From contig NZ_BJDT01000001.1 in NCBI RefSeq assembly GCF_005405285.1, forward strand, positions 34,726 to 98,725: a DNA stretch of 64,000 nucleotides. Reading direction: 5' to 3'. Source of the DNA: Weissella sagaensis (lineage in GTDB: Bacteria > Bacillota > Bacilli > Lactobacillales > Lactobacillaceae). A model generated the notes under the pieces. The model was given only the letters and a program-made list of their open reading frames with translations, was not told where the DNA came from and did not search any database. Shown piece after piece: positions 1 through 64,000 of this stretch; the first letter of the stretch is position 1; the number at the start of each line of letters is the position of its first letter. The translations under genes and the position numbers were made by a program.

Positions 1-740
1 TAGGTAGCTTGACAATCCAAGAATCGCCTTTGGCTTGGGCTTTCACGCCGTTAATAGAAAATTCTTTCATCATTGACATTGCATCATTCTTAGTTGCAAA
101 GTCAATGGTAGCCTCGCCTTTCTTAACGGTTACCTTAGCTGATTCAGTCATGTAAGTAGCCATGGTTGAAGCATCAGTAGTACCTGATTTGTAAATTTTG
201 TAGTTTATAGAATAATTGCCGTCTTTTTCAATAGTTGGGTTAGCTGGTGTGGTTGGCTTGCTTGAAGAAGCGGCACTAGAAGAGCTTGAGCTAGGTTTGC
301 TTGAAGAAGCAGCACTAGAAGAGCTTGAGCTAGGCTTGCTTGAAGAAGTAGCGCTAGAAGAACTTTGACTAGGTTTGCTTGAAGAAGCAGCACTAGAACT
401 TGATGATGCACCACCATCATTATCTAATGTTTTAACGCTCTTCATATCAAAGACAATATCTGCACTAGGTGTTTCTGTGAAATTGATAGCAGCAACAAAA
501 ATAGTCATCTGGGCATTAGCTGTCTTAGTTAAATCTTTAACAGGTAGCTTGACAATCCAAGAATCGCCTTTGGCTTGGGCTTTCACGCCGTTAATAGAAA
601 ATTCTTTCATCATTGACATTGCATCATTCTTAGTTGCAAAGTCAACGGTAGCCTCGCCTTTCTTAACGGTTACCTTAGCTGATTCAGTCATGTAAGTAGC
701 CATGGTTGAAGCATCAGTAGTACCTGACTTGTAGACATTA
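1..740. repeat. Direct repeat with 540-bp offset (duplicated NEAT module)
   Basis: Bases 1 to about 190 recur almost unchanged at 541 to about 730. One substitution (gtcaatggta versus gtcaacggta) is seen across most of the overlap, and divergence appears only after the TAC-CTG-A segment at 180/720. The offset is 180 codons, so the frame is kept. Such high identity points to recent duplication or gene conversion of a domain. Confidence 0.9.
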
Positions 741-2314
741 TAATTAATAGAATAAGTGCCGTCTTGCAAGATGTCTTTATCAGGTTTTACTGGTGTTTCT
801 GATGATGAGCTAGCTGATGAATCAGTTTGGTCATTTGATGGATTTGTTAGTGCAGGATTCATATCCAAAGTTATGTTTGATGCATAACCTTTATGTGGAC
901 TCATTGGTACACTTGTGAATGATGCAATGGTAACTTTGCCATCTTTGTTGGGTGTTAAGTCCTTAGTTGGAATGGTAAAATCAACCGTAGTTTTGCCATT
1001 TAGATCTTTTGTTTGACCATCAAATGTTACATTTGGAATCATTGCCATCATGTTAGGGTTTTGATAAGTAACAGTTACAGTACTGGTAACGTCACCAACT
1101 TTAACGTTAAACTTTGGTGCAAAGAAACGATCCATTTGACTGTCAGGACTAACGGCGATTTGGTAGTCGCCAGTTTTGAATGTCTTTTGTGCAGGCATTA
1201 ATTGACTAATATTGAACGTCAAGTTTGATGGATAGTCCATGACGTGATCTGCAGCATCGACATGGGTCGTTGAAGCTAACGTTACATTACCATCTTTATC
1301 TGCTACTAAGTCCTTAGTTGGGATGGTGAAAGTGATATTTTGACTTGTTACATCTTTCTTTTGACCATCAAAAATCATATAAGGAATCATACTAATCACT
1401 TTATCGCTATTAAGACTCAAAGTAACGTCGGTCAAATCCCCTTTAATGTTAATATAAGCAGAAGGCTTTAAGAATCTATCCATCCCTTGGTCAGCTGTCA
1501 TTTTAACTTCTTTACCAGCGGGAATTTGATCATCAGCTTTTGCATCTACAGTACTTTTAGTCGTCTGTGAATTATTAACTGTTGAAGCGGCTGTGTCACT
1601 AGTTGCTTGTTGTGAATCATTTTGTGATGAGTCAGTTTTGGCAACAGTTGATTTAGATGTATCAGTTGTTGATGATGGGTTGTTCTTAGTGCTTTGTGAA
1701 ACACCATTTGCAACATTTGATTCAGTTGTTGCACTATTAGCAACACTGGAACTTGGTGCTACGGCTGAACTGTTGGTAGTTGAGGCACTAGATGTGCTTT
1801 GTGAACTTGCAACAGGTTCAGGTTTAAATCCTTGGATATTTAGACGAATTGTATAGTTATGGTCATAGTTCATCATTGGAATATTCACGTGAATATTCGT
1901 TTTGATAGGTTGGCCGCTCGCTAATTCATTAGCTGACAAAGTCATCCGATAAACTGTCTGATTGTAACCATTATTTTGCTTTGTTCCCATTTTTACCACT
2001 TGGTGTTGGGTATCTGTACTAGCAATCGGTTCATCCCCTAGATTAGCTGGGGTGTTAGATGTTAGGTAGGCATAGTAATCACCATTAGCTAACTTTTCTA
2101 ATGAAATTGTATCTAAATAAAATTGTGAAGCTGTTGAAGGGGTATCTTTATCCCCTTGCAAAATTTGTAGTTTGTAACTTTGCTTTTGAGCAGCAGTTTG
2201 CGTTGTTTCGGCAGCGTGAATAACGGTATCGACACTGGATACTGTGGTTGCTGTCAGCATACTTCCCAAAGCAACTGTTGAAAACAATGTTGCAGTTCGT
2301 GAAAAAGTACTCAT
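1..2314 (-). CDS. NEAT-domain haem-binding-type surface protein, 3' end outside window
   Basis: The reading frame runs from ATG 2314 (SD AAGGAG 12 nt upstream) to the window edge, so about 771 N-terminal residues are visible and the C-terminal anchor is not. A signal peptide covers roughly residues 1-36. A first NEAT-like domain (about 44-160) ends in NYDHNYTIRL, which contains the Y-x-x-x-Y haem-ligand motif of the NEAT family. A Ser/Thr/Asn/Gln-rich linker follows, then two diverged NEAT-like modules with IPTKDL motifs, then near-identical C-terminal modules (GTYSINYNVYKSGTTDAS type) joined by a Ser-rich repeat. The later modules have INFTETP where the Tyr motif is expected, so they may not bind haem. 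In the family such proteins capture haem or haemoproteins at the cell surface; the ligand here is inferred. The gene is divergent from ktrA. Confidence 0.72.
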   Translation of the reverse strand, partial: MSTFSRTATLFSTVALGSMLTATTVSSVDTVIHAAETTQTAAQKQSYKLQILQGDKDTPSTASQFYLDTISLEKLANGDYYAYLTSNTPANLGDEPIASTDTQHQVVKMGTKQNNGYNQTVYRMTLSANELASGQPIKTNIHVNIPMMNYDHNYTIRLNIQGFKPEPVASSQSTSSASTTNSSAVAPSSSVANSATTESNVANGVSQSTKNNPSSTTDTSKSTVAKTDSSQNDSQQATSDTAASTVNNSQTTKSTVDAKADDQIPAGKEVKMTADQGMDRFLKPSAYINIKGDLTDVTLSLNSDKVISMIPYMIFDGQKKDVTSQNITFTIPTKDLVADKDGNVTLASTTHVDAADHVMDYPSNLTFNISQLMPAQKTFKTGDYQIAVSPDSQMDRFFAPKFNVKVGDVTSTVTVTYQNPNMMAMIPNVTFDGQTKDLNGKTTVDFTIPTKDLTPNKDGKVTIASFTSVPMSPHKGYASNITLDMNPALTNPSNDQTDSSASSSSETPVKPDKDILQDGTYSINYNVYKSGTTDASTMATYMTESAKVTVKKGEATVDFATKNDAMSMMKEFSINGVKAQAKGDSWIVKLPVKDLTKTANAQMTIFVAAINFTETPSADIVFDMKSVKTLDNDGGASSSSSAASSSKPSQSSSSATSSSKPSSSSSSAASSSKPSSSSSSAASSSKPTTPANPTIEKDGNYSINYKIYKSGTTDASTMATYMTESAKVTVKKGEATIDFATKNDAMSMMKEFSINGVKAQAKGDSWIVKLP
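258..405 (-). repeat. 39-bp tandem repeat encoding a 13-residue Ser-rich linker
   Basis: The string gcttgaagaag starts at 260, 299, 338 and 377, a regular 39-bp period. On the minus strand it encodes SSSAASSSKPSSS-type units, a flexible linker between the two near-identical NEAT modules. Copy number is likely to vary between strains. Confidence 0.88.
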
Positions 2315-2350
2315 AATTGTCTATGATCTCCTTATAAAAAATTTAATGTT

Positions 2351-2414
2351 TGTCCGATAAATGGGACATAGATAGTTTTCTTTGAAAATTCAAAGAATGT
2401 TCACAATTGAACAT
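2351..2414. promoter_or_regulatory. Three stacked palindromes in the NEAT-gene/ktrA intergenic region
   Basis: TGTCC-N8-GGACA (2351-2368), CTTTGAA-AA-TTCAAAG (2380-2395) and ATGTTCA-CAAT-TGAACAT (2397-2414) lie 37-100 bp upstream of the NEAT-protein start. They are candidate operators for the surface protein. The regulator is not identifiable from the sequence. None of the three matches the classical 19-bp Fur box. Confidence 0.45.
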
Positions 2415-2515
2415 AGACCATTTTAAAGCTTATTTTTAGGTTTATCAAGCAACAGTTGTCATCACAGTTTAAATGTGATTAGTGATAAAATAAATAGAAG
2501 AAAAATTAAGAGGTT

Positions 2516-3190
2516 ATGGATATGAAACAAACGTATGCAATTGTTGGTTTAGGCCGCTTTGGTAGTTCGTTATTAGAGTCGTTAATTAATGCTGATCAAG
2601 AAGTTTTGGTCATTGATAAAGATCCAAATTTAGTAGAAAGTTATATGGATATTGCCACACATGCTGTCATTGCTGATGCGCAAGATGAAGATGCGTTACG
2701 CGATTTGGATTTGGCTAGTTTCGACCATGTCGTTGTCGCGATTGGGCATAATCAACAAGCATCAATTCTAACAACTATTCTATTGAAGGATTTGGGCGTT
2801 CGTCATGTAGTTGCAAAAGCTGAGAATAATCTACATGCACGTGTGTTAGATAAAGTTGGTGCTGATCAAGTTGTCCGTCCGGAAAGTGAAATGGCACATC
2901 GGTTAGCTGAACAACTGATGACCCCCAACCTTCTTAATTTTATTGACTTGGGAGATAAACATTCATTAGGTGAAATTAAAATTGGTAATTTACGTTTTGC
3001 GAATAAAGAAATTGCAGAACTTGATGTTCGTAAGCAGTATGGATTAACAATTATTTCTATTCGCTCACAAGATCGTGTTGTTATTACACCAGATCCAGAT
3101 GAAATAATTCAAATTGGGGATGTTTTAACAGTAGTTGGTGCAACAAAAGATGTTAAACATTTTGAGTCGTTGGTGGCCAAAATTAGATAA
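2516..3190 (+). CDS. ktrA: KtrA/TrkA-type regulatory subunit of K+ uptake
   Basis: A 224-residue cytoplasmic RCK protein. The N-terminal Rossmann domain shows the GLGRFGSSL nucleotide-binding loop (about 12-20) and the acidic end of beta-2 (VIDKDPN). The C-terminal half (about 135-224, with VRKQYGLTIISIRS and IQIGDVLTVVG) matches the TrkA-C ligand domain, which in Firmicutes KtrA binds c-di-AMP. It gates the membrane ion channel KtrB, which is encoded 16 kb away at 18917 rather than next door. AGAGG at 2507 supports ATG 2516 or ATG 2522; the second gives more normal spacing and a start MKQTYAIVG. Family assignment is firm; the nucleotide specificity is inferred. Confidence 0.9.
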   Translation: MDMKQTYAIVGLGRFGSSLLESLINADQEVLVIDKDPNLVESYMDIATHAVIADAQDEDALRDLDLASFDHVVVAIGHNQQASILTTILLKDLGVRHVVAKAENNLHARVLDKVGADQVVRPESEMAHRLAEQLMTPNLLNFIDLGDKHSLGEIKIGNLRFANKEIAELDVRKQYGLTIISIRSQDRVVITPDPDEIIQIGDVLTVVGATKDVKHFESLVAKIR

Positions 3191-3254
3191 TGCTTTCTTG
3201 ACTAATAATGATAAACAGCATATAGTTAACCATACTAATTTCAATCTCGAAGAA

Positions 3255-3457
3255 AAAAGAGATTACTAGTCATAAACATGATTTTAGAAAGTTTGCGGTT
3301 GATGAAAGCAAATGATTGTAAGCTAGTAATGGCGCTTTTGGAGGGATGAAAATTACCTGTAATTAAGTGGCTTAGTCAGTGACTAAGAATTAGGGTGGAA
3401 CCGCGTTATCAAACGTCCCTATGTCAAATTTAATTTGGCATGGGGGCATTTTTTTGT
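3255..3457 (+). promoter_or_regulatory. T-box riboswitch upstream of amino-acid permease
   Basis: AGGGTGGAACCGCG at 3392-3405 is the diagnostic T-box antiterminator sequence. Stem I is closed by ATTACTAG (3262-3269) with CTAGTAAT (3323-3330). The terminator pairs CCCTATGTCAAAT with ATTTGGCATGGGG (about 3417-3445) and is followed by a T run (3449-3455). By position, the best specifier triplet is GTA (3318-3320, followed by A), which would mean tRNA-Val; this is less certain than the T-box call itself. Confidence 0.88.
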
Positions 3458-3480
3458 CCTCATGCAGTGAGGTATATATT

Positions 3481-4842
3481 ATGAATAATGATGCGGAGCG
3501 TGAGCTATCACGTGGACTTAAAGCACGCCATGTACAGATGATTGCTATTGGTGGTGCGATTGGAACAGGACTATTTTTAGGTTCAGGTTCAGCAATTAAA
3601 GCAGCTGGTCCTGCCCTTATTTTAGCTTATGCAATCACAGGTTTGTTTGCCTATTTCATGATGCGAGCAGTTGGTGAATTATTGTTGTCTAACACCAAAA
3701 TACGGTCATTTATTGACTTTGTTCGCATTTATTTAGGTAATAAATGGGAGTTTGCGATTGGTTGGGCATACTGGTTAAGTTGGTCGAGTTTAGCGATGGC
3801 TGATTTAACAGCAAGTGGTATTTACTTACGTTATTGGTTTCCAACGTTACCACAATGGGTGACGCCATTGATTGTTATTGTTGTGTTGGTGGCTTTTAAT
3901 TTAATTAATGTAAAGTGGTTTGGTGAACTTGAATCATGGTTTGCTTCAATTAAGGTCTTTGCAATTCTGGCTTTGATTGTTGTCGGTATCGGTTTGATTT
4001 TAACTGGTTTCCATACAGGTGGTAATACGGCTAGTTTTACAAATCTTGTATCACACGGTGGCTTTTTTGCAACTGGTTGGCAAGGATTTGTCATGGCATT
4101 TCCAATGGTCATCTTCGCCTTTACTGGTATTGAAATGGTTGGTTTGACTGCTGGTGAAACTGAAAAGCCAGAGCGTGATCTACCAAAGGCCATTAACTCA
4201 GTTCCGATTAGAATTGGTTTGTTTTATGTTGGTGCGATTGGTATTATCATGTCAGTTTATCCTTGGAATCAAATTGACACGACACAATCGCCCTTTGTTC
4301 AAGTTTTTGCAGGGATGGGTATTAAATTTGCAGCAACATTAATTAATTTCGTGGTGTTGACAGCAGCGTTGTCAGCAGCCAATTCAGCTATTTTTTCAAC
4401 ATCACGTACTTTATATGTATTAGCTAAAAATAAGCAAGCGCCAAAATCATTGGCAAAAGTATCAAAAAATATGGTCCCTATAACAGGGATGTTAGCATCA
4501 GCAGTTGTCTTTTTAGTTGTTGTTTTGTTGAATTACTTCTTCCCTTCAAAAATTTTCACACTAATCACAAGTGTTGCAACAATGAGCTTTATTTTTGTTT
4601 GGATTTTGATTATGATTGCTCATATTAAATATAAGCAATCGGCAGCATCAAAAAACAATCCATACAAAATGCCATGGTTCCCAGCAACTAGTTATGCTAC
4701 TATTTTGTTCTTCCTGATTATATTGATTATTCTGACAATTGATGGGTCAACGAGATGGTCAGTGGTTGCAACAATTGTATTTTTTGTTGCGTTAGTTGGT
4801 GGTTATAGTTTGTGGTCTAAGCAACATGATGCGCTTAAATAG
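3481..4842 (+). CDS. Amino acid permease (APC superfamily, AAT-type)
   Basis: A 453-residue membrane protein starting MNNDAERELSRGLKARHVQMIAIGG. The conserved first-helix motif IGGAIGTGLFLGSG and the GELESWFASIKV loop are typical of proton-coupled amino-acid permeases of the AAT group, and about 12 hydrophobic segments can be read. I chose ATG 3481 (SD GTGAGGT). An in-frame ATG at 3421 lies inside the T-box terminator stem and adds 20 unlikely residues. T-box control means expression rises when one particular tRNA is uncharged, so the substrate is probably the matching amino acid (valine by my reading of the specifier). An intrinsic terminator follows. The substrate cannot be fixed from the sequence. 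Confidence 0.87.
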   Translation: MNNDAERELSRGLKARHVQMIAIGGAIGTGLFLGSGSAIKAAGPALILAYAITGLFAYFMMRAVGELLLSNTKIRSFIDFVRIYLGNKWEFAIGWAYWLSWSSLAMADLTASGIYLRYWFPTLPQWVTPLIVIVVLVAFNLINVKWFGELESWFASIKVFAILALIVVGIGLILTGFHTGGNTASFTNLVSHGGFFATGWQGFVMAFPMVIFAFTGIEMVGLTAGETEKPERDLPKAINSVPIRIGLFYVGAIGIIMSVYPWNQIDTTQSPFVQVFAGMGIKFAATLINFVVLTAALSAANSAIFSTSRTLYVLAKNKQAPKSLAKVSKNMVPITGMLASAVVFLVVVLLNYFFPSKIFTLITSVATMSFIFVWILIMIAHIKYKQSAASKNNPYKMPWFPATSYATILFFLIILIILTIDGSTRWSVVATIVFFVALVGGYSLWSKQHDALK

Positions 4843-4855
4843 ATGATGATATTAA

Positions 4856-4888
4856 GGTGGTACAAAATATTTTGTACCACCTTTTTTT
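4856..4888 (+). terminator. Rho-independent terminator of the permease
   Basis: A perfect 13-bp inverted repeat, GGTGGTACAAAAT / ATTTTGTACCACC, is followed directly by seven T. Confidence 0.93.
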
Positions 4889-4932
4889 ATAGAAAGGTTG
4901 TTGTGACAGGACTGCAACTAATAGGTGCAAAA

Positions 4933-5065
4933 ATGACGGTTTCAAAAACATTACGTGGGTTTGCTTATTATATTTACTTTGATTTTGTATTTCGTTCCAG
5001 TGATTAATAATTTTATTATGAGTTTTATAGCTGGTTTTCAGGATGGTATAAATAACATTAAATAA
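4933..5065 (+). pseudogene. Possible frameshifted small membrane peptide
   Basis: ATG 4933 opens a frame (MTVSKTLRGFAYYIYF...) that stops at 5005-5007. The +1 frame of the same stretch continues as a hydrophobic sequence (FTLILYFVPVINNFIMSFIAG...) to a stop at 5063-5065. Joining the two would give a roughly 43-residue peptide with one membrane helix, so a single-base indel in a small gene is possible. The SD is weak (AATAGGTG). Nothing else identifies it, and the stretch may simply be noncoding. Confidence 0.22.
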
Positions 5066-5113
5066 TTTGCATAACACTAGCACTATCGCTTAAATAATAT
5101 GCCTATAAATAAA

Positions 5114-5219
5114 AGAAGCCTTGTTTACCACAAGACTTCTTTCGTAGAGCCGTTTAAAACGGTATTAGATTGTGTTTAAATAACCGTTAGCTCTACCAAG
5201 CTAAGACGGTTATTTTTTT
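5114..5219. terminator. Two hairpins between 4.9-kb region and GNAT gene
   Basis: AGAAG-c-CTTG...CAAG-a-CTTCT spans 5114-5140. AATAACCGT..AGCT / AGCT..ACGGTTATT spans 5179-5214 and is followed by T. The second has A-rich sequence on its other side and can also end the minus-strand acetyltransferase gene. The rest of 4889-5229 shows no recognisable gene apart from the peptide at 4933. Confidence 0.7.
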
Positions 5220-5229
5220 CTCAAAAATA

Positions 5230-5754
5230 TTAATCAGTCAATAAAAGTTGAAATGCCAATCGATCACCATTTGGCACGGGCATTAACACATGACCACGAT
5301 AATCAAAGCCGGCCTTTTTAACTGTTTTTTGCATACCTTGATTAATTTCATGTGTATCAATACGGATATCTCGGTAACCATGATCTAAGGATAGCAAAAC
5401 TAAATCATGAATTAGTTGATGTGCTAATCCTTGCCCCCGAACGTTGGCATCGATGGCAATGCGATGTAGTGTCATATATTGTTTTTCATCCCCTAGCCAC
5501 GAACCATCAATATTTTCATAGGCTTGCTCTGGACCGGGTACTAGTTTACCAATGCCGGCTATAGCATGATTATAAATTAAAACATAAACGCTCCCCTTTT
5601 GGATATCATGAATGAATTCATCGCGTTTTGGTTCGGCCGTGCCCTGCCATTGTGGTGAATTTTGACTACCTAGATATGCAACCGCTTGTTGAATAATACT
5701 AAAAATAGCATCAACATCCTCTGGTTGAGCTAGACGTGTATAAGTTAAAGGCAT
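5230..5754 (-). CDS. GNAT-family N-acetyltransferase
   Basis: About 174 residues. MHRIAIDANVRGQGLAHQLIHDL is the GNAT acetyl-CoA signature (motif A, R/Q-x-x-G-x-G/A), and NQGMQKTVKKAGFDYRG is the usual C-terminal motif. It should transfer an acetyl group from acetyl-CoA to an amine; the substrate is unknown. The start was set at ATG 5754 (MPLTYTRLAQ) because GGGGG lies seven bases upstream; the upstream in-frame ATG (5769) would place this SD inside the gene. It is a monocistronic minus-strand gene between two plus-strand genes. Confidence 0.85.
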   Translation of the reverse strand: MPLTYTRLAQPEDVDAIFSIIQQAVAYLGSQNSPQWQGTAEPKRDEFIHDIQKGSVYVLIYNHAIAGIGKLVPGPEQAYENIDGSWLGDEKQYMTLHRIAIDANVRGQGLAHQLIHDLVLLSLDHGYRDIRIDTHEINQGMQKTVKKAGFDYRGHVLMPVPNGDRLAFQLLLTD

Positions 5755-5931
5755 ATGATATTCCCCCATAAAAATATTTTGTAATTCATTATAGCAAAGA
5801 ACTTAAAAAAGAATTTTGTCATTAAGTTAATAAAAGTCTATTTTTTAACTTATTATAAGCCTTTATCAGATATAATGAAGAGAAATAATATAAATATCAA
5901 CAAAATGATAAATGAAATGAGGCTATAATCA

Positions 5932-6768
5932 ATGCAAAAACGACCAGGAGATACTATCTTCCGTGCTGTTAAAGGCGCATTAATTGGATCGGGATTTATT
6001 TTACCAGGAATCAGTGGTGGTGCTTTAGCTGCTGTGTTTGGTTTATATGAACGTATGATATTATTCATGGCTAATCCATTCAAAAATTTCAAAGCTAATT
6101 TCTTATTCTTCCTGCCAGTTGGTATTGGCGCTGTGATTGGTATTTTTCTACTTTCCTTTGTGATTAGTTTTATGTTGGGTGAAGTAGAAAATGTGGCACG
6201 TTGGTTCTTTATTGGGGCCATTGTAGGAACGATTCCAACTTTGTGGCAAGAAGCTGGTAAACATGGTCGTTCTAAAGCTGATCTAGGTATTATGGTTATG
6301 ACTGGTGTGCTAATGTTGCTATTCTTATGGTTTGGACAGCCCCTATTTTCGACCATGACACCTAGTACAGGTGCTTGGTTATTATCAGGTGGCTTGATTG
6401 GACTAGGTTTATTAGTTCCAGGGCTAAGTCCATCAAATTTTCTGATTTACCTAGGATTATATAAAGGAATGAGTGATGGTATTAAAACAGGTGATTTATC
6501 AGTACTGGTCCCACTGATTGTTGGCTTATTAGTTATCGTTTTAGTATTTGCAAAAGTGATGGCATATGTGTTCAAAGTGGCTTATGCAAAGTTATTCCAT
6601 GCTATTTTTGGAATTGTCATGGCTTCTACCGTCATGATTGTGCCGTTGGACTATACCGGATTTACGATTTGGCACTACTTGTTTGCAATTGCCTTGTTAG
6701 CGTTGGGAACTTGGCTTGGTTGGTGGATGGGAAATCTGGAACAAAAAGTTAAACCAACAACAATTTAA
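5932..6768 (+). CDS. DUF368 membrane protein (PopT-type polyprenyl-phosphate transporter family)
   Basis: A 278-residue polytopic membrane protein. The N-terminal GALIGSGFILPGISGGALAAVFGLYERMI and the later GLLVPGLSPSNFLIYLGLYKGM are the two internally related G-x-x-x-x-PG-[IL]-S motifs that define DUF368. Members of this family have been shown to recycle undecaprenyl phosphate across the membrane. That role is family knowledge and is not visible in the sequence. About eight hydrophobic segments can be read. SD GAGG at about 5919. The gene stands alone, with the TPP riboswitch region following. A TVP38/DedA-type protein, from another superfamily linked to the same lipid carrier, is encoded at 29989. 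Confidence 0.85.
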   Translation: MQKRPGDTIFRAVKGALIGSGFILPGISGGALAAVFGLYERMILFMANPFKNFKANFLFFLPVGIGAVIGIFLLSFVISFMLGEVENVARWFFIGAIVGTIPTLWQEAGKHGRSKADLGIMVMTGVLMLLFLWFGQPLFSTMTPSTGAWLLSGGLIGLGLLVPGLSPSNFLIYLGLYKGMSDGIKTGDLSVLVPLIVGLLVIVLVFAKVMAYVFKVAYAKLFHAIFGIVMASTVMIVPLDYTGFTIWHYLFAIALLALGTWLGWWMGNLEQKVKPTTI

Positions 6769-6843
6769 TTATGGAACCGCTTACTTGAAAGGATTGTATT
6801 AATAAAAAAAACGTGCTACTGTTAAGTAGTTAAGTTAATTAAC

Positions 6844-6918
6844 GTATCTGGGGTGCCACATATGGCTGAGAATATACCCACTGAACCTGATTTGGTTAAT
6901 ACCTGCGCAGGAAGATAC
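6844..6918 (+). promoter_or_regulatory. TPP riboswitch 1 (THI element)
   Basis: P1 is GTATCT (6844-6849) with AGATAC (6913-6918). The conserved blocks CTGGGGTGCC, GGCTGAGAA and TGAACCTGAT...GGTTAATACCTGCGCAGGAAGATAC-type segments occur in order, as in thiamine pyrophosphate aptamers. It is followed by its own intrinsic terminator. Confidence 0.95.
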
Positions 6919-6940
6919 AGTCCATTTATAGAAATTAATG

Positions 6941-6978
6941 GGTAGTCTTTTTGTGTATGCAAAGAGACTACCTTTTTT
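6941..6978 (+). terminator. Expression-platform terminator of TPP riboswitch 1
   Basis: GGTAGTCT...AGACTACC closes a hairpin (6941-6972), followed by TTTTTT. It lies 22 nt after the aptamer. Confidence 0.88.
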
Positions 6979-7028
6979 ATTTTATTCGGATCGTATAGAG
7001 CGATTGGTAAAAATTAAATCTAAAGAAT

Positions 7029-7106
7029 CATCGTCTGGGGTGCCGTAAGGCTGAGAAATACCCATGAACCTGATGTCGGTAATGCGATCGAAGGAAGAGC
7101 GATATT
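7029..7106 (+). promoter_or_regulatory. TPP riboswitch 2 (THI element)
   Basis: CTGGGGTGCC, GGCTGAGAAATACCC, TGAACCTGAT and AATGCGATCGAAGGAAG occur in the order expected of a TPP aptamer, closed by ATCGTCT with AGAGCGAT. This second aptamer sits directly upstream of thiS. Confidence 0.94.
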
Positions 7107-7117
7107 TGACTATGTGC

Positions 7118-7156
7118 AAATGCCCTTCTTTCATGATCAGAAAGGAGGGCATTTTT
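7118..7156 (+). terminator. TPP-2 terminator that also sequesters the thiS ribosome binding site
   Basis: AAATGCCCTTCTTTC (7118-7132) pairs with GAAAGGAGGGCATTT (7140-7154), with a T run. The 3' arm contains the thiS SD AAGGAGGG (7143-7150). One hairpin can therefore both terminate transcription and mask translation. Confidence 0.85.
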
Positions 7157-7158
7157 TA

Positions 7159-7356
7159 ATGATTAATGTAAATGGTAAACCAATGGATCAAATGGTTGGT
7201 AAAACTTTAACCGATTTACTAAAAGCTAAGACAAGTATGATGCAAAATGTTGTTGTTGAATTAAATGGTGAAATTATTCATCGTGATCAATTAGATACAA
7301 AAATCTTGGTTGAAAATGACAAGGTTGAATTAATTTCTTTTGTAGGTGGTGGTTAG
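7159..7356 (+). CDS. thiS: Sulfur carrier protein ThiS
   Basis: A 65-residue ubiquitin-fold protein starting MINVNGKPM and ending in the obligatory C-terminal Gly-Gly (SFVGGG). ThiF adenylates that end and a thiocarboxylate is then formed on it, which supplies sulfur to ThiG for the thiazole ring of thiamine. ATG 7159 is chosen because AAGGAGGG lies nine bases upstream; an in-frame ATG at 7114 would start inside the riboswitch hairpin. It is the first gene of a thiS-thiF-thiG run controlled by two TPP aptamers. Confidence 0.95.
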   Translation: MINVNGKPMDQMVGKTLTDLLKAKTSMMQNVVVELNGEIIHRDQLDTKILVENDKVELISFVGGG

Positions 7357-7372
7357 AAAAGAGGACGATGAA

Positions 7373-8023
7373 ATGATACCAAAGTTTCAAGGCGTAGACG
7401 TCAAAGAATTCTTTATGGGAATGAAGGAACGTAATGTTGCTGGTACAACTGAGCAATTACAACAAGCGCATGTAATCATTGCAGGTGCTGGCGGATTGGG
7501 TTCTAATATTGCAATCGCCCTTACTCGTAGTGGTGTTGGTCATTTAACAATTATTGATTTTGACACGATTGAAATGAGTAATCTTAACCGGCAACAGTAT
7601 AAAGTTAGTCAAATTGGTTTACCAAAAGTAACGGCGTTAAAGCAAAATTTATTGGAATTTAATCCATTTATTGAGATAGATACGGTGCAAACTAAGATAA
7701 CATCAGAGAACATTGCTGAATTATTTGCAGATGCTGATATTATCTGTGAGGCATTTGATAATCCAACAGCAAAGGCAATGTTATTGGAAGGTGCAACAAA
7801 ACATTATCCTGATAAGCCATTGGTTATGGGGAATGGGATGGCTGGGTTGCATCTTACCAATGAAATACAAACAAAGCAACCATTACCAAATGTCTATATT
7901 TGTGGGGATGGCTATAGCAAAGGCATGGAAGGATTGATGGCACCACGTGTTATGGTATGTGCCGGACATGAAGCGAATGCGATTTTACGTTTATTGACTA
8001 ACCAACCCGTATTGTCAGAATAG
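7373..8023 (+). CDS. thiF: ThiF-type ThiS adenylyltransferase
   Basis: A 216-residue E1-like enzyme. The ATP-binding loop [13 protein letters not shown], the acidic strand end [17 protein letters not shown], and [18 protein letters not shown] are canonical for the ThiF/MoeB/HesA family. It is the short form found in clostridia and lactobacilli and lacks the long C-terminal extension of MoeB. It activates the Gly-Gly end of ThiS. The start is ATG 7373 (MIPKFQ) with SD AGAGGA; an upstream in-frame start overlaps thiS. It lies 16 bp after thiS and 10 bp before thiG. Confidence 0.92.
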
Positions 8024-8033
8024 GAGAAACATA

Positions 8034-8804
8034 ATGACTGAAAATAATGATGAACTAATTCTTGGTGGACACCATTTTTCCTCACGGTTTATTTTGGGTT
8101 CTGGTAAGTATTCATATGAATTAATTGATTCAGCAATTCATCATGCCGGTGCGCAAATTATTACGATGGCACTTCGTCGTACGAATACGCAAGAAGAAAA
8201 TATTCTAAATTATATTCCTGATGATGTTACTATCTTACCTAATACATCTGGTAGTACGAATGCTCAAGAAGCAATTCGTATGGCCCGAATTGCACGTGAA
8301 TTGAGTGGTAGTGATTTTATTAAATTAGAAGTTGTCCCTGATAAGACATATTTATTACCAGATAATGAAGAGACAATTAAGGCAACACAGGTATTGGCTG
8401 ATGAAGGATTTATTGTTTTGCCATACATGTTACCTGACTTAAATGCAGCTCGTAAATTAGTCGCAGCTGGTGCAGCTGCGGTAATGCCATTAGGTGCACC
8501 AATTGGTACTAATAGAGGATTAGCAACAAAAGATTTGATTCAAATTTTGATTGATGAAATTGACGTGCCAATTATTGTCGATGCTGGTATTGGTCGTCCG
8601 AGCCAAGCGGCTGAAGCCATGGAAATGGGTGCAGCTGCAGTGATGGCAAATACAGCAATGGCAACGGCTGGTGATATTCCATTGATGTCAGAAGCTTTTA
8701 AGTTAGCTGTTGAAGCAGGACGTAAAGGTTATTTGGCCCAGCCTGGTCGTGTCTTAGATAAAAAAGCAGCTGCATCATCCCCTATTTTGGGAATTAGTAA
8801 GTAG
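8034..8804 (+). CDS. thiG: Thiazole synthase ThiG
   Basis: A 256-residue TIM-barrel enzyme. FILGSGKY near the N-terminus, the IKLEVVPD segment with a catalytic-type Lys, [13 protein letters not shown], and [26 protein letters not shown] (phosphate-binding loop) are hallmarks. It joins 1-deoxy-D-xylulose 5-phosphate, dehydroglycine and ThiS thiocarboxylate into the thiamine thiazole. No ThiO or ThiH (dehydroglycine source) is encoded in this window, so that step must come from elsewhere or from another reaction. SD AGGAGA precedes ATG 8034. Confidence 0.95.
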
Positions 8805-8817
8805 CTAGGTTATTAGA

Positions 8818-10005
8818 ATGTCACAATTGTTAGATTTATTGAATCAGTTTACTCATCAACATAATCAAAATAGACTTGTATATAACCAAGACTGGTTGTC
8901 CAATCAACGAGCATTAATTTTATTAGGTCAACGTAACGGTGCAACGGCAACGGTCGATGATTATGGCAATGTTTACTTAGATTTTCCTGGACAAATGAAT
9001 GACCGGCCTGTCGCAACTGGTTCACATATGGATACAGTAAAACATGGTGGCCGTTATGACGGTTTATACGGTGTTTTGGGTGGCTTTTGTGCTATTCAAC
9101 AAATTTATGAGCAACATGGTATACCAAAACACCCGCTACGATTAATTTCATTTAGTGAAGAAGAAGGTAGCCGTTTTCCAGCTACTTTTACGGGTTCAAA
9201 ATATTATACGGGTACATTACAGACGGAAGTAATATCAGATAAACAAGGGATAACGTTTGACGAAGCGAGACGTTTAGCGGTTACACAATTGCAGCAACTA
9301 CCTCATGTTAAAACCCAGCGCGTGTCACTGCCCGTAACTTTTACCGAATTACACATTGAACAAGGACCACGTCTGGCAGAAAGTCACAAAAAAATCGGTT
9401 TAGTAACCGGTATCGTTGCACAAAAACGATATGAAGTGACAGTACATGGGCAAGCCAATCATGCTGGTACAACACCAATGATACAACGGCAGGATGCGAT
9501 TGCAACGGCTAGTGCATTAATGGCGAAGTTATATGCATTAGCAGCTAAAGCAGCAGAAGATTTAACGTTTACGATTGGTGAAATACATGTCTCACCCAAT
9601 GTCAGCAATGTTGTTGCTGAAAGTTGCCGCTTTACCATTGATTGCCGAGCAAATACTGATGATCAATTAACGGCTTTTGTGACACAGATGCTGCAATTGC
9701 TTGAACAGTCTAAACGAACAAGTGTTATCGAAACACTATGCGTATCTGCAACGCGATTGTCAGATGATTTACGTATGCAAAATGCAGCTTTGGCAACCCA
9801 AATGAATTATTCATATCAAACATTATTTTCTGGTGCTGGTCATGATAGTCAAATTATGAGTTCGTTTGTACCGACAACGATGATTTTTGTCCCTAGTGAG
9901 GCTGGCATTAGTCATACTCCTACTGAATATACAAAATCGGCTGACTTACTAATGGGTGTATCGTTGCTGGCAAACAGTTTATTTGTACAGGCAAATGGTG
10001 AATGA
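8818..10005 (+). CDS. M20-family amidohydrolase (allantoate/N-carbamoyl amino acid hydrolase type); possible YlmB-like deformylase
   Basis: A 395-residue cytoplasmic metallohydrolase. Metal-site motifs are in order: GSHMDTVKHGGRYDG, FSEEEGSRFP, ELHIEQGP, and GAGHDSQIM near the C-terminus. This is the amidohydrolase/carbamoylase branch of M20. Family members remove carbamoyl or formyl groups, or hydrolyse allantoate. In Bacillus, the family member YlmB deformylates N-formyl-aminopyrimidine in thiamine salvage. Because this gene sits 13 bp after thiG in a TPP-controlled operon, that role is my preferred inference. Allantoate or N-carbamoyl amino-acid hydrolysis remains possible. The SD is weak (TAGG). 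Confidence 0.78.
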   Translation: MSQLLDLLNQFTHQHNQNRLVYNQDWLSNQRALILLGQRNGATATVDDYGNVYLDFPGQMNDRPVATGSHMDTVKHGGRYDGLYGVLGGFCAIQQIYEQHGIPKHPLRLISFSEEEGSRFPATFTGSKYYTGTLQTEVISDKQGITFDEARRLAVTQLQQLPHVKTQRVSLPVTFTELHIEQGPRLAESHKKIGLVTGIVAQKRYEVTVHGQANHAGTTPMIQRQDAIATASALMAKLYALAAKAAEDLTFTIGEIHVSPNVSNVVAESCRFTIDCRANTDDQLTAFVTQMLQLLEQSKRTSVIETLCVSATRLSDDLRMQNAALATQMNYSYQTLFSGAGHDSQIMSSFVPTTMIFVPSEAGISHTPTEYTKSADLLMGVSLLANSLFVQANGE

Positions 10006-10006
10006 A

Positions 10007-11233
10007 ATGAGAATAAAATTAGGTCTAACAACGCAAATTATTATTGGTGCGGTATTAGGCATCATCTTGGGTGCTGTTTTAAGATCTAAGATTGCCGATA
10101 TTAAAATTATTGGCGATATTTTCTTAAGGTTGATTCAAATGGCAGTAATCCCTTTGGTTTTCTGTACGGTTATTGCGGCAATTGGTAAATTACCCATCAA
10201 GCAATTAGGCCGTTTAGGTATGCGAATCGTATTATGGTTTACGATTACAACCGTGATTGCTGCCCTAGTTGGTTTAATTCTAGGCTGTTTGTTCCATCCG
10301 GGTATGGGACTACATTTAACACTTAATGCACCTCTGACTGATGACATTGTTAAAAATAAAGTTGCATTAACTGATATGATATTGGGATTTTTTCCAACTA
10401 ATATTTTTGAAGCCTTAACACAAGGTAACACGATTCAAGTGATCATCTTTGCTTTGTTGTTTGGAGTGGTATTAAGTAAGGCAAATACTAGTCAGCAATA
10501 TGACGCTATTCTTACGGGATTGTAGCAGTTAAATCAATTATTGGTGTCATTAATTCAAGCTGTTTTACGGTTAGCGCCACTAGGAATCGGTGCTTTAATG
10601 GCAGCAGTGACAGCTGATAACGGATTAAAGGTGTTAATACCTTTAATCAAATTTTTAGGCATATTTGGGTTAGGCACGCTACTATTTTTAATGGGCCTAT
10701 TTACCATGATTATGCTGCGAGCACATATGTCTTTGCATGCGGTCCTACATGGTTTTGCGAATATTATATTGATTGCTATGACGACCACGTCTTCTGCTGC
10801 TTCATTACCAGTCGAAATGCATGATGCTGAAAAACGATTGGGTGTTGGGAAAGAAATTAGCGAATTAGTGTTGCCGTTGGGGATGGCATTAAATAGTAAT
10901 GGATTAGCAATGTATTTAGCTTTAGCTTGTGTTACGATGACGCAATTTTATGGTTTGTCACTTTCGTTTTTGATGATGTTAGAAATTGTTTTATTAGCAA
11001 TTGTTGCCTGTTTAGGCACTGTCGCTGTTCCAGGTGGTGGCTTAGTTGCTTTAACGATTATCGTCCCTGCCCTTGGTTTACCACTTGAAAGCATTGCTTT
11101 ATTGGCTGGTATCGACTGGTTTGCGGGTATTTTTAGAACAACTTTAAATGTCGTTGGTGACACAACAACTGCGATTATGATTGCGGCAGATGAGCATGAA
11201 CTATCACAAGTGTCCGTATCAATTGAAAATTAA
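10007..11233 (+). pseudogene. DAACS-family cation symporter interrupted by in-frame TAG
   Basis: The frame runs from ATG 10007 (MRIKLGLTTQIIIG) to TAA 11233, 409 codons, with a single amber codon at 10523-10525. The two halves read continuously across it: ...AILTGL-stop-QLNQLLVSLIQAVLRLAPLG. Full-length features of dicarboxylate/amino-acid:cation symporters are present: FLRLIQMAVIPLVF, the Ser-rich hairpin TTTSSAASLPVEM, and NSNGLAMYLAL in place of the common NMDGT. No SD precedes any start in the second half. A CAG-to-TAG transition is the simplest cause. Either the gene is dead, the stop is suppressed, or the base is a sequencing error. It starts 2 bp after the M20 gene and looks like the last thi-operon member. 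Confidence 0.8.
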
Positions 11234-11248
11234 AAGTCATACAAAAAA

Positions 11249-11283
11249 GCAGGTTGCAATTTAAACATTGTGACCTGTTTTTA
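11249..11283 (+). terminator. Terminator at the end of the thi operon
   Basis: GCAGGTTGCAAT / ATTGTGACCTGT forms a hairpin followed by TTTTT. The 3' arm overlaps the stop codon end of the convergent MerR gene. Confidence 0.75.
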
Positions 11284-11665
11284 CGTATTCTTCAGTACCA
11301 TCGGCAACTGCTTGTGTATAGTAATGACATTTATAGTTAATGGTATCTAGTGTTTTTTGGAGTTCAGCCATTTGCTCTTGAACTGATTGCTGTAGTTGTT
11401 GGAACATATTAAGGCGTTGTTGAAGTGTTTCATCCCCCGTCTCACACCATTCAATGAAAGTCTTAATATCTTTAATCGACATATTGGATTTCTTTAAACA
11501 TTCAATGATATTAATGGTGTCCAAGTTTTCTTGTGTGAAAACTCTTGTCCCTGCTGTATTTTTTTGTAAATTTGGGATTAAATGCTCTTTGTCATAATAA
11601 CGGATAGTTGAGATTGAAAGATTGAATTGTTTAGCAACCTCACCAATCGAGTAGACTGTTGTCAT
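11261..11665 (-). CDS. MerR-family transcriptional regulator (AdhR-like)
   Basis: A 134-residue regulator. The N-terminal winged helix-turn-helix YSIGEVAKQFNLSISTIRYYDKEHLIP is the MerR DNA-binding domain. The remainder is a long dimerisation coiled coil (about 80-120). The C-terminus has one Cys (NYKCHYY) and no metal-site cluster. The gene is divergent from an SDR gene, so it probably controls the SDR-hydrolase-acetyltransferase set at 11757-14147. MerR relatives in this setting often respond to aldehydes or other electrophiles; that is family knowledge and is not shown here. Confidence 0.88.
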   Translation of the reverse strand: MTTVYSIGEVAKQFNLSISTIRYYDKEHLIPNLQKNTAGTRVFTQENLDTINIIECLKKSNMSIKDIKTFIEWCETGDETLQQRLNMFQQLQQSVQEQMAELQKTLDTINYKCHYYTQAVADGTEEYVKTGHNV

Positions 11666-11686
11666 AATTACTACCTTCCTTATTGT

Positions 11687-11733
11687 TTGACCTAAAGTCA
11701 GGTTTAGGGTTTAAAGTAATCGTATCATATAAT
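11687..11733 (+). promoter_or_regulatory. Divergent promoter region with MerR operator candidate
   Basis: CCTAAA-GTCAGG-TTTAGG (11691-11708) is a perfect 6+6 inverted repeat, overlapped by TGAC-CTAAA-GTCA (11688-11700). TATAAT at 11728-11733 lies 19 bp after TTTAGG, the long spacer typical of MerR-controlled promoters. The exact -35 box is ambiguous. Confidence 0.6.
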
Positions 11734-11756
11734 GTAACCAAGGGGGAAACGAATAT

Positions 11757-12491
11757 ATGTCAATTAAAGATAAGGTGATTGTTATTACAGGTGCTTCAAG
11801 TGGTATTGGTGCTGCAACAGTTGCAAATTTAGCAAAACAACATGCAAAGTTAGTTATTGGTGCACGACGTGTAGATAAATTAGATGAGCTAAAGGAAAAA
11901 TATTCTGAAGCAGAAATCATCACACAAAAAGTCGATGTCACTAATTTTGATGAAGTTAATGATTTAGTAAAAACGGCAATTGAACATTTTGGAAAAATTG
12001 ATGTCCTATTTAACAATGCAGGTATTATGCCGATTAATCCTTTAATTAAGGGTGCTCGTAATGAGTGGCAAAATATTTTGAATGTTAATGTTATGGGTGT
12101 TCTTAATGGAATTGCGGCTGTTTTACCAATCATGCAATCGCAAAAATTTGGGCATATTATTGCAACTGATTCGGTAGCTGGTCATGTCGTTGTACCCAAT
12201 TTAGCAGTTTATAATGGGTCAAAATTTGCGGTACGAGCAATTATGGAAGGTTTGCGCCAGGAACATCATAATGATGGCATTCGTACTTCAATCGTGTCAC
12301 CTGGTGCTGTAGCAACGGAATTATATAAATCATCTACTGATGAAGCAACGCAACAAGCAGAACTAGAAAACGAAAAGGAAATTGGACTTTCTGCTGAAAA
12401 TGTGGCGACGGCTGTTGCTTATGCAATTGATACGCCTGACAACATGGATGTTAATGAAATTATTATTCGACCTATCAAACAACCGGTTTAA
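11757..12491 (+). CDS. Short-chain dehydrogenase/reductase (SDR)
   Basis: A 244-residue classical SDR. The cofactor motif GASSGIGAAT is at about 12-21. NNAG is at about 88. A catalytic Ser (TDSVAGHVV) and the pair Y-x-x-x-K (YNGSKFAVRA, about 153-157) follow. GARRVDK after beta-2 has Arg residues, which favours NADP(H). The substrate is unknown. The enzyme resembles broad NADP-dependent reductases found beside MerR regulators. SD GGGGG precedes ATG 11757; the hydrolase gene follows after 18 bp. Confidence 0.88.
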   Translation: MSIKDKVIVITGASSGIGAATVANLAKQHAKLVIGARRVDKLDELKEKYSEAEIITQKVDVTNFDEVNDLVKTAIEHFGKIDVLFNNAGIMPINPLIKGARNEWQNILNVNVMGVLNGIAAVLPIMQSQKFGHIIATDSVAGHVVVPNLAVYNGSKFAVRAIMEGLRQEHHNDGIRTSIVSPGAVATELYKSSTDEATQQAELENEKEIGLSAENVATAVAYAIDTPDNMDVNEIIIRPIKQPV

Positions 12492-12509
12492 TTATATGAA
12501 AGAGGTAAT

Positions 12510-13523
12510 ATGATGACTAAAATTTTAAATGATACACGTGTATTTGCAGTAAATCCAAATATAGATGTGCAAGATGTGACATTTCAAAATAGATTCGGTT
12601 TTGTTTTAGCTGGTCACCTTTATAAGCCGTTGAATTTCGAAGAGGGAAATAAATATGCAGCAATTGTGATATCAGGACCTTTTGGGGCTGTTAAGGAGCA
12701 ATCAAGTGGCTTATATTCACAAACTTTAGCAGAACGCGGTTTTGTTACCTTGGCATTTGATCAATCTACTACTGGCGAGAGTTCAGGAAATGTCCGTAAC
12801 ATGGCATCACCAGATATTTTTACAGAAGATTTTTCAGCTGCTGTTGATTTTATTGGTATGCAAGATTATGTTAATCGTGAAAAAATTGGTGCCTTAGGTA
12901 TTTGTGGGCTTGGTAGTCATGTGCTTACTGCGGCTGCAATTGATAAACGTATTAAAGCCGTTGCGACCAGTGTTATGTACGATATGGGTGAATCAATGTG
13001 GCAAGGTATAGATGGTTCTAAGACGCTAAAGCAACAAGATATTGAACGTGATTATTTAGCAGAACAACGTTGGCATGATGCTGAAAATAATACTCACGAA
13101 GTCGGACCACATGAATTACCTTTCGATGAGAATGACCAACCTATTCATTTGACAAGTATATTGCCAGATAAATTGGATGAAGATGCAGATCCAGTAACTA
13201 CCGACTTTTTCCACTATTATAAGGAACGGGCTTTCCACCCTCGATCAGTTAATTCAAATGGTGCTTGGGCAGCTACGAGTCCTTGGAGTTATTATAATTT
13301 TAGCTTGCAGCAGAAAATTTCTGAAATCGCTCCTCGACCAACACTAATTGTAACCGGTGAGAAAGCACATTCTCGCCATATGGCAGAAAAATCATATGAA
13401 TACTTGCACGAACCTAAGGAATTAGTTATTGTACCTAATGCAACACATGTGGATTTGTATGATCAAATGACATTAATTCCCTTTGATAAATTTGAATCAT
13501 TCTTTAAAGGTAATTTAAAATAA
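12510..13523 (+). CDS. Alpha/beta hydrolase, dienelactone-hydrolase-like
   Basis: 337 residues. The nucleophile elbow reads GICGLGSH, with Cys in the nucleophile position as in the dienelactone hydrolase group. The segment GERGFVTLAFDQSTTGESSG-like (SQTLAERGFVTLAFD) and the C-terminal acid/His part (PTLIVTGEKAHSRHMAE ... NATHVDLYD) complete an alpha/beta hydrolase fold with Cys-Asp/Glu-His. Similar proteins occur next to SDR genes in many Firmicutes, but a reaction has not been assigned that I know of. The start is either of two adjacent ATGs after AAGAGG. Confidence 0.82.
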   Translation: MMTKILNDTRVFAVNPNIDVQDVTFQNRFGFVLAGHLYKPLNFEEGNKYAAIVISGPFGAVKEQSSGLYSQTLAERGFVTLAFDQSTTGESSGNVRNMASPDIFTEDFSAAVDFIGMQDYVNREKIGALGICGLGSHVLTAAAIDKRIKAVATSVMYDMGESMWQGIDGSKTLKQQDIERDYLAEQRWHDAENNTHEVGPHELPFDENDQPIHLTSILPDKLDEDADPVTTDFFHYYKERAFHPRSVNSNGAWAATSPWSYYNFSLQQKISEIAPRPTLIVTGEKAHSRHMAEKSYEYLHEPKELVIVPNATHVDLYDQMTLIPFDKFESFFKGNLK

Positions 13524-13577
13524 ATTTTCTTTATTTGATGCGCTAGTAGATAATTTGAGAAATTTTAGGGGTATAAT

Positions 13578-14147
13578 ATGGAAATAAAAGAACTAATAAA
13601 TAAGATGGACACAGATCACGTTATACCTGCAAATTCAGAACTTAATCGTGCAATGAATGACGTGTCGTCAGAAACACGCCGCTTGTGTATGACTTTAAAT
13701 ACAGGTGTTTACACGGATGATGAAATCAGAGACCAATTTTCTCAGATTATTGGCAAAACAGTTGATTCAGCATTTACACTGTTTTTACCTTTTACAACAG
13801 ATTTTGGGAAAAATATTGTTGTTGGAAAAAATGTGTTTATTAACTCAGGTTGCCGTTTTCAAGACCAGGGTAAAATTGAGATTGGTGACAATAGTTTAAT
13901 TGGTCATAACGTTGTCATTGCAACGATTAATCATGATTTAAATCCAAAACATAGAGGAACTTTGCATCTACAACCTGTGAAATTAGCAAATAATACATGG
14001 ATTGGTTCTAATGCCACCATTTTAGCCGGTGTTACGGTTGGTGAAAATTCAGTCGTTGCTGCTGGTGCGGTGGTTGCCAAGGATGTACCAGCTAATACAG
14101 TTGTTGCAGGCACCCCTGCTAAGTTTGTTAAACATCTGGAATATTAA
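13578..14147 (+). CDS. Left-handed beta-helix O-acetyltransferase (maltose/galactoside acetyltransferase family)
   Basis: 189 residues. Hexapeptide-repeat coils dominate residues 70-185 (IEIGDNSLIGHNVVIATINHD, WIGSNATILAGVTVGENSVVAAGAVVAKDVPANTVVAGTPAKFV). The His of INHD is the expected catalytic residue. These trimeric enzymes acetylate sugars or related hydroxyls with acetyl-CoA. It lies 54 bp downstream of the hydrolase and may be the third gene of the MerR-linked set. Two further members of the family are encoded at 34156 and 34853. Confidence 0.88.
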   Translation: MEIKELINKMDTDHVIPANSELNRAMNDVSSETRRLCMTLNTGVYTDDEIRDQFSQIIGKTVDSAFTLFLPFTTDFGKNIVVGKNVFINSGCRFQDQGKIEIGDNSLIGHNVVIATINHDLNPKHRGTLHLQPVKLANNTWIGSNATILAGVTVGENSVVAAGAVVAKDVPANTVVAGTPAKFVKHLEY

Positions 14148-14153
14148 AAAAGA

Positions 14154-14184
14154 AGCAAGCTACCACTAATTGGCAGCTTGCTTT
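14154..14184. terminator. Bidirectional terminator between acetyltransferase and pox
   Basis: AAGCAAGCT / AGCTTGCTT closes a hairpin with A-rich sequence on the left and T-rich on the right, between convergent genes. Confidence 0.8.
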
Positions 14185-14201
14185 ATTTAATTAATAGATA
14201 A

Positions 14202-15956
14202 TTATGCTTCAAAGTCTTTTAAAATGTCACTAAATGCGGGTTGTCCATCAACTGGTAAGTCATATGTTTCACGATAATTATTGACCATGTCTTCACCAAA
14301 AGTGCTTGTTTCAAGTGGCATAAAGCTAGTATCAATAGGATCAATATTTTGGATTTTAGCATCCAAGACGATTGGTTTGGTATTACCATGTGCTTGGAGT
14401 TCATTAATCTGAGTCATCGCTTCGTGTAATTCAGTTAAATTAGTAACAGTAAAGCCAATTGCCCCCATGTTATTAGCCATCTCACCCCAATTTGCACCTA
14501 ATAAATCAATACCATAAGGTGCTTGGTTAGCTTGAATTTTTTCATGTGCAATGTAACCAAAGGCACGATTTTCTAAGACAACATTAATAACAGGCAAATT
14601 ATACTTCACTTCAGTTAGTAAATCAGGCATAACCATAGCGTAACCACCATCTCCTGAAATTGACCAAACTTGTTTGTCTGGGAAACTTAATTTACCAGCT
14701 AGACCTGCTGGTAGCCCGAATCCCATGGTTCCGTACCATGCAGACATCGTAAATTTTTGTCCCTTATTAAGTGGTAATTGACGAATTGACCACTCCGTAT
14801 TATTACCAACATCAAGACCAAAGATAGCGTCATCTGAAGCATTCTCTTTAATTGCTTGTAAGACACCTTCAGCCCGTAAACCGTTTTTATCATCTTTAGC
14901 TAGTTTGTCTAACCAATCTAGCCAAAGGTGACGATCCTGCTTAGCAGCTGCTAAGAAAGGCGTCGTTTCTGCTTGATAATTAGTGTTAGCTAATTCAGAT
15001 AAGAAACGCTTGGCATCAGCTAGGACTGTGATATTCGCATCAAATTGCTTACCTAAGTCAGCTAAATTGTTGTTTACTTGGATAAATGTTTTATCTTGTG
15101 GCATGAAACGAGCGAATGGATAGTTGGTTCCGACGAATAGAATCAAATCACTTGTTTGACTGACTTCAAACGCTGATTTAGTCCCAAGACGACCACGAGC
15201 CCCCATGTAATAAGGATGATCTGTTGGGAAAATACCAGTTGCTGGAGCAGTTGATAGGACTGGTAGACCAAACTTTTCAGCGACCGCAATTGCTTCCTCA
15301 CGAGCCCCTTGTGCTCCTTTACCAAGCCACATAATAGGACGTTTAGCGTTTTTAATAGCCGAAGTCACTTGGTTCACATCTGCAGATGACATAGCTAAGT
15401 CTAGTTGATGCTGCTTATAAGGCTTGGTTTGACGCTCTGTATAGTCAATTTTTTGACCCGATAAATCATCAGGCAAGATAACAACTGAAACTGAACGTGT
15501 TGCGTATGCTGATCGAATTGCTTCATCAACTACTTGAGGAATCTGTTCTGCACTGACAACTTGCTTATGGAAAGTTGCCACGTCAGCAAAGATTGGGTCT
15601 TGGTTCATTTCTTGGAAGAAATTAGTGTTCATTACCCCCGTAGCAGATTGACCAACTAATGCTAATACGGGCGTATGATCCATTTTGGCATCATATAATC
15701 CATTCAATAGATGAACGGAACCTGGACCAGCTGATCCAAATGCTACGCCAATTGTACCTGTTAACTTTGAATCTGCTGAAGCAGCTAAAGCCCCAATTTC
15801 TTCGTGTCGCACTTGAATATATTTAATGTTTTCACGTTCTTGATATAGACCGTCAACCATATTGTTAACAGAATCAGCCGTAATACCATAGACGTGATCT
15901 ACGTCCCATTTTTCTAATACCTTTGCTAATGCTTGTCCTGCTGTCATATTTGCCAT
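14202..15956 (-). CDS. pox: Pyruvate oxidase
   Basis: A 584-residue TPP/FAD enzyme. The N-terminal Pyr domain carries QVRHEEIGALAASAD (catalytic-type Glu at about 52-53) and GVAFGSAGPGSVHLLNGLYDA. A central FAD domain follows. The C-terminal PP domain carries the TPP motif SISGDGGYAMVMPDLL (about 434) and continues to VVLENRAFGYI. Length and order match Lactobacillales pyruvate oxidase, which converts pyruvate, phosphate and O2 to acetyl phosphate, CO2 and H2O2. A related acetolactate-synthase-type enzyme is less likely given the close match in layout. It is monocistronic, with SD AGAGGT. A 19-bp inverted repeat lies about 70 bp upstream of the start. Confidence 0.9.
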   Translation of the reverse strand: MANMTAGQALAKVLEKWDVDHVYGITADSVNNMVDGLYQERENIKYIQVRHEEIGALAASADSKLTGTIGVAFGSAGPGSVHLLNGLYDAKMDHTPVLALVGQSATGVMNTNFFQEMNQDPIFADVATFHKQVVSAEQIPQVVDEAIRSAYATRSVSVVILPDDLSGQKIDYTERQTKPYKQHQLDLAMSSADVNQVTSAIKNAKRPIMWLGKGAQGAREEAIAVAEKFGLPVLSTAPATGIFPTDHPYYMGARGRLGTKSAFEVSQTSDLILFVGTNYPFARFMPQDKTFIQVNNNLADLGKQFDANITVLADAKRFLSELANTNYQAETTPFLAAAKQDRHLWLDWLDKLAKDDKNGLRAEGVLQAIKENASDDAIFGLDVGNNTEWSIRQLPLNKGQKFTMSAWYGTMGFGLPAGLAGKLSFPDKQVWSISGDGGYAMVMPDLLTEVKYNLPVINVVLENRAFGYIAHEKIQANQAPYGIDLLGANWGEMANNMGAIGFTVTNLTELHEAMTQINELQAHGNTKPIVLDAKIQNIDPIDTSFMPLETSTFGEDMVNNYRETYDLPVDGQPAFSDILKDFEA

Positions 15957-16025
15957 GAATAGATACCTCTTTTCACATTAAACGGAGCGGTATAAAATCG
16001 TTCTTTTGTTTTTATTAATTGATAT

Positions 16026-16044
16026 TTGTTCAACTTGTGAACAA
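16026..16044. promoter_or_regulatory. Inverted repeat upstream of pox
   Basis: TTGTTCA-ACTTG-TGAACAA, with perfect 7-bp arms. It shares the half-site TGTTCA with the palindrome at 2397-2414 upstream of the NEAT protein. This is a candidate operator for an unidentified regulator. Confidence 0.5.
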
Positions 16045-16157
16045 TGATTAGTATATCACTTACTTTTTGTAAGTTAAAGGACTGTTTTATATTTTTGGAG
16101 TAAATTCGGGATTTTGTTTCTGTTTTATTTGTAAACTTTTACACTGTGTCACAGTAT

Positions 16158-16295
16158 ATGGATGTATGGGTTGAAATCAGAACAACGAATGATATTATCA
16201 GTGAAGAATTAATGGATTTATTGTACGACAATCAAATGGGTGTGCGAGAGAAAACAATTGTCGTGATTGATGACAATTTATTTTTTGAAGAATAG
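16158..16295 (+). CDS. Hypothetical 45-residue acidic protein
   Basis: ATG 16158 (or GTG 16146, adding SQYM) opens MDVWVEIRTTNDIISEELMD and ends VVIDDNLFFEE at TAG 16295. The composition is protein-like, acidic and alpha/beta-patterned, without membrane segments. No clear SD is visible. A strong intrinsic terminator begins 12 bp after the stop, which supports expression. It could be the remaining C-terminal piece of a decayed gene. No family recognised. Confidence 0.4.
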   Translation: MDVWVEIRTTNDIISEELMDLLYDNQMGVREKTIVVIDDNLFFEE

Positions 16296-16307
16296 GTATA
16301 CGTATAC

Positions 16308-16340
16308 AAAAACGACAGTAAATATTTACTGTCGTTTTTA
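16308..16340. terminator. Bidirectional terminator
   Basis: AACGACAGTAAAT / ATTTACTGTCGTT is a perfect 13-bp inverted repeat flanked by A and T runs. It serves the small ORF on the plus strand and the FNT gene on the minus strand. Confidence 0.88.
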
Positions 16341-16391
16341 AAATATAAAAATTACATTTATTTGCCTTTTAAATATCGATTGTTTTATTTG

Positions 16392-17261
16392 TTAATCAAC
16401 ATAATCTGTCTTAGTCTTGTTCATCCAAGCATAAGTCATGCCAATGATTAACGCACCACCTACATAATTACCAATTAAGGCAAAGAATAAGTTGTGTAGC
16501 ACGCTTCCAAGAGTCATACCAGCAATTGTGCCATGTGAGGCGAAGAAAGCTAGTGAGAATGCTGGGAAATTAGCAATAACATGTTCATATCCTAAGAATG
16601 CAAAGATGAAGATGATAAAAATAATAGCCATCACTTTACCAGCATCATCTTTCATTCGTAAGTTCATAAATAAGGCTGTATTAACGATAATGTTAGCAAA
16701 AATGGCTTCGACAAAAATTTGCAATGAGGGTTTACTTAGTTTACTCGCAATACCATCAAATAGGTAATTATTTGTTGGTAAATCTTGGAACGGTCCGGTC
16801 AATGAAATAAGATAAGCAAATAAAATTCCCCCAATTAAATTAAATAATAATGTTGTTCCTAAAACCTTAACGGCGGTTGAAAAATTAATTTTTTTACGGT
16901 AGACCCCAACAGTCACAAACATCATGTCGGATGTTCCTAGTTCGGCTCCCATGAAGATAATCATAACCAATGACCAACTAAACATAAAAGCAAAGGTAAA
17001 TTTACCAGAACCGGGTAAGATCTTTTCAGCTTGTAGAGCTGTTCCGAATGCGGCAGCCGTTCCTAAAGTTAAAAACAAGGTTGCCAGCATTGCCCGCGCA
17101 GCGTAACGTGCATAACTTGTTTGAAACAAAGCGACCTTGTTCATTAAAGCAGCATCTATTTTGCTAAATAGTGGTGATTTTTTAACGGAAGACTCCTGCT
17201 TATGGATGGTATCAGCGACAGGTGGTTTCACAGTGTTATCTCTTGTTTGAGGTATATCCAT
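16392..17261 (-). CDS. Formate/nitrite transporter (FNT) family channel
   Basis: A 289-residue membrane protein with an N-terminal cytoplasmic tail of about 50 residues and six hydrophobic segments. Family features include GAELGTSDMMFVTVGVYRKKI (the re-entrant loop region usually written G-x-x-L-x-T), ANIIVNTALFMNLR, and GYEHVIANFPAF. The last shows the H-x-x-x-N motif that precedes the second half of FNT pores. FNT channels pass formate, nitrite, lactate or hydrosulfide. Next to pyruvate oxidase in a lactic acid bacterium, formate or lactate/acetate export is a reasonable guess. It is a single gene with its own terminator. Confidence 0.88.
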   Translation of the reverse strand: MDIPQTRDNTVKPPVADTIHKQESSVKKSPLFSKIDAALMNKVALFQTSYARYAARAMLATLFLTLGTAAAFGTALQAEKILPGSGKFTFAFMFSWSLVMIIFMGAELGTSDMMFVTVGVYRKKINFSTAVKVLGTTLLFNLIGGILFAYLISLTGPFQDLPTNNYLFDGIASKLSKPSLQIFVEAIFANIIVNTALFMNLRMKDDAGKVMAIIFIIFIFAFLGYEHVIANFPAFSLAFFASHGTIAGMTLGSVLHNLFFALIGNYVGGALIIGMTYAWMNKTKTDYVD

Positions 17262-17701
17262 GTTATTTTCTCTTTTCTAGCAATTTTTGAATTTCAGGGT
17301 TTATTGAGAAACATAGCATGTTAAATAATAGATATTCTTTATAGTAGTTTGTAACTTGCGTAGATGTTACAGCTGCTCTTTATTTGGTAAAAGTTATTTA
17401 ATTAAAAAAGACGGGAAATCTAGCCCATACCGGATTATGCCGTGATTATACAAACCTTTTTTCCAAAGTTATCGAGCTTAATAAAGAATTTCTGATGTAT
17501 TTAAAATTGTAATGTACTCACTCATAACATCATTTTATGAACATAAAAATAAAAGATGTAATGGTATACATCTTCGTCGACGAACTTACATTACGCTGTT
17601 ATATGCCGTAATTCAAGAAATATTCTGTGAACATTGTGAAGAAAAATAGTATAAAAAAGCATACCGGTATAATTATCGGTATGCTGGCATGGATCATAGA
17701 T
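17262..17701. other. 440-bp intergenic region, no gene recognised
   Basis: This AT-rich spacer contains the FNT promoter region. Around 17545-17590 there is an imperfect dyad (GATGTAATGG...TTACATTAC), and at 17658-17685 the terminator of rlmH. No ORF with a ribosome binding site was found on either strand. Confidence 0.6.
17658..17685 (-). terminator. Terminator of rlmH
   Basis: AGCATACCG / CGGTATGCT hairpin with six A on its left, which are T on the minus strand, 17 bp after the rlmH stop. Confidence 0.85.
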
Positions 17702-18181
17702 TTATTTATGATATGGTGTGTGGGCGTTAATCATAAATCCTCGATAGATTTGTTCAGTTAAGACAAGACGCATCAATTGATGTGGCAAAGTAAAACGTCC
17801 AAAACTAATTTGCGTATTGGCACGCTTTAAAACTTCAGGTGATAATCCTAAAGAACCACCAATGATAAATGTTAAATCTGATTTTCCTTGAACGGTTAAA
17901 TGTTCAATTTCAGCAGCAAGTTCTTCACTAGAACGTTCAGCTCCTTTGATAGCTAGTGCAAACACATATTCTTTATCTTTAATTTTACTTAGAATGCGTT
18001 CGCCTTCTTTACCCATGACTTGGTCCATTTGCGCTTGCGAAAGTTGTTCAGGTGCTTTTTCATCTGGTACTTCAATAATGGATACTTTTGCAAATTTATG
18101 CAATCTCTTAGTATATTCAGCTATGCCATCCTTTAAATATTTTTCTTTTAGCTTACCAACGCCAATAATTTTTATGTTCAT
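17702..18181 (-). CDS. rlmH: 23S rRNA (pseudouridine1915-N3)-methyltransferase RlmH
   Basis: A 159-residue SPOUT methyltransferase, exactly the usual family length. It opens with [23 protein letters not shown] and contains [10 protein letters not shown] (SAM-binding knot, about 105-114) and the C-terminal knot segment [28 protein letters not shown]. It methylates pseudouridine 1915 of 23S rRNA in the assembled ribosome. SD AAAGGCG precedes ATG 18181. In many Firmicutes rlmH lies close to the replication origin, which matters for the DnaA-box region directly upstream. Confidence 0.96.
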
Positions 18182-18237
18182 TTGTTTGTTCGCCTTTCTA
18201 TAAAAAATAATTGATTTTTAAAATTTATTTGTTTAAA

Positions 18238-18852
18238 TGTGGATAAATAGCGAAAATCATATTAAAAATAAGGTTATCCACAAGTTACTAACAGGTTTTA
18301 AAACAACTATAAACATTATTATATCAGACCTTTTAAAGGTTTACGTTAACATTTTTACCTATTTATACACAGTTGTGTGTTATGTCTGTGCATAACTTTT
18401 AAAAAGTTATCATAACAGTATTTGTAAACGCTACATTAAATGAATTTTCCCTAATATAAGAATAGTTATAAAAAGTTATGCACAGACTAGATTTCATATT
18501 TGTGATTTATTAACAAAATATATAACTTGTTTAAAAGAAAAATATTCGATTTTAGCAATTTATCTCCCCTTTTTTAGTTGATTTAATAATAGTAAAACGA
18601 TTTAAACACATATTATTTTTGAAAAAGTATGGTAAATTTTATTAAAAGCCTAAAATTTAATAAGGTTTAACCTAATTTTAAGTTAAAACCCTAATTTAAT
18701 AGTGTTTTGCTTTATTTGCTTCTTTTAAACAGGTTATCCACATTGAGGTATTGGTTGATTTAACAAGGTTTTCTTTGGAAAAAACGTAAGTTATTAACAG
18801 GTTATCCACAGATGACGGTGGAATACGTGGACTTTTCCTCCATTTGTCCACA
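18238..18852. other. DnaA-box cluster; candidate oriC or DnaA-binding region
   Basis: Exact TTATCCACA occurs at 18274-18282, 18734-18742 and 18802-18810 on plus and at 18238-18246 on minus. TTATNCACA variants lie at 18363-18371 (A), 18476-18484 (G) on plus and 18387-18395 (G) on minus, and a one-mismatch TTGTCCACA at 18844-18852. That is seven sites matching TTATNCACA in 573 bp, far above chance. Between 18485 and 18733 is a box-free, very AT-rich stretch with TAATAATAGTAA, a plausible unwinding segment. The region is noncoding between divergent rlmH and ktrB. dnaA itself is not in the window. Confidence 0.72.
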
Positions 18853-18884
18853 AAAATCTGTGAAAAACTTTTGTGTTCCTCCTG

Positions 18885-18890
18885 TATAAT
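18885..18890 (+). promoter_or_regulatory. -10 box of ktrB promoter
   Basis: TGTATAAT (extended -10, TATAAT at 18885-18890) lies 26 bp upstream of the ktrB start. No good -35 box is seen. The weak DnaA box at 18844 lies just upstream. Confidence 0.55.
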
Positions 18891-18916
18891 GTAAATATGT
18901 TGGGAGATACTTAATT

Positions 18917-20260
18917 ATGAAAAAAATATTTAGCAAATTAACGCCACCACAGATTTTAACGCTGGGATTTTTGGTTATTATATTTGTTGGTGCTTTTGTA
19001 TTAAGGATGCCGATATCACAACAACCAGGTGTACATGTTAACTTTATGAATGCATTATTTACGGCAGTTTCAGCTACGGCCGTAACGGGATTAACGGTTG
19101 TTAATACTGCGACGACTTGGTCATTATTTGGTCAGATTATCTTGCTTATTATGATAGAGATTGGTGCTTTAGGATTTATGACGTTTGCAGTGTTGTTATT
19201 TGCGCTTACCGGCCAACGTTTGGATTTGAAAGCCCGTTTAATGGCGCAGCAGGCCTTAAATCTTAGAAATTTAGCTGATGTTAAAAGTGTGTTATCATAT
19301 GTGTTTTCATTGTCAGCCATTATTCAATTAATTGGCGCATTTTTGATGCTACCTGATTTTATACCACGCTTTGGTCTGACCAAAGGTATTTATCTCAGTG
19401 TGGCTTCATCGATTTCATCATTTGGAAATGCTGGTTTTACATTTTTTGATAAACCAGTCTCTTTCTTACAAAATGATCCGTATATTTTGATTATTTGGAT
19501 GTTGCTGATTACAGCTGGATCGCTTGGTTTCTTAGTTTGGCGTGATCTGTTATTGTTTTACAAACAACGACGCGTCAGCTTACATACTAAAGTTGCCATT
19601 CACGTGTCTGGTTGGTTGATAGGTATCAGTTTTGTTCTATTCCTTATTACTGAAAAAATTTTAGCACCACTTATGACGACCACCTCTTTTGGTAATCGTA
19701 TCGTGGATAGTTTGTTTTTAGCAGTTGTACCAAGAACCGCTGGATTAGAGGTCATACCGCTATCTAATTTATCTGCTGCGGGAATTATGATTATTACCTT
19801 TTTAATGTTTGTTGGTGGAACGCCAGGATCGACATCTGGTGGTATTAAAACGACAACACTAGGTATCTTATGGATGCAGTCAATGGCGGCGTTACGTGGT
19901 CAAGAGCAAGTGAACTTTGGCGGCCGACGTTTTAGTCAAAAAATTGTGATTAAGGCGATGATGTTAGCGGTTATCTCAATTGTTTTTGTGGCAGTTGTTT
20001 CATTGTTGTTAACGATTACTGAAACAATACCGAAAGGACAAGGTTTAGAATACATTGTTTTTGAAGTAATCTCAGCATTTTCAACGACTGGTTTTTCTTT
20101 GGGGCTAACTCCTCATCTGACAGAATTTGGAAAAGTTGTGATTATGATTGTCATGTTTATCGGTCGTGTTGGTTTGTATACAGTTATGTTTTCTGTCATG
20201 AATATTCGTGACAAGCCACGTAAATTCCAATACCCGACTGAAGAAGTCATTATTGGCTAG
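18917..20260 (+). CDS. ktrB: KtrB/TrkH-type potassium uptake membrane subunit
   Basis: A 447-residue membrane protein built of four M1-P-M2 units. The selectivity-filter segments are readable: SATAVTGLTVVNT (about 53), SSISSFGNAGF (about 170), VVPRTAGLEV (about 272) and ISAFSTTGFSLG (about 390). The internal GGTPGSTSGGIKTTT loop is the gate region of KtrB. Together with KtrA (2516) it forms a Na+-dependent K+ uptake system. SD GGGAG precedes ATG 18917. It is the first gene to the right of the DnaA-box region. Confidence 0.94.
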   Translation: MKKIFSKLTPPQILTLGFLVIIFVGAFVLRMPISQQPGVHVNFMNALFTAVSATAVTGLTVVNTATTWSLFGQIILLIMIEIGALGFMTFAVLLFALTGQRLDLKARLMAQQALNLRNLADVKSVLSYVFSLSAIIQLIGAFLMLPDFIPRFGLTKGIYLSVASSISSFGNAGFTFFDKPVSFLQNDPYILIIWMLLITAGSLGFLVWRDLLLFYKQRRVSLHTKVAIHVSGWLIGISFVLFLITEKILAPLMTTTSFGNRIVDSLFLAVVPRTAGLEVIPLSNLSAAGIMIITFLMFVGGTPGSTSGGIKTTTLGILWMQSMAALRGQEQVNFGGRRFSQKIVIKAMMLAVISIVFVAVVSLLLTITETIPKGQGLEYIVFEVISAFSTTGFSLGLTPHLTEFGKVVIMIVMFIGRVGLYTVMFSVMNIRDKPRKFQYPTEEVIIG

Positions 20261-20297
20261 AATAAAGAAAAAAATGTAAATGATGGGAGTTTAAAGT

Positions 20298-21116
20298 ATG
20301 ACAGAAATTAAAATGATTGCGTCAGACTTAGATAGCACGTTTTTAAATGATAAAAAGCATTATCATAAAACACATTTTACGGCTATTTTAAATCGATTAT
20401 TGGCACAAAATGGTCATTTTGTAGTTGCAAGTGGTCGTGATGTTGCATCAGTGGATCCAATATTTAAGTCCTTTGCGGGTCAATATGATTTAGTTGCCGA
20501 TAACGGCGCAGTTGTCCGAACGGCTGCTGGAGAAATTATTCAAATGGTTGGGCTACATGTAAAAGATGTTGCTGTCATTATGGAAGTTGTTAACGCACTA
20601 CCTTTCCAACCGATACATGGCGCAGTTTTTACGGGGATAACACAACCTTATATGTTGAAATCACAAGCACGTATTAATCTAGCACACAAAGCTAAAATAG
20701 CTAAATTTTATCCGAATTTAAAATTAATTGATTCGGTGGATCAAATTAATGAGGCAATTTTAAAAGTAACGATTACGTATGAAGAAAATAAAATGCAAGA
20801 ATTTATTGATGCAGCGCGCTTAACTTTGGACGATCGTGGCCATGTGACAACATCTGGATATGGTTCAGTTGATATCGTAGCCCCTAAGATTAATAAAGCG
20901 AATGGTTTGCAGGTGTTAGCTAGTCATTATGGGTTTAAATTAAATGAAAATTTGGCTGCATTTGGTGATGGCTTAAATGATGCCGAAATGTTAGCCACTG
21001 CAGCACGCCCATTTGCAATGATTAATGGTGATGAAACGCTAAAAGCCCTTTATCCGTTAGCTGTTGATGATAATAATCATGATGGTGTATTGAAAACGAT
21101 TGATACGTTAATTTAA
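20298..21116 (+). CDS. HAD-superfamily phosphatase, Cof type (IIB)
   Basis: 272 residues. Motif I DLDSTFL (nucleophile Asp at about 10), motif II VASGRD, motif III Lys (KINKANGLQVL) and motif IV AFGDGLNDAEML are all present with a type IIB cap between. Such enzymes dephosphorylate sugar phosphates, nucleotides or pyridoxal phosphate; the substrate is not predictable. SD GGGAG precedes ATG 20298, 37 bp after ktrB, so co-transcription with ktrB is likely. Confidence 0.88.
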   Translation: MTEIKMIASDLDSTFLNDKKHYHKTHFTAILNRLLAQNGHFVVASGRDVASVDPIFKSFAGQYDLVADNGAVVRTAAGEIIQMVGLHVKDVAVIMEVVNALPFQPIHGAVFTGITQPYMLKSQARINLAHKAKIAKFYPNLKLIDSVDQINEAILKVTITYEENKMQEFIDAARLTLDDRGHVTTSGYGSVDIVAPKINKANGLQVLASHYGFKLNENLAAFGDGLNDAEMLATAARPFAMINGDETLKALYPLAVDDNNHDGVLKTIDTLI

Positions 21117-21126
21117 ATAATTTTGT

Positions 21127-21166
21127 AAAAAGCCAGCTTTGTTGTTAAAACAAGGTTGGCTTTTTA
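21127..21166 (+). terminator. Terminator of the HAD gene
   Basis: AAAAAGCCAGCTTTG / CAAGGTTGGCTTTTT hairpin with T run. The remaining bases to 21324 hold nothing recognisable. Confidence 0.85.
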
Positions 21167-21324
21167 ATTGCATAAAATGTATAAATATACACGATGTAAT
21201 GAGGTGGTTGGAGAAAAAGTTCGATTGAAAATTAAATGTGTTAATATTTTGTTTCCCCTTTTAAAATGTAGATAAATTTTCCTTGATATTTATAGTGAAA
21301 TAATTCACAATTAAGTATAAAAAA

Positions 21325-21341
21325 AGCCAGCCTAGCTGGCT
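21325..21341 (-). terminator. Terminator of the RNase H gene
   Basis: AGCCAGC-CTA-GCTGGCT, preceded by a run of A, which is T on the minus strand. Confidence 0.8.
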
Positions 21342-21347
21342 GGTAGT

Positions 21348-22046
21348 TTATGATAAGTTATCCATAGCGTCGTTTAATAGTTGATCAACAGTAATGTTAC
21401 CGTGACTTGTAGCATGACCTTTTACCCAAATGAAAGATAAACGTGTTGCAAGCGGTGGTATTAACGCATAAATCTGTTGCCAAGCATCTAGATTAGCAAT
21501 TTCACCAGAGCTTTTGCGCCAATTATTATCTGCCCAGTTATACATCCAATTTGTGGCACTATCTAATACATATTTTGAATCACTGACAATCGTAATGGGA
21601 TCTGAAACTTTACCTGCCTGTAAAAGCGCATTAATCAGGGCTAAAATTTCCATTTCATTATTTGTGCGTCCAAAATAGGCGCCACTGTCGGTGAAAATCG
21701 GATCAGTTAGGTTAGAACCGTGGTAAATAGCAATTGCCCAACCAGCTTTATCACTAGCTTTGACATGACCACCAGCTACGTTACCAGTATTACGGCTACC
21801 ACCATCGGTGAAAATATAATATTGATGAGGGTCGGCTTTAAACTGACCATTATACGCAGTTGTGTACTGACGTGATTGATCATTTTGAACAGCTATTTGC
21901 GCATCAAACCAAGTTTGTGCTTCAGCTTTGGTCGCGAACCCCTTAAATTTTGGTGCAGGTTTTGTGCGTGTATAAGCTTGGACTTGTGACCAAGGTTTTG
22001 TGTAAAGACCTTCGTATTGATTACCAACAATGGCGTAAGTTTTCAT
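21348..22046 (-). CDS. rnhA: Ribonuclease HI with N-terminal hybrid-binding domain
   Basis: 232 residues. Residues 1-50 (YAIVGNQYEGLYTKPWSQVQAYT ... FKGFATKAEAQTWF) form the caulimovirus-viroplasmin-like hybrid-binding domain seen at the N-terminus of eukaryotic-type RNase H1. From about 75 the catalytic domain shows the acidic residues of FTDGGS, NNEMEI and VSDSKYV and a final Asp near LLNDAMD, plus VKGHATSHG. It cleaves RNA in RNA-DNA hybrids. The insertion GNVAGGHVKASDKAGWAIAI is normal for this subclass. Confidence 0.9.
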   Translation of the reverse strand: MKTYAIVGNQYEGLYTKPWSQVQAYTRTKPAPKFKGFATKAEAQTWFDAQIAVQNDQSRQYTTAYNGQFKADPHQYYIFTDGGSRNTGNVAGGHVKASDKAGWAIAIYHGSNLTDPIFTDSGAYFGRTNNEMEILALINALLQAGKVSDPITIVSDSKYVLDSATNWMYNWADNNWRKSSGEIANLDAWQQIYALIPPLATRLSFIWVKGHATSHGNITVDQLLNDAMDNLS

Positions 22047-22116
22047 AGTAAATCAGCTATCCTTAATCATGAATTTTATGACTTAATCATAACGTATTTT
22101 TTGGTATACTGCCAAG

Positions 22117-22160
22117 TTGACAGTTAATATTGTTTTAGTGTAGTATAACAGTGCAACACT
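22117..22160 (+). promoter_or_regulatory. Promoter and GntR (YtrA-type) operator
   Basis: TTGACA (22117-22122), an 18-bp spacer and TAGTAT (22141-22146). AGTGTA (22137-22142) and AACACT (22155-22160) form an inverted repeat overlapping the -10 box, close to the AGTGTA...TACACT operators of YtrA-type regulators. This suggests autorepression. Confidence 0.65.
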
Positions 22161-22173
22161 GAAAGGAGCTAAC

Positions 22174-22545
22174 ATGGAATTTAGTTCGAATCAACCGATT
22201 TATTTACAAGTTGCAACTTGGCTAGAACAACAAATTATGGAAGGCACGTATCAAGCTGGTCGTAAAATACCAGGGGTACGTGATTTAGCTGTAACATTAA
22301 TTGTTAGTACGCGAACTGTGCAAAATGCGATTAACCAATTAGTTGAAAATGGCTTAGTTGTTACGAAGCGCGGTCAAGGTAATTTTGTTACTGAAGATCC
22401 AACGAAAATTAGCATCATAAAAGCAGATAAAAAAATTGATATGACCAAACAATATATTGATAATGTGATACACGTTGCGCAAGTTAATGAAATACCTGAA
22501 CTAGTGGCTCATGCTATCGCTAAATATGAAGAAACACAACCATAG
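22174..22545 (+). CDS. GntR-family regulator, YtrA subfamily
   Basis: 123 residues: an N-terminal winged helix (QPIYLQVATWLEQQIMEGTYQAGRKIPGVRDLAVTLIVSTRTVQNAINQLVENGLV) and a short C-terminal dimerisation tail of about 50 residues. That is the YtrA layout rather than one with a ligand-binding domain. It is the first gene of a three-gene operon with an ABC ATPase (9 bp downstream) and a membrane protein, and it probably represses this operon. SD AAAGGAG. Confidence 0.9.
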   Translation: MEFSSNQPIYLQVATWLEQQIMEGTYQAGRKIPGVRDLAVTLIVSTRTVQNAINQLVENGLVVTKRGQGNFVTEDPTKISIIKADKKIDMTKQYIDNVIHVAQVNEIPELVAHAIAKYEETQP

Positions 22546-22554
22546 GGAGGCATA

Positions 22555-23262
22555 ATGTTACAGGTTAATAATTTACATTATACAAAAAGCCGGCATGTTA
22601 TACTACGAGGATTAAGCTTTACTATTCCAGAGAACCGCACAGTGGCTTTATTGGGTGAAAATGGCGTTGGAAAAACAACGTTAATGCGGTTAATTGCAGG
22701 CTTGATTGAACCCAATCCACATTCAGACATTATGATTGATGGTGTTATGGGTGCAACGATTAAGTCGAAATTGTCATATGTTTCAACATTGAGTTGGACT
22801 AATAATTATGATCGTGTCAGTGACGTTGTGGCTTATTTTAAAATGGGATATCCAGATTTTAATGAAGACCGTATGGAAGAATTGATTAAATTTATGCGTA
22901 TTGATCGTAGTCGGCGGATTGCTAAATTATCTACTGGAATGATTGAAAAATTACTGATTGCCTTGACTATTTCACGAGACACCTCAGTTTATTTGTTAGA
23001 TGAACCTTTTGGGGGTGTTGATGTATTAGCCCGCAAAAAGATTATGCAGTCATTGTTACACTGGCTTCCAGAAGATGCGACGGTATTGGTGTCAACACAT
23101 TATATCCAAGAAATTGAAAGTTTAGTTGATGATGCGCTTATCCTAAAAGATGGCCGTTTATTGGCCTACCAATCTGTTGAAAATATTCGTCAAACAGAAG
23201 GCTTGTCGTTAGAACAATACTATACGCAACTTTATATTGAGGATAATGGAGGGCGTGAATAA
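22555..23262 (+). CDS. ABC transporter ATP-binding protein
   Basis: 235 residues. Walker A GENGVGKTT (about 35-43), signature LSTGMIEK (a degenerate form common in small ABC-2 type ATPases), Walker B VYLLDEPFGG, and H-loop STH. It pairs with the membrane protein that begins in its stop codon (TAATG overlap). With the YtrA-type regulator upstream, this resembles stress-induced exporters that respond to cell-envelope antibiotics. The substrate is not known. Confidence 0.9.
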   Translation: MLQVNNLHYTKSRHVILRGLSFTIPENRTVALLGENGVGKTTLMRLIAGLIEPNPHSDIMIDGVMGATIKSKLSYVSTLSWTNNYDRVSDVVAYFKMGYPDFNEDRMEELIKFMRIDRSRRIAKLSTGMIEKLLIALTISRDTSVYLLDEPFGGVDVLARKKIMQSLLHWLPEDATVLVSTHYIQEIESLVDDALILKDGRLLAYQSVENIRQTEGLSLEQYYTQLYIEDNGGRE

Positions 23263-23975
23263 TGTTAAAAAATACACGTCTCTTTAAAATCTTCGCTAAA
23301 GATTCAATGAATCATGTACTATTCATTACTGGAATTGGTGCAGTGGTCGCAATACTAATTATTATTTGGCAATTATTACCTTTTGTACCGCATAATACGT
23401 TAATAAATGATGGTGGCGGTATTGCCGCATTTAAAGATCGTGTTATCGTCTTTGAAGGCCTTTTAGCATTTTTAATTGTTTTAGTTTTGGGTGTGCGTAT
23501 GTTTATTTCATCTTCTAAATCATGGAATAAATCAAAATATGTTTTGCTACCAGCACGTATTGATCAATTAATGATTTGGAACTTGGTCGGTCGGTTTATT
23601 GTGAATGTGTTTGCCATGATGGTTACTGGAATTGTCTTTTTAGGATTGGAATGGTTGATGAATTCAGACTATCATGACAATATTATGGACGTTTTAACCT
23701 CTGTTACGCTGTATCATGTCGGTCAATTTTTTGATGGGTTAATCTTTTTATATTTATTTGTGAATTTAGCCGTTGTAACGAATAATTGGTTAATGGGTTT
23801 TGTCGGTGATAAATGGCAACAACGTGCAAAAATATTCGGCCTGATTTTAATGATTTTTATTTTGGGCTATGGGTTATCATGGTTACCTGATAGCTGGATT
23901 ACAGATATTATTGCTGATATTGGTATGCTAGGATTAATTTGGTACTTGTTAAGATATCATAATGAGGCAAAATAA
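23262..23975 (+). CDS. ABC-2-type membrane subunit
   Basis: 237 residues with about six hydrophobic segments, ending SWITDIIADIGMLGLIWYLLRYHNEAK. Its ATG shares a base with the stop of the ATPase gene, so translation is coupled. It has no conserved catalytic motif. The assignment rests on operon context, size and topology. Confidence 0.78.
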   Translation: MLKNTRLFKIFAKDSMNHVLFITGIGAVVAILIIIWQLLPFVPHNTLINDGGGIAAFKDRVIVFEGLLAFLIVLVLGVRMFISSSKSWNKSKYVLLPARIDQLMIWNLVGRFIVNVFAMMVTGIVFLGLEWLMNSDYHDNIMDVLTSVTLYHVGQFFDGLIFLYLFVNLAVVTNNWLMGFVGDKWQQRAKIFGLILMIFILGYGLSWLPDSWITDIIADIGMLGLIWYLLRYHNEAK

Positions 23976-23980
23976 TGAAA

Positions 23981-24024
23981 AAACATCTCACTGAGCAAAA
24001 TGTGACTTAGTGAGATGTTTTTTT
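23981..24024. terminator. Bidirectional terminator after the ABC operon
   Basis: AAACATCTCACT / AGTGAGATGTTT, 12-bp arms, followed by T. It lies between convergent genes. Confidence 0.85.
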
Positions 24025-24031
24025 GTGTAAT

Positions 24032-24715
24032 TTAATTAACTGTACCAATGTGTGTTAATTTATGATCTAAATGACTAAAAATAAAGCGATCAGCATAGCC
24101 AACAAATAATCCTTGGAAGAAAAATGAAAAGAGGGTACCAATATTTAATGCCACAATTTCTCCAGAAGCTAACCAGACAATCAGTGAAATAACCATTGGA
24201 AATGAGAAATTGAAAGTTTGTGAGATGGCAGCATTACCCTTGAAAAACATAAAACGAGTAAGATTAGTTAAATCATCCATTGGATGCAAAATAAACTGCA
24301 GACGTTGGGTTATGGAAACCCCCATGGCAATGAATATAATACCAATGAAGTCAATAATAATACGCCATACCAGTGGTAAATGCTGTAATGAAGAAAATTG
24401 TGTTGAAACGATACCAATAACGCTACTAAAAGCGATTAAAAATAATAGGTTACCGAAAATATGGGGCCAATCAATTGCGCGTTGTAATGCACAAGTAACA
24501 ACGGTGGCGATAACACCGTAAATAAATAAAAAAATACTGATTGATATACCAGTAACATTAGCAAGATTAGCTGCAGATGCAGTCCAAGGTGCTGATCCCA
24601 TGTTAGTTGCAACGGTAATCCCGTTACCAAAAGCATTAAAAACTAAACCTGCAATAAAATAAATACTAAGCTCTGCTGAAGATAATTTTCTTAGTTGGCC
24701 ATGATTGTTATACAT
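24032..24715 (-). CDS. YczE/YitT-like integral membrane protein
   Basis: 227 residues with five to six hydrophobic segments. N-terminal GLVFNAFGNGITVATNMGSAPWTASAANLANVTG contains the GxG..T..MGxxPWT-x motif typical of YczE-like proteins. Function in the family is poorly defined. The start at ATG 24715 is the only good one. It is a single gene, convergent with the ABC operon. Confidence 0.75.
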   Translation of the reverse strand: MYNNHGQLRKLSSAELSIYFIAGLVFNAFGNGITVATNMGSAPWTASAANLANVTGISISIFLFIYGVIATVVTCALQRAIDWPHIFGNLLFLIAFSSVIGIVSTQFSSLQHLPLVWRIIIDFIGIIFIAMGVSITQRLQFILHPMDDLTNLTRFMFFKGNAAISQTFNFSFPMVISLIVWLASGEIVALNIGTLFSFFFQGLFVGYADRFIFSHLDHKLTHIGTVN

Positions 24716-24824
24716 AAAATACCCCTAAATGTTAAATACGTTCTCTTTTTCATTCTAACAAACTTTACTAAGACTGACTGTTGGATTTGAAGAGAATTAT
24801 TTAACTAATGACAGCCAATGACTC

Positions 24825-24858
24825 AATGTTCGTGAAAAATGAATTAAAGTTCGCTTTT
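24825..24858. promoter_or_regulatory. Two PurBox-like sites upstream of purine permease
   Basis: AATGTTCGTGAAAA (24825-24838) and TAAAGTTCGCTTTT (24845-24858) both contain GTTCG, the complement of the CGAAC core of Gram-positive PurR boxes, with A/T-rich flanks. They are about 120 bp upstream of the purine permease start. Both face the same way. Confidence 0.45.
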
Positions 24859-24978
24859 TGTCAGGAAAAATAAGCCGTTTACGAAAAAAATAAGATAAAC
24901 TTTGATTTTTAATGGTTAATTATACTACAATAGGAAAGTTGTTTAAAAATTGAATTATGTATTAAGGGGTCTGATTTC

Positions 24979-26286
24979 ATGTTTGAACGTTATTTCAAGC
25001 TTTCTGAATCTGGAACATCTGTTAAAACAGAGTTACTTGCTGGTTTAACAACGTTTCTATCAATGGCTTATATTTTATTCGTTAACCCTTCAGTTCTTGG
25101 CGCAGCGGGGATGGACAAGAATGCCGTCTTTGTTGCAACAGGACTAATTGGTGCTATTGCAACTGTCTTTATGGGTGTTGTCGCAAAGTATCCATTTGCG
25201 ATTGCGCCTGGCCTAGGTATTAACGCTTTTTTTGCTTATAGTGTTGTTATCGGTATGGGTGTTAAATGGCAAACTGCGTTAGCTGGTGTGTTTGTGGCTG
25301 GTGTGATTTTTTGGATCTTAACAGTCTTTAAAATCCGCGAGATTATCATTAATGCGATTCCGGCTGATTTGAAAGCTGCGATTGCAGGTGGTATTGGTTT
25401 GTTCATTGCCATGATTGGTTTGGTTGATGGTGGTATTATTTCTGCTAATAAATCAACAATTATTGGTTGGGGTGACTGGAGTGATCCAAAAGTATTGCTA
25501 ACCATTGTTGGTGTGTTAATTACTTTTGCACTATATGCTCGAAAAGTTCCAGGCGCTATCTTTATTGGTATGGTGGCAACGTCAATTATTGGCTTGTTCA
25601 CTGGTTTGATTCCATTGCCTTCATCACTAGTTGCTAGTGTACCAAGCTTATCTCCAACCTTTGGTCAAGCAATCTTTGGCTTGAAAGATGTGTTTACCTG
25701 GGAAATGGTGCCAGTTATCTTAACATTTTTGTTAGTTGCTTTCTTTGACACAGCTGGTTCATTGATTGGAATTGCCCGTTCAGGTGGTTTCTTAGTTAAC
25801 AATGAGTTACCACGTGCCGGTAAAGCCTTGATGGCCGATGCAATTGGTATGTTGGGTGGTTCTCTACTAGGAACGTCACCAACTACAGCATTTGTTGAGT
25901 CATCTACTGGAATTGCAATTGGTGGTCGTACCGGACTAACTTCAGTATTTACTGGATTGTTCTTGCTATTATCGTTATTCTTCTCACCATTATTGGTTGT
26001 TGTGACATCTAATGTTACAGCAGCCGCTTTGATTATTGTTGGTGTGTTAATGGCAAGTAACTTTAAGGCAATCAATTGGGATGATTTCCCAATTGCTGCT
26101 GCATCATTCTTAACGATTATTGGTATGCCATTATCATACTCAATTTCTGATGGTATTGCGCTTGGATTTATTGTTTATCCATTGTTGATGATCGTTACGG
26201 GTCGTGCTAAAAAAGTTCATCCAATTATGTACGGATTAGGTTTGCTATTTATTTTGTTTGTTATTATTCTACAAACAAATGGATAA
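24979..26286 (+). CDS. Purine permease, NCS2/AzgA family (hypoxanthine/guanine/adenine)
   Basis: A 435-residue polytopic membrane protein. TELLAGLTTFLSMAYILFVNPSVLGAAGMD is the AzgA-family opening. PFAIAPGLGINAFFAYSVV, FFDTAGSLIGIARSGG and GTSPTTAFVESSTGIAIGGRTGLTS are its substrate-site motifs. It imports purine bases with protons. SD AAGGGG precedes ATG 24979. PurBox-like sites upstream and a parS-like site immediately after the stop codon are noted separately. Confidence 0.92.
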   Translation: MFERYFKLSESGTSVKTELLAGLTTFLSMAYILFVNPSVLGAAGMDKNAVFVATGLIGAIATVFMGVVAKYPFAIAPGLGINAFFAYSVVIGMGVKWQTALAGVFVAGVIFWILTVFKIREIIINAIPADLKAAIAGGIGLFIAMIGLVDGGIISANKSTIIGWGDWSDPKVLLTIVGVLITFALYARKVPGAIFIGMVATSIIGLFTGLIPLPSSLVASVPSLSPTFGQAIFGLKDVFTWEMVPVILTFLLVAFFDTAGSLIGIARSGGFLVNNELPRAGKALMADAIGMLGGSLLGTSPTTAFVESSTGIAIGGRTGLTSVFTGLFLLLSLFFSPLLVVVTSNVTAAALIIVGVLMASNFKAINWDDFPIAAASFLTIIGMPLSYSISDGIALGFIVYPLLMIVTGRAKKVHPIMYGLGLLFILFVIILQTNG

Positions 26287-26287
26287 T

Positions 26288-26303
26288 AGTTTCATGTGAA
26301 ACA
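26288..26303. other. parS-like site 1
   Basis: AGTTTCATGTGAAACA matches TGTTTCATGTGAAACA, a variant of the ParB-binding consensus, except at the first base. It lies one base after the purine permease stop. Confidence 0.6.
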
Positions 26304-26310
26304 TTAAAAA

Positions 26311-26351
26311 AACGATAGGTGTCTTTTTAGAAGATGCCTATCGTTTTTTTA
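26311..26351 (+). terminator. Terminator of the purine permease
   Basis: AACGATAGG / CCTATCGTT hairpin followed by TTTTTTT. Confidence 0.88.
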
Positions 26352-26391
26352 TAGTGTTTTTAATGCATGTCGTATCTCATTTATTAAAAAA

Positions 26392-26424
26392 GCCACTAAA
26401 CGGGTAGTGCGACCGTTTAGTGGT
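26392..26424 (-). terminator. Hairpin, probable terminator for the minus-strand aminotransferase/dehydrogenase operon
   Basis: GCCACTAAACG / CGTTTAGTGG with six A to its left, which are T on the minus strand. It lies about 80 bp beyond the dehydrogenase stop. Confidence 0.65.
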
Positions 26425-26506
26425 TAATACGTAGAATAGTCTTTCTTATCAATAAGTACATTATACAAGGTAATTTGAATCATGACTAATAGAAGCTATC
26501 AGATGA

Positions 26507-27502
26507 CTAATTTAATTCATGTTCACTAGTTTTTCCGGCAATGATTGTGAGCATGTCGTGTAATGAAATTTCGACCATATTGCGAATGGCATTATCTGTG
26601 TAAAAACCAATATGTGGTGTCATAATGGCATTAGGTAAGGCCATGATAGTTTTCAAATAGGCATTATTAAAATCAGTAGTTGAAAAATCATTACTGAAAA
26701 TATCTGCTTCACCTTCAATTGTATCTAATCCAGCGGCAGCAATCGTGTGATTCTTTAGAGCAGTAATTAATGCAGGTGTATCAACAACACTGCCTCGTGA
26801 AGCATTGATAAAAATAGTGCTAGGTTTCATCTGTTGAAAAACAGCTGCATCAAATAGGTGATAAGTACTATCAAGTAATGGTGTATGTGTTGTAATGATA
26901 TCAGCAGTTTTGAAGATTGTTTCATGATCAACATAGGTTAAAACGCTGTTTAGTTCAGGCCGATGAATAGGGTCAGCAGCAAGTACGGTCGCACCAAGCG
27001 CTTTAAAAATGCGAGCGACTTCACTACCGATTTTACCAGCACCGATAATACCAACGGTTAAATCGTGTATTTCACGAGATTGAAGACCATCCCAGGTGAA
27101 ATCATGATTTTGCACACGTTGTTGCGTCGTGTGCAAGTTGCGTAATAACCACATGGTTTGGGCTAAGACCATTTCAGAGACTGAACGTGGTGAATATGCA
27201 GGGACGTTGGTGACTTTTAGATTATTTTGAGTTGCTAACGGTAAATTAATAGTGTCGTAGCCAGTAATGCGAAGTGTGATTTGTTTAATTCCAAATTCAT
27301 GCAATTTTTCATATACGATTGGATCATCAATAAGATTGTCTTGCTCAGTTGAAATACCGTCATATCCGTTAGCTAAATCAACCGTATCAGGATTAAGGGT
27401 GACAGTATTCCAATCAATTTGGACATCATGATGATGCTTTAGCCATTCGGTAACGACAATTTTTTCATCATCCATGATGTTATACATTAAAATTTTGATC
27501 AT
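26507..27502 (-). CDS. D-2-hydroxyacid dehydrogenase (D-LDH/D-hydroxyisocaproate type)
   Basis: 331 residues. The NAD-binding loop GIIGAGKIGSEVA (about 152-164) is followed by Asp in AADPIH, which favours NADH. Catalytic residues of the family are seen as Arg in NASRGSVVDT, Glu in TIEGEADIF and His in MTPHIGFYTD. LRITGYDTINL and NVPAYSPRSVSE are typical of D-lactate and D-2-hydroxyisocaproate dehydrogenases. It reduces 2-oxo acids to D-2-hydroxy acids. It is the second gene after an aminotransferase (15-bp gap), which suggests the 2-oxo acid comes from amino-acid transamination. ATG 27502 is chosen for SD AGAGG. Confidence 0.9.
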   Translation of the reverse strand: MIKILMYNIMDDEKIVVTEWLKHHHDVQIDWNTVTLNPDTVDLANGYDGISTEQDNLIDDPIVYEKLHEFGIKQITLRITGYDTINLPLATQNNLKVTNVPAYSPRSVSEMVLAQTMWLLRNLHTTQQRVQNHDFTWDGLQSREIHDLTVGIIGAGKIGSEVARIFKALGATVLAADPIHRPELNSVLTYVDHETIFKTADIITTHTPLLDSTYHLFDAAVFQQMKPSTIFINASRGSVVDTPALITALKNHTIAAAGLDTIEGEADIFSNDFSTTDFNNAYLKTIMALPNAIMTPHIGFYTDNAIRNMVEISLHDMLTIIAGKTSEHELN

Positions 27503-27517
27503 TAGCATTTCCTCTAA

Positions 27518-28666
27518 TTAAAAAGTTAGTTTTTCAAAAGCACGGACTGCTGCTTCTAATGTTGTCATATCTTGTGTAACAGCGATGCGAATATAACCAC
27601 GACCAGCATCTCCAAATGCCCGTCCAGGAATAACTAAGACACCTACTTGTTCTAGTAAGTAGTTACTGAAGGTTACATCATCCATGCCACTGGCTGAAAT
27701 ATCAGCAAAGAGGTAAATACTACCGGCAACAGGTAATATCTTTAGCCATGGTAATTTATTTAAAGCAGCAGCAACGTAATTGAGGCGGTTACCAAATTCT
27801 TCTTTAAGGGCAGGTGTAAAATCATCAATGTGATTTAAAGCATAAGTACCGGCTGTTTGTGAAATACTAGGTGCCGAAAATGTAATGCCTTCATTTAATA
27901 AACCAGCGGCGGCAATGACATTAGCAGGACCGGCTAGGTAGCCAATGCGAAAACCAGTCATAGCGAAAACTTTAGATAATGACCCTGTGACTAAGGTGTG
28001 GTTTGGAGCCAGCTTTTCAAGCGGGGTAAATTCATGATCACCATAAACAAATGGCCAGTAAACTTCGTCAGCAATCAAATAAAAATCATGCTCTTTAGCA
28101 AGATTAGCAAGTGTTTGAAGTAATTCCTGATCATAAACAGCACCAGTCGGGTTATTAGGCGTGTTGACTAAAATTGCTTTTGTTTTATCGCTAATTGCCG
28201 CTGTAATGGCCTCTTTAGTTGGCTGGAAGCCGTTTTTAGCCTCACAAGTAACGATGATTGCTCTACCGCCGTTAGCCTCTACTTGGGTTTTATAAGGTGA
28301 AAAGTAGGGCTCAAAAATGATGACCTCATCCTCGGGATTAATAATGGCACCAAAAGCTAAAAAGGTTGCATGTCCGGCCCCAACTGTAGCGCGAACATTT
28401 TCTTTTTTGTAAGACAAATCAAATTTTTCTTGATAAAAGTCAACAATGGCTTGCAAATATTCGATGTCACCATCACTAGCTGAGTAATGCGTATTACCTG
28501 CGGTTAAACTATCTTTAGCAGCAGTTAGTATTGGGGTAGCAGTTACCATATCGGGATCCCCGATTGATAAATCAATGACATTTGTCATTAGGGCAGCTGT
28601 TTTGCCAATTTCTGACATAATATTTTCGGATGGTTTACTAAATAAATTAGCTAGACTACGTGGCAT
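27518..28666 (-). CDS. PLP-dependent class I/II aminotransferase
   Basis: 382 residues. Fold-type I markers: NNPTGAVYDQ, LIADEVYWPF, and the PLP lysine in GSLSKVFAMTGFRIGYLAG, with Arg near the C-terminus (GRGYIRIAVT). The subclass fits aspartate/aromatic-type aminotransferases. It would convert an amino acid to the 2-oxo acid used by the adjacent dehydrogenase. The start was set at ATG 28666 (MPRSLANLF), seven bases after AAGGTG, rather than the upstream ATG 28687. A second aminotransferase-dehydrogenase pair in the same gene order lies at 35872-38056. Confidence 0.88.
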   Translation of the reverse strand: MPRSLANLFSKPSENIMSEIGKTAALMTNVIDLSIGDPDMVTATPILTAAKDSLTAGNTHYSASDGDIEYLQAIVDFYQEKFDLSYKKENVRATVGAGHATFLAFGAIINPEDEVIIFEPYFSPYKTQVEANGGRAIIVTCEAKNGFQPTKEAITAAISDKTKAILVNTPNNPTGAVYDQELLQTLANLAKEHDFYLIADEVYWPFVYGDHEFTPLEKLAPNHTLVTGSLSKVFAMTGFRIGYLAGPANVIAAAGLLNEGITFSAPSISQTAGTYALNHIDDFTPALKEEFGNRLNYVAAALNKLPWLKILPVAGSIYLFADISASGMDDVTFSNYLLEQVGVLVIPGRAFGDAGRGYIRIAVTQDMTTLEAAVRAFEKLTF

Positions 28667-28781
28667 ATGAACACCTTGCTTTCTCATTTTATTTTAATGT
28701 TATTATACATGTATTATGACTGATGTACAGATAATGTTATATGGTGTGGTTTATCGTGATTTATTTGAAAAATCATAAAAA

Positions 28782-28820
28782 TACCCCGAGAGTTAAGTTT
28801 TTACTTTAACTTTCGGGGTA
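28782..28820. terminator. Terminator of the D-2-hydroxyacid dehydrogenase at 28887
   Basis: TACCCCGAGAGTTAAGT / CTTTAACTTTCGGGGTA long hairpin with A-rich left flank. Confidence 0.78.
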
Positions 28821-28886
28821 CACTTCAGTTTGCGTTAGTGGTTTTTTATTATCATTAAGATAAATAAATCGTTAAATTAGTGTGCG

Positions 28887-29849
28887 TTAAGGATTTACAA
28901 TAAAGTTAGCGACTTCTTCTTGTTCAACCAAAATAACGTTGTCGGCTACAATTTTGGCCATTGCATCACGAGCTTCCACGGTAGCATTGCCAATATGGGG
29001 TGTTAAGATGACGTTCTTTAATAACTTCAAACCATCATTTACGTCTGGCTCGTTTTCGTAAACGTCTAAAGCAGCACCAGCAATTTCATCATTGTTAAGT
29101 GCTTCTAATAAAGCAGTTTCATCAATAATTGGACCACGACCAACATTAATAATAGCAGCTGTCGACTTCATTGCTTTGAAAGCACTCATCGCAAATTGAT
29201 GATAATTTTCATCAGTTTGTGGCGCACTAATGACAATAAAATCACTTGTTGCTATTAATGTATTTAAGGGTGCATAAGTAACTTTTTCTGAGCGTTCTTC
29301 GGGATCAGATAGTGGATTGCGCTTGTAATATTGAACATGCATCCCCAAAGCATTTGCCTTACGAGCAATATCACGGCCAATATTTCCTAGGCCAACAATT
29401 CCCAAGGTTTTCCCAGCGATTTCATTGCCTAAAAAGTACAAAGGTGCCCAACCTGGAAAACCTTCACGCCGCATTTTTTTGTCGCCTTCAACAATACGAT
29501 GGCTCAGTGATAAAATAAGGCCGATTGCGACTTCAGCAACAGCATTAGTCGATACTTTTGGTGTGTTGGTGACAACGATTCCTTTTTCTTTAGCGTAAGC
29601 TGTATCAATGTTGTTAAAACCAGCCCCAAAATTAGCAATTAATTTTAGTTTGGGTGCAGCGTCGATGATATCACGGTCAACCTTAGTAGAAAGTGGTGTG
29701 ATCAAAAAATCAATATCTTCAACATTTTGTAATAGTGTCTCGTGTGAAATGAGTTTTGTACCGTCATATACAGTAACTTCAAAACCAGCATCAATTAATT
29801 TTTGTGTGGCAACTTTAGGCAACTTTGCTGATAAATAAACCTTACTCAT
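28887..29849 (-). CDS. D-2-hydroxyacid dehydrogenase (glyoxylate/hydroxypyruvate reductase-like)
   Basis: 320 residues. GLGNIGRDIARKANALGM is the NAD(P) loop. Strand 2 ends in YYKRNPL with basic residues, favouring NADPH. INVGRGPIIDE (Arg), DVYENEPDV (Glu) and LTPHIGNATVEARD (His) are the catalytic set. It belongs to the GyaR/GhrB-like branch, unlike the D-LDH-like enzymes at 26507 and 37064. It may reduce glyoxylate, hydroxypyruvate or branched 2-oxo acids. SD AAGGAG precedes ATG 29849. It is transcribed alone. Confidence 0.9.
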   Translation of the reverse strand: MSKVYLSAKLPKVATQKLIDAGFEVTVYDGTKLISHETLLQNVEDIDFLITPLSTKVDRDIIDAAPKLKLIANFGAGFNNIDTAYAKEKGIVVTNTPKVSTNAVAEVAIGLILSLSHRIVEGDKKMRREGFPGWAPLYFLGNEIAGKTLGIVGLGNIGRDIARKANALGMHVQYYKRNPLSDPEERSEKVTYAPLNTLIATSDFIVISAPQTDENYHQFAMSAFKAMKSTAAIINVGRGPIIDETALLEALNNDEIAGAALDVYENEPDVNDGLKLLKNVILTPHIGNATVEARDAMAKIVADNVILVEQEEVANFIVNP

Positions 29850-29988
29850 GATAGTCTCCTTTGTGTTTTGGTTACGCTTACATTATCTCGTTATTTACCA
29901 GAAACTTCAAATAAGTTAACTGTTAGTTTTCTGGATTTTTTAGTAATATTTAGATACAATGACTTTTAAAATACATTTGGGGGATAAC

Positions 29989-30585
29989 ATGAACAAACGT
30001 TATATACGACTCTTAATAAAAATATTATCAGTGATTATGCTGATTTTATTAGGTTGGTTAATTGTTCGTTTATATCAAATTGGGATGTTTAACGATACAA
30101 ATACTTTGATTAATGTTTTGAAAAAGTATGGTATCTGGGCGCCCATTATATTTATTTTTGTGCAAATCATTCAAGTTGTGGTACCTATTTTACCAGGTGG
30201 TGTTTCACTAGCTGCAGGGGTTGTGATGTTTGGGCCTTGGTTAGGATTTATATATAATTATGTAGGGATTGTCCTGGGATCAATGATTTTATTTTGGTTA
30301 GGACGACGTTATGGTCGTCGTATCATTGATGTTTTCGTCAGTGAGGATACGTTAAATAAATACATTGGCCGTCTGGATTCAAAGGGATGGCATTGGACAT
30401 TTGCGTTACTAATTTTTTCACCAGTAGCACCAGATGATGCTTTGGTACTCCTTACAAGTTTAACTAAAATGACCTGGCGAGAATTTATCATGATTTTATT
30501 GTTGGGTAAACCATTGTCAATCTTTATTTATAGTTTGGGGATGTTGTACGGTGCAGATTGGTTGTTGAGAATACTAGGTAGTTAA
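29989..30585 (+). CDS. TVP38/TMEM64 (DedA-superfamily) membrane protein
   Basis: 198 residues. The core motif FVQIIQVVVPILPGGVSLAAGVVMFGPWLGFIYNYVG and the later LLIFSPVAPDDALVLLTSLTKMTWREF define the VTT domain with its two re-entrant loops. DedA-superfamily proteins act as lipid scramblases or, in some members, recycle undecaprenyl phosphate. The precise role of this TVP38 branch is not established. ATG 29989 is used (SD GGGG); the upstream in-frame start at 29959 lacks an SD. Confidence 0.86.
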   Translation: MNKRYIRLLIKILSVIMLILLGWLIVRLYQIGMFNDTNTLINVLKKYGIWAPIIFIFVQIIQVVVPILPGGVSLAAGVVMFGPWLGFIYNYVGIVLGSMILFWLGRRYGRRIIDVFVSEDTLNKYIGRLDSKGWHWTFALLIFSPVAPDDALVLLTSLTKMTWREFIMILLLGKPLSIFIYSLGMLYGADWLLRILGS

Positions 30586-30619
30586 AAGATAGACGGCATC
30601 TAAGTTACTTATAGAGACA

Positions 30620-30668
30620 AATAAGCCACCAACCTAACCATTTTAATTTGGTAGATTGGTGGCTTATT
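30620..30668. terminator. Bidirectional terminator
   Basis: AATAAGCCACCAA / TTGGTGGCTTATT closes a long hairpin between convergent genes. Confidence 0.85.
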
Positions 30669-30686
30669 TATATTAAAAATATTTGT

Positions 30687-32285
30687 TTATTCTTTTACTG
30701 TTTTATTTAACTTTTCAGCTTGGTAATAATCTGGGAATACTTTGGCACTTTTGACACCCCAGTAATAGAAAATTAATGAGATGATAATAATGACAACAAA
30801 GTCCCAAGGATAATGAATCCAGTTAATGCCGTTAAATTCATGACTACCAATAAATGAAATGATTGAAATAAAGATTAAGTAAACAATCAACCACAAAGCT
30901 GATTTAAACGCTTTAAGGGTATCGTTGTGCTCGGCTTTATATTCATAATAAAAGTAGATTGGTAGACCTAACATGATGACAAGAATAACTTCCACTGTGG
31001 TTGGCCACATTGACCAGTAAATAGCTAATGAAGCTAATACGAAAGCAAGTGGCGCCATAATTGATAAGAAACGTAATTTAATAGGCCGTTTGAAATCAGG
31101 TGCTAAGCGTCTAAAAGCAACGGTTGTAACTGGTCCAGTTAAGTAAGCAATTAATGTTGAAGCACAGACAACAGTTGCAAGTGTTGACCAAGAACGGAAC
31201 ACAGAAACCATTAGCATACTAATCACAAGGTTTGTTAACATCGCAGCATGTGGCATATGGAATTTACCACTAAGTTTACCTAAAAAGCTGGGGATGTGTT
31301 TATTGCTTTCCATAGCGAATAGGACACGACCAGTAGAGGCGGCAAAAGAGACACCAGTTCCAACGGGTGAGACAAAGGCATCTAAGTATAGTAAAACAGA
31401 TAACCAATGAATACCTAATAGAATAGCCAAATCAGCAAATGGTGAACTGAAGTTAATACCATGCCAACCATATTTTGCTAAGGTTGCTGGATCAATAGCA
31501 GTAATAAATGCACTTTGAATAAGAACGTAAATAATACCACTGATTAATAGTGATAAGAAAATACCGCGTTTGACATTTTTCTTAGTATCTTTAATCTCAC
31601 TTCCCATGTTAATCACAGTTTGAAAGGCGTTAAATGAGAAAATAATTCCTGCTGTTGCCGTTGCTGAGAAAATAGGCGCAGAGCCATAGGGCATGAATTC
31701 ATGTATTGAGTGGCCATAGTTACCAGGATGAAAACTTGAAAGTGTCAACATGATAATCGTAATGGCCGGAATACCAATTTTAAAAATTGAAATAAAATTA
31801 GTGAAGCGTGTTAATAATGTAACTGACCAAAAATTAATTAGGGTAAATACAAACATAAAAGCAAAAACGAGCCATAGCCCTGATGTTGTAATTTCACCGT
31901 TACTAAAAAATTGGTTTGTCCAATTAGCCCATGACCAAGGCCATGAACTCATATATTGAACAGCTGCAACAGCTTCGATTGGGATTAATGCAATCAAAGA
32001 TACCCAGTTTGACCAGGAAGAGATGAAGCCTAGTAAAGGTCCGTGTGAGTATTGCGCATAACGGCTCATACCCCCAGCTTCAGGAAACATTGTTCCTAAC
32101 TCAATATAGTTATAGGCGATTGAAGCGATAACTAAACCACCAATTACCCATGAAATGATTGCGGCTGGTCCAGCAACACGGGTTGCCTCCCAAGATCCAA
32201 ATAGCCAACCTGAACCAATTAATGATCCAAGAGTCAGCATGACAAGTTGAAATAAGCCAATCTTTTTTGTTTTCTTTGACTTCAT
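30687..32285 (-). CDS. APC-family amino acid transporter, possibly YveA-like
   Basis: A 532-residue membrane protein with about 14 hydrophobic segments, longer than the usual 450. LFQLVMLTLGSLIGSGWLFGSWEATRVAGPAAIISWVIGG is the APC first-helix motif and SRYAQYSHGPLLGFISSW the second. The length and the FEAGGMSRYA-type motif resemble aspartate:proton symporter YveA of Bacillus and related carriers; substrate identity is not secure. SD AAGGAGG precedes ATG 32285. It stands between two amino-acid-derived hydroxyacid gene groups. Confidence 0.8.
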   Translation of the reverse strand: MKSKKTKKIGLFQLVMLTLGSLIGSGWLFGSWEATRVAGPAAIISWVIGGLVIASIAYNYIELGTMFPEAGGMSRYAQYSHGPLLGFISSWSNWVSLIALIPIEAVAAVQYMSSWPWSWANWTNQFFSNGEITTSGLWLVFAFMFVFTLINFWSVTLLTRFTNFISIFKIGIPAITIIMLTLSSFHPGNYGHSIHEFMPYGSAPIFSATATAGIIFSFNAFQTVINMGSEIKDTKKNVKRGIFLSLLISGIIYVLIQSAFITAIDPATLAKYGWHGINFSSPFADLAILLGIHWLSVLLYLDAFVSPVGTGVSFAASTGRVLFAMESNKHIPSFLGKLSGKFHMPHAAMLTNLVISMLMVSVFRSWSTLATVVCASTLIAYLTGPVTTVAFRRLAPDFKRPIKLRFLSIMAPLAFVLASLAIYWSMWPTTVEVILVIMLGLPIYFYYEYKAEHNDTLKAFKSALWLIVYLIFISIISFIGSHEFNGINWIHYPWDFVVIIIISLIFYYWGVKSAKVFPDYYQAEKLNKTVKE

Positions 32286-32731
32286 AAGTCCTCCTTCTGA
32301 TAATAGCCACTATTGTAACAAATTTATGAAATAATACCAAATTCCGAAAAATACTACATGGTTTTATCTTTAAAATAAATACGTAACGAATACTTGTTTA
32401 TTGATTAACGTGTGAAAGCGTTTGAAAAAAATAGTGTGTTCATGATATATATTTTGAGGATACGTCATAAATAAAATGCAAATTGATTGTAAAGATTATT
32501 ACAAGCGAATTGTTAACGAATTAATTAATGCATGTTACAAAAGTTCGCTATATATCGAACTTTAAACGATTAAATGTTAAGAGTATTTGAATTTTGTAAA
32601 TAATATGGCTGAATTTTAATGATTAATTGACCTTATGTTACGAGAATTTTGTTGCGTATTAGTCTATATTTTTCGATAATATAACTTGTGTCTGTATTAT
32701 TTTTTTGGGAATCTGATTAAGGAGAACAGCC
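32286..32731. other. 446-bp intergenic region between divergent transporters
   Basis: It contains a weak cre-like TGAAAGCGTTTGAA near 32412 (two mismatches) and the GTTCG/CGAAC inverted repeat at 32540-32563. AAGGAG sits at the right end for the GTG-start small gene. No ORF with a ribosome binding site was seen. Confidence 0.6.
32540..32563. promoter_or_regulatory. AAAGTTCG-N8-CGAACTTT inverted repeat
   Basis: Perfect 8-bp arms containing the CGAAC core of PurR boxes in divergent orientation, about 170 bp upstream of the small gene at 32732. The LexA box has the opposite polarity (CGAAC-N4-GTTCG), so this is not a LexA site. Confidence 0.5.
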
Positions 32732-32914
32732 GTGATTTTTAAAAAACGTCTTGATGAGGCAATCACAACATCAAAGTTAGCAGTACTCTTAATTCCAGCT
32801 ATGACATTATCAGCTGGTATAACATCTTTAATGGCAGCTAAATCGTATGAAATAATTAGGCTAGCAAATGCTAACGGTAAGGCAATTGAGGAAGAGAAGA
32901 AACTGCATGATTAA
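32732..32914 (+). CDS. Hypothetical 60-residue protein, coupled to transporter
   Basis: GTG start with an ideal SD (AAGGAG, 6 bp upstream). The product has a basic N-terminus (IFKKRLDEAITTSKL), one hydrophobic segment (about 17-40, AVLLIPAMTLSAGITSLMAAKSY) and a charged tail. No family recognised. The last 8 bases overlap the start of the transporter gene (ATGATTAA), so translation is probably coupled. It may be a small membrane partner or mainly a translational leader. Confidence 0.68.
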   Translation: MIFKKRLDEAITTSKLAVLLIPAMTLSAGITSLMAAKSYEIIRLANANGKAIEEEKKLHD

Positions 32915-34004
32915 TCGTATTTTTACGTACCTCAAAAGTGACATCATGTTTACTGTTAGTATGTCATTGGCGGTGATAACGTCTTTTTTTGTGGTACCAG
33001 ACTTCGGTGCTGTTAACTGGCACACCATTTTTAGTTTAATGACGATGATGATCTGGGTAAGCTTACTAGAAAATGCAGGTGTGTTACATGCTGTATCCGT
33101 CTGGTTAGTTAGTAGAAGTCATCATACACGAGCGTTAATGACAAGTGTGACGCTATTATCATTTTTTGGTGCGATGTTATTGTCAAATGATATTGCAATC
33201 TTAACGCTGATGCCAATTTATTTACGTTTAGCATCTGAATTATCTAATCAATTAAAGATCATTGGGTCGACTTTAATTATTATGGCTGCCAATTCAGGAG
33301 CGATTTTGTTCCCATTTGGTAAGTCGCAAAACTTATACTTATTTGGACACTATGGTGTTAGTGTTGGTGAATTTTTTAAATGGTCAGGCGCACTGACAGT
33401 TGCATCATTAATTTTGATGTTTATTATTACAAGATTTATTAAATCAACACCGTTATCAATTAATTTACAACCAGCAGAACGTATTGAAAGTCGTTCAATG
33501 ACGTTTTTGATTATTACTGGCGTTATCTTGATTGTAACAATTTTTGGTTGGTTACCATTTAATATTGTGGTTCCAATCATGTTAGTTATATTCTTTATTT
33601 ATAATCATAAAATATTTACAATGGTTGATTATGGCTTATTAACAACATTCTTTTTCTTCTTTGTTGCCACAAATAATTTAGCAAACATACATATCGTACA
33701 GGATTTAGTTAGTTCACTATTTGATACACCGTCGCATGTGTTGTTTGGAAGTTTTTTGTTGAGTCAAGTCATTTCAAATGTACCGTCAACAATTTTGATT
33801 TCAACATTTACAGATCATGCACACGAATTATTCTTAGGAACAAATATTGGTGGTTTGGGAACGATGATTGCATCGATGGCTAACTTAATTGGTTACCGTG
33901 TTTATCGCCAAATTGAACCTGATTCATCAGCTGCTTTTTTGCGATTGTTTATGGTTTTAAATTTTGTTATGGCTGTCGTACTATTAGTATTATTCGGCAT
34001 TTAG
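32907..34004 (+). CDS. ArsB/NhaD-superfamily (YbiR/SLC13-like) anion permease
   Basis: 365 residues with about ten hydrophobic segments. LEN-AGVLHAVSVWLVSR, LLSNDIAILTLMPIYLRLASEL and AANSGAILFPFGKSQNLYLF are the paired N-D and N-S-G motifs of the ion transporter superfamily (ArsB, CitM, SLC13). LAB homologues are usually labelled YbiR. The substrate is unknown; carboxylates or other anions are possible. ATG 32907 is chosen because it sits in the stop of the preceding small gene and is preceded by GAGGAAGAG. Confidence 0.82.
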   Translation: MINRIFTYLKSDIMFTVSMSLAVITSFFVVPDFGAVNWHTIFSLMTMMIWVSLLENAGVLHAVSVWLVSRSHHTRALMTSVTLLSFFGAMLLSNDIAILTLMPIYLRLASELSNQLKIIGSTLIIMAANSGAILFPFGKSQNLYLFGHYGVSVGEFFKWSGALTVASLILMFIITRFIKSTPLSINLQPAERIESRSMTFLIITGVILIVTIFGWLPFNIVVPIMLVIFFIYNHKIFTMVDYGLLTTFFFFFVATNNLANIHIVQDLVSSLFDTPSHVLFGSFLLSQVISNVPSTILISTFTDHAHELFLGTNIGGLGTMIASMANLIGYRVYRQIEPDSSAAFLRLFMVLNFVMAVVLLVLFGI

Positions 34005-34019
34005 TTAATAAAACAGTTT

Positions 34020-34050
34020 AAGGATTTGATGGGTATATCAAATCCTTTTT
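34020..34050 (+). terminator. Terminator of the anion permease
   Basis: AGGATTTGA / TCAAATCCT hairpin followed by TTTTT. Confidence 0.88.
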
Positions 34051-34155
34051 TATATGCAAAAAAGCATAATGGTCACTGATTACTGCTATTAAATTGAGGA
34101 TAAAACAGGTATAATTAGGGGGAGATTTTGGCTTTTTAATGAGTCGGAGAAAGAA

Positions 34156-34761
34156 ATGCAGAAAAAATTAGATGAACCCGATATTGAAACTTTGGCAAAG
34201 AAGGATATATTTGCAAAGGTAGCTGATGGCGATTGGTATCAATATGCCAAAGAACCGCAGATACAAGCGATTGTTAAGGCAAGTACACAAGCGATTCAAC
34301 GAATTAATCAGATAGCTGTTACTGACACGCAAGAGGCGTTGCGCCAAATACATGCGTTAGCACCTAATATAGCCAATGATGTTGAGTTTTATTTTCCGAT
34401 AACTAATATTGAGCACCCGAATAATTTGTATATTGGTGAGGGAACCTTTATCAATTTAAATTTTACTATTTTAAGCGCTGGTAAAGTTACAATTGGAAAG
34501 AATTGCTTCTTAGGACCAAATACACAGTTGTACACCCCTAATCATCATCCACGAAATAAAGTGTTGCGTCGGGCTGGTTGGCAGTATGATTTGCCAATTA
34601 CAATTGGCGATGATTGTTGGTTTGGTGGCTCGGTAATTGTTTTACCAGGAGTGACGATTGGCGATAATGTCGTTGTTGGTGCTGGAAGCGTTGTAACGCA
34701 TGATATACCTAGCAATACGGTTGTTGCAGGTAATCCTGCTAAACCAATTCGTTATGAATGA
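34156..34761 (+). CDS. Maltose/galactoside O-acetyltransferase family protein
   Basis: 201 residues. An N-terminal helical part (1-85) is longer and more diverged than usual. The left-handed beta-helix covers about 95-198 (LYIGEGTFINLNFTILSAGKVTIGKNCFLGPNTQLYTPNHHP, ITIGDDCWFGGSVIVLPGVTIGDNVVVGAGSVVTHDIPSNTVVAGNPAKPI). The catalytic His lies in PNHHP. It acetylates a sugar or similar acceptor; the acceptor is unknown. It is convergent with a second member of the family. Confidence 0.88.
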   Translation: MQKKLDEPDIETLAKKDIFAKVADGDWYQYAKEPQIQAIVKASTQAIQRINQIAVTDTQEALRQIHALAPNIANDVEFYFPITNIEHPNNLYIGEGTFINLNFTILSAGKVTIGKNCFLGPNTQLYTPNHHPRNKVLRRAGWQYDLPITIGDDCWFGGSVIVLPGVTIGDNVVVGAGSVVTHDIPSNTVVAGNPAKPIRYE

Positions 34762-34793
34762 TAAAGTGTTGGAGTATGAAAGTAATCTAGCGT

Positions 34794-34840
34794 AAAAAAG
34801 TAGTAACTTGCCTGATTTATCAGCAAGTTACTACTTTTTT
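34794..34840. terminator. Bidirectional terminator between two acetyltransferase genes
   Basis: AAAAAAGTAGTAACTTGC / GCAAGTTACTACTTTTTT, about 18-bp arms. Confidence 0.92.
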
Positions 34841-34852
34841 CATTATCACGAG

Positions 34853-35449
34853 TTAAATAAAATCTTTACCAACAAAACCAGTTTTATCTGTATCGGTAAT
34901 TTTTCGTAAAATGCGGCAAGGATTACCAGCTGCAACAACGTTATTTGGAATATCGTGTGTCACAACGCTACCAGCACCAATAATCACATCATCGCCAATG
35001 GTGACCCCTGGTAGGACCGTAACGTTGGCGGCTAACCAGCAACGATTGCCAATCGTAATTGGTTTGGCGATGCACCCGCCAATTTCACGTTCATGAGCAT
35101 CAAATGAATGGTTGCTTGTATACAAACCGACCTTTGGACCAAATAAAACACGATTCCCAATGGTGACCTTAGCGCCATCTAAGATGACCGCATCATAGTT
35201 GGCATAAAAATAGTCGCCCACATGGATATTACGACCAAATTCGCAACGGAAATTTGGATTAATATCAGGTTGTAGACCGGCACTTCCAAATAAATGACGG
35301 ATTAGTTGCTCTTTTTTCACTGGGTCTGTTTCTTGGTTGAGTTCGTTGGTTAGCTTTGTAGATTGCTTGCGCTCGGCCACTAGGATTGGATCCAAATCAT
35401 TATATGTTTTACCCGTGGCCATATAGGTGAATTTTTCATCTAAATTCAT
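34853..35449 (-). CDS. Maltose O-acetyltransferase family protein
   Basis: 198 residues. MATGKTYNDLDPILVAERKQSTKLTNELN is the canonical maltose acetyltransferase N-terminal domain. The beta-helix runs from about 70 (FGRNIHVGDYFYANYDAVILDGAKVTIG) to NVVAAGNPCRILRKI, with the catalytic His in TSNHSFD. It uses acetyl-CoA to acetylate hexoses or disaccharides. ATG 35449 has SD GGGGGA; an internal start at MATGKT is possible by homology but lacks an SD. Confidence 0.92.
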   Translation of the reverse strand: MNLDEKFTYMATGKTYNDLDPILVAERKQSTKLTNELNQETDPVKKEQLIRHLFGSAGLQPDINPNFRCEFGRNIHVGDYFYANYDAVILDGAKVTIGNRVLFGPKVGLYTSNHSFDAHEREIGGCIAKPITIGNRCWLAANVTVLPGVTIGDDVIIGAGSVVTHDIPNNVVAAGNPCRILRKITDTDKTGFVGKDFI

Positions 35450-35523
35450 TATATATCCCCCAAAATTATAAGTATAACTAGCATAGCATAATTATCTTTG
35501 CTGGCTAAATAATAACAAATAGG

Positions 35524-35553
35524 TTGACAAATGATTTTAAATTAGATTATTAT
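35524..35553 (+). promoter_or_regulatory. Promoter of the leader-peptide/aminotransferase transcript
   Basis: TTGACA (35524-35529), an 18-bp spacer, TATTAT (35548-35553). It lies 33 bp upstream of the leader ATG. Confidence 0.75.
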
Positions 35554-35585
35554 GAGAATACAATTAAAGCCGAAGGAGTTATATT

Positions 35586-35648
35586 ATGAAAAATCATCGT
35601 ATATCACAAGTAAATAGTTGGCGTTATTACTTTCGTTTCTTTATGTAG
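35586..35648 (+). CDS. Putative 20-residue aromatic leader peptide
   Basis: ATG 35586 has an excellent SD (AAGGAG at 35573-35578). The peptide is 20 residues, MKNHRISQVNS then WRYYFRFFM, and stops at TAG 35646-35648. Six of the last nine residues are Trp, Tyr or Phe, a composition typical of attenuation leaders for aromatic amino acids. It is followed at once by alternative hairpins and a terminator upstream of an aminotransferase gene. A free-standing small peptide such as a toxin is less likely given this arrangement. Confidence 0.7.
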   Translation: MKNHRISQVNSWRYYFRFFM

Positions 35649-35701
35649 TGTTTGCATCACATTAATACAGGTGCAAACACGAAACACATGTTTGCACCTG
35701 T
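35649..35701 (+). promoter_or_regulatory. Mutually exclusive hairpins after the leader peptide
   Basis: Segment 1 TGTTTGCA (35649-35656) can pair with TGCAAACA in segment 2 (35672-35679). Segment 2, extended as ACAGGTGCAAACA (35667-35679), can instead pair with TGTTTGCACCTGT (35689-35701), 13 bp. The two structures exclude each other, as in classical attenuators. Segment 1 begins directly at the base after the leader stop codon. Confidence 0.68.
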
Positions 35702-35786
35702 GGGAAATGAAAGCTATTTAGAGTGGCTTTAAAAGATCCTGCAGGTTTAGGAAAAATCTGTAGGGGAATTATATTTGGTTATGGAT

Positions 35787-35822
35787 GACCCCCGGATTAT
35801 TTCTATCTGGTGGGTCTTTTTT
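35787..35822 (+). terminator. Attenuator-type terminator upstream of aminotransferase
   Basis: GACCC and CCGGAT pair with ATCTGG and TGGGTC around a 7-nt loop, followed by six T. It lies 50 bp before the aminotransferase start. AGGGG at 35762-35766 could pair with the CCCCC in its 5' arm as an alternative fold. Confidence 0.75.
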
Positions 35823-35871
35823 GTATTATTGGCGCTTGTTGTAATGAAAATAACCAAAGAGGTAAAACATA

Positions 35872-37044
35872 ATGGAAATGACAAACTATTTAAATCGACA
35901 ATTAGCAGGTGTTAAAGCTTCTGATATTTTGAATTTTGCAAATTTTGCACAACAAATTCCAAATATTATTAACTTCACATTGGGGGAGCCTGATTTTAAT
36001 ACACCAGAACATATTAAACAGGCAGCAATTCAAAGTATTCATGATGATCATTCACATTATGCACCAGCAAACGGTACATTAGCTTTACGTGAAAATGCTA
36101 GTACGTTTTTGGCAAATAAATATCAACAACACTATACACCGGATGAAATTATTGTGACGCAAGGGGCAACAGAAGCACTTTATACTGCAATTGTGTCAGT
36201 TTTAAATCCTGGTGATAAAGTTATTATTCCAACACCAACATTTCCCTTATACATTGCAGATGTTACGGTAGCTGGTGGGCAACCAGTATTGGTTAATACA
36301 GCAGCGACAGGATTTAAACTAACACCTGAGTTATTAGCAGAAACGATTACCCGTGAAGGTGAAGCTGTTAAGATGGTTATTTTGAATTATCCAAGTAATC
36401 CAACGGGTGTTGTGTACTCACCAGAAGAGTTAAAAGCTTTAGCAGATGTACTACGTGATAAGCCAATTTTTGCATTGTGTGATGAAATTTATAGTGAATT
36501 ACATTATGATCAACCACATGCGTCATTAAGTGCTTATTTACCAGAACAAACAATCTTAGTAACCGGTGTGTCTAAATCACATGCTATGACGGGTTGGCGA
36601 ATTGGTTTATTGGGTGCACCACAATCATTAATTAACGAATTAAGTAAGATTCATCAATTTACGATTACAAGTACAGCAACGGTGACTCAGGATGCTGCGG
36701 CTTCAGCTTTGGGGCAAGGAAAAGATGATGCGTTACCTATGAGAGATGCCTATAGTACACGTCGTGATTATATTTTGGCGACATTAGATGATTTAGGGTT
36801 TATAACGGTTAAACCAGAAGGCGCATTTTACATTTATACAAAAATTGCACCAGATTTGGAACAAGACGATGAAAAATTTGCTTATGATTTAGCAGAAAGA
36901 GGATTAGTTGCTGCAGTACCAGGTTCATATTTTGGCCCAGGTGGTGAGCATTACTTACGTTTGAGTTATGCAACGAGTATGGCTGAAATTAAGCAAGGTA
37001 TGACTAATTTGAAAAATTATGTTGCACGACAACGTACAGAATAA
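35872..37044 (+). CDS. PLP-dependent aminotransferase, aromatic type likely
   Basis: 390 residues. FTLGEPDFNTP, NYPSNPTGVVYS, ALCDEIYSELHYD, the PLP lysine in TGVSKSHAMTGWRIGLLG and Arg in YLRLSYATS are fold-type I class I markers. It resembles the AraT/PatA group of lactic acid bacteria. The upstream leader peptide is rich in Trp, Tyr and Phe, which supports aromatic amino acids as substrates; that is an inference. SD AGAGG precedes ATG 35872. A D-2-hydroxyacid dehydrogenase follows 19 bp downstream. Confidence 0.88.
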   Translation: MEMTNYLNRQLAGVKASDILNFANFAQQIPNIINFTLGEPDFNTPEHIKQAAIQSIHDDHSHYAPANGTLALRENASTFLANKYQQHYTPDEIIVTQGATEALYTAIVSVLNPGDKVIIPTPTFPLYIADVTVAGGQPVLVNTAATGFKLTPELLAETITREGEAVKMVILNYPSNPTGVVYSPEELKALADVLRDKPIFALCDEIYSELHYDQPHASLSAYLPEQTILVTGVSKSHAMTGWRIGLLGAPQSLINELSKIHQFTITSTATVTQDAAASALGQGKDDALPMRDAYSTRRDYILATLDDLGFITVKPEGAFYIYTKIAPDLEQDDEKFAYDLAERGLVAAVPGSYFGPGGEHYLRLSYATSMAEIKQGMTNLKNYVARQRTE

Positions 37045-37063
37045 TTCAAAACTAGGAGATAAA

Positions 37064-38056
37064 ATGACAAAAATATTATTATTGAGTGTACGACCAGATG
37101 AACGAGCTGCAATCAACGCATGGGCGCAACGACATCCAGATATCGATGTTACAATGTCAGAAGCAGAATTACATTCCGATACGGTTGAACAAGTTGCCGG
37201 ATATGATGGTTTAGTAATTCAACAACGTAGTCAAATTGAAGCAGATGTTTACCCACGTTTGCATGCCTTAGGTGTTAAACAGATTACCACAAGAACAGCT
37301 GGCTACGATGTAATTGATCTAAAAGCAGCACAAGCAAATGATTTAGTCGTTAGTAATGTACCTGCGTACTCACCACGTTCAGTAGCAGAGTTGGCTTTGA
37401 CACATACGATGCGTTTAATTAGGAAACAAGAATTAGTGGATCAACGTGTGCGTGAACAAGATTTTCGCTGGGACGGGTTACAAGGTAGCGAAATTCATTC
37501 GCTAACAATTGGTATTATTGGTGCTGGACGTATTGGAGGTACATCAGCAGGATTATTTCATGCATTAGGAGCGAACGTCATTGCTTATGATATTAAGCCT
37601 AATCATGACTTAGATGATATTTTAACGTTTAAATCATTAACAGAGGTGTTGCAACAAGCTGACGTTATTTGTTTGCATGTGGATTTAAACGAAACCTCAA
37701 TAGATTTAATTGATGCAGATGCTTTGTCATCAATGAAATCAACTGCTTATTTAGTAAATGAATGTCGTGGACCAGTTGTGGATACTGATGCGTTGATTAA
37801 GGCATTGGCAAATAAGCGTATTGGTGGGGCAGCACTGGACACAATGGTTGGTGAAGAAACGTTCTTTAATTTCGACTTACGAGGTAAAGTATTACCTAAT
37901 GAAAATTTAATCCGATTACGTGAATTTGATAATGTTATTATTACACCACACGTTGGTTTTTATACAAATATTGCTGTACAAAATATGATTGATATTAGTT
38001 TAGACGATACCTTAGCAATCATTACGGAGGGTAATTGTAAACACTTAGTTGGATAA
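37064..38056 (+). CDS. D-2-hydroxyacid dehydrogenase (D-LDH/phenyllactate-type)
   Basis: 330 residues, clearly paralogous to the protein at 26507 (NVPAYSPRSV, GIIGAGRIGG, ITPHVGFYTN). The NAD loop is followed by AYDIKPN (Asp, NADH preference). The catalytic set is Arg in NECRGPVVDT, Glu in TMVGEETFF and His in TPHVGFY. With an aromatic-type aminotransferase ahead of it in the operon, reduction of phenylpyruvate or 4-hydroxyphenylpyruvate to the D-hydroxy acid is a likely role. ATG 37064 has SD AGGAGA; the upstream in-frame start at 37019 overlaps the aminotransferase gene. Confidence 0.9.
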   Translation: MTKILLLSVRPDERAAINAWAQRHPDIDVTMSEAELHSDTVEQVAGYDGLVIQQRSQIEADVYPRLHALGVKQITTRTAGYDVIDLKAAQANDLVVSNVPAYSPRSVAELALTHTMRLIRKQELVDQRVREQDFRWDGLQGSEIHSLTIGIIGAGRIGGTSAGLFHALGANVIAYDIKPNHDLDDILTFKSLTEVLQQADVICLHVDLNETSIDLIDADALSSMKSTAYLVNECRGPVVDTDALIKALANKRIGGAALDTMVGEETFFNFDLRGKVLPNENLIRLREFDNVIITPHVGFYTNIAVQNMIDISLDDTLAIITEGNCKHLVG

Positions 38057-38061
38057 TATAG

Positions 38062-38097
38062 AAAAAGCCTAATCTCGTAAAAGAGATTAGGCTTTTG
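38062..38097 (+). terminator. Terminator of the aminotransferase-dehydrogenase operon
   Basis: AAAAGCCTAATCTC / GAGATTAGGCTTTT, 14-bp arms. Confidence 0.92.
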
Positions 38098-38101
38098 ATT
38101 A

Positions 38102-38117
38102 TGTTTCATGTGAAACA
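38102..38117. other. parS-like site 2
   Basis: TGTTTCATGTGAAACA is a perfect 16-bp palindrome with outer sequence identical to the parS consensus and CATG in the centre. It abuts the stop codon of the PEBP gene. Confidence 0.7.
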
Positions 38118-38621
38118 TTAGCGACTACGAGCAGGTAGATCTAATGAAGCATCTGCCAATACATGACCGTTAATAGCTCGTCTGAAATCATTTAAAAAGT
38201 AACCGGGTGTCAAATCCAATTGATCGTCTAGCGCAAATACTTTTAATGTATAATCGTGTGTTTTATCAGGAGGCATTGGTCCAACGTATCCTTGTGTAAG
38301 TGCTGGATTATCTTGATGATATTGCGCATACTTTGAATTGGTTCCTGGTACGTATGAAATGTCACTGTGAGCTATATTTTCTGGAATATCTGCGACAGGT
38401 AAACTAGCAGCTAACCAGTGAATCCAAACAAAACCTGCCACTGGAACTGAATCATAATCAACAAAAACAACCGCAAGTGACCGAGTACCAGTTGGTATGT
38501 CAGTCACTTTAATTGGAAAGTTGGTTGTTGGTGTATCATCTAATCGGTTTTCTGCGGGTGCAAATTTTGCATATTTATCAGGTAAAAAATGATTATCATC
38601 TAGGGATACATGAATTTTCAT
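38118..38621 (-). CDS. YbhB/YbcL-type phosphatidylethanolamine-binding-like protein
   Basis: 167 residues. FAVVFVDYDSVP-like (LAVVFVDYDSVPVAGFVWIHWLAASLP) and GYVGPMPPDKTHDYTLKVFALDDQL are the two ligand-pocket motifs of bacterial PEBP/RKIP proteins (usually D-x-D-x-P and G-P-x-P-P-x-G-x-H). The family function in bacteria is unclear. SD GGAGG precedes ATG 38621. Confidence 0.88.
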   Translation of the reverse strand: MKIHVSLDDNHFLPDKYAKFAPAENRLDDTPTTNFPIKVTDIPTGTRSLAVVFVDYDSVPVAGFVWIHWLAASLPVADIPENIAHSDISYVPGTNSKYAQYHQDNPALTQGYVGPMPPDKTHDYTLKVFALDDQLDLTPGYFLNDFRRAINGHVLADASLDLPARSR

Positions 38622-38703
38622 AAAAATAGCCTCCGTCCTTATTTACTAAAGTCAATTTATCATAATAATGATTGTTAATTGTGAGATTGATTATTTTGTT
38701 TAA

Positions 38704-39630
38704 TTAATTTAAAGTAACATCCTCACGAGCATGAATTAATTCAGTAATTAATTCGTTAACAGGTGTAGGAATATTTAGTTCTTTACCCATACGAGCAATT
38801 GCGCCATTTAGATAATCTATTTCGGTACGTCGTCCAGACGCAATATCTTGATGCATTGATGGATAATGATCACCGGCTTGATCAGGTGCAAGGGCGGCGT
38901 TAATTGTCGTTAAGGCAAGCTTTTCAGTTAGTGGAATACCTTTGGCTTTCGCTACTGCTTCGAATTCAAGGACCACTTTATCTGTTAAAGTAGGCACATA
39001 GTGACTCATGTTTAGATCCATTACTTTGCAATCTAGTAAGGTACAAAAAGTATTTAATACACTGTTAAGACAAGCTTTTTTCCAAATTGATAATAAAACA
39101 TTGTCGCTTACGCGCGGATTTAATTTCGCATTAGTTAATGCGTCATTAATCGCGTTCAATGTTTCATGTGAAACATTATCAATTGCCTGGAATTCAATAT
39201 AACCTGAACCATTTAAAATGATAGAACCGGGTCCTACTAATTCACTAGTCCATAGGGTCGTTCCCACTAATAAAGGTGACTTTGGTGCAAACTTTTGGAT
39301 TGTTTCTAGGTTACCGATACCGTTAGATAGGCAAAGAATTGCTGTGTCTTTATCCAATAAGTGAGAAATCTTTTGCAACATATCTTCAAGCTGCATGGCT
39401 TTGGTGAACAATAAGATCAAATCATAGTTATCATGAATGTCCTTAGGAAAGGCAGCCGGAATTTGAACAAATTGTTGTGTATCGTTTATTTCAACAGAGA
39501 GGCCCTTATTGTTAATTGCCGCAATATGCTCTGGCCATAGGTCTAGTAAGGTGACATCATTGCCTGATTGTTGGAGCATGTAGCCAAAACGACTACCCAT
39601 TGCGCCACTACCTGCAATTGCAATTTTCAT
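38704..39630 (-). CDS. 2-dehydropantoate 2-reductase family protein (PanE-type)
   Basis: 308 residues. GSGAMGSRFGYML is the NADP loop, LSNGIGN the pantoate-site motif, and WKKACLNSVLNTFCTLL carries the catalytic Lys and Asn. The Glu of TEIDYLNGAI is also present. The standard role is ketopantoate reduction for pantothenate. In Lactococcus a PanE homologue reduces branched 2-oxo acids, and the neighbouring 2-oxo-acid genes make that a real alternative. A parS-like site lies inside the coding region (39160-39175). SD GGAGG precedes ATG 39630. Confidence 0.87.
   Translation of the reverse strand: MKIAIAGSGAMGSRFGYMLQQSGNDVTLLDLWPEHIAAINNKGLSVEINDTQQFVQIPAAFPKDIHDNYDLILLFTKAMQLEDMLQKISHLLDKDTAILCLSNGIGNLETIQKFAPKSPLLVGTTLWTSELVGPGSIILNGSGYIEFQAIDNVSHETLNAINDALTNAKLNPRVSDNVLLSIWKKACLNSVLNTFCTLLDCKVMDLNMSHYVPTLTDKVVLEFEAVAKAKGIPLTEKLALTTINAALAPDQAGDHYPSMHQDIASGRRTEIDYLNGAIARMGKELNIPTPVNELITELIHAREDVTLN
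39160..39175. other. parS-like site 3 (inside a coding region)
   Basis: TGTTTCATGTGAAACA, identical to the site at 38102, encodes part of DNVSHETL in the PanE-type gene. ParB sites inside genes are normal in Firmicutes. Confidence 0.7.
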
Positions 39631-39645
39631 GATATATCCTCCAAT

Positions 39646-40578
39646 TTAGTTGGTTGTTTCACCAATTAGTAGTTCGGGAACTATGTAAACAGATTGGACA
39701 GTTTTTCCAGATAATTCGTCTAATAATAATTGGACCATCTGTTGTGCAATGTCCTTTAAGGGTTGTTTTACGGTCGTTAATGATTGTTCTGCTAGTTGAT
39801 GTACATAAATGCCATCAAAGCCGACGATGCCGACATCACGAGGAACAGATAATCCTTGATGGATACAGGCACGCAATGCACCTAGGGCTAGACGGTCAGT
39901 AGCTGCGACAATACCGGTTTGGGGCATTAGCGATTGACCAATTAAAAATTCTCGTGAAACATGTTCATCATTAGCTAGCTTATATATTTGAATCGGTTTT
40001 TCAGCTGTTTGCATAGCTTGTCGATATCCAGCTTCTCGATTGAGTTCAAAAGCCTCGTCGACGTCCATGCCTAAAAATAAAATGTGTTGATAAGATTGTT
40101 TTAGTAATAGTTCAGTTGCTAATTGTGTACCGATAGTGTTATCGATATCGACAGCAGTAATGCCAGGCTCACTACCGTATATTACTACTGGGACTGATAA
40201 ATTACGCAAAGCGTCATAGTCACTGTGACGAACACCACTGACTAGAAAGCCATCCACATTTGTGACGTCAAAATTACGTTCATGACGCATTTCAAGTGTG
40301 TAGCCATATGACTGTAGTACATCAGTTAAATGTATTAACAAATGAGCGTAATAAGGCTCAATTTCGTCAACATTGTCTAGTAGAATGAAGGCAATGTTAT
40401 AGTGACGATGGTTGGCTAATGCACGACCAGCACGATTTTGAACGTATCCTAGTTGATTAATGACACGTTGTACTTCAGTTCTTATTTCCAAAGAGACTTG
40501 TTCGGGATGATTAATAACCCGTGACACAGTCATCTTGGAAACATGGGCACTACGAGCAACATCTGATAACGAAACCAT
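39646..40578 (-). CDS. LacI-family transcriptional regulator
   Basis: 310 residues. The N-terminal HTH VSLSDVARSAHVSKMTVSRVINHPEQVS and hinge NRAGRALAN are typical. The periplasmic-binding-like core follows (NIAFILLDN, VVAATDRLALGALRA, VGIVGFDGIYVH). It is divergent from a disaccharide-type MFS permease, which it probably represses through the TGTTAACGGTAACA site. The inducer is unknown; maltose- or sucrose-type sugars are likely from the transporter class. ATG 40578 is chosen with SD GGGGTG. Confidence 0.9.
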   Translation of the reverse strand: MVSLSDVARSAHVSKMTVSRVINHPEQVSLEIRTEVQRVINQLGYVQNRAGRALANHRHYNIAFILLDNVDEIEPYYAHLLIHLTDVLQSYGYTLEMRHERNFDVTNVDGFLVSGVRHSDYDALRNLSVPVVIYGSEPGITAVDIDNTIGTQLATELLLKQSYQHILFLGMDVDEAFELNREAGYRQAMQTAEKPIQIYKLANDEHVSREFLIGQSLMPQTGIVAATDRLALGALRACIHQGLSVPRDVGIVGFDGIYVHQLAEQSLTTVKQPLKDIAQQMVQLLLDELSGKTVQSVYIVPELLIGETTN

Positions 40579-40683
40579 AATATACACCCCAATAATATTG
40601 TTTAATGATTAAATAAATCATAACACGAATAGACAATAGCAAACGATTTGTTTAAACGTTGAATGAACATTGTGTGAAAAATA

Positions 40684-40697
40684 TGTTAACGGTAACA
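40684..40697. promoter_or_regulatory. LacI-type operator
   Basis: TGTTAACGGTAACA is a near-perfect 14-bp palindrome centred on CG, lying between the divergent lacI-type gene and the MFS permease gene. Confidence 0.62.
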
Positions 40698-40749
40698 GTG
40701 AAAATACACTTTCATAATTTGATCATAAAAGCTATAGTTTAACTTGTTG

Positions 40750-40763
40750 TTAAAGCGCTTACA
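40750..40763. promoter_or_regulatory. cre-like site upstream of the MFS sugar permease
   Basis: TTAAAGCGCTTACA differs from the CcpA consensus TGWAANCGNTNWCA at one position. It lies 41 bp upstream of the start codon. Confidence 0.55.
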
Positions 40764-40803
40764 TGAAAAATCATTGCATGCAAGTAGATTAAGGAGTTAA
40801 ATT

Positions 40804-42156
40804 ATGGAATCATTTAAAAATAGTTTGGGGAAGAAACGTTTACCAACGTTATCAATTACAACTTTGATGTTGATGACATTTGGAAATCTAGGAACTTCGA
40901 TGGCTTTTTCATTACAAAGTGCCAATATGGGACGTATTTTTCAAACTTTAGGGGCAGATCCTACTAAATTAGGGTTCTTTTTTATTTTGCCACCATTAGC
41001 AGGTATGGTTGTCCAACCATTAGTAGGGTATTTTTCTGATCGTACGTGGATTCCTAAAATCGGGCGGCGACTACCTTATCTAATTTTAGGTGCCACTGTG
41101 GCTATTATTGTGATGATGTTATTACCAAATGCTGGTTCTTTTGGTTTTAAAGCATCAACGGCTTTGTGGTTCGGGGCTGTTGCCATTTTATTTATGGATT
41201 TGTCTTCAAACATGTCAATGCAACCATTTAAGATGATGATTTCGGATATGGTAAATGACAGCCAAAAGGATATGGCTTGGTCATGGCAAACAATTTGGGG
41301 AAACATTGGTGGTGTTATTGCTAATTTATTTCCATTCTTTTTTACAGCAATTGGTGTTGCAAATGTTGCTGCTCAAGGTGAGTTACCAGCGTCGGTTAAG
41401 TGGTCATTTTATGTTGGGTCGATTATTCTAGGTATTTCTGCAGCATTTACGATTTGGAAAGTTGATGAATATGAACCTGGTAAATATGCTGAATATCATG
41501 GTATCGCTGAGAATGCTGAAAAAATTAATATGGTTAAACTTATCAAAAAAGCACCTAAAGTATTTTGGACGTTAGGCATTGTGCAATTCTTCTGTTGGGC
41601 AGGATTTCAGTATTTGTGGACCTATGGAACGGGGGCTATTGCACAAAATATTTGGCATACAACCGATGCAGCTTCAGGATCCTTTCAGTCAGCAGGTAAC
41701 TGGTTTGGCGTGTTATCATCAATTGAAACAGTTGCTGCCATTATATGGGGATTGATGATAACGCGTTTGAATAATAAAACCCGTAAACCAGCTTATACGC
41801 TAGGATTATTGTTGGGTGCTGTTGGTTTCTTTATATTAGCAGTGACGGGTTCAAAGACCATGTCAGTAGTAGCTTTTATTTTGCTCGGCATTGCATGGGT
41901 AACGATGAATGCCATTCCATTTACAATTTTAACAAATGCATTGGATGGTAAGCATGACGGTACTTATATGGGGTTATTTAACACATGGATCTGCTTACCA
42001 CAAATTGTGGCATCAATTGTATCATTTGCACTTTATCCATTGTTAGGTAACCAAATGCCACATATGATCTTGGTATCGGCCATATTGTTTATTATAGGTA
42101 GCCTTAGTGTGTGGTTCATTAAAGAATCTTCGGTTGAACGAGGCGATTCGTTTTAA
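40804..42156 (+). CDS. MFS disaccharide permease, SLC45/MalT-like
   Basis: 450 residues with 12 hydrophobic segments. FGNLGTSMAFSLQSANMGRIFQTLGADPTKLGFFFILPPLAGMVVQPLVGYFSDRTW and RIGRRLPYLI-like (KIGRRLPYLILGA) are hallmarks of the sucrose/maltose proton symporter group, with the R-x-G-R-R motif. The partner regulator is LacI-type. No glycoside hydrolase or phosphorylase gene lies nearby. SD AAGGAG precedes ATG 40804. Maltose is the most common substrate of close homologues in LAB, but this is inferred. Confidence 0.85.
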   Translation: MESFKNSLGKKRLPTLSITTLMLMTFGNLGTSMAFSLQSANMGRIFQTLGADPTKLGFFFILPPLAGMVVQPLVGYFSDRTWIPKIGRRLPYLILGATVAIIVMMLLPNAGSFGFKASTALWFGAVAILFMDLSSNMSMQPFKMMISDMVNDSQKDMAWSWQTIWGNIGGVIANLFPFFFTAIGVANVAAQGELPASVKWSFYVGSIILGISAAFTIWKVDEYEPGKYAEYHGIAENAEKINMVKLIKKAPKVFWTLGIVQFFCWAGFQYLWTYGTGAIAQNIWHTTDAASGSFQSAGNWFGVLSSIETVAAIIWGLMITRLNNKTRKPAYTLGLLLGAVGFFILAVTGSKTMSVVAFILLGIAWVTMNAIPFTILTNALDGKHDGTYMGLFNTWICLPQIVASIVSFALYPLLGNQMPHMILVSAILFIIGSLSVWFIKESSVERGDSF

Positions 42157-42299
42157 AAAAATACTTTGTTGTTTTAATCATTAACGACTTCATTTATGCT
42201 AGTCAACATTATGGCAATTTAATAAGTGTTTACTGATAGAATATAAGTTGTGATGTTTTTATTGCAGTTATGAGCGGATGTAAATTTCTAAAAAAATAG

Positions 42300-42335
42300 A
42301 GCAGGTAAGAAATATTATTTTCTTACCTGCTTTTT
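42300..42335. terminator. Bidirectional terminator
   Basis: AGCAGGTAAGAA / TTCTTACCTGCT followed by TTTTT, between convergent genes. Confidence 0.88.
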
Positions 42336-42348
42336 AACTTATCGTTGT

Positions 42349-42945
42349 CTAAATGATGTCATGCTTATTAGCAAGAACTTTACGACGATACAGAATAATG
42401 ATGACCAATGTAATATCTAATAATAATAGATAGATGGTGAAGGCAACATTACTAAATGACCAATGAGTTGTTGCAGCCAAAATACCAGTTGTTGTAGAAA
42501 TAATACCACCTACGTAGTAAATCGGTGCTTCAGAACTGGGACGGATCCAAGCTTTCCGCAGAGTAGGTAAGGCAGCAATCGCATCACTGATAATCGAAAA
42601 TATAATTGCTAATATAGGATTACTAGTTGCTAACCAAACGATTAATGCTAATATAGCAACCACACCACATAGATAATCTAGGGTTGTTAGCTGCCAATAG
42701 GCATCTCGATTAAACATAGAAGTAATAAATACTAATAAGGGCATAAAACCAGCCATAAAGACAGGCAAAATGGCCCAATTTATACCAGTATCAGTGATAG
42801 TAGCACCAACTGATATTAAGGGTGCGATAGCCCAAAGTAACCAAGTGACCTTGTTGGGTTGAACTCTACCTTGAATGGTTGCGATGAGATAAAATGACCC
42901 AAAGAAAGCAGAACACAAGGCACCAAAAATGACTAAGTATTGCAC
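42349..42945 (-). CDS. Membrane protein with PQ-loop-like repeats
   Basis: 198 residues with six to seven hydrophobic segments. The repeated feature GRVQPNKVTWLLWAIAPLIS and later ISDAIAALPTLRKAWIRPSSE resembles the PQ-loop/SemiSWEET arrangement, with helices after a Pro-containing loop. Function unknown. It starts 3 bp after the GNAT gene stop, so the two are co-transcribed and probably coupled. Confidence 0.62.
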   Translation of the reverse strand: MQYLVIFGALCSAFFGSFYLIATIQGRVQPNKVTWLLWAIAPLISVGATITDTGINWAILPVFMAGFMPLLVFITSMFNRDAYWQLTTLDYLCGVVAILALIVWLATSNPILAIIFSIISDAIAALPTLRKAWIRPSSEAPIYYVGGIISTTTGILAATTHWSFSNVAFTIYLLLLDITLVIIILYRRKVLANKHDII

Positions 42946-42948
42946 GAT

Positions 42949-43404
42949 TTAATGACCTCCATTTAAAATCATATCTATGTGAGGAATATTATCCTCTAAG
43001 TAAACGTCTGAGACGGCTTTAAACCCAAATGATTCATAAAATGAACGCAAATAGTTTTGGACACCAATTTTAATCATTTTATTTGGATAAAGATGGTGAA
43101 TTTCTGCAATAGTTGCAGTAACAATCTGGCGTCCGTAGTTCTTTTTGCGGTAAGCCAAGGGAACTAACACACGCCCAAAACGAATATAAGCATTATCACT
43201 ATCCTTAATAATACGTGTATAGGCCAGCAGATTATTGTCTAATGTTAAGTAAACATGGTGGGCATTAAAATCGGCTTCATCAATTTCTTGATAAGCACAA
43301 CGTTGTTCCACAACAAAAACCTTAGTACGTTCCTGCATGATCGTTAGTAATTCTAGTGGCGTAAGCTCAGATGTGGTTTTAATAATTAATTCTGGTTGTT
43401 GCAT
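42949..43404 (-). CDS. ElaA-like GNAT acetyltransferase
   Basis: 151 residues. LTIMQERTKVFVVEQRCAYQEIDEADFNAHHVYL is the characteristic N-terminal half of the ElaA group. RFGRVLVPLAYRKKNYGRQIV is the acetyl-CoA motif, and FYESFGFKAVSDVYLEDNIPHIDM the C-terminal signature. ATG 43404 has SD GGGGAT; a longer in-frame ORF to 43614 would cross the divergent promoter region and is rejected. It is the first gene of a two-gene operon. Confidence 0.87.
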   Translation of the reverse strand: MQQPELIIKTTSELTPLELLTIMQERTKVFVVEQRCAYQEIDEADFNAHHVYLTLDNNLLAYTRIIKDSDNAYIRFGRVLVPLAYRKKNYGRQIVTATIAEIHHLYPNKMIKIGVQNYLRSFYESFGFKAVSDVYLEDNIPHIDMILNGGH

Positions 43405-43524
43405 CACAATTATCCCCTTTGATATAGCAAGTAATTTTACATAGTCGCTAATTCTTAATATTAACATATTCGTGAAAATATGCAGTTGATTATTAGAAAA
43501 AAATGAACTTTCTGAAAAAATAAC

Positions 43525-43553
43525 TTGACTATTATATATTAGTTCCGTTATCT
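43525..43553 (+). promoter_or_regulatory. Promoter of the nucleoside hydrolase
   Basis: TTGACT (43525-43530), a 17-bp spacer, TTATCT (43548-43553). It is 37 bp upstream of the start. Confidence 0.65.
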
Positions 43554-43590
43554 TTAGATAAATAAACAAAAAGAGTGGGGAACCTTTTCG

Positions 43591-44526
43591 ATGAAGAACG
43601 TATATTTTAATCACGATGGTAACGTTGATGATTTAGTATCATTATTACTATTACTACAAATGCCAGATGTTAATTTATTAGGGGTTGGTGTTACGGATGC
43701 TGATGGTTATGTTGATCCTTCAGTTTCAGCATCACGTAAGATTGTTGATTTGTTTGGTACTGAAGGTCGCAAGCCTTTGGATATTGCTAAGTCAAATTCA
43801 CGTGCAATCCATCAATTCCCAGATGCATGGCGTTTGAGCTCATTTTCATTTGATGATTTCCCAATGCTAAATGAACACGGGGCACCTAAGACACCGGTAG
43901 CAGCCAAGCCGGGGCATTTGGATATGATTGATAAGATCAAGGCATCAGAAGAAAAAGTCACACTTGTGATGACTGGTCCTTTGTCAGATTTAGCACGTGC
44001 TTTGGAAGTAGATCCAAGTATTACTGAAAACATTGAAAGTTTGCACTGGATGGGTGGAGCCCTAAATAGCAAGGGTAATGTTGCTGCACCAGGTGCTGAT
44101 GACACAATGGAATGGAATGCTTACTGGGATGCAGAAGCAGTAAAGCGTGTTTGGGATTCTGATTTGAAGATTATTATGGTTGGTTTAGATAGTACTGATC
44201 AAGTACCATTGACACCTGAATTACGTTTGCGTTGGGCAACGCAACGTCAACATCGTGCATTAGACTTAATTGGTCAAGGGTACTCATTAGTACATTCTTT
44301 TGAAGCTAACTCAATTTACTATCTATGGGATGTTTTGACGACATTAGCTAGTCGTTACCCAGAATTAGTTGAATCAATCCAAGTTAAGACAGATGTTATC
44401 ACAGAAGGTGAATCAGAAGGTCGTACTTATCAAACAGATGAAGGTCGTGAAATTACCTTTATCACTAGTGTTGATGCTGATGCATTCTATGACAAGATTG
44501 ATGAATTAGCTATATCAGCTGATTAA
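43591..44526 (+). CDS. Ribonucleoside hydrolase (inosine-uridine family)
   Basis: 311 residues. The N-terminal NHDGNVDDLVSLLLLL corresponds to the family D-x-D-x-x-x-DD calcium site, with Asn-His in place of the first Asp-Thr. MTGPLSDLARAL and the later MEWNAYWDAEAVKRVW are the substrate-side motifs. These enzymes split nucleosides into base and ribose. The altered first motif occurs in several Lactobacillales members. It is a single gene with promoter and terminator. Released bases could feed the purine genes elsewhere in the window. Confidence 0.88.
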   Translation: MKNVYFNHDGNVDDLVSLLLLLQMPDVNLLGVGVTDADGYVDPSVSASRKIVDLFGTEGRKPLDIAKSNSRAIHQFPDAWRLSSFSFDDFPMLNEHGAPKTPVAAKPGHLDMIDKIKASEEKVTLVMTGPLSDLARALEVDPSITENIESLHWMGGALNSKGNVAAPGADDTMEWNAYWDAEAVKRVWDSDLKIIMVGLDSTDQVPLTPELRLRWATQRQHRALDLIGQGYSLVHSFEANSIYYLWDVLTTLASRYPELVESIQVKTDVITEGESEGRTYQTDEGREITFITSVDADAFYDKIDELAISAD

Positions 44527-44545
44527 TAAATAAGAAATTTGAAAT

Positions 44546-44581
44546 TACGATAATCCGCATGGGTTATTGTAGTTTTTTTTT
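44546..44581 (+). terminator. Terminator of the nucleoside hydrolase
   Basis: TACGATAA / TTATTGTA hairpin followed by a run of nine T. Confidence 0.72.
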
Positions 44582-44623
44582 GCATGTTACAATGGAGTAA
44601 TGGAATATTCAAAGGGGGAACTA

Positions 44624-45316
44624 ATGATGGATAAGCAAACATTTATGGATAAAATTGCAGGTGGATTAATTGTTTCGTGCCAAGCATTACCAGGAGAACC
44701 ATTATATACAGAAAAAGGTGGTGTTATGCCATTATTAGCGCTAGCAGCACAACAAGGTGGCGCAGTTGGCATTCGTGCTAATTCTGTACGAGATATTAAA
44801 GAAATCAAGGAATTAGTTGATTTACCTGTGATTGGTATTATTAAACGAGATTACTTACCTGAAGAACCCTATATTACGGCGACTATGCGTGAAGTTGATG
44901 AATTAATGACGGTCCATCCTGATGTCATTGCTTTTGATGCCACGTTACGGCCACGTCATGATGAATTAACAATTAGTGAGTTTATTGGTCAAATTAAGGC
45001 AAAATATCCAGACCAATTATTAATGGCTGATACAGCAACATTTGCTGATGGTAGCAATGCATGGAAAGCTGGTATCGATTTTGTTGGCACAACATTAGCG
45101 GGTTATACAGATAATAGTGAAGTAATTGATGGCCCTAATTATAAGTTTATTCAGCAACTTGTGGATGCTGGTATTGATGTGATTGCAGAAGGTAAAATAC
45201 ATACACCTGCTGAAGCAAAAAAAATCCAAGACATGGGCGTTGCGGGTGTAGTTGTTGGTGGGGCAATTACTAGACCTAAAGAAATTACAGAACGTTTTGT
45301 TCGTGAAATGCAATAA
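44624..45316 (+). CDS. nanE: N-acetylmannosamine-6-phosphate 2-epimerase NanE
   Basis: About 230 residues, a TIM barrel. [79 protein letters not shown] and [15 protein letters not shown] are NanE signatures, including the catalytic Lys (IIKRDY). It converts ManNAc-6-P to GlcNAc-6-P in sialic acid breakdown. No nanA, nanK or transporter gene is nearby. The start is ATG 44624 (or 44627) after GGGGG. It is a single gene with its own terminator. Confidence 0.94.
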
Positions 45317-45323
45317 TAATAGA

Positions 45324-45354
45324 AAAAAGCCGTTGTATAGTACAACGGCTTTTT
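45324..45354. terminator. Terminator of nanE
   Basis: AAAAAGCCGTTGTA / TACAACGGCTTTTT, 14-bp arms; usable in both directions. Confidence 0.93.
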
Positions 45355-45384
45355 AGTATTACTAACGATAATTAGAACATATTT

Positions 45385-45624
45385 TTAACTATATCGATGA
45401 TCAATTAATTTTTCTAAAATTTTATTTTTTCTTGAATCACGAACAGCTTCTAGTTGACTATCTTCTAAATTATTAAAATCTTGTGCTACTAACAGTGCTT
45501 CTAGATATAAAGTTAATTGTCTTTTTATATAAATTTTGTTATCTTCATCTTTTTTTTGTACATTACCACCTAGTAATGCTAGTGCAAAAGATTCAGGATC
45601 TAACGTCACCATATCTTTTTTCAT
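45385..45624 (-). CDS. Hypothetical 79-residue protein downstream of GPH symporter
   Basis: It opens MKKDMVTLDPESFALALLGG and ends with a basic helical segment (RDSRKNKILEKLIDHRYS). It is probably all-helical and soluble. No family recognised. SD GGGAG precedes ATG 45624, and the gene begins 15 bp after the symporter stop, so it is likely the last gene of that transcript. It could be a regulator or partner of the symporter; that is a guess from position only. Confidence 0.7.
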   Translation of the reverse strand: MKKDMVTLDPESFALALLGGNVQKKDEDNKIYIKRQLTLYLEALLVAQDFNNLEDSQLEAVRDSRKNKILEKLIDHRYS

Positions 45625-45639
45625 AATAAATTCTCCCGC

Positions 45640-47055
45640 TTAATTTGATTCAGCCGAACTATCACCAAGCTTTTGTCGCAAAGCTCTCACAACATCGTCG
45701 TGCTTTTTTTCTGTTAATGTAACTTTTTTAAAGAAAATAAATGCAGAAATAATTAGCAAAATCATGGGGATATAAAACATAAATGTTTTAAATTGTATTA
45801 ATCCTGAAGCAGAAATATCACTTGGCTTTACATTACCTGTCATACCAGCCCCAATTGCAACTAATCCAACGATACCGTTGGAGAAAGCACCAGCTAATTT
45901 ATCGATTAAAGGACGTACTGAAAGTGTAACAGCTTCGTTTCGTTTACCACTTTTTAATTGTCCGTATTCGACCAAATCACTAATTGTCATTAATGTTGAC
46001 AAGAATATCATTGGGTATGGGAAGAAAATAATTGAAGCAGCTAACAATGCCAAGAACAAGTTCTGACCTGCAAAGGCAAATAGTATGAATCCAAGGAACA
46101 TCAAACCAATTCCGCCAATATATACATATTTACGTGAAATTTTTTCTGCTAATGCTGGGAATGAAGCAACTGAAACAACACCCAATACACAGGTAATAAT
46201 ACCAATATATGAATATGCTTCTGCGTGCCCTAATACGTAACGGAAATAGTACAAAAGAAGTGAGTTGTTAATAACGTAACTAAAGGCAAATAAGAAATAA
46301 CTCAATGCAAGCCACATTAATTGGTCATTAGAACCAATAACCTTAAATACATCACGGAATCGTGTATGTTCAACATTTTCTCGAATTAGATTTTTATCTT
46401 CCTTAACATTTCGTGCCAAGAAAATGGCACCTAAAGAGGCAAGTAATCCAATGACGATAGCATAACCTAACCATCCCATAGAATTTTGTTCGCCTTGTTT
46501 AGCACCAAACATACCAGAAAATAGGGTAACTAATGGAACGATAACAATAATAACGCTTTGTGCACCTAATGTAGATCCAAAACGTGAGAAGGTACCAAAT
46601 TTCGTGCGTTCTTTACTATCCATTGATAATGCAGGTAACATCGACCATAAGGCAATGTCACTAAATGAATAAAAAACATCCAGAATTAAAAATGCAATAC
46701 CAAATAATACTAAATAAAGCATTGGTTTGCTTAGAGCAAGGCCACCAAAATCAGTAAATATTAGAATTAACATTAAAGATGCAATAATTGTACCAGCTAG
46801 TAACCAAGGTTTGAATTTCCCCCATCTAGTCTTAGTATTATCAACAGCACCACCAATCATTGGATCAAACATAATTTCAGCAACACGGATAACGGTCATT
46901 AATAGTGTGACGTATCCGATCATTCTTGAATTAAAACCTGCATCGTTTGTTGTAAACAGTTGACTAGTAACAAACATTACAAAATATAAGCTTAAAGTAT
47001 TATAAAATGCATCGTGTCCAAATGCCCCAAGCGCAAATGACATATATTTTTTCAT
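45640..47055 (-). CDS. GPH-family sugar:cation symporter
   Basis: 471 residues with 12 hydrophobic segments. MKKYMSFALGAFGHDAFYNTLSLYFVMFVTSQ, FDPMIGGAVDNTKTRWGKFKPWLL and the SDIALWSMLPALSMDSKERTKFGTFSRFGSTLG cytoplasmic loop are typical of glycoside-pentoside-hexuronide symporters (D-P-x-x-G motif). It is probably the transporter for the polyol or pentoside handled by the neighbouring ROK/SDR/kinase genes. A cre-like site and a 15-bp palindrome lie upstream. Confidence 0.9.
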   Translation of the reverse strand: MKKYMSFALGAFGHDAFYNTLSLYFVMFVTSQLFTTNDAGFNSRMIGYVTLLMTVIRVAEIMFDPMIGGAVDNTKTRWGKFKPWLLAGTIIASLMLILIFTDFGGLALSKPMLYLVLFGIAFLILDVFYSFSDIALWSMLPALSMDSKERTKFGTFSRFGSTLGAQSVIIVIVPLVTLFSGMFGAKQGEQNSMGWLGYAIVIGLLASLGAIFLARNVKEDKNLIRENVEHTRFRDVFKVIGSNDQLMWLALSYFLFAFSYVINNSLLLYYFRYVLGHAEAYSYIGIITCVLGVVSVASFPALAEKISRKYVYIGGIGLMFLGFILFAFAGQNLFLALLAASIIFFPYPMIFLSTLMTISDLVEYGQLKSGKRNEAVTLSVRPLIDKLAGAFSNGIVGLVAIGAGMTGNVKPSDISASGLIQFKTFMFYIPMILLIISAFIFFKKVTLTEKKHDDVVRALRQKLGDSSAESN

Positions 47056-47090
47056 CGTTTTTTCCTCAGTAAATGAATTTTTAGTATTGG

Positions 47091-47106
47091 TTCCTAGGCC
47101 ACTAAA
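47091..47106. repeat. 16-bp direct repeat, copy 1
   Basis: TTCCTAGGCCACTAAA, identical to 49402-49417 and in the same orientation. Together the copies bracket the ROK regulator and the SDR gene. TTTCT-AAAA sequence follows in both copies. Confidence 0.75.
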
Positions 47107-47136
47107 TTTCTAAAAATTCATAAGCGTTCCGAAGAA

Positions 47137-47210
47137 AGTAAACGCTTACATGTTGTATATTAGCAAATCAAATTCTAGAGTGCAACTTTTTTCGTGAATT
47201 ATTCACGGAA
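47137..47210. promoter_or_regulatory. cre-like site and palindrome upstream of GPH symporter
   Basis: AGTAAACGCTTACA (47137-47150) matches the CcpA cre consensus except at its first base. TTCGTGAAT-T-ATTCACGGAA (47191-47210) is a near-perfect palindrome and a candidate site for the ROK regulator. Confidence 0.55.
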
Positions 47211-47241
47211 TAATCATATTCAGATGTTCAAACAGATTATT

Positions 47242-48372
47242 TTAAATATTTTCAATAAATTTTTTAACAAATGGTAGTGCTGCCCCAACGGCAACAGGAT
47301 GATTATGAGCTTTTCCAATTGATAAATAAGGGTTTTCTTTTGGAAATACGCTAATCTTTGAGATGCGATTTTCCAAATAATCTATATCATAAGGCCTTAA
47401 GTACATTGATAGTTCGCCAGCTAAGACGATTGGTGAATCAACAAACATATGTAAATTCATAATTGCTTCAGAAACGTTATCTAGATATTGATGCCATCTT
47501 TGTAAAGTAGGCTCATCTCCTTGATAAACTAGATTAAAAAATTGTGACAAAGTCTCTTCACCATCACTTAAAAGAGCATTAATAGCAATATATGTCTCGA
47601 TACAGTTATATCGGCCACAATAACATGGACGTTTGTCATTCATTGCAATTGTAATATGTTCCATCGTCCCCGAACGTCCACGAGAACCATTATATATTTT
47701 TCCATCTACCATCATAGCTGTCCCTAAATGTGGGCCAATTGATAAGTAAATGGCATCCTCACGATGCGTAGAAATACGTTCTTCAGCTAAAGCAACAGCA
47801 TCAGCATCGTGTAAAAAGGTGACGGGAAATGATAAATACCGTTGTAAAACATCCGTTGTCACGCCTTGCATAGGTAAAATTTGACTATAAATAATATTCT
47901 TTTGATTTTGTGATACTAATCCTTGAATACCAATTCCCAAGCCAGTAATACAATTTTCATCAATATTTTCTTGAATAATAAATGATTTAACTACCTGTGA
48001 AATTTTGTAATAATAATTATCTATATTTTTAAATACAATATTTGATTTGCATTCAGCAAATAATTCTCCACGAGTATTTAAAGCAACAAGTAGTATGTAA
48101 TCACCAAATATAGCCATTCCTAAACTTATAAATGCATTATTATTTAATTTATATGCTTGTGCAGGACGACCAGTTTTTTTGGTCGTAAATTCACCATCTT
48201 TGACAATTAGGTTGCGATCTAATAACTTTTTTAAATTACTCGTAATTGTTGGTAAACTATGTCCTAAATTATCTGATATAACCTGTTTTGAAACTCGGTC
48301 ATGTTGAAAAAACAAGTGAAATGTTTCGGAAAAATTATTTTTTTGTATGCTTTTCATTCCTTGGTCTTTCAT
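47242..48372 (-). CDS. ROK-family transcriptional regulator (XylR/NagC-like)
   Basis: 376 residues. The N-terminal winged helix (about 15-75: SETFHLFFQHDRVSKQVISDNLGHSLPTITSNLKKLLDRNLI) is followed by a ROK sugar-kinase-like domain with GLGIGIQGLVS, LHDADAVALAEERI and the zinc motif CYCGRYNCIETY (C-x-C-G-x-x-x-C). As in XylR, it probably represses the local genes until sugar binds. It is divergent from the SDR gene. SD GGGAGG precedes ATG 48372. Confidence 0.9.
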   Translation of the reverse strand: MKDQGMKSIQKNNFSETFHLFFQHDRVSKQVISDNLGHSLPTITSNLKKLLDRNLIVKDGEFTTKKTGRPAQAYKLNNNAFISLGMAIFGDYILLVALNTRGELFAECKSNIVFKNIDNYYYKISQVVKSFIIQENIDENCITGLGIGIQGLVSQNQKNIIYSQILPMQGVTTDVLQRYLSFPVTFLHDADAVALAEERISTHREDAIYLSIGPHLGTAMMVDGKIYNGSRGRSGTMEHITIAMNDKRPCYCGRYNCIETYIAINALLSDGEETLSQFFNLVYQGDEPTLQRWHQYLDNVSEAIMNLHMFVDSPIVLAGELSMYLRPYDIDYLENRISKISVFPKENPYLSIGKAHNHPVAVGAALPFVKKFIENI

Positions 48373-48446
48373 AATTTCCTCCCGAAATATAGATATACCA
48401 AAAGCTTATCACTACTGGGTTTTATACGCAATTTCTCTCAATTAAG

Positions 48447-48530
48447 TAAAGTGATTTTATATAAATTAGTTGACATTATGAAAACGCTGTCATAAACTGT
48501 GACTATATTAAATAAAGTGATTTTACATAA
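48447..48530. promoter_or_regulatory. SDR promoter with cre inside the spacer and flanking 18-bp repeats
   Basis: TTGACA (48470-48475), a 17-bp spacer, TAAACT (48493-48498). A perfect cre, TGAAAACGCTGTCA (48479-48492), fills the spacer. Direct repeats TAAAGTGATTTTATATAA (48447-48464) and TAAAGTGATTTTACATAA (48513-48530) flank the promoter and are candidate ROK operators. Confidence 0.75.
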
Positions 48531-48598
48531 CTAGCGCTTAATTGGAAATTCATTATTATAGAATACAAAAAATTAAAATTTATAATGTGAGGTTTATT

Positions 48599-49378
48599 AT
48601 GACGACAATTAATGATCGTTTGCGTCTAGACGGTAAAAAAATCTATGTTACTGGTGGGGCACAAGGTTTAGGTAAATCTATGGCACAAGGTTTGGCAGAA
48701 GCTGGTGCTGATATTGCTATTGTAGATATCCAACTTGAAAAGGCACAGGAAACTGCTAATGAAATTGCAGAATCTACGGGGCGTAAGGTAATCGCTGTAA
48801 AAGCTGATGTTACTAGTCCAGAAGAAGTAGATAAAATGATTAAAACAATTGTCACTGAACTGGGTGGATTAGATGTTGCGTTTAATAATGCAGGTATGGT
48901 AATTAATACACCAGCAACTGAAACATCTTTTGAACAATGGCAAAAGGTAATTAATCTGAATTTGAATGGTATTTTCTTAACATCACAAGCAGCGGGAAAG
49001 TACATGATTGAACACGGTGGTGGCTCAATTATTAATACGGCTTCTATGTCAGCTCATATTGTTAACCGACCACAACCACAAGCCTCATATAATGCTTCTA
49101 AAGCAGGTGTTATCCAACTTTCTAAGTCATTAGCTATTGAATGGGCTAAGAAAGGGGTTCGCGTAAATACGATATCACCTGGATATATGGCAACGGATTT
49201 GACACTTAGTTCCGAAGCACTTAAACCACTTATTAAGATTTGGAATGATTGGGCACCTATGGAACGTATGGGTAAGCCTGAAGAATTGCAAGGAATTGCT
49301 GTTTACTTAGCTTCAGATACTAGTAGCTTTGCTACTGGTGCTGATTTCCAAATTGACGGAGCCTTTACCGCTTGGTAA
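48599..49378 (+). CDS. SDR-family polyol dehydrogenase (D-arabinitol/xylitol/sorbose reductase-like)
   Basis: 259 residues. TGGAQGLGKSMA (cofactor loop), DIQLEK after beta-2 (Asp favours NAD), NNAG, a catalytic Ser in ASMSAHIV, YNASKAGV (Tyr-x-x-x-Lys), and ISPGYMATDLT. The C-terminal WNDWAPMERMGKPEELQG resembles fungal and bacterial D-arabinitol 2-dehydrogenase, xylulose reductase and sorbose reductase. With an FGGY kinase next, oxidation of a pentitol to D-xylulose (or D-ribulose) is the likely step. ATG 48599 has SD GTGAGG. Confidence 0.85.
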   Translation: MTTINDRLRLDGKKIYVTGGAQGLGKSMAQGLAEAGADIAIVDIQLEKAQETANEIAESTGRKVIAVKADVTSPEEVDKMIKTIVTELGGLDVAFNNAGMVINTPATETSFEQWQKVINLNLNGIFLTSQAAGKYMIEHGGGSIINTASMSAHIVNRPQPQASYNASKAGVIQLSKSLAIEWAKKGVRVNTISPGYMATDLTLSSEALKPLIKIWNDWAPMERMGKPEELQGIAVYLASDTSSFATGADFQIDGAFTAW

Positions 49379-49401
49379 GCATTAAATAAAGTTGTGACTA
49401 C

Positions 49402-49417
49402 TTCCTAGGCCACTAAA
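49402..49417. repeat. 16-bp direct repeat, copy 2
   Basis: TTCCTAGGCCACTAAA, between the SDR and FGGY kinase genes, 41 bp before the kinase start. See copy 1 at 47091. Confidence 0.75.
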
Positions 49418-49457
49418 CATATTTTCTGAAAATATTTTATAAGGACATTGAATAAAT

Positions 49458-50987
49458 ATGAATTATCTAATTGGAACCGATGTTGGAACATCTGGTGCAA
49501 AGAGTGTGTTAATGGATACTGATGGTAACCTTGTTGCACAATCTTTGGTTGAATACGATGTTTTAACACCTAAAAATTTATGGGCTGAACAATGGGCTCA
49601 AGTGTGGCTAGATGGTGCTAAACAAACTATTAAGCAAGTTATTGAAAAAAGTAAAGTAAATGCTTCTGATATTAAAGGGATTGGAATTTCAGCCCTTTAT
49701 GGTGGTGCAGGTGTTCCTGTTGATTCAGAGGGTAAGGAAGTTCGACCAACTCTTATTTGGATGGACAGGCGTGCTGAAAAGCAAGTTCAGTGGATTAAAA
49801 ATAATATCGACCTTGATCATTTATCAAATATTACGGGAAATGATGTTGTTGATCCTTATTATGGTTATACAAAAATTTTATGGATTAAAGATAACGAGCC
49901 TGAAAATTGGCAACGTATTAAAGAATTTTTACCACCAGATACATTTATTGTTAAAAGTTTGACAGGTGTTACAGCAGTTAATCATTCTGCAGCAGGTAAT
50001 ATTGGAGGTATATACGATATTAACCAAAATGCTTGGTCAGATGAGATGCTAGATGCATTAGGGATTCCTCATACAATGATGCCTGATAATTTAGTTACTG
50101 GTAATGATATTGCAGGTTATATAACAGCAGAAACTGCTAATGAATTAGGGCTTACGCCTGGAGTTCCTGTGATTGTTGGTGGTGTTGATGTTGGTGCTGC
50201 AAATGTCGGTATGGGAGTATTAGAACCAGGACGTTACGTTGCGGCTATTGGTACATCAATGAATGCAGCATTAGTTAGTGAAAAGCCAATTAAAAATAAA
50301 GGGCTTATTGTTTGGCCATATCCATATAATTCGCAGGATCTAAATTATAATTTTAGTGGTTCAGCTACTGCAGGTGGCATAACGAAATGGTTCCGTGATA
50401 ATTTTGCACAACTTGAAGTAGCAGAGCAAAAAAATGGTGGCGTAAATGCTTATGTTGCATTAGGCAAAGAAGCTGAAAATATACCAGCAGGTAGTGATGG
50501 ATTGGTTGTTTTGCCTTATTTTATGGGGGAACGTGCACCAGTATGGAATTCAGATGCTAAAGGGTTATTGTTTGGCTTATCACTATCGCACAGTAAAGCA
50601 CATATTTATCATGCATTTCAAGAAGCAGTAGCATACGCGTTGCGTCATTCAATTGAATTGACGAATGAAAATCTAGGCGATTATATCGTAATTGCTGGAG
50701 GTGTTACGAACTCCAGGGATTGGGTACAGATGTTTGCAGATGTTACAGGTTATGCCGTGCGTACGCCGCTTGAAGATGCTGAAGCCAATTTGGGAGACGT
50801 TATTTTAGCAGGACTTGCAACAAATACGTTATCCTTAAATCAGGTTAAAGGATGGCAAGTTTTGGGTGAAAAAGTTACTCCCAACAAGAAAAATCATGAA
50901 ACCTATAATAAATCTTTCAAATTATACAAAAAATTGTATACTGATTTGAAAGATGACATGAGTCTTCTAACAGAGATTAATAAATAA
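49458..50987 (+). CDS. FGGY-family carbohydrate kinase (xylulokinase-like)
   Basis: 509 residues. The N-terminal phosphate-1 motif IGTDVGTSGAKSVLMD, LWAEQWAQVWLDG, SALYGGAGVPVD, and LIWMDRRAEKQV are followed by the C-terminal ATP domain (VGGVDVGAANVGMGVLEPGRYVAAIGTS, YFMGERAPVWN, IVIAGGVTNSRDW). The layout matches xylulokinase and related kinases for pentuloses. It would phosphorylate the ketose formed by the SDR, feeding the phosphoketolase pathway. It lies in the same direction as the SDR gene, 79 bp downstream. Confidence 0.88.
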   Translation: MNYLIGTDVGTSGAKSVLMDTDGNLVAQSLVEYDVLTPKNLWAEQWAQVWLDGAKQTIKQVIEKSKVNASDIKGIGISALYGGAGVPVDSEGKEVRPTLIWMDRRAEKQVQWIKNNIDLDHLSNITGNDVVDPYYGYTKILWIKDNEPENWQRIKEFLPPDTFIVKSLTGVTAVNHSAAGNIGGIYDINQNAWSDEMLDALGIPHTMMPDNLVTGNDIAGYITAETANELGLTPGVPVIVGGVDVGAANVGMGVLEPGRYVAAIGTSMNAALVSEKPIKNKGLIVWPYPYNSQDLNYNFSGSATAGGITKWFRDNFAQLEVAEQKNGGVNAYVALGKEAENIPAGSDGLVVLPYFMGERAPVWNSDAKGLLFGLSLSHSKAHIYHAFQEAVAYALRHSIELTNENLGDYIVIAGGVTNSRDWVQMFADVTGYAVRTPLEDAEANLGDVILAGLATNTLSLNQVKGWQVLGEKVTPNKKNHETYNKSFKLYKKLYTDLKDDMSLLTEINK

Positions 50988-51017
50988 ACTATAAGATATT
51001 TACACATTTAAAATACG

Positions 51018-51058
51018 AAAAAAGATGTGAGCCAGGATTAAACGGTTCACATCTTTTT
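51018..51058. terminator. Bidirectional terminator
   Basis: AAAAAAGATGTGA / TCACATCTTTTTT with GCC...GGT extending the stem, between the FGGY kinase and the zinc-finger gene. Confidence 0.88.
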
Positions 51059-51411
51059 TATTTAAAATAAATCGCATAATGCAATTTACATTTAGGATTA
51101 AAATCATAATGACATATAGGGCAGGCGTTTTGTGAGTATGCTTGAAAATTCATGGTGTGCCGACAATGACCACATAAAATTGCATTACAAGCTTTATCAA
51201 CTGGGACAAATGAGTGGTCTTTTAATGCGTCATGACATAAATAGCAGGCAAAAAATTGTTGGCATTGGGCACAAGCTAATGCAACGACATCTTGCTGGCT
51301 GTGGTAGTGTTGGCAACGACCATCGTCATCTAGATTTAACCCATATATTTCATGCTTATTGGACGTTGGTTTTGATAACTTCGCCACTTGTAAATGATTT
51401 TGTATTGCCAT
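51058..51411 (-). CDS. CHY zinc-finger protein
   Basis: 117 residues. IYGLNLDDDGRCQHYHSQQDVVALACAQCQQFFACYLCHDALKDHSFVP is the CHY-type finger (paired C/H ligands), followed by two more C-x-x-C pairs (ILCGHCRHTM, NACPICHYDF). It binds several zinc ions; the function in bacteria is unknown. ATG 51411 (MAIQNHL) has GAGG eight bases upstream and lies inside the 3' end of birA. The overlap of 56 bp in a different frame suggests coupled translation. Confidence 0.82.
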   Translation of the reverse strand: MAIQNHLQVAKLSKPTSNKHEIYGLNLDDDGRCQHYHSQQDVVALACAQCQQFFACYLCHDALKDHSFVPVDKACNAILCGHCRHTMNFQAYSQNACPICHYDFNPKCKLHYAIYFK

Positions 51412-52333
51412 TTTCATCCTCAATAATTAAACCACCATCACTGGCAATTTGTTTGGCAGTTCCTTTGATAGTTTGATTCCCTAATTTTAATGTGACGTGT
51501 TTTCCAATAACGTTGGAACGACGCCGATATTCAGCTAATAGCGTCGTAAAGTCACCGTGGTAATAGGTATTGATAATATTTTTAATTAATGTTGCTAATA
51601 AGAGATTGCGATTAATAGTAGTTGATTTGTTGATACTTTGAGCAATATCGGCTAAATTATCAGGAAAGTCCTTGGTCGTTAGATTTAGGCCAACACCCAT
51701 GATGAAAGCTGAAACAGAATTAGATTCAAGTTCAACATTAGCTTCCGTAATAATGCCGCCGACTTTTTTATTATTAATAAATAAGTCATTTACCCACTTT
51801 AAATCGATTTGTTCTTTTGGGAAAAATGATTCTAATGTTTGGGCGATAACAACAGCCATATTAGTCGTTAATAAGCCAACTTGATTCCAGTTATCAGTCG
51901 TATTGGGTAAGATTATTGTAAAATAAAGACCACTTGTGGCAGGCGAATAAAAATGGCGACCACGCCGCCCGTAACCTGCTGATTGTGTTTCAGCAGCAAA
52001 AAAGGCAGGCTTGCTAATAGTATGCGTTGTTAAGTATTGTTTGGCTAAATGTTGTGTAGAAGTAACTGCTTTCTCAACAAACATGGCATCTATCAATTGT
52101 TTATCCATGTAATAGTTGACGATATCTTCATCTAAAAAAGGCGTTTCAATATATTGATAACCTAAATTTTTACGACTCTCAATTTGATGCGCTTTCTTTT
52201 TTAAAGCATTGATCGCTTTCCAGATACTTTCACGGCTAACATTTAAATCAGTTGCCAATTGATCACCAGATAACCAGTCCCCTTTATGTGCTAATAGTTC
52301 AAATAAAACTTTTTGTTTTGTTGTTGTCACCAT
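51356..52333 (-). CDS. birA: Bifunctional biotin-protein ligase / repressor BirA
   Basis: About 325 residues. An N-terminal HTH (GDWLSGDQLATDLNVSRESIWKAINALKKK) confers repressor function. The catalytic loop GYGRRGRHFYSP holds the G-R-x-G-R-x motif, and LKWVNDLFINNKKVGGI plus the SH3-like C-terminal domain complete the ligase. It makes biotinyl-AMP, biotinylates carboxylases and represses biotin uptake through the box upstream of bioY. Of the start options ATG 52336, ATG 52333 and GTG 52330 after AAAGGAG, I use 52333. It follows bioY by about 10 bp. Confidence 0.94.
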   Translation of the reverse strand: MVTTTKQKVLFELLAHKGDWLSGDQLATDLNVSRESIWKAINALKKKAHQIESRKNLGYQYIETPFLDEDIVNYYMDKQLIDAMFVEKAVTSTQHLAKQYLTTHTISKPAFFAAETQSAGYGRRGRHFYSPATSGLYFTIILPNTTDNWNQVGLLTTNMAVVIAQTLESFFPKEQIDLKWVNDLFINNKKVGGIITEANVELESNSVSAFIMGVGLNLTTKDFPDNLADIAQSINKSTTINRNLLLATLIKNIINTYYHGDFTTLLAEYRRRSNVIGKHVTLKLGNQTIKGTAKQIASDGGLIIEDENGNTKSFTSGEVIKTNVQ

Positions 52334-52343
52334 CATGCTCCTT

Positions 52344-52904
52344 TTAAAATATCGTTTGTAAACTTGGGAGTTTTCTTAAGCGCCTTGCTAAGAAAACGGC
52401 TAAACCTGCTTTAATGATATCACCAGGAAGGAAGGCAAGGTTAGAAATAAGTGCTGTCCCTAGGGGCATGTGTGATTGTACGGATAGCCAAATTGAACCG
52501 ATTAGATCAATAAATAAAACACCAGCCACAACGACAATAATAAATTCTAACCACCATGATAAATGTTGGTGTTGTTTTAGAATGTGTAAGATTGTGCCAA
52601 GTACGAGCGGTACTAGTAACCAACCCAATAAATAACCACCAGTTGGACCAAGAAAGATGGCAAAGCCACCACGGCCACCTGATAAGACTGGTAAACCAAA
52701 TAAAGCAAGTACTAAGAATAATCCAATTGAGAGAAGGCTATACTTGGTGCCTAATAATTCAATTGTTAATAGAATGCCTAAGTTTTGAATAATAATGGGT
52801 ACTGGAATAAATCCTAGTGGAATACCAGGGAAAAAACCTAAAATAATTAAAATAGCAGTCATCATGGCGGCTAGGGTTAATTTTTTAGTTCGTTGACTTG
52901 TCAT
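52344..52904 (-). CDS. bioY: Biotin ECF transporter substrate-binding protein BioY
   Basis: 186 residues with six hydrophobic segments. KLTLAAMMTAILIILGFFPGIPLGFIPVPIIIQNLGILL and LSGGRGGFAIFLGPTGGYLLGW are the BioY signatures of biotin S-components. It captures biotin for an ECF energising module not encoded here. It is the first gene of bioY-birA-zinc finger, behind a BirA operator. Confidence 0.95.
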   Translation of the reverse strand: MTSQRTKKLTLAAMMTAILIILGFFPGIPLGFIPVPIIIQNLGILLTIELLGTKYSLLSIGLFLVLALFGLPVLSGGRGGFAIFLGPTGGYLLGWLLVPLVLGTILHILKQHQHLSWWLEFIIVVVAGVLFIDLIGSIWLSVQSHMPLGTALISNLAFLPGDIIKAGLAVFLARRLRKLPSLQTIF

Positions 52905-52955
52905 AATACATATATGTCCAATCCTTAAAATTTAGAATAAATTCATTATACTAAG

Positions 52956-52987
52956 TTGTAACCCTTAAATCAACAAAAGGGTTACAA
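52956..52987. promoter_or_regulatory. BirA operator
   Basis: TTGTAACCC (52956-52964) and GGGTTACAA (52979-52987) form perfect 9-bp arms with a 14-bp spacer. That fits the TTGT(T/A)AAC-N14/15-GTTAACAA-type biotin boxes of Firmicutes. It is 52 bp upstream of bioY. Confidence 0.88.
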
Positions 52988-52994
52988 AACAAAA

Positions 52995-53007
52995 ACACGA
53001 ACTATTT
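52995..53007 (+). promoter_or_regulatory. PurBox-like site upstream of guanine deaminase
   Basis: ACACGAACTATTT contains CGAAC with A/T flanks, 109 bp upstream of the guanine deaminase start. A single box of this kind resembles lactococcal PurR sites. Confidence 0.45.
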
Positions 53008-53115
53008 TATTTTAAATAATAACAAAGTTAGTCATTTATTGCGATTTATAATGAAAACACATATAATGTTTGCTATAATTTTGAGTGTTGAAAAAATAAT
53101 CATAAATTTTTTGAG

Positions 53116-54459
53116 GTGAATATTATCTATAAAACGGTATTAAAAGGTAGTTACTATACTGCCATTGATAAGAATCAAATAGATTATCAAATAGATAGTT
53201 TAATTTGTATAGACGAAAACGGGCAAATTGCTAATATTGTAAAGCCAAATAATGGTGATTATGAAAAAATACATCACGAGGCAGAACAACAAGGGACTTT
53301 GATGGCATTAACTAAGGACCAGGTAATTATGCCAGGATTTATCGATCTACATGTGCATGCACCGCAATGGCCAAATGCAGGTTTGGCATTAGATCGACCA
53401 TTATATGAATGGTTGGATCAATACACTTTTCCATTAGAAGCTAAATTTAAAGATGCTGACTATGCGCATCTAGTTTACGATAATTTAGTTGAGACTTTGT
53501 TAGCAAATGGTACAACGACTGCACTCTATTTTGGGTCAGTTGATAATACTGGTAATGTTGAATTAGTTAAAGCTTGCTTAGATCATCATCAACGTGGATT
53601 TGTTGGGAAGGTTGTTATGGATAATCCAGCACAAACACCTGATTATTATCGTGATGAATCTGCACAAGTTGCATTAGATGAAACCGAAGCATTTATACAT
53701 CAGGTTGAGCAATTAAATAAAAATGAAAAGATACCTGTGACACCGGTTATTACGCCACGCTTTCTACCATCTTGTACAGATGAAGTATTGGCAGGATTAG
53801 GTCAGTTAGCAACAAAGTATAATTTACCAATTCAATCACATTGTAGTGAAAGTGATTGGGAAAATGGTTATGCACTTGAAACGCATGGTCAGCGAGACGC
53901 AGCAGTTTTAGATGATTTTGGATTACTAACTGATAAAACAGTTATGGCACATGGCACATTGCTTAATGATGAAGATCTCGATCGTTTTAAGAATCGTGGC
54001 GTTGGGATTGCACATTGTCCAATTTCAAATGTGTATTTTGGTAATGCTGTTATGCCTGCTAAGAAAATTTTAGCTAAGGATGTAAAGGTTGGATTGGGTA
54101 CTGATATTTCGGGTGGCTTTGACCCAAGTATTTACCAAAATATTCGTCAGGCAATCATGTCATCACGAATGCTTGATGAAGGAGTTGATAGTAAGTTATC
54201 TCCTGAATTGCGCGGGCAAGAAGATGCAGCAATTACTGCTCGAAATGCTTTTTATATGGCAACAGTTGGCGGTGCGCAAAGCCTTAACTTAACAACAGGA
54301 CAAGTCAAAGTGGGGTATGCTGCTGATTTACAAATTGTTCATACAAAGTATCCAACATTTGGACATCAAGAGCCTGAAGATACGTTTGACAAAATGATGT
54401 ATCAAACAACAGCAGCAGAAATTGATCATGTGATGACCCAAGGTATTTTTGTTAAGTAA
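53116..54459 (+). CDS. guaD: Guanine deaminase
   Basis: 447 residues, amidohydrolase fold. GFIDLHVHAPQWPNAG carries the H-x-H zinc motif. PITPRFLPSC-like (VITPRFLPSC), LPIQSHCSES (His), VMAHGTLL (His) and GLGTDISGGFDPS (Asp) complete the guanine deaminase active site. It converts guanine to xanthine. The start is uncertain: GTG 53116 overlaps its only SD (GAGGTG). Correct spacing would instead point to ATT 53122 or ATC 53125. The following NCS2 permease and a PurBox-like site suggest a purine salvage operon. Confidence 0.92.
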   Translation: MNIIYKTVLKGSYYTAIDKNQIDYQIDSLICIDENGQIANIVKPNNGDYEKIHHEAEQQGTLMALTKDQVIMPGFIDLHVHAPQWPNAGLALDRPLYEWLDQYTFPLEAKFKDADYAHLVYDNLVETLLANGTTTALYFGSVDNTGNVELVKACLDHHQRGFVGKVVMDNPAQTPDYYRDESAQVALDETEAFIHQVEQLNKNEKIPVTPVITPRFLPSCTDEVLAGLGQLATKYNLPIQSHCSESDWENGYALETHGQRDAAVLDDFGLLTDKTVMAHGTLLNDEDLDRFKNRGVGIAHCPISNVYFGNAVMPAKKILAKDVKVGLGTDISGGFDPSIYQNIRQAIMSSRMLDEGVDSKLSPELRGQEDAAITARNAFYMATVGGAQSLNLTTGQVKVGYAADLQIVHTKYPTFGHQEPEDTFDKMMYQTTAAEIDHVMTQGIFVK

Positions 54460-54461
54460 AG

Positions 54462-54477
54462 TGTTTCACATGGAACA
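54462..54477. other. parS-like site 4
   Basis: TGTTTCACATGGAACA. Its complement TGTTCCATGTGAAACA is a known style of parS variant. It lies 2 bp after the guanine deaminase stop. Confidence 0.65.
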
Positions 54478-54509
54478 TTAGTAATTAAGAATAGGAAAGA
54501 GAACAATTG

Positions 54510-55850
54510 ATGGCACAAGAAGAGAGCGGATTATTAATTGGTGCAAATGATAAAGTACCTGTAGCAGAGGCAGGACTTTTAGGATTGCAACACGTTTTAG
54601 CAATGGATGTATATGTGCCACCGCTAATTATCGCAGGTTTGTTATCAATGAGTGCAGCACAAACTAGTGGCTTTTTACAGGTTGCATTTCTAGCATGTGG
54701 TATTGGTACATTATTTCAAACATCATTGTTTATGAAAATGCCTATGTCACAAGGACCATCATACGTGCCTATTGGTGCCATTGTTGGTGTATTTATGGGA
54801 AATGGGGCTGGTCATGGTGGCATGGCAACTGTGATTGGGTCAAGTATTGTTGCTGCTATTTTATTGATACTACTAGGCTTTTCTGGATTTTATCAAAAAA
54901 TTGTAAATAAGTTAGTACCATCAATTGTTGGTGGAACAATTATTACTTGCGTGGGGTTATCGTTAATACCATCAGCTTTGAATGATAATATTTTTGAAGC
55001 TAGCGGTAATATTTACCAAAATATTGAATTAGCAGTTATAACGATGGTAGCATTGTTGCTTTCTATCACAATTGGAACGTATCTGCCTAAGCTACAAAAG
55101 ATTTTTAAAATTGGATCGATTGTGATTGCACTAATGGTTGGTACAATTGTGGCAAGTTTCAAAGGACTAATGGATTGGTCAACAGTCTTGAACGCAGATT
55201 GGTTCAGCTTGCCAAAGTTTACAGCATTACACTATGGCATCAATTTTAATTTATCAGCAATTATTACGTTCATTATTATTTTTGTGGTCTTAACAACTGA
55301 AACAACTGGTACATGGTTTGCCATGAGTGCAGTTACGAAAGAAAAAATCAGTAATAAGCAATGGAATCACGGTATTATCGGTGAGGGAATGAGTTGTTTG
55401 GTATCAGCCTTACTTGGTAGTACACCAATGACAGGATATTCAACGAACGCAGGTGTTGTTTCAATTACAGGTGTTGCTAGTCGACGTGTTTTCGTAGCAG
55501 CTGGTTTTTGGTTCATTTTACTAGGATTTTTTGGTAAGTTATCGGCACTATTAGCAGCTATTCCAGCAGCAGTAGTTGGGGGTGTTTTTGCAGTCATTGT
55601 TGTTATTATCATGTTAAGTGGGTTGAACGTTATCGGTGATTTGAATATGACGGGTAATAAGGGTTATATTATCGGAGTGCCGATTGTTATGACTTTGGCA
55701 CTTGTATTTTTGCCAGATAAAGTCATTAATGATGCCCCACAAATGATTCAATACTTGCTAGGGTCACCAATTACCGTAGCTGCTGTTACGGCAGTAATTT
55801 TGAATTTAGTATTGAATAAAAAAGAAGCAAAGTCAGCAATTGCCAAGTAA
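54510..55850 (+). CDS. Purine (xanthine/guanine-type) permease, NCS2 family
   Basis: 446 residues, 12-14 hydrophobic segments. GLQHVLAMDVYVPPLIIAG is the NAT/NCS2 opening (Q-H motif). FIIIFVVLTTETTGTWFAMS and GSTPMTGYSTNAGVVSITGVASR are substrate-site motifs (TETTG and the Q/N-N-x-G-like STNAG). It belongs to the xanthine/uric acid branch rather than the AzgA branch seen at 24979. Placed after guanine deaminase, guanine or xanthine transport is likely. ATG 54510 has SD GGAAAGAG. Confidence 0.88.
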   Translation: MAQEESGLLIGANDKVPVAEAGLLGLQHVLAMDVYVPPLIIAGLLSMSAAQTSGFLQVAFLACGIGTLFQTSLFMKMPMSQGPSYVPIGAIVGVFMGNGAGHGGMATVIGSSIVAAILLILLGFSGFYQKIVNKLVPSIVGGTIITCVGLSLIPSALNDNIFEASGNIYQNIELAVITMVALLLSITIGTYLPKLQKIFKIGSIVIALMVGTIVASFKGLMDWSTVLNADWFSLPKFTALHYGINFNLSAIITFIIIFVVLTTETTGTWFAMSAVTKEKISNKQWNHGIIGEGMSCLVSALLGSTPMTGYSTNAGVVSITGVASRRVFVAAGFWFILLGFFGKLSALLAAIPAAVVGGVFAVIVVIIMLSGLNVIGDLNMTGNKGYIIGVPIVMTLALVFLPDKVINDAPQMIQYLLGSPITVAAVTAVILNLVLNKKEAKSAIAK

Positions 55851-55858
55851 GTATAGAA

Positions 55859-55887
55859 AGAAGCATAAATTTATGCTTCTTTTTTTG
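55859..55887 (+). terminator. Terminator of the guaD-permease operon
   Basis: AGAAGCATAAA / TTTATGCTTCT followed by TTTTT. Confidence 0.9.
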
Positions 55888-56013
55888 TTTTATAAGCCAA
55901 TTAAAAATGCCTTTTTCATGAACAATAAAGGACTTTAATTTGCCGAAATAAATAATGAATTTACAAGTGTAAATATTTGTAAATACGATAGCTAAATGTT
56001 AATATATCAGTAT

Positions 56014-56027
56014 TGAAAGCGCTTACT
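56014..56027. promoter_or_regulatory. cre-like site upstream of the OPA transporter
   Basis: TGAAAGCGCTTACT differs from the cre consensus only in its last base, 50 bp upstream of the start. Confidence 0.5.
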
Positions 56028-56076
56028 ATCTGCTTTCAAAAATCACAATGGGTTATTGTATGATGGGAGTTATTTT

Positions 56077-57429
56077 ATGTTTAATTTTTTAAAACCGTTG
56101 CCGGATGCAGCGCAACAAGTGCCGCCAAATAAAGTTGAGTCAAGTTATAAAAAATGGCAGTTTCGGGTGTTATTGTCGACCTCAATGATTTATATTGGCT
56201 ATTATATTATTCGTTTAATTTTTACAGCACAGCAAAATGAAATTCGAGCAGCATATGGCTTTTCATTAACGCAAATGGGATTTATCTTATCAATGTTTGG
56301 AATTGGTTACGGGGTTTCTAAATTGATTATGGGAACCTTAGCTGATCGGTCGAATGCTAATCGATATATTGCATTTGGGTTGCTGGCTAGTTCAGTAATT
56401 AATGTTGTTTTGGGCTCAACCAAAAGTTTTACATTAATTCTATTATTGATGTTGATGAATTCTATTCTACAAGGAATGGGCGCAGCTGCAGCACAACGTA
56501 GTATTTCATTATGGTTTGGGCGTCATAAAAAAGGTTCCTTTTTAGCACGTGGTACAGCCTATTCAATTTGGTCAAGTGCGCACAACTTTGGTGCCTTTGC
56601 TGCTGTCGCAAGTATTAATTTATCAGTATTTATGTTTGGACCAAGTGTTGCCTTTTCATTTTATACTGCCTCAGCAATCTCTGTTATTATTGCAATTATC
56701 TCATTATGGTTAGGTTCAGATAGACCAGCAACACAAGGATTACCAACAATTGAAGAATACTCTGGTGAGGCAGTTGTTGTTGATGGTGAGGTGGTTCAAA
56801 GTGAATTAACTGATGATTCTGTTTTTAAGGTATTTACTAAGTATATTTTGAAGAATAAGTTAGTTATGGTAATTATTCTTGTCTCATTGTCATTATATGT
56901 TGTTCGCTTTGGTATTATGTCATGGATTCCAGGTTATCTAACTGAACATAAAGGTTTTAGTCAAAGTGAAGCTAAGTGGTTATTTGGAATCTTTGAATTA
57001 GCATCAGTGCCCGGTGTTATTCTGTTAGGTTATATTTCTGATCTTTTGAAGGGACGTCGTGCAATGGCAATGATTGGTTCGTTGGTATTGTTAGCAGTTG
57101 ATTTGACAGCTTACTTTTATGTGACTAATCACGCTGCTTTGATCGTCATCTTGTTGCTATTAGGTAATTTAATTTATGCGCCAATTACGATTATTGGTTT
57201 AATGGTTAATGAGGCAGTGCCAAAGTTTGCTGTTGGTATGTCAACGGGAGCGATGGGATTTGCACAGTATGTATTTGGTGAAGTGATTGGTACATTAGGT
57301 GTCGCTTCAATCGCACAAACGTATGGTTGGGCAGCCGCAGATATTGTTATTTATCTCTTTACAGCGATTGCTATTGGTGGCGCAATTTACATCATGATTA
57401 AGCAAAATAGTATGCTTAAAGAAGCTTAA
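56077..57429 (+). CDS. Organophosphate:phosphate antiporter family MFS transporter (UhpT/GlpT-like)
   Basis: 450 residues, 12 hydrophobic segments. STSMIYIGYYIIRLIFTAQQNEIRAAYGFSLTQMGFILSMFGIGYGVSKLIMGTLADRSN is the OPA-family first half, including the Tyr-rich helix with Arg. MSWIPGYLTEHKGFSQSEAKWLFG opens the second half. The family exchanges sugar phosphates or glycerol-3-phosphate for phosphate; which one cannot be told. ATG 56077 with SD GGGAG is used instead of an upstream TTG. Confidence 0.87.
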   Translation: MFNFLKPLPDAAQQVPPNKVESSYKKWQFRVLLSTSMIYIGYYIIRLIFTAQQNEIRAAYGFSLTQMGFILSMFGIGYGVSKLIMGTLADRSNANRYIAFGLLASSVINVVLGSTKSFTLILLLMLMNSILQGMGAAAAQRSISLWFGRHKKGSFLARGTAYSIWSSAHNFGAFAAVASINLSVFMFGPSVAFSFYTASAISVIIAIISLWLGSDRPATQGLPTIEEYSGEAVVVDGEVVQSELTDDSVFKVFTKYILKNKLVMVIILVSLSLYVVRFGIMSWIPGYLTEHKGFSQSEAKWLFGIFELASVPGVILLGYISDLLKGRRAMAMIGSLVLLAVDLTAYFYVTNHAALIVILLLLGNLIYAPITIIGLMVNEAVPKFAVGMSTGAMGFAQYVFGEVIGTLGVASIAQTYGWAAADIVIYLFTAIAIGGAIYIMIKQNSMLKEA

Positions 57430-57440
57430 GCAGGTTATGG

Positions 57441-57508
57441 GAAGCGAGATATTCGCTTCTTTTTTTTCTATAAAAAACGAGAATCAATGAATTATCATTA
57501 ATTCTCGC
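57441..57508. terminator. Two terminators between convergent genes
   Basis: GAAGCGA / TCGCTTC with a T run (57441-57468) ends the transporter gene. CGAGAAT..AATGA / TCATT..ATTCTCG (57478-57508), with A on its left, ends the minus-strand glucan-binding gene. Confidence 0.85.
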
Positions 57509-57522
57509 CTTCATTATGTGAG

Positions 57523-58212
57523 TTATTCATCTGGTAACTGATACCTTAGATAGTACGTATTATCTTTACTAAAGTAGTACATATGACCATCAATGTAATG
57601 GTAGCCTTGGACGGCACGACCATCATTTTCTACATAGTAGGTATGGCCATATGCTGATACCCAGCTATTAGTTTGTAAGATACCACCTTCGTAGTAGAAG
57701 AATCCATTATCATGGTTTTTAAAACCGGTATATAATTGACCATTTTCAATCCAACGCCAACCGACACCTTCAATGTTTAAATAGCCATTAGGGACTTCTT
57801 TACGAAGATAGAACGTATTGTCTGAACCAAAATCATAGGCTTGACCGTTAATCCATTGGTAACCTTGAACGGCACGTCCGTTGTTATCAACGTAGTAAGT
57901 TAAGCCATAAGCATGTTCCCATTGATTGTTTTGACGAACCCCGTTGACAAACCAATAATAGGAACCAGCATAGTAACGTAAACCAGTATAAGGTCGACCG
58001 TTTTCTAACCAGTTGTAGCCACCGTTAGCTGTAGAAACTTCAGGTGAGTAAACGTACCCAGTTCGAGTATCCTGTTGCATCCTTGTTGTTTGTACAGTGC
58101 TTTCGCTAGTGTCTGCAAAAACAGGTGTTGTTGTGATAGCTAATCCACTAAGAACAGCACCACCTACTAAGGCTGATACTAATGAAGCTTTGCTAAATCG
58201 TTGCATTTTCAT
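57523..58212 (-). CDS. Secreted glucan-binding-repeat protein without catalytic domain
   Basis: 229 residues. A signal peptide (about 1-33, MKMQRFSKASLVSALVGG... ending VFA-DT) is followed by a short linker and two ~80-residue units. Each reads W-x-E-N-G-x-x-Y-T-G (NWLENGRPYTG, RWIENGQLYTG), then a Y-Y-x-x-G segment, then YYV-(D/E)-N-x-GRAVQGY and FYLR or YYLR. These are the aromatic/glycine repeats of dextransucrase and choline-binding-type domains. No enzyme domain is present, so it is an exported glucan or wall-polymer binding protein. SD AAAGGAGG precedes ATG 58212. Confidence 0.85.
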   Translation of the reverse strand: MKMQRFSKASLVSALVGGAVLSGLAITTTPVFADTSESTVQTTRMQQDTRTGYVYSPEVSTANGGYNWLENGRPYTGLRYYAGSYYWFVNGVRQNNQWEHAYGLTYYVDNNGRAVQGYQWINGQAYDFGSDNTFYLRKEVPNGYLNIEGVGWRWIENGQLYTGFKNHDNGFFYYEGGILQTNSWVSAYGHTYYVENDGRAVQGYHYIDGHMYYFSKDNTYYLRYQLPDE

Positions 58213-58459
58213 TATGTGTACCTCCTTTGTATAATAATAAGTTTACCGCAAATTCGAATATTATGTTACTAATGTGTATCGAAAATGTTTCTAAAAAGTT
58301 ACTGTTTTTTATTTAAAACAGGGACAAATAAGTCTGAAAACAAGGTTTATTAGAATTTTTATGACGGCAATAGTAGCTTAAATTACAAAATACAACTTGC
58401 ATCTTAAAATTGATGGTGTTAAACTCTTTTTAAATTAAAAAATAATTAGAAATATGAAA
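58213..58459. other. Intergenic stretch before the T-box leader, nothing recognised
   Basis: This AT-rich sequence carries the divergent promoters of the glucan-binding gene and of the T-box transcript. No ORF with an SD and no repeat was found. Confidence 0.5.
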
Positions 58460-58689
58460 AGAAGAGTAGTGATGATGATGTCTTTAACAGAGAGCCTCGT
58501 TGGTGAAATCAGGCAAGATATGTCATTGCGAAGATGAACTTGGATGATTTTCAAGGAGTTAACGCAACTTGAACGGGTGGCATCGTTATAACTGCCAATG
58601 AGGCACTGTGATAATCATAGTGTAAATAGGGATGGTAACGCGAATATTCGGCCCAAAGGCAAAAATGTCTTTGGGCCGAATATTTTTTA
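58460..58689 (+). promoter_or_regulatory. T-box riboswitch, methionine specifier
   Basis: AGAGAG at about 58489-58494 and GGTGAAAT are stem I elements. The specifier ATG (58534-58536) sits in GAAG-ATG-A, the expected context. AGGGATGGTAACGCG (58628-58642) is the T-box. The terminator pairs AATATTCGGCCCAAAG (58643-58658) with its complement at 58669-58684, followed by T. A Met codon fits the downstream methionine gene. Confidence 0.9.
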
Positions 58690-58719
58690 TTATAAAGAAA
58701 ATTTCGGGGGATAAATAAT

Positions 58720-59850
58720 ATGACAAGTGCAACAACAAACCAAGTTAAGTTTCCAAATCGTTATGATATTGTGGGCAGTTTTTTAAGAACAGATGCATTG
58801 AAAGCAGCACGACAACAATTTGAAGCTGGTGAAATTACTGAGGACCAATTAACTAAAGTACAACATGATGAAACTAAAAAAATTGTTGATAAGCAAGTCT
58901 CACTTGGATTAAAAGATATTACTGATGGTGAGTTTAATCGTTCTTGGTGGCATTTGGATTTTTTGTGGGGCCTAGAGGGAGTCGCAACATATGATTACCA
59001 TGAAAGTTATAAGTTTAAGGATGGTCAAACACGAACTGATAATGTTGAACTGGTAGGTAAAGTTGCCTATAATCCTAATCACCCATTTTTTGATAGTTAT
59101 GAATTTTTAGCATCAATTACACCAGCAGAAATTACCCCAAAGCAAACAATTCCATCACCAACGATGCTATTCCGGGACAATCGTAGTGATAACTGGTCAA
59201 AATATTATGATACTTATGATGAATATTTGACTGATTTGGCGACAGCTTATCATCAAACGATTCAACATTTTTATGATTTAGGTGCACGTTATGTGCAATT
59301 AGATGATACAACCTGGGCCTTTTTGATTAGTAAGTTACATGATAGCCAAGCAGATGCAGCGGAACATGAAAAATATGTCAAGATTGCACAAGATAGTGTG
59401 AAAGTCATTAATGATGCTTTGGCTGATTTACCTGATGATTTGACGGTTACAACGCATATTTGTCGGGGGAATTTCCAATCAACTTATTTGTTTGCAGGTG
59501 GTTATGATGATGTTGCTTCATATTTGGGCCAACTAAATTATGATGGCGTCTTTCTAGAATTCGATGATGATCGTTCAGGTTCATTTGATTCATTAGGTGA
59601 AATTTGGGCGGGCGATACGAACAAGCGGATTGTTTTGGGACTTATCACATCAAAAAAGCCTGAAATTGAAGATCAAGATGCTATCATTGCTCGTGTAAAC
59701 GAAGCTGCGAAAATTGTGCCGTTAGAAAACCTGGCACTGTCAACACAATGTGGTTTTGCCTCAACTGAAGAAGGTAACAAATTAACGCAAGCCCAACAGT
59801 GGGATAAGTTAGATTTTGTCATTCAAACTGCTAATAAAATTTGGGGTTAA
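58720..59850 (+). CDS. MetE-like methionine synthase, C-terminal-domain type (YxjG/YxjH)
   Basis: 376 residues, corresponding only to the C-terminal barrel of cobalamin-independent methionine synthase. DGEFNRSWWHLDFLWGL, YVQLDDTTWAF, TTHICRGN (His and Cys zinc ligands), FLEFDDDRSGSF and STQCGFAST (Cys ligand) mark the zinc-thiol site. It should methylate homocysteine or a related thiol. The methyl donor of such short proteins is not settled; the N-terminal folate-binding domain of MetE is absent. The T-box with an ATG specifier shows methionine-starvation control. SD GGGGG. Confidence 0.9.
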   Translation: MTSATTNQVKFPNRYDIVGSFLRTDALKAARQQFEAGEITEDQLTKVQHDETKKIVDKQVSLGLKDITDGEFNRSWWHLDFLWGLEGVATYDYHESYKFKDGQTRTDNVELVGKVAYNPNHPFFDSYEFLASITPAEITPKQTIPSPTMLFRDNRSDNWSKYYDTYDEYLTDLATAYHQTIQHFYDLGARYVQLDDTTWAFLISKLHDSQADAAEHEKYVKIAQDSVKVINDALADLPDDLTVTTHICRGNFQSTYLFAGGYDDVASYLGQLNYDGVFLEFDDDRSGSFDSLGEIWAGDTNKRIVLGLITSKKPEIEDQDAIIARVNEAAKIVPLENLALSTQCGFASTEEGNKLTQAQQWDKLDFVIQTANKIWG

Positions 59851-59858
59851 CGTTACAA

Positions 59859-59872
59859 TGTAAGCGCTTAAA
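59859..59872. promoter_or_regulatory. cre-like site
   Basis: TGTAAGCGCTTAAA, one mismatch to the cre consensus, between the MetE-like gene and the small gene at 59946. Confidence 0.45.
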
Positions 59873-59945
59873 TAATTCTAGAAAAACTGTTATAATAAGT
59901 GTAACGATAAAATATTGGACAGACTAGTTTGGGGAAAGGATGAGT

Positions 59946-60206
59946 ATGATGACGTTAACACCGCGAATATCAATTGCAACCATGATGACGGTTTTACCAT
60001 TGAAAGGGGAAATTTTCTTTAAAAAAGATAAAGAAGGTTTTTTTACAACATCTGATCTAGGCCCCAAGCTACTTATAACGCTTAAAAGTCCTGCTGAAAT
60101 TGCTCAAATGCTCAAAGAATTTAATTTTATGATTGATGAACATACAGTTGATGCAGATGATAATGAATTAATCCGTTATACTGATTTATCATTAGTAAAC
60201 GCATAA
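59946..60206 (+). CDS. Hypothetical 86-residue protein
   Basis: It reads MMTLTPRISIATMMTVLPLK then a charged mixed alpha/beta part (EIFFKKDKEGFFTTSDLGPKLLI, SPAEIAQMLKEFNFMIDEHTVDADDNELIRYTDLSLVNA). No signal peptide, membrane segment or known motif. GAAAGGA lies just upstream; ATG 59946 gives better spacing than ATG 59940. It is flanked by a cre-like site and a strong terminator, so it looks like an independent expressed gene. Function unknown. Confidence 0.68.
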   Translation: MMTLTPRISIATMMTVLPLKGEIFFKKDKEGFFTTSDLGPKLLITLKSPAEIAQMLKEFNFMIDEHTVDADDNELIRYTDLSLVNA

Positions 60207-60208
60207 TT

Positions 60209-60251
60209 AAAATGCTAATTGATAGTTTTTTAACTATCAGTTAGCATTTTT
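60209..60251 (+). terminator. Terminator of the hypothetical gene
   Basis: AAAATGCTAATTGATAGTT / AACTATCAGTTAGCATTTT followed by T, 18-19-bp arms. Confidence 0.93.
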
Positions 60252-60336
60252 ATTTGAAAATAAGGAGGATATATTTTCATATCATGTTGTTCGGGTTATA
60301 TTTATAATTAAGAGAAAATAATAGGAGTAATCAAAT

Positions 60337-60846
60337 ATGACGGGGATTCAACGACAAGAAGCAATTAAAGCAGCTTTAAGTAACCCAGATACAGTAATTA
60401 GTGCAAATCGATTTGCAAAGCAGCTCATGGTATCACGACAAACAATTGTGGGCGATATTGCACTATTACGTGCTAGGGGTGAACAAATTGTAGCCACACC
60501 GCAAGGGTATCGATATCAAACTAAGCAACGGCATAGTACTATAATTGTTGTACAACATAACGCACAACAAATTGAAGCGGAATTAACAGCCCTTGTTAAT
60601 GCAGGCGTAACAATTGCCGATGTACAAGTTGATCATCCAGTTTATGGCCTATTGAAAGGTGAACTGGCAATTCAATCAATAACTGATGTGAAACAATTTG
60701 TTTATCATTTGAGTAAAACAAGTGGTGAACCCTTGTCTGCACTAACTGATGGGTTGCATATGCACCGCATTGAATACGAAGATGTTGCTAATTTGGAAAA
60801 AGCTAAGATTGCTTTAAAAGAACTTCATATCTTATACGAAGACTAG
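60337..60846 (+). CDS. niaR: Niacin-responsive repressor NiaR (HTH_11 + 3H domain)
   Basis: 169 residues. The N-terminal HTH (RQEAIKAALSNPDTVISANRFAKQLMVSRQTIVGDIALLRARGEQIVATPQGYRY) and C-terminal 3H domain are present. The three histidines of the domain are seen in VVQHNAQQIEAEL, VDHPVYGLLKGEL and DGLHMHRIE. NiaR binds nicotinic acid and represses NAD synthesis or niacin uptake genes. The gene just downstream is a NiaP-like transporter with an operator in between. SD AGGAG precedes ATG 60337. Confidence 0.93.
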   Translation: MTGIQRQEAIKAALSNPDTVISANRFAKQLMVSRQTIVGDIALLRARGEQIVATPQGYRYQTKQRHSTIIVVQHNAQQIEAELTALVNAGVTIADVQVDHPVYGLLKGELAIQSITDVKQFVYHLSKTSGEPLSALTDGLHMHRIEYEDVANLEKAKIALKELHILYED

Positions 60847-60852
60847 TTTAGG

Positions 60853-60914
60853 TTGACAAGACACCCCAATAGCCTTATGATATTAGACATTACAGGGGTG
60901 TCTTTACACCTGGT
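60853..60914 (+). promoter_or_regulatory. niaP promoter and NiaR operator
   Basis: TTGACA (60853-60858), a 17-bp spacer, TATGAT (60876-60881). ACAGGGGTGT-CTT-TACACCTGGT (60892-60914) is an inverted repeat of the ACAGGTGT/ACACCTGT type used by NiaR, just downstream of the start point. AAGACACCCC (60858-60867) also pairs with GGGGTGTCTT (60895-60904) and may act as a hairpin. Confidence 0.75.
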
Positions 60915-60956
60915 TAGGAGTAACTGACGATAAATTAGTCAGTAATGTGAAGTGTT

Positions 60957-62144
60957 GTGAGTCAAATACATAAATTGTTGACGGTGACAGGATTAGCCTG
61001 GTTGTTTGATGCTATGGATGTGGGATTATTATCGTTTATATTGGTGGCAATTCAGCAAGAATGGCATCTGTCTTCAGTTCAAGTTGGTTGGTTGGGATCT
61101 GTAAATTCGATTGGATTGGCTGTCGGCGCTGTGACTTTTGGTATTTTAGCTGATCAAAAGGGTCGAAAATTGATGCTGATGGCAACGTTATTGATTTTCT
61201 CAGTCGCTACTGGGTTATCAGCTTTTACAATGGGCTTTATTGGGTTTATTATTTTACGATTTTTTGTTGGTGTTGGACTAGGCGGTGAACTGCCTGTTGC
61301 CACGACGTTAGTTTCTGAACATGTTAGTAAGGAAAAGCGTGGTCGCATAATTGTTTTATTGGAAAGTTTTTGGGCGGTTGGCTGGTTAATTGCTAGTTTG
61401 TTAGCATACTTTGTGATGCCACAATTTGGTTGGCGAATAACCTTGATTATTTCGGCATTAACTGGATTTTACGTGTTGGTTTTACGTCGTCATTTACCAG
61501 AGGATATTAATAAAGGAACAACCAAAGGTAATCGGGAATCCGTTAGTGTTAAACTAAAAAAGTTATTCCATAAAGAATATCGTCATCAAACGATTATGCT
61601 ATGGATTGTTTGGTTTATGATTATGTTTTCTTATTATGGCATCTTTTTGTGGCTACCAAGTGTGTTGATTGGTAAAGGATTTAGTACCGTTAATAGTTTT
61701 GGCTATGTTGTCATCATGACATTAGCACAATTACCAGGATACTTTACATCAGCATGGCTTGTCGAAAAATGGGGACGCAAACCAGTTATTGCCGTATTCT
61801 TATTGGGAACAGCTATTTTTGCAGCACTATTTGGATTTTCTACTAGTTTAACGATGATTATGATTTCAGGTATGTTATTATCATTCTTTAATCTAGGTGC
61901 TTGGGGTGCGATGTATGCTTATACGCCAGAATCTTATCCAGCAGCTATCCGTGCAACAGGGAATGGCTTTGCAGGAGGATTTGGTCGCTTGGGAGGTGTG
62001 TTAGGTCCGCTCTCAATTGGTTTCTTTATTGGTCATGGTTTGTCGTTTGCAAATATCTTTAGTATTTTCAGTTTGGCCTTAGTTATTGCAATTGTTGTCA
62101 TCTTACTTTTAGGTAAAGAAACGCGTGGTCAAGAAATTGATTAA
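60957..62144 (+). CDS. niaP: Niacin transporter NiaP-like (MFS)
   Basis: 395 residues, 12 hydrophobic segments. AWLFDAMDVGLLSFILVAIQQEWHLSS and GILADQKGRKLMLM are the MFS D-x-x-D and G-x-x-x-D-x-x-G-R-R/K motifs. GVGLGGELPVATTLVSEHVSKEKRGR and YTPESYPAAIRATGNG are typical of the sugar/aromatic-acid branch that includes NiaP. The identification rests on this branch and on the upstream niaR and operator. The start is GTG 60957 with a weak SD. It imports nicotinate or nicotinamide for NAD. Confidence 0.87.
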   Translation: MSQIHKLLTVTGLAWLFDAMDVGLLSFILVAIQQEWHLSSVQVGWLGSVNSIGLAVGAVTFGILADQKGRKLMLMATLLIFSVATGLSAFTMGFIGFIILRFFVGVGLGGELPVATTLVSEHVSKEKRGRIIVLLESFWAVGWLIASLLAYFVMPQFGWRITLIISALTGFYVLVLRRHLPEDINKGTTKGNRESVSVKLKKLFHKEYRHQTIMLWIVWFMIMFSYYGIFLWLPSVLIGKGFSTVNSFGYVVIMTLAQLPGYFTSAWLVEKWGRKPVIAVFLLGTAIFAALFGFSTSLTMIMISGMLLSFFNLGAWGAMYAYTPESYPAAIRATGNGFAGGFGRLGGVLGPLSIGFFIGHGLSFANIFSIFSLALVIAIVVILLLGKETRGQEID

Positions 62145-62155
62145 TTAAATAAAAT

Positions 62156-62195
62156 AAAGGTCTATCCTTGTTATATGACTAGGGATAGGCCTTTT
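62156..62195 (+). terminator. Terminator of niaP
   Basis: AAAGGTCTATCCT / AGGGATAGGCCTTT followed by T. Confidence 0.85.
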
Positions 62196-62238
62196 TGGTC
62201 GTATCATGCATCTTTTTTTCTATATTTAAAATATTTAG

Positions 62239-62269
62239 TTGACCTTAACGTTACGTTACCCCTTATGAT
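62239..62269 (+). promoter_or_regulatory. MerR-type promoter with 19-bp spacer
   Basis: TTGACC (62239-62244), exactly 19 bp, TATGAT (62264-62269). The spacer contains TAACGT-T-ACGTTA (62246-62258), similar to the GACCCTAACGTTGCG core of Mta-type sites. It suits autoactivation by the MerR protein that follows. Confidence 0.75.
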
Positions 62270-62301
62270 TGTTTTATCGTGAAAGGAATATTTTTTTAGT
62301 T

Positions 62302-63057
62302 ATGACATATACAATTAAAACTGTTGCTAAATTATCAGGCGTTAGTACAAGGACATTAAGGTACTATGATGAAATTTCATTATTAAAACCAGCAATGATT
62401 AATTCATCGGGTTATCGCCTTTATGGGGATGAAGAGATTAATCGATTACAGCAAATTTTATATTATCGTGAATTGGATTTTAGTTTGGAAGAAATTAAAC
62501 TCATTTTAGACGATCCAAAATTTGATGTTAAAAAAGCGCTACACATACAGTATCAACAGCTTTTGTCTCGTAGGGAACGCATTGAAAATTTATTGTTAAA
62601 TATTAAGAAAACCATGCAGTATTATCAAGGAGAAATTGACATGACAGCTAGTGACAAATTTTCAGCATTTAAAGTACAACAAATTACACAGAATGAACAA
62701 CAGTATGGGGATGAGATTCGTTCAAAATATGGTACTGATCAGGTAGATCAAGCTAATAAAAAATATTTACGATTAACACAAGCTGATATGGATGAAATGA
62801 AATTAGTTGAAAAACAGCTTTTTGAGCAATTAGCATTGTATGTTGTAACACCTGATTTGCAAGGGAAAATTGCACACGAAATATTTGAATTACACAAATT
62901 ATGGCTGAGTTTTACGCTACCAGAATATTCTGCAGAGATGCATAAAGGTATCGTAACAATGTATGTTGAAGATGAACGCTTTAAAATGTATTACGATGAA
63001 AAAGAACCAGGTAGTGCAGAGGCTTTGTACCATATTATTCAACATTATGCATCGTGA
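62302..63057 (+). CDS. MerR-family regulator with TipAS-like effector domain
   Basis: 251 residues. The N-terminal MerR domain (TIKTVAKLSGVSTRTLRYYDEISLLKPAMINSSGYRLYGDEEINRLQQI) is followed by a coiled coil (about 75-115) and a helical TipAS-type domain (about 125-250: YGDEIRSKYGTDQVDQANKKYLRLTQADMDEMKLVEKQLFEQLA). TipAL/Mta/SkgA relatives bind hydrophobic drugs and activate efflux or stress genes. Its own promoter shows the MerR layout. No efflux gene is adjacent; niaP lies upstream with its own terminator. ATG 62302 is chosen at MTYTIK, with GAAAGGAA upstream. Confidence 0.88.
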   Translation: MTYTIKTVAKLSGVSTRTLRYYDEISLLKPAMINSSGYRLYGDEEINRLQQILYYRELDFSLEEIKLILDDPKFDVKKALHIQYQQLLSRRERIENLLLNIKKTMQYYQGEIDMTASDKFSAFKVQQITQNEQQYGDEIRSKYGTDQVDQANKKYLRLTQADMDEMKLVEKQLFEQLALYVVTPDLQGKIAHEIFELHKLWLSFTLPEYSAEMHKGIVTMYVEDERFKMYYDEKEPGSAEALYHIIQHYAS

Positions 63058-63069
63058 TAATGTTGGCAT

Positions 63070-63085
63070 TGTTTCACGTGGAACA
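63070..63085. other. parS site 5
   Basis: TGTTTCACGTGGAACA. The complement TGTTCCACGTGAAACA matches the Bacillus ParB-binding consensus TGTTNCACGTGAAACA at every position. It is intergenic. Confidence 0.85.
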
Positions 63086-63098
63086 AGTATTATTAAGT

Positions 63099-63144
63099 AA
63101 AAAACCGTAAGTTGCCAAAAATGTTCTGGCAACTTACGGTTTTT
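63099..63144. terminator. Bidirectional terminator
   Basis: AAAAAACCGTAAGTTGCCA / TGGCAACTTACGGTTTTT, about 18-bp arms, between convergent genes. Confidence 0.93.
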
Positions 63145-63163
63145 ATTTGATGCAAAATCTGAC

Positions 63164-63838
63164 TTATTCAGTAGGATAAATCTTTCTAAGATTATTAATA
63201 TCTTGTTCTGATAGCGCTGTAATACCCTGATCAACAGGATACATAACGGAATTTTTATTTTCTGTATGATTTAATCCAAGCGCGTGACCAACTTCATGAA
63301 TAGCGGCTGATAATCGTGGGGGATATGCATTATTTAATGTTGCTTTACCATGATTATAATCAATATTTACAAAACCAGTTTGAGAATAAATTTCGGGTCC
63401 ACCGACACCTAGTTCTTGGAAATTACTTTCATTTTGAGAAGGTTTATTGTAGACCCCCAATGTGAGCGTGTTTTTTGAATCACTTTGTTCTTGCGCCGTA
63501 ATCTTTACAATACCAGTTTCATTATAGATATCCATGGCTTGTAAAAATATGTGTTGGGTTTGTTGTGGCACGTTATTATCAAACTTATAAGTGTAAACGT
63601 TAGATAGTTTTTTACCCCGAACAATTGATTCAATATCGTCATCAGTCTGGCTACCTTTGTCAGGCTGTGTTTCGCCTTGTTTTTTAGTAGCAATAGGTAG
63701 CTCATTTGACCATGATTTTAAATTGGTAATTAAACCACTTAATTCACTATTAATTTGTTGGCTAACCGTTGGCGTTGTTACCCAATTGTAGCCAACGAGG
63801 GCAACAATGATAAGTATGATGCCTTTAAAAAATTTCAT
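63164..63838 (-). CDS. Matrixin-type (M10) zinc metalloprotease, membrane-anchored or secreted
   Basis: 224 residues. One N-terminal hydrophobic segment (about 4-22, FFKGIILIIVALVGYNWV) acts as signal or anchor, followed by a low-complexity Gln/Asp/Ser linker. The catalytic domain has the metzincin zinc motif HEVGHALGLNH and the Met-turn SVMYP. The preceding GFVNIDYNHGKATLNN segment fits the M10 beta-sheet edge. The enzyme should cut proteins outside the cell; there is no visible propeptide cysteine switch. ATG 63838 is used, with AAAGG upstream. Confidence 0.88.
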   Translation of the reverse strand: MKFFKGIILIIVALVGYNWVTTPTVSQQINSELSGLITNLKSWSNELPIATKKQGETQPDKGSQTDDDIESIVRGKKLSNVYTYKFDNNVPQQTQHIFLQAMDIYNETGIVKITAQEQSDSKNTLTLGVYNKPSQNESNFQELGVGGPEIYSQTGFVNIDYNHGKATLNNAYPPRLSAAIHEVGHALGLNHTENKNSVMYPVDQGITALSEQDINNLRKIYPTE

Positions 63839-63991
63839 TGTGGTTACCTTTCTGTACACCTAGACCATGGTGTAAACAACTTAAATTATAGTATATCAAA
63901 TTAAGAGAAACCTTATAGATACTTTGGTGAGCTGATTGATAGAAAGATTTGACTAAGATATTTCAGTAAATTAATAAATAAAACAATAATG

Positions 63992-63997
63992 TTGACA
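63992..63997 (+). promoter_or_regulatory. Possible -35 box at window edge
   Basis: TTGACA three bases from the window end; the -10 box and any gene lie outside. The rest of 63860-64000 shows no gene. Confidence 0.3.
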
Positions 63998-64000
63998 CGG

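Follow-up and report, generated by a model that had tools for sequence, protein, structure and literature searches.

When DnaA boxes crowd into a noncoding gap away from dnaA, do they mark an origin of replication, or a site that acts on an origin from elsewhere? The question is raised by the gap between rlmH and ktrB in Weissella sagaensis, which lies in a 64 kb stretch of contig C1 (the window, C1:34726-98725; the assembly comprises 29 contigs and 1,934,584 bases). The usual place of oriC in Firmicutes is beside dnaA and dnaN. A first-pass annotation of the window offered two readings, an oriC that is split from dnaA or an accessory cluster that binds and titrates DnaA, and named the position of dnaA and the GC skew as ways of checking them.

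Seven DnaA boxes between rlmH and ktrB

The gap (18182..18916; 735 bp, 25% GC) is flanked by the two genes first named for it, as their Pfam matches bear out. On one side lies rlmH (17702..18181, minus strand), which encodes a SPOUT methyltransferase, YydA in B. subtilis (PF02590, E 4e-57), and on the other a gene for a KtrB/TrkH-type cation transporter (18917..20260, plus strand; PF02386, E 1e-51). The PF02590 product, RlmH, is 97% identical to its Weissella hellenica counterpart. B. subtilis YydA is assigned to the YbeA family, COG1576 (PMC1829167), and this is the family of the rlmH product here. A known structured RNA in the gap was ruled out, there being no Rfam match at the gathering score across 17500-19000.

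Seven perfect TTATNCACA sites span 573 bp of this noncoding DNA (C1:52963-53535), in the place first given for them. The exact consensus TTATCCACA accounts for four of the seven: 18238..18246 (minus strand), about 57 bp upstream of the rlmH start; 18274..18282 (plus), which overlaps a possible rlmH -35 element, read by eye and not reported by the promoter scan; 18734..18742 (plus); and 18802..18810 (plus). The other perfect sites read TTATACACA at 18363..18371 (plus) and TTATGCACA at both 18387..18395 (minus) and 18476..18484 (plus). One-mismatch boxes are also present, for example TTATTAACA at 18791..18799 (plus), 11 bp ahead of the 18802 box, and TTGTCCACA at 18844..18852 (plus), upstream of the likely ktrB -10 element, which by eye is the TATAAT at 18885-18890. 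The middle of the cluster (18485..18733) is free of perfect boxes and AT-rich, as described before; it measures 249 bp and is 79.5% AT.

Could the boxes have come together by chance in AT-rich noncoding DNA? The whole window holds TTATNCACA at these seven places only, and seven is the number expected by chance (mean 6.83). The signal is therefore clustering, not number. In 5000 dinucleotide shuffles of the 735-bp gap the mean was 0.063 sites and the maximum 2, against the seven observed, and the same place upstream of rlmH is strongly enriched over shuffles in two sets of loci (below). We regard a chance grouping as next to impossible.

The origin of replication lies at dnaA

The dnaA gene was found at C1:23583-24995 on the minus strand (PF00308). 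It is thus true that dnaA and dnaN are outside the window, though dnaA lies only about 10 kb beyond its left edge and about 28 kb left of the cluster, a position that speaks against an oriC at the cluster and for an accessory role. The gene order around dnaA is the usual one, with recF, dnaN and dnaA followed by rnpA and yidC (all but dnaA named from their sequences). Over the 218,725 bases of C1 examined, the GC skew flips sign at about 24 kb, near dnaA, and does not change at the cluster (about 53 kb). It is negative in each of the first six 4-kb bins and positive in 48 of the 49 that follow, the exception being 80-84 kb, with a weak value (0.01) at 48-52 kb. Within the window, 30 of 32 2-kb bins are positive (exceptions at 14-16 kb and 46-48 kb). 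In the dnaN-dnaA gap, (TAA)5 is followed by GGGG and then by a one-mismatch and a perfect DnaA box (C1:23452-23488), a layout that we take to be the basal unwinding element arrangement of B. subtilis. The oriC of this genome is the dnaN-dnaA gap together with the gap upstream of dnaA, C1:23.4-25.5 kb.

The cluster does share one property with this oriC, namely clustered TTATCCACA sites, four in each, and its AT-rich middle carries TAATAATAGTAA at 18584, the motif that had been pointed out there. It could on these grounds be proposed as the chromosome's oriC or as a second active origin. Unlike oriC, however, the cluster shows no change of skew sign, no trio with GC spacer and box, and no adjoining dnaA or dnaN. 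The TAATAATAGTAA is followed by a one-mismatch box, TTAAACACA at 18602, which is oriented opposite to that of oriC and comes without a GC spacer, and this trio-like run is not conserved in the aligned sequences of other Weissella species; the motif is there, its origin-like arrangement is not. As the skew change, the trio-GGGG-box arrangement and the usual gene order all lie at dnaA, an origin at the cluster is very improbable, and the idea of an oriC split from dnaA is not upheld.

The five parS-like sites reported for the window were found again, each with one or two mismatches to the consensus, at 26288, 38102, 39160, 54462 and 63070. By the same consensus, others lie at C1 20125, 32848, 113029, 133587 and 181464, giving ten sites with at most two mismatches in 218,725 bases, one of them exact (C1:133587). 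One lies to the left of dnaA and nine to the right.

Conservation of the cluster in Weissella

An rlmH match was present in 27 other genomes of the genus. One of these, G306, is 66% complete with a fragmented rlmH and was set aside, leaving 26 usable loci, some of them probably of the same species as loci of the named set described below. Every one of the 26 has at least one perfect box and 24 have at least four, with a median of seven. Individual positions are kept to varying degrees: a perfect TTATNCACA lies within 15 bp of the 18238 site in 19 of the 26 loci, of 18274 in 11, of 18363 in 18, of 18387 in 12, of 18476 in 9, of 18734 in 12 and of 18802 in 15. In the set-aside genome (L239-L240), six boxes occur elsewhere in each stretch examined.

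In the alignment, several boxes stand out as footprints and the AT-rich middle is poorly conserved. The 18802 box is the best conserved footprint of the cluster, with GTTWTCCACAG in all ten aligned Weissella and Periweissella rows; the column holds a perfect box in six of these and TTTTCCACA in four. Within the poorly conserved middle, AGGTTTAACCT (18663-18692) is kept in four close Weissella rows and is perhaps a protein site; a more variable AAGTTAAAACCCT directly follows it. The distance between the rlmH cluster and dnaA is 6 to 55 kb in those congeners, nine of twelve, in which it can be read directly on one contig.

Conservation of the cluster across Bacilli

Two wider sets of loci were compared. 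The named set consists of the best 80 of 289 rlmH relatives and is mostly Lactobacillaceae. The class set holds 120 of the 291 rlmH-bearing genomes among 299 of the class, and combines the 30 best matches with 90 hand-picked over families, so that it is not random. Perfect boxes occur in the 1 kb that precedes rlmH in 77 of the 80 named loci, and number three or more in 58. In the class set at least one is present in 68 of 120 loci, with at least three in 38, one or two in 30 and none in 52. The boxes are concentrated at this place. The named loci have 284 in the 1 kb upstream of rlmH (80 kb in total), against 97 in the other 1.40 Mb, and in the class loci the two 250-bp bins before rlmH have 4.8 and 1.7 boxes per kb, against 0.27 or less elsewhere. 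In the 700 bp upstream, observed counts exceed shuffled means about 56-fold in the 80 loci (273 versus 4.9) and about 44-fold in the 120 (198 versus 4.5). The pattern read backwards gave 3 and 7 matches in the two sets, and a scrambled pattern 2 and 3. The commonest spacings of same-orientation pairs are 12, 19 and 13 bp, as raw counts taken without a null.

Other ORF-free stretches of the 80 named loci, 136.6 kb in all, hold 17 boxes. Six of the 17 belong to W. halotolerans, in two groups of three TTATNCACA that lie downstream of the rlmH start by 5.2-6.0 and 7.4-7.6 kb.

The cluster is widely, not universally, kept in the Bacilli loci sampled. By hand count, none of the 33 loci sampled from families f9, f11, f12, f26, f33 and f38 has a box, 18 of them being from f26, which is over-represented among the 30 best matches. 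One of the 52 class loci without boxes, L195, has its cluster displaced beyond 1 kb. Distance from dnaA was read by hand for 39 of 54 genomes: boxes are present in 21 of 30 genomes with rlmH less than 80 kb from dnaA (mean 2.6 boxes) and in 6 of 9 with more than 100 kb (mean 1.4), a comparison in which the near group is flattered, since the genomes left out, five of family f3 and ten others, include box-less ones near dnaA. All ten of those others are without boxes, and two of them, G183 and G238, have rlmH about 44 and 70 kb from dnaA.

In three f3 genomes rlmH is about 3 kb from dnaA, so that in these oriC probably all but adjoins rlmH. A Streptococcus locus (L092) has one box 56 bp before rlmH and seven more 2.2-4.0 kb upstream.

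A likely B. subtilis counterpart of the cluster is already known, and it may be the breadth of conservation that is new. In the literature searched on DnaA-box clusters we found no report of this breadth or of persistence beside changed neighbours; Okumura 2012 and Washington 2017 may discuss conservation.

The cluster persists beside changing neighbours

In 152 of 201 loci an htrA match stands upstream of rlmH and ends no more than 1.3 kb from it, and two htrA products checked by Pfam have trypsin and PDZ domains. W. sagaensis itself gave no htrA match in the 218,725 bases of C1 that were searched. The boxes are kept whether the neighbour is ktrB, as here, a HAD hydrolase gene (W. muntiaci) or dnaB (Periweissella). 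Gene order alone does not carry them, nor is the site always present: 33 of the 201 loci lack boxes although htrA is adjacent to rlmH. In one locus (L046) htrA is 9 kb off and the boxes are still at rlmH. In two others (L155, L180) htrA is likewise separated from rlmH and no cluster was found, and the whole of the L063 locus is free of boxes. Control of ktrB was rejected as the ancestral role, a KtrB-type gene being nearest upstream in 10 of the 201 loci (the 26 congener loci are outside this count).

In three loci the cluster has been separated from rlmH. L037 has five boxes at -1996 to -1658, with an IS605-type gene between cluster and rlmH; L061 has four at -2122 to -1820, with queT and other ORFs between; and L195 has four at -2515 to -2335, with ktrB and a KtrA-like ORF between. 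None of the three has a perfect box in the last 1 kb ahead of rlmH. In each the cluster follows the htrA match and the inserted genes point towards it, so that convergent genes flank it. L037 may have gained its insertion recently, and the htrA there is split into two overlapping frames; the boxes of L061 are overlapped by a 107-codon ORF of doubtful worth. We take these displaced clusters as natural separations of the boxes from their gene and, few as they are, as pointing to a function of the DNA itself rather than to regulation of an adjoining gene.

A likely counterpart in B. subtilis and a proposed role

The cluster has a likely counterpart in B. subtilis. DnaA was found in vitro to bind eight prominent regions of the B. 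subtilis genome, one of them upstream of yydA, where seven sites gave an apparent Kd of 0.16 uM with ATP-DnaA (PMC4447404). Removal of six clusters outside oriC leads to early initiation (PMC5295017, PMC13220808), which one cluster restored at various places partly relieves (PMC5295017). As two of the eight regions are in oriC, we infer that the yydA cluster is one of the six. The cluster described here shares with it the place directly upstream of the rlmH gene, seven DnaA sites and an oriC at dnaA, and has several boxes in a noncoding gap outside oriC, as an extra-origin cluster does. The far-side neighbour differs, being ktrB here and yycS there. B. subtilis has six clusters, whereas this genome has one consensus group besides oriC, and binding is observed in vitro for yydA and predicted from sequence for Weissella.

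Our preferred reading, to which we give a probability of roughly 0.75, is that the boxes in the gap form a cluster outside oriC which corresponds to the yydA (rlmH) cluster of B. subtilis, and which would titrate DnaA and so delay re-initiation. The second option of the first-pass annotation thereby gains support from the yydA match and from conservation. In the model that we propose, the cluster is tightly bound by DnaA. Lying 28 kb from oriC, it would be copied soon after initiation, and its high-affinity sites would double. The doubled sites would then draw DnaA off oriC and lower free DnaA, so that the next initiation would be delayed. By analogy with B. subtilis, the Weissella cluster would be a negative control of initiation.

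The main task of DnaA at this place might instead be to regulate the transcription of rlmH, and in Weissella that of ktrB, with the cluster as an operator region and titration as a side effect. The box nearest to the rlmH start has a median distance from it of 48 bp (IQR 42-72) in 66 class loci and 63 bp (IQR 42-251) in 77 named loci, box orientation is skewed in two locus sets (143 to 55 and 219 to 54), and the 18274 box overlaps the possible -35 noted above. DnaA regulation is also listed for B. subtilis yyzF-yydABCD (PMC8203912). However, the boxes reach 200-650 bp upstream of rlmH, and in the three displaced loci the cluster lies 1.7-2.5 kb from the gene between convergent genes. We therefore consider transcriptional control unlikely as the main role. 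Titration is favoured over local gene control because the cluster persists beside different partners and between convergent genes, and where a box lies 40-70 bp upstream of the rlmH start, DnaA probably exerts some control on that promoter as well.

By what means Gram-positive bacteria, which do not have the devices of E. coli, keep free DnaA in check is an unsettled question. In E. coli, datA is a noncoding site outside oriC that binds DnaA, lowers its active form and works with IHF; in datA and DARS, sites for IHF (or Fis) lie among the DnaA boxes. The likeness of the Weissella cluster to datA would be one of function, as a noncoding DnaA locus outside oriC. B. subtilis is described as being without IHF and datA, and tenfold overproduction of DnaA did not cause over-initiation there (PMC13220808). 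With six clusters in B. subtilis, each is hard to study singly. If titration at rlmH is true, a clean test of it by a single deletion would be possible in a species that has one main cluster, retained by many relatives and despite changes of neighbour, and the conservation would indicate which one of those in B. subtilis is old.

Weight of the cluster within genomes

How much of a genome's stock of boxes does this one place hold? The W. sagaensis assembly has 27 TTATCCACA sites (13 for the pattern read backwards), four of them at oriC and four at the cluster, and no other 1 kb holds two. The looser TTATNCACA occurs 125 times (87 backwards). In two congeners with single-contig assemblies (G307 and G318), consensus sites number 6 and 8 at rlmH against 3 and 4 around dnaA, and there is no further group of three. 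Two more (G300 and G322) have groups at rlmH and dnaA plus two others each elsewhere. A fifth (G302) has 15 consensus boxes, none grouped at dnaA or rlmH, and one perfect TTATNCACA remains before its rlmH.

It is tempting to go further and see in the htrA-rlmH cluster an ancestral control of initiation in Bacilli, independent of the flanking genes, which as the sole consensus cluster outside oriC in some Weissella, this one included, would make up a single-locus DnaA titration circuit. We hold this wider reading tentatively, rating it lower because the rlmH cluster is often small outside the genus and other clusters are larger. Consensus sites in the rlmH region there number 2 in G279, 3 in G013, 1 in G137, 2 in G088, 0 in G205 and 2 in G110; near rlmH of G205, which is of the same family, no TTATCCACA was found. 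Groups elsewhere are often larger than at rlmH (G088, G110, G279).

Among the matches listed for the part of C1 that was read, the place with the next highest density of TTATNCACA is C1:126675-127514, with four sites. It lies outside the window, between prenyltransferase-like and transporter-like ORFs (named by a look at their sequences), and three of its four sites fall within 60 bp.
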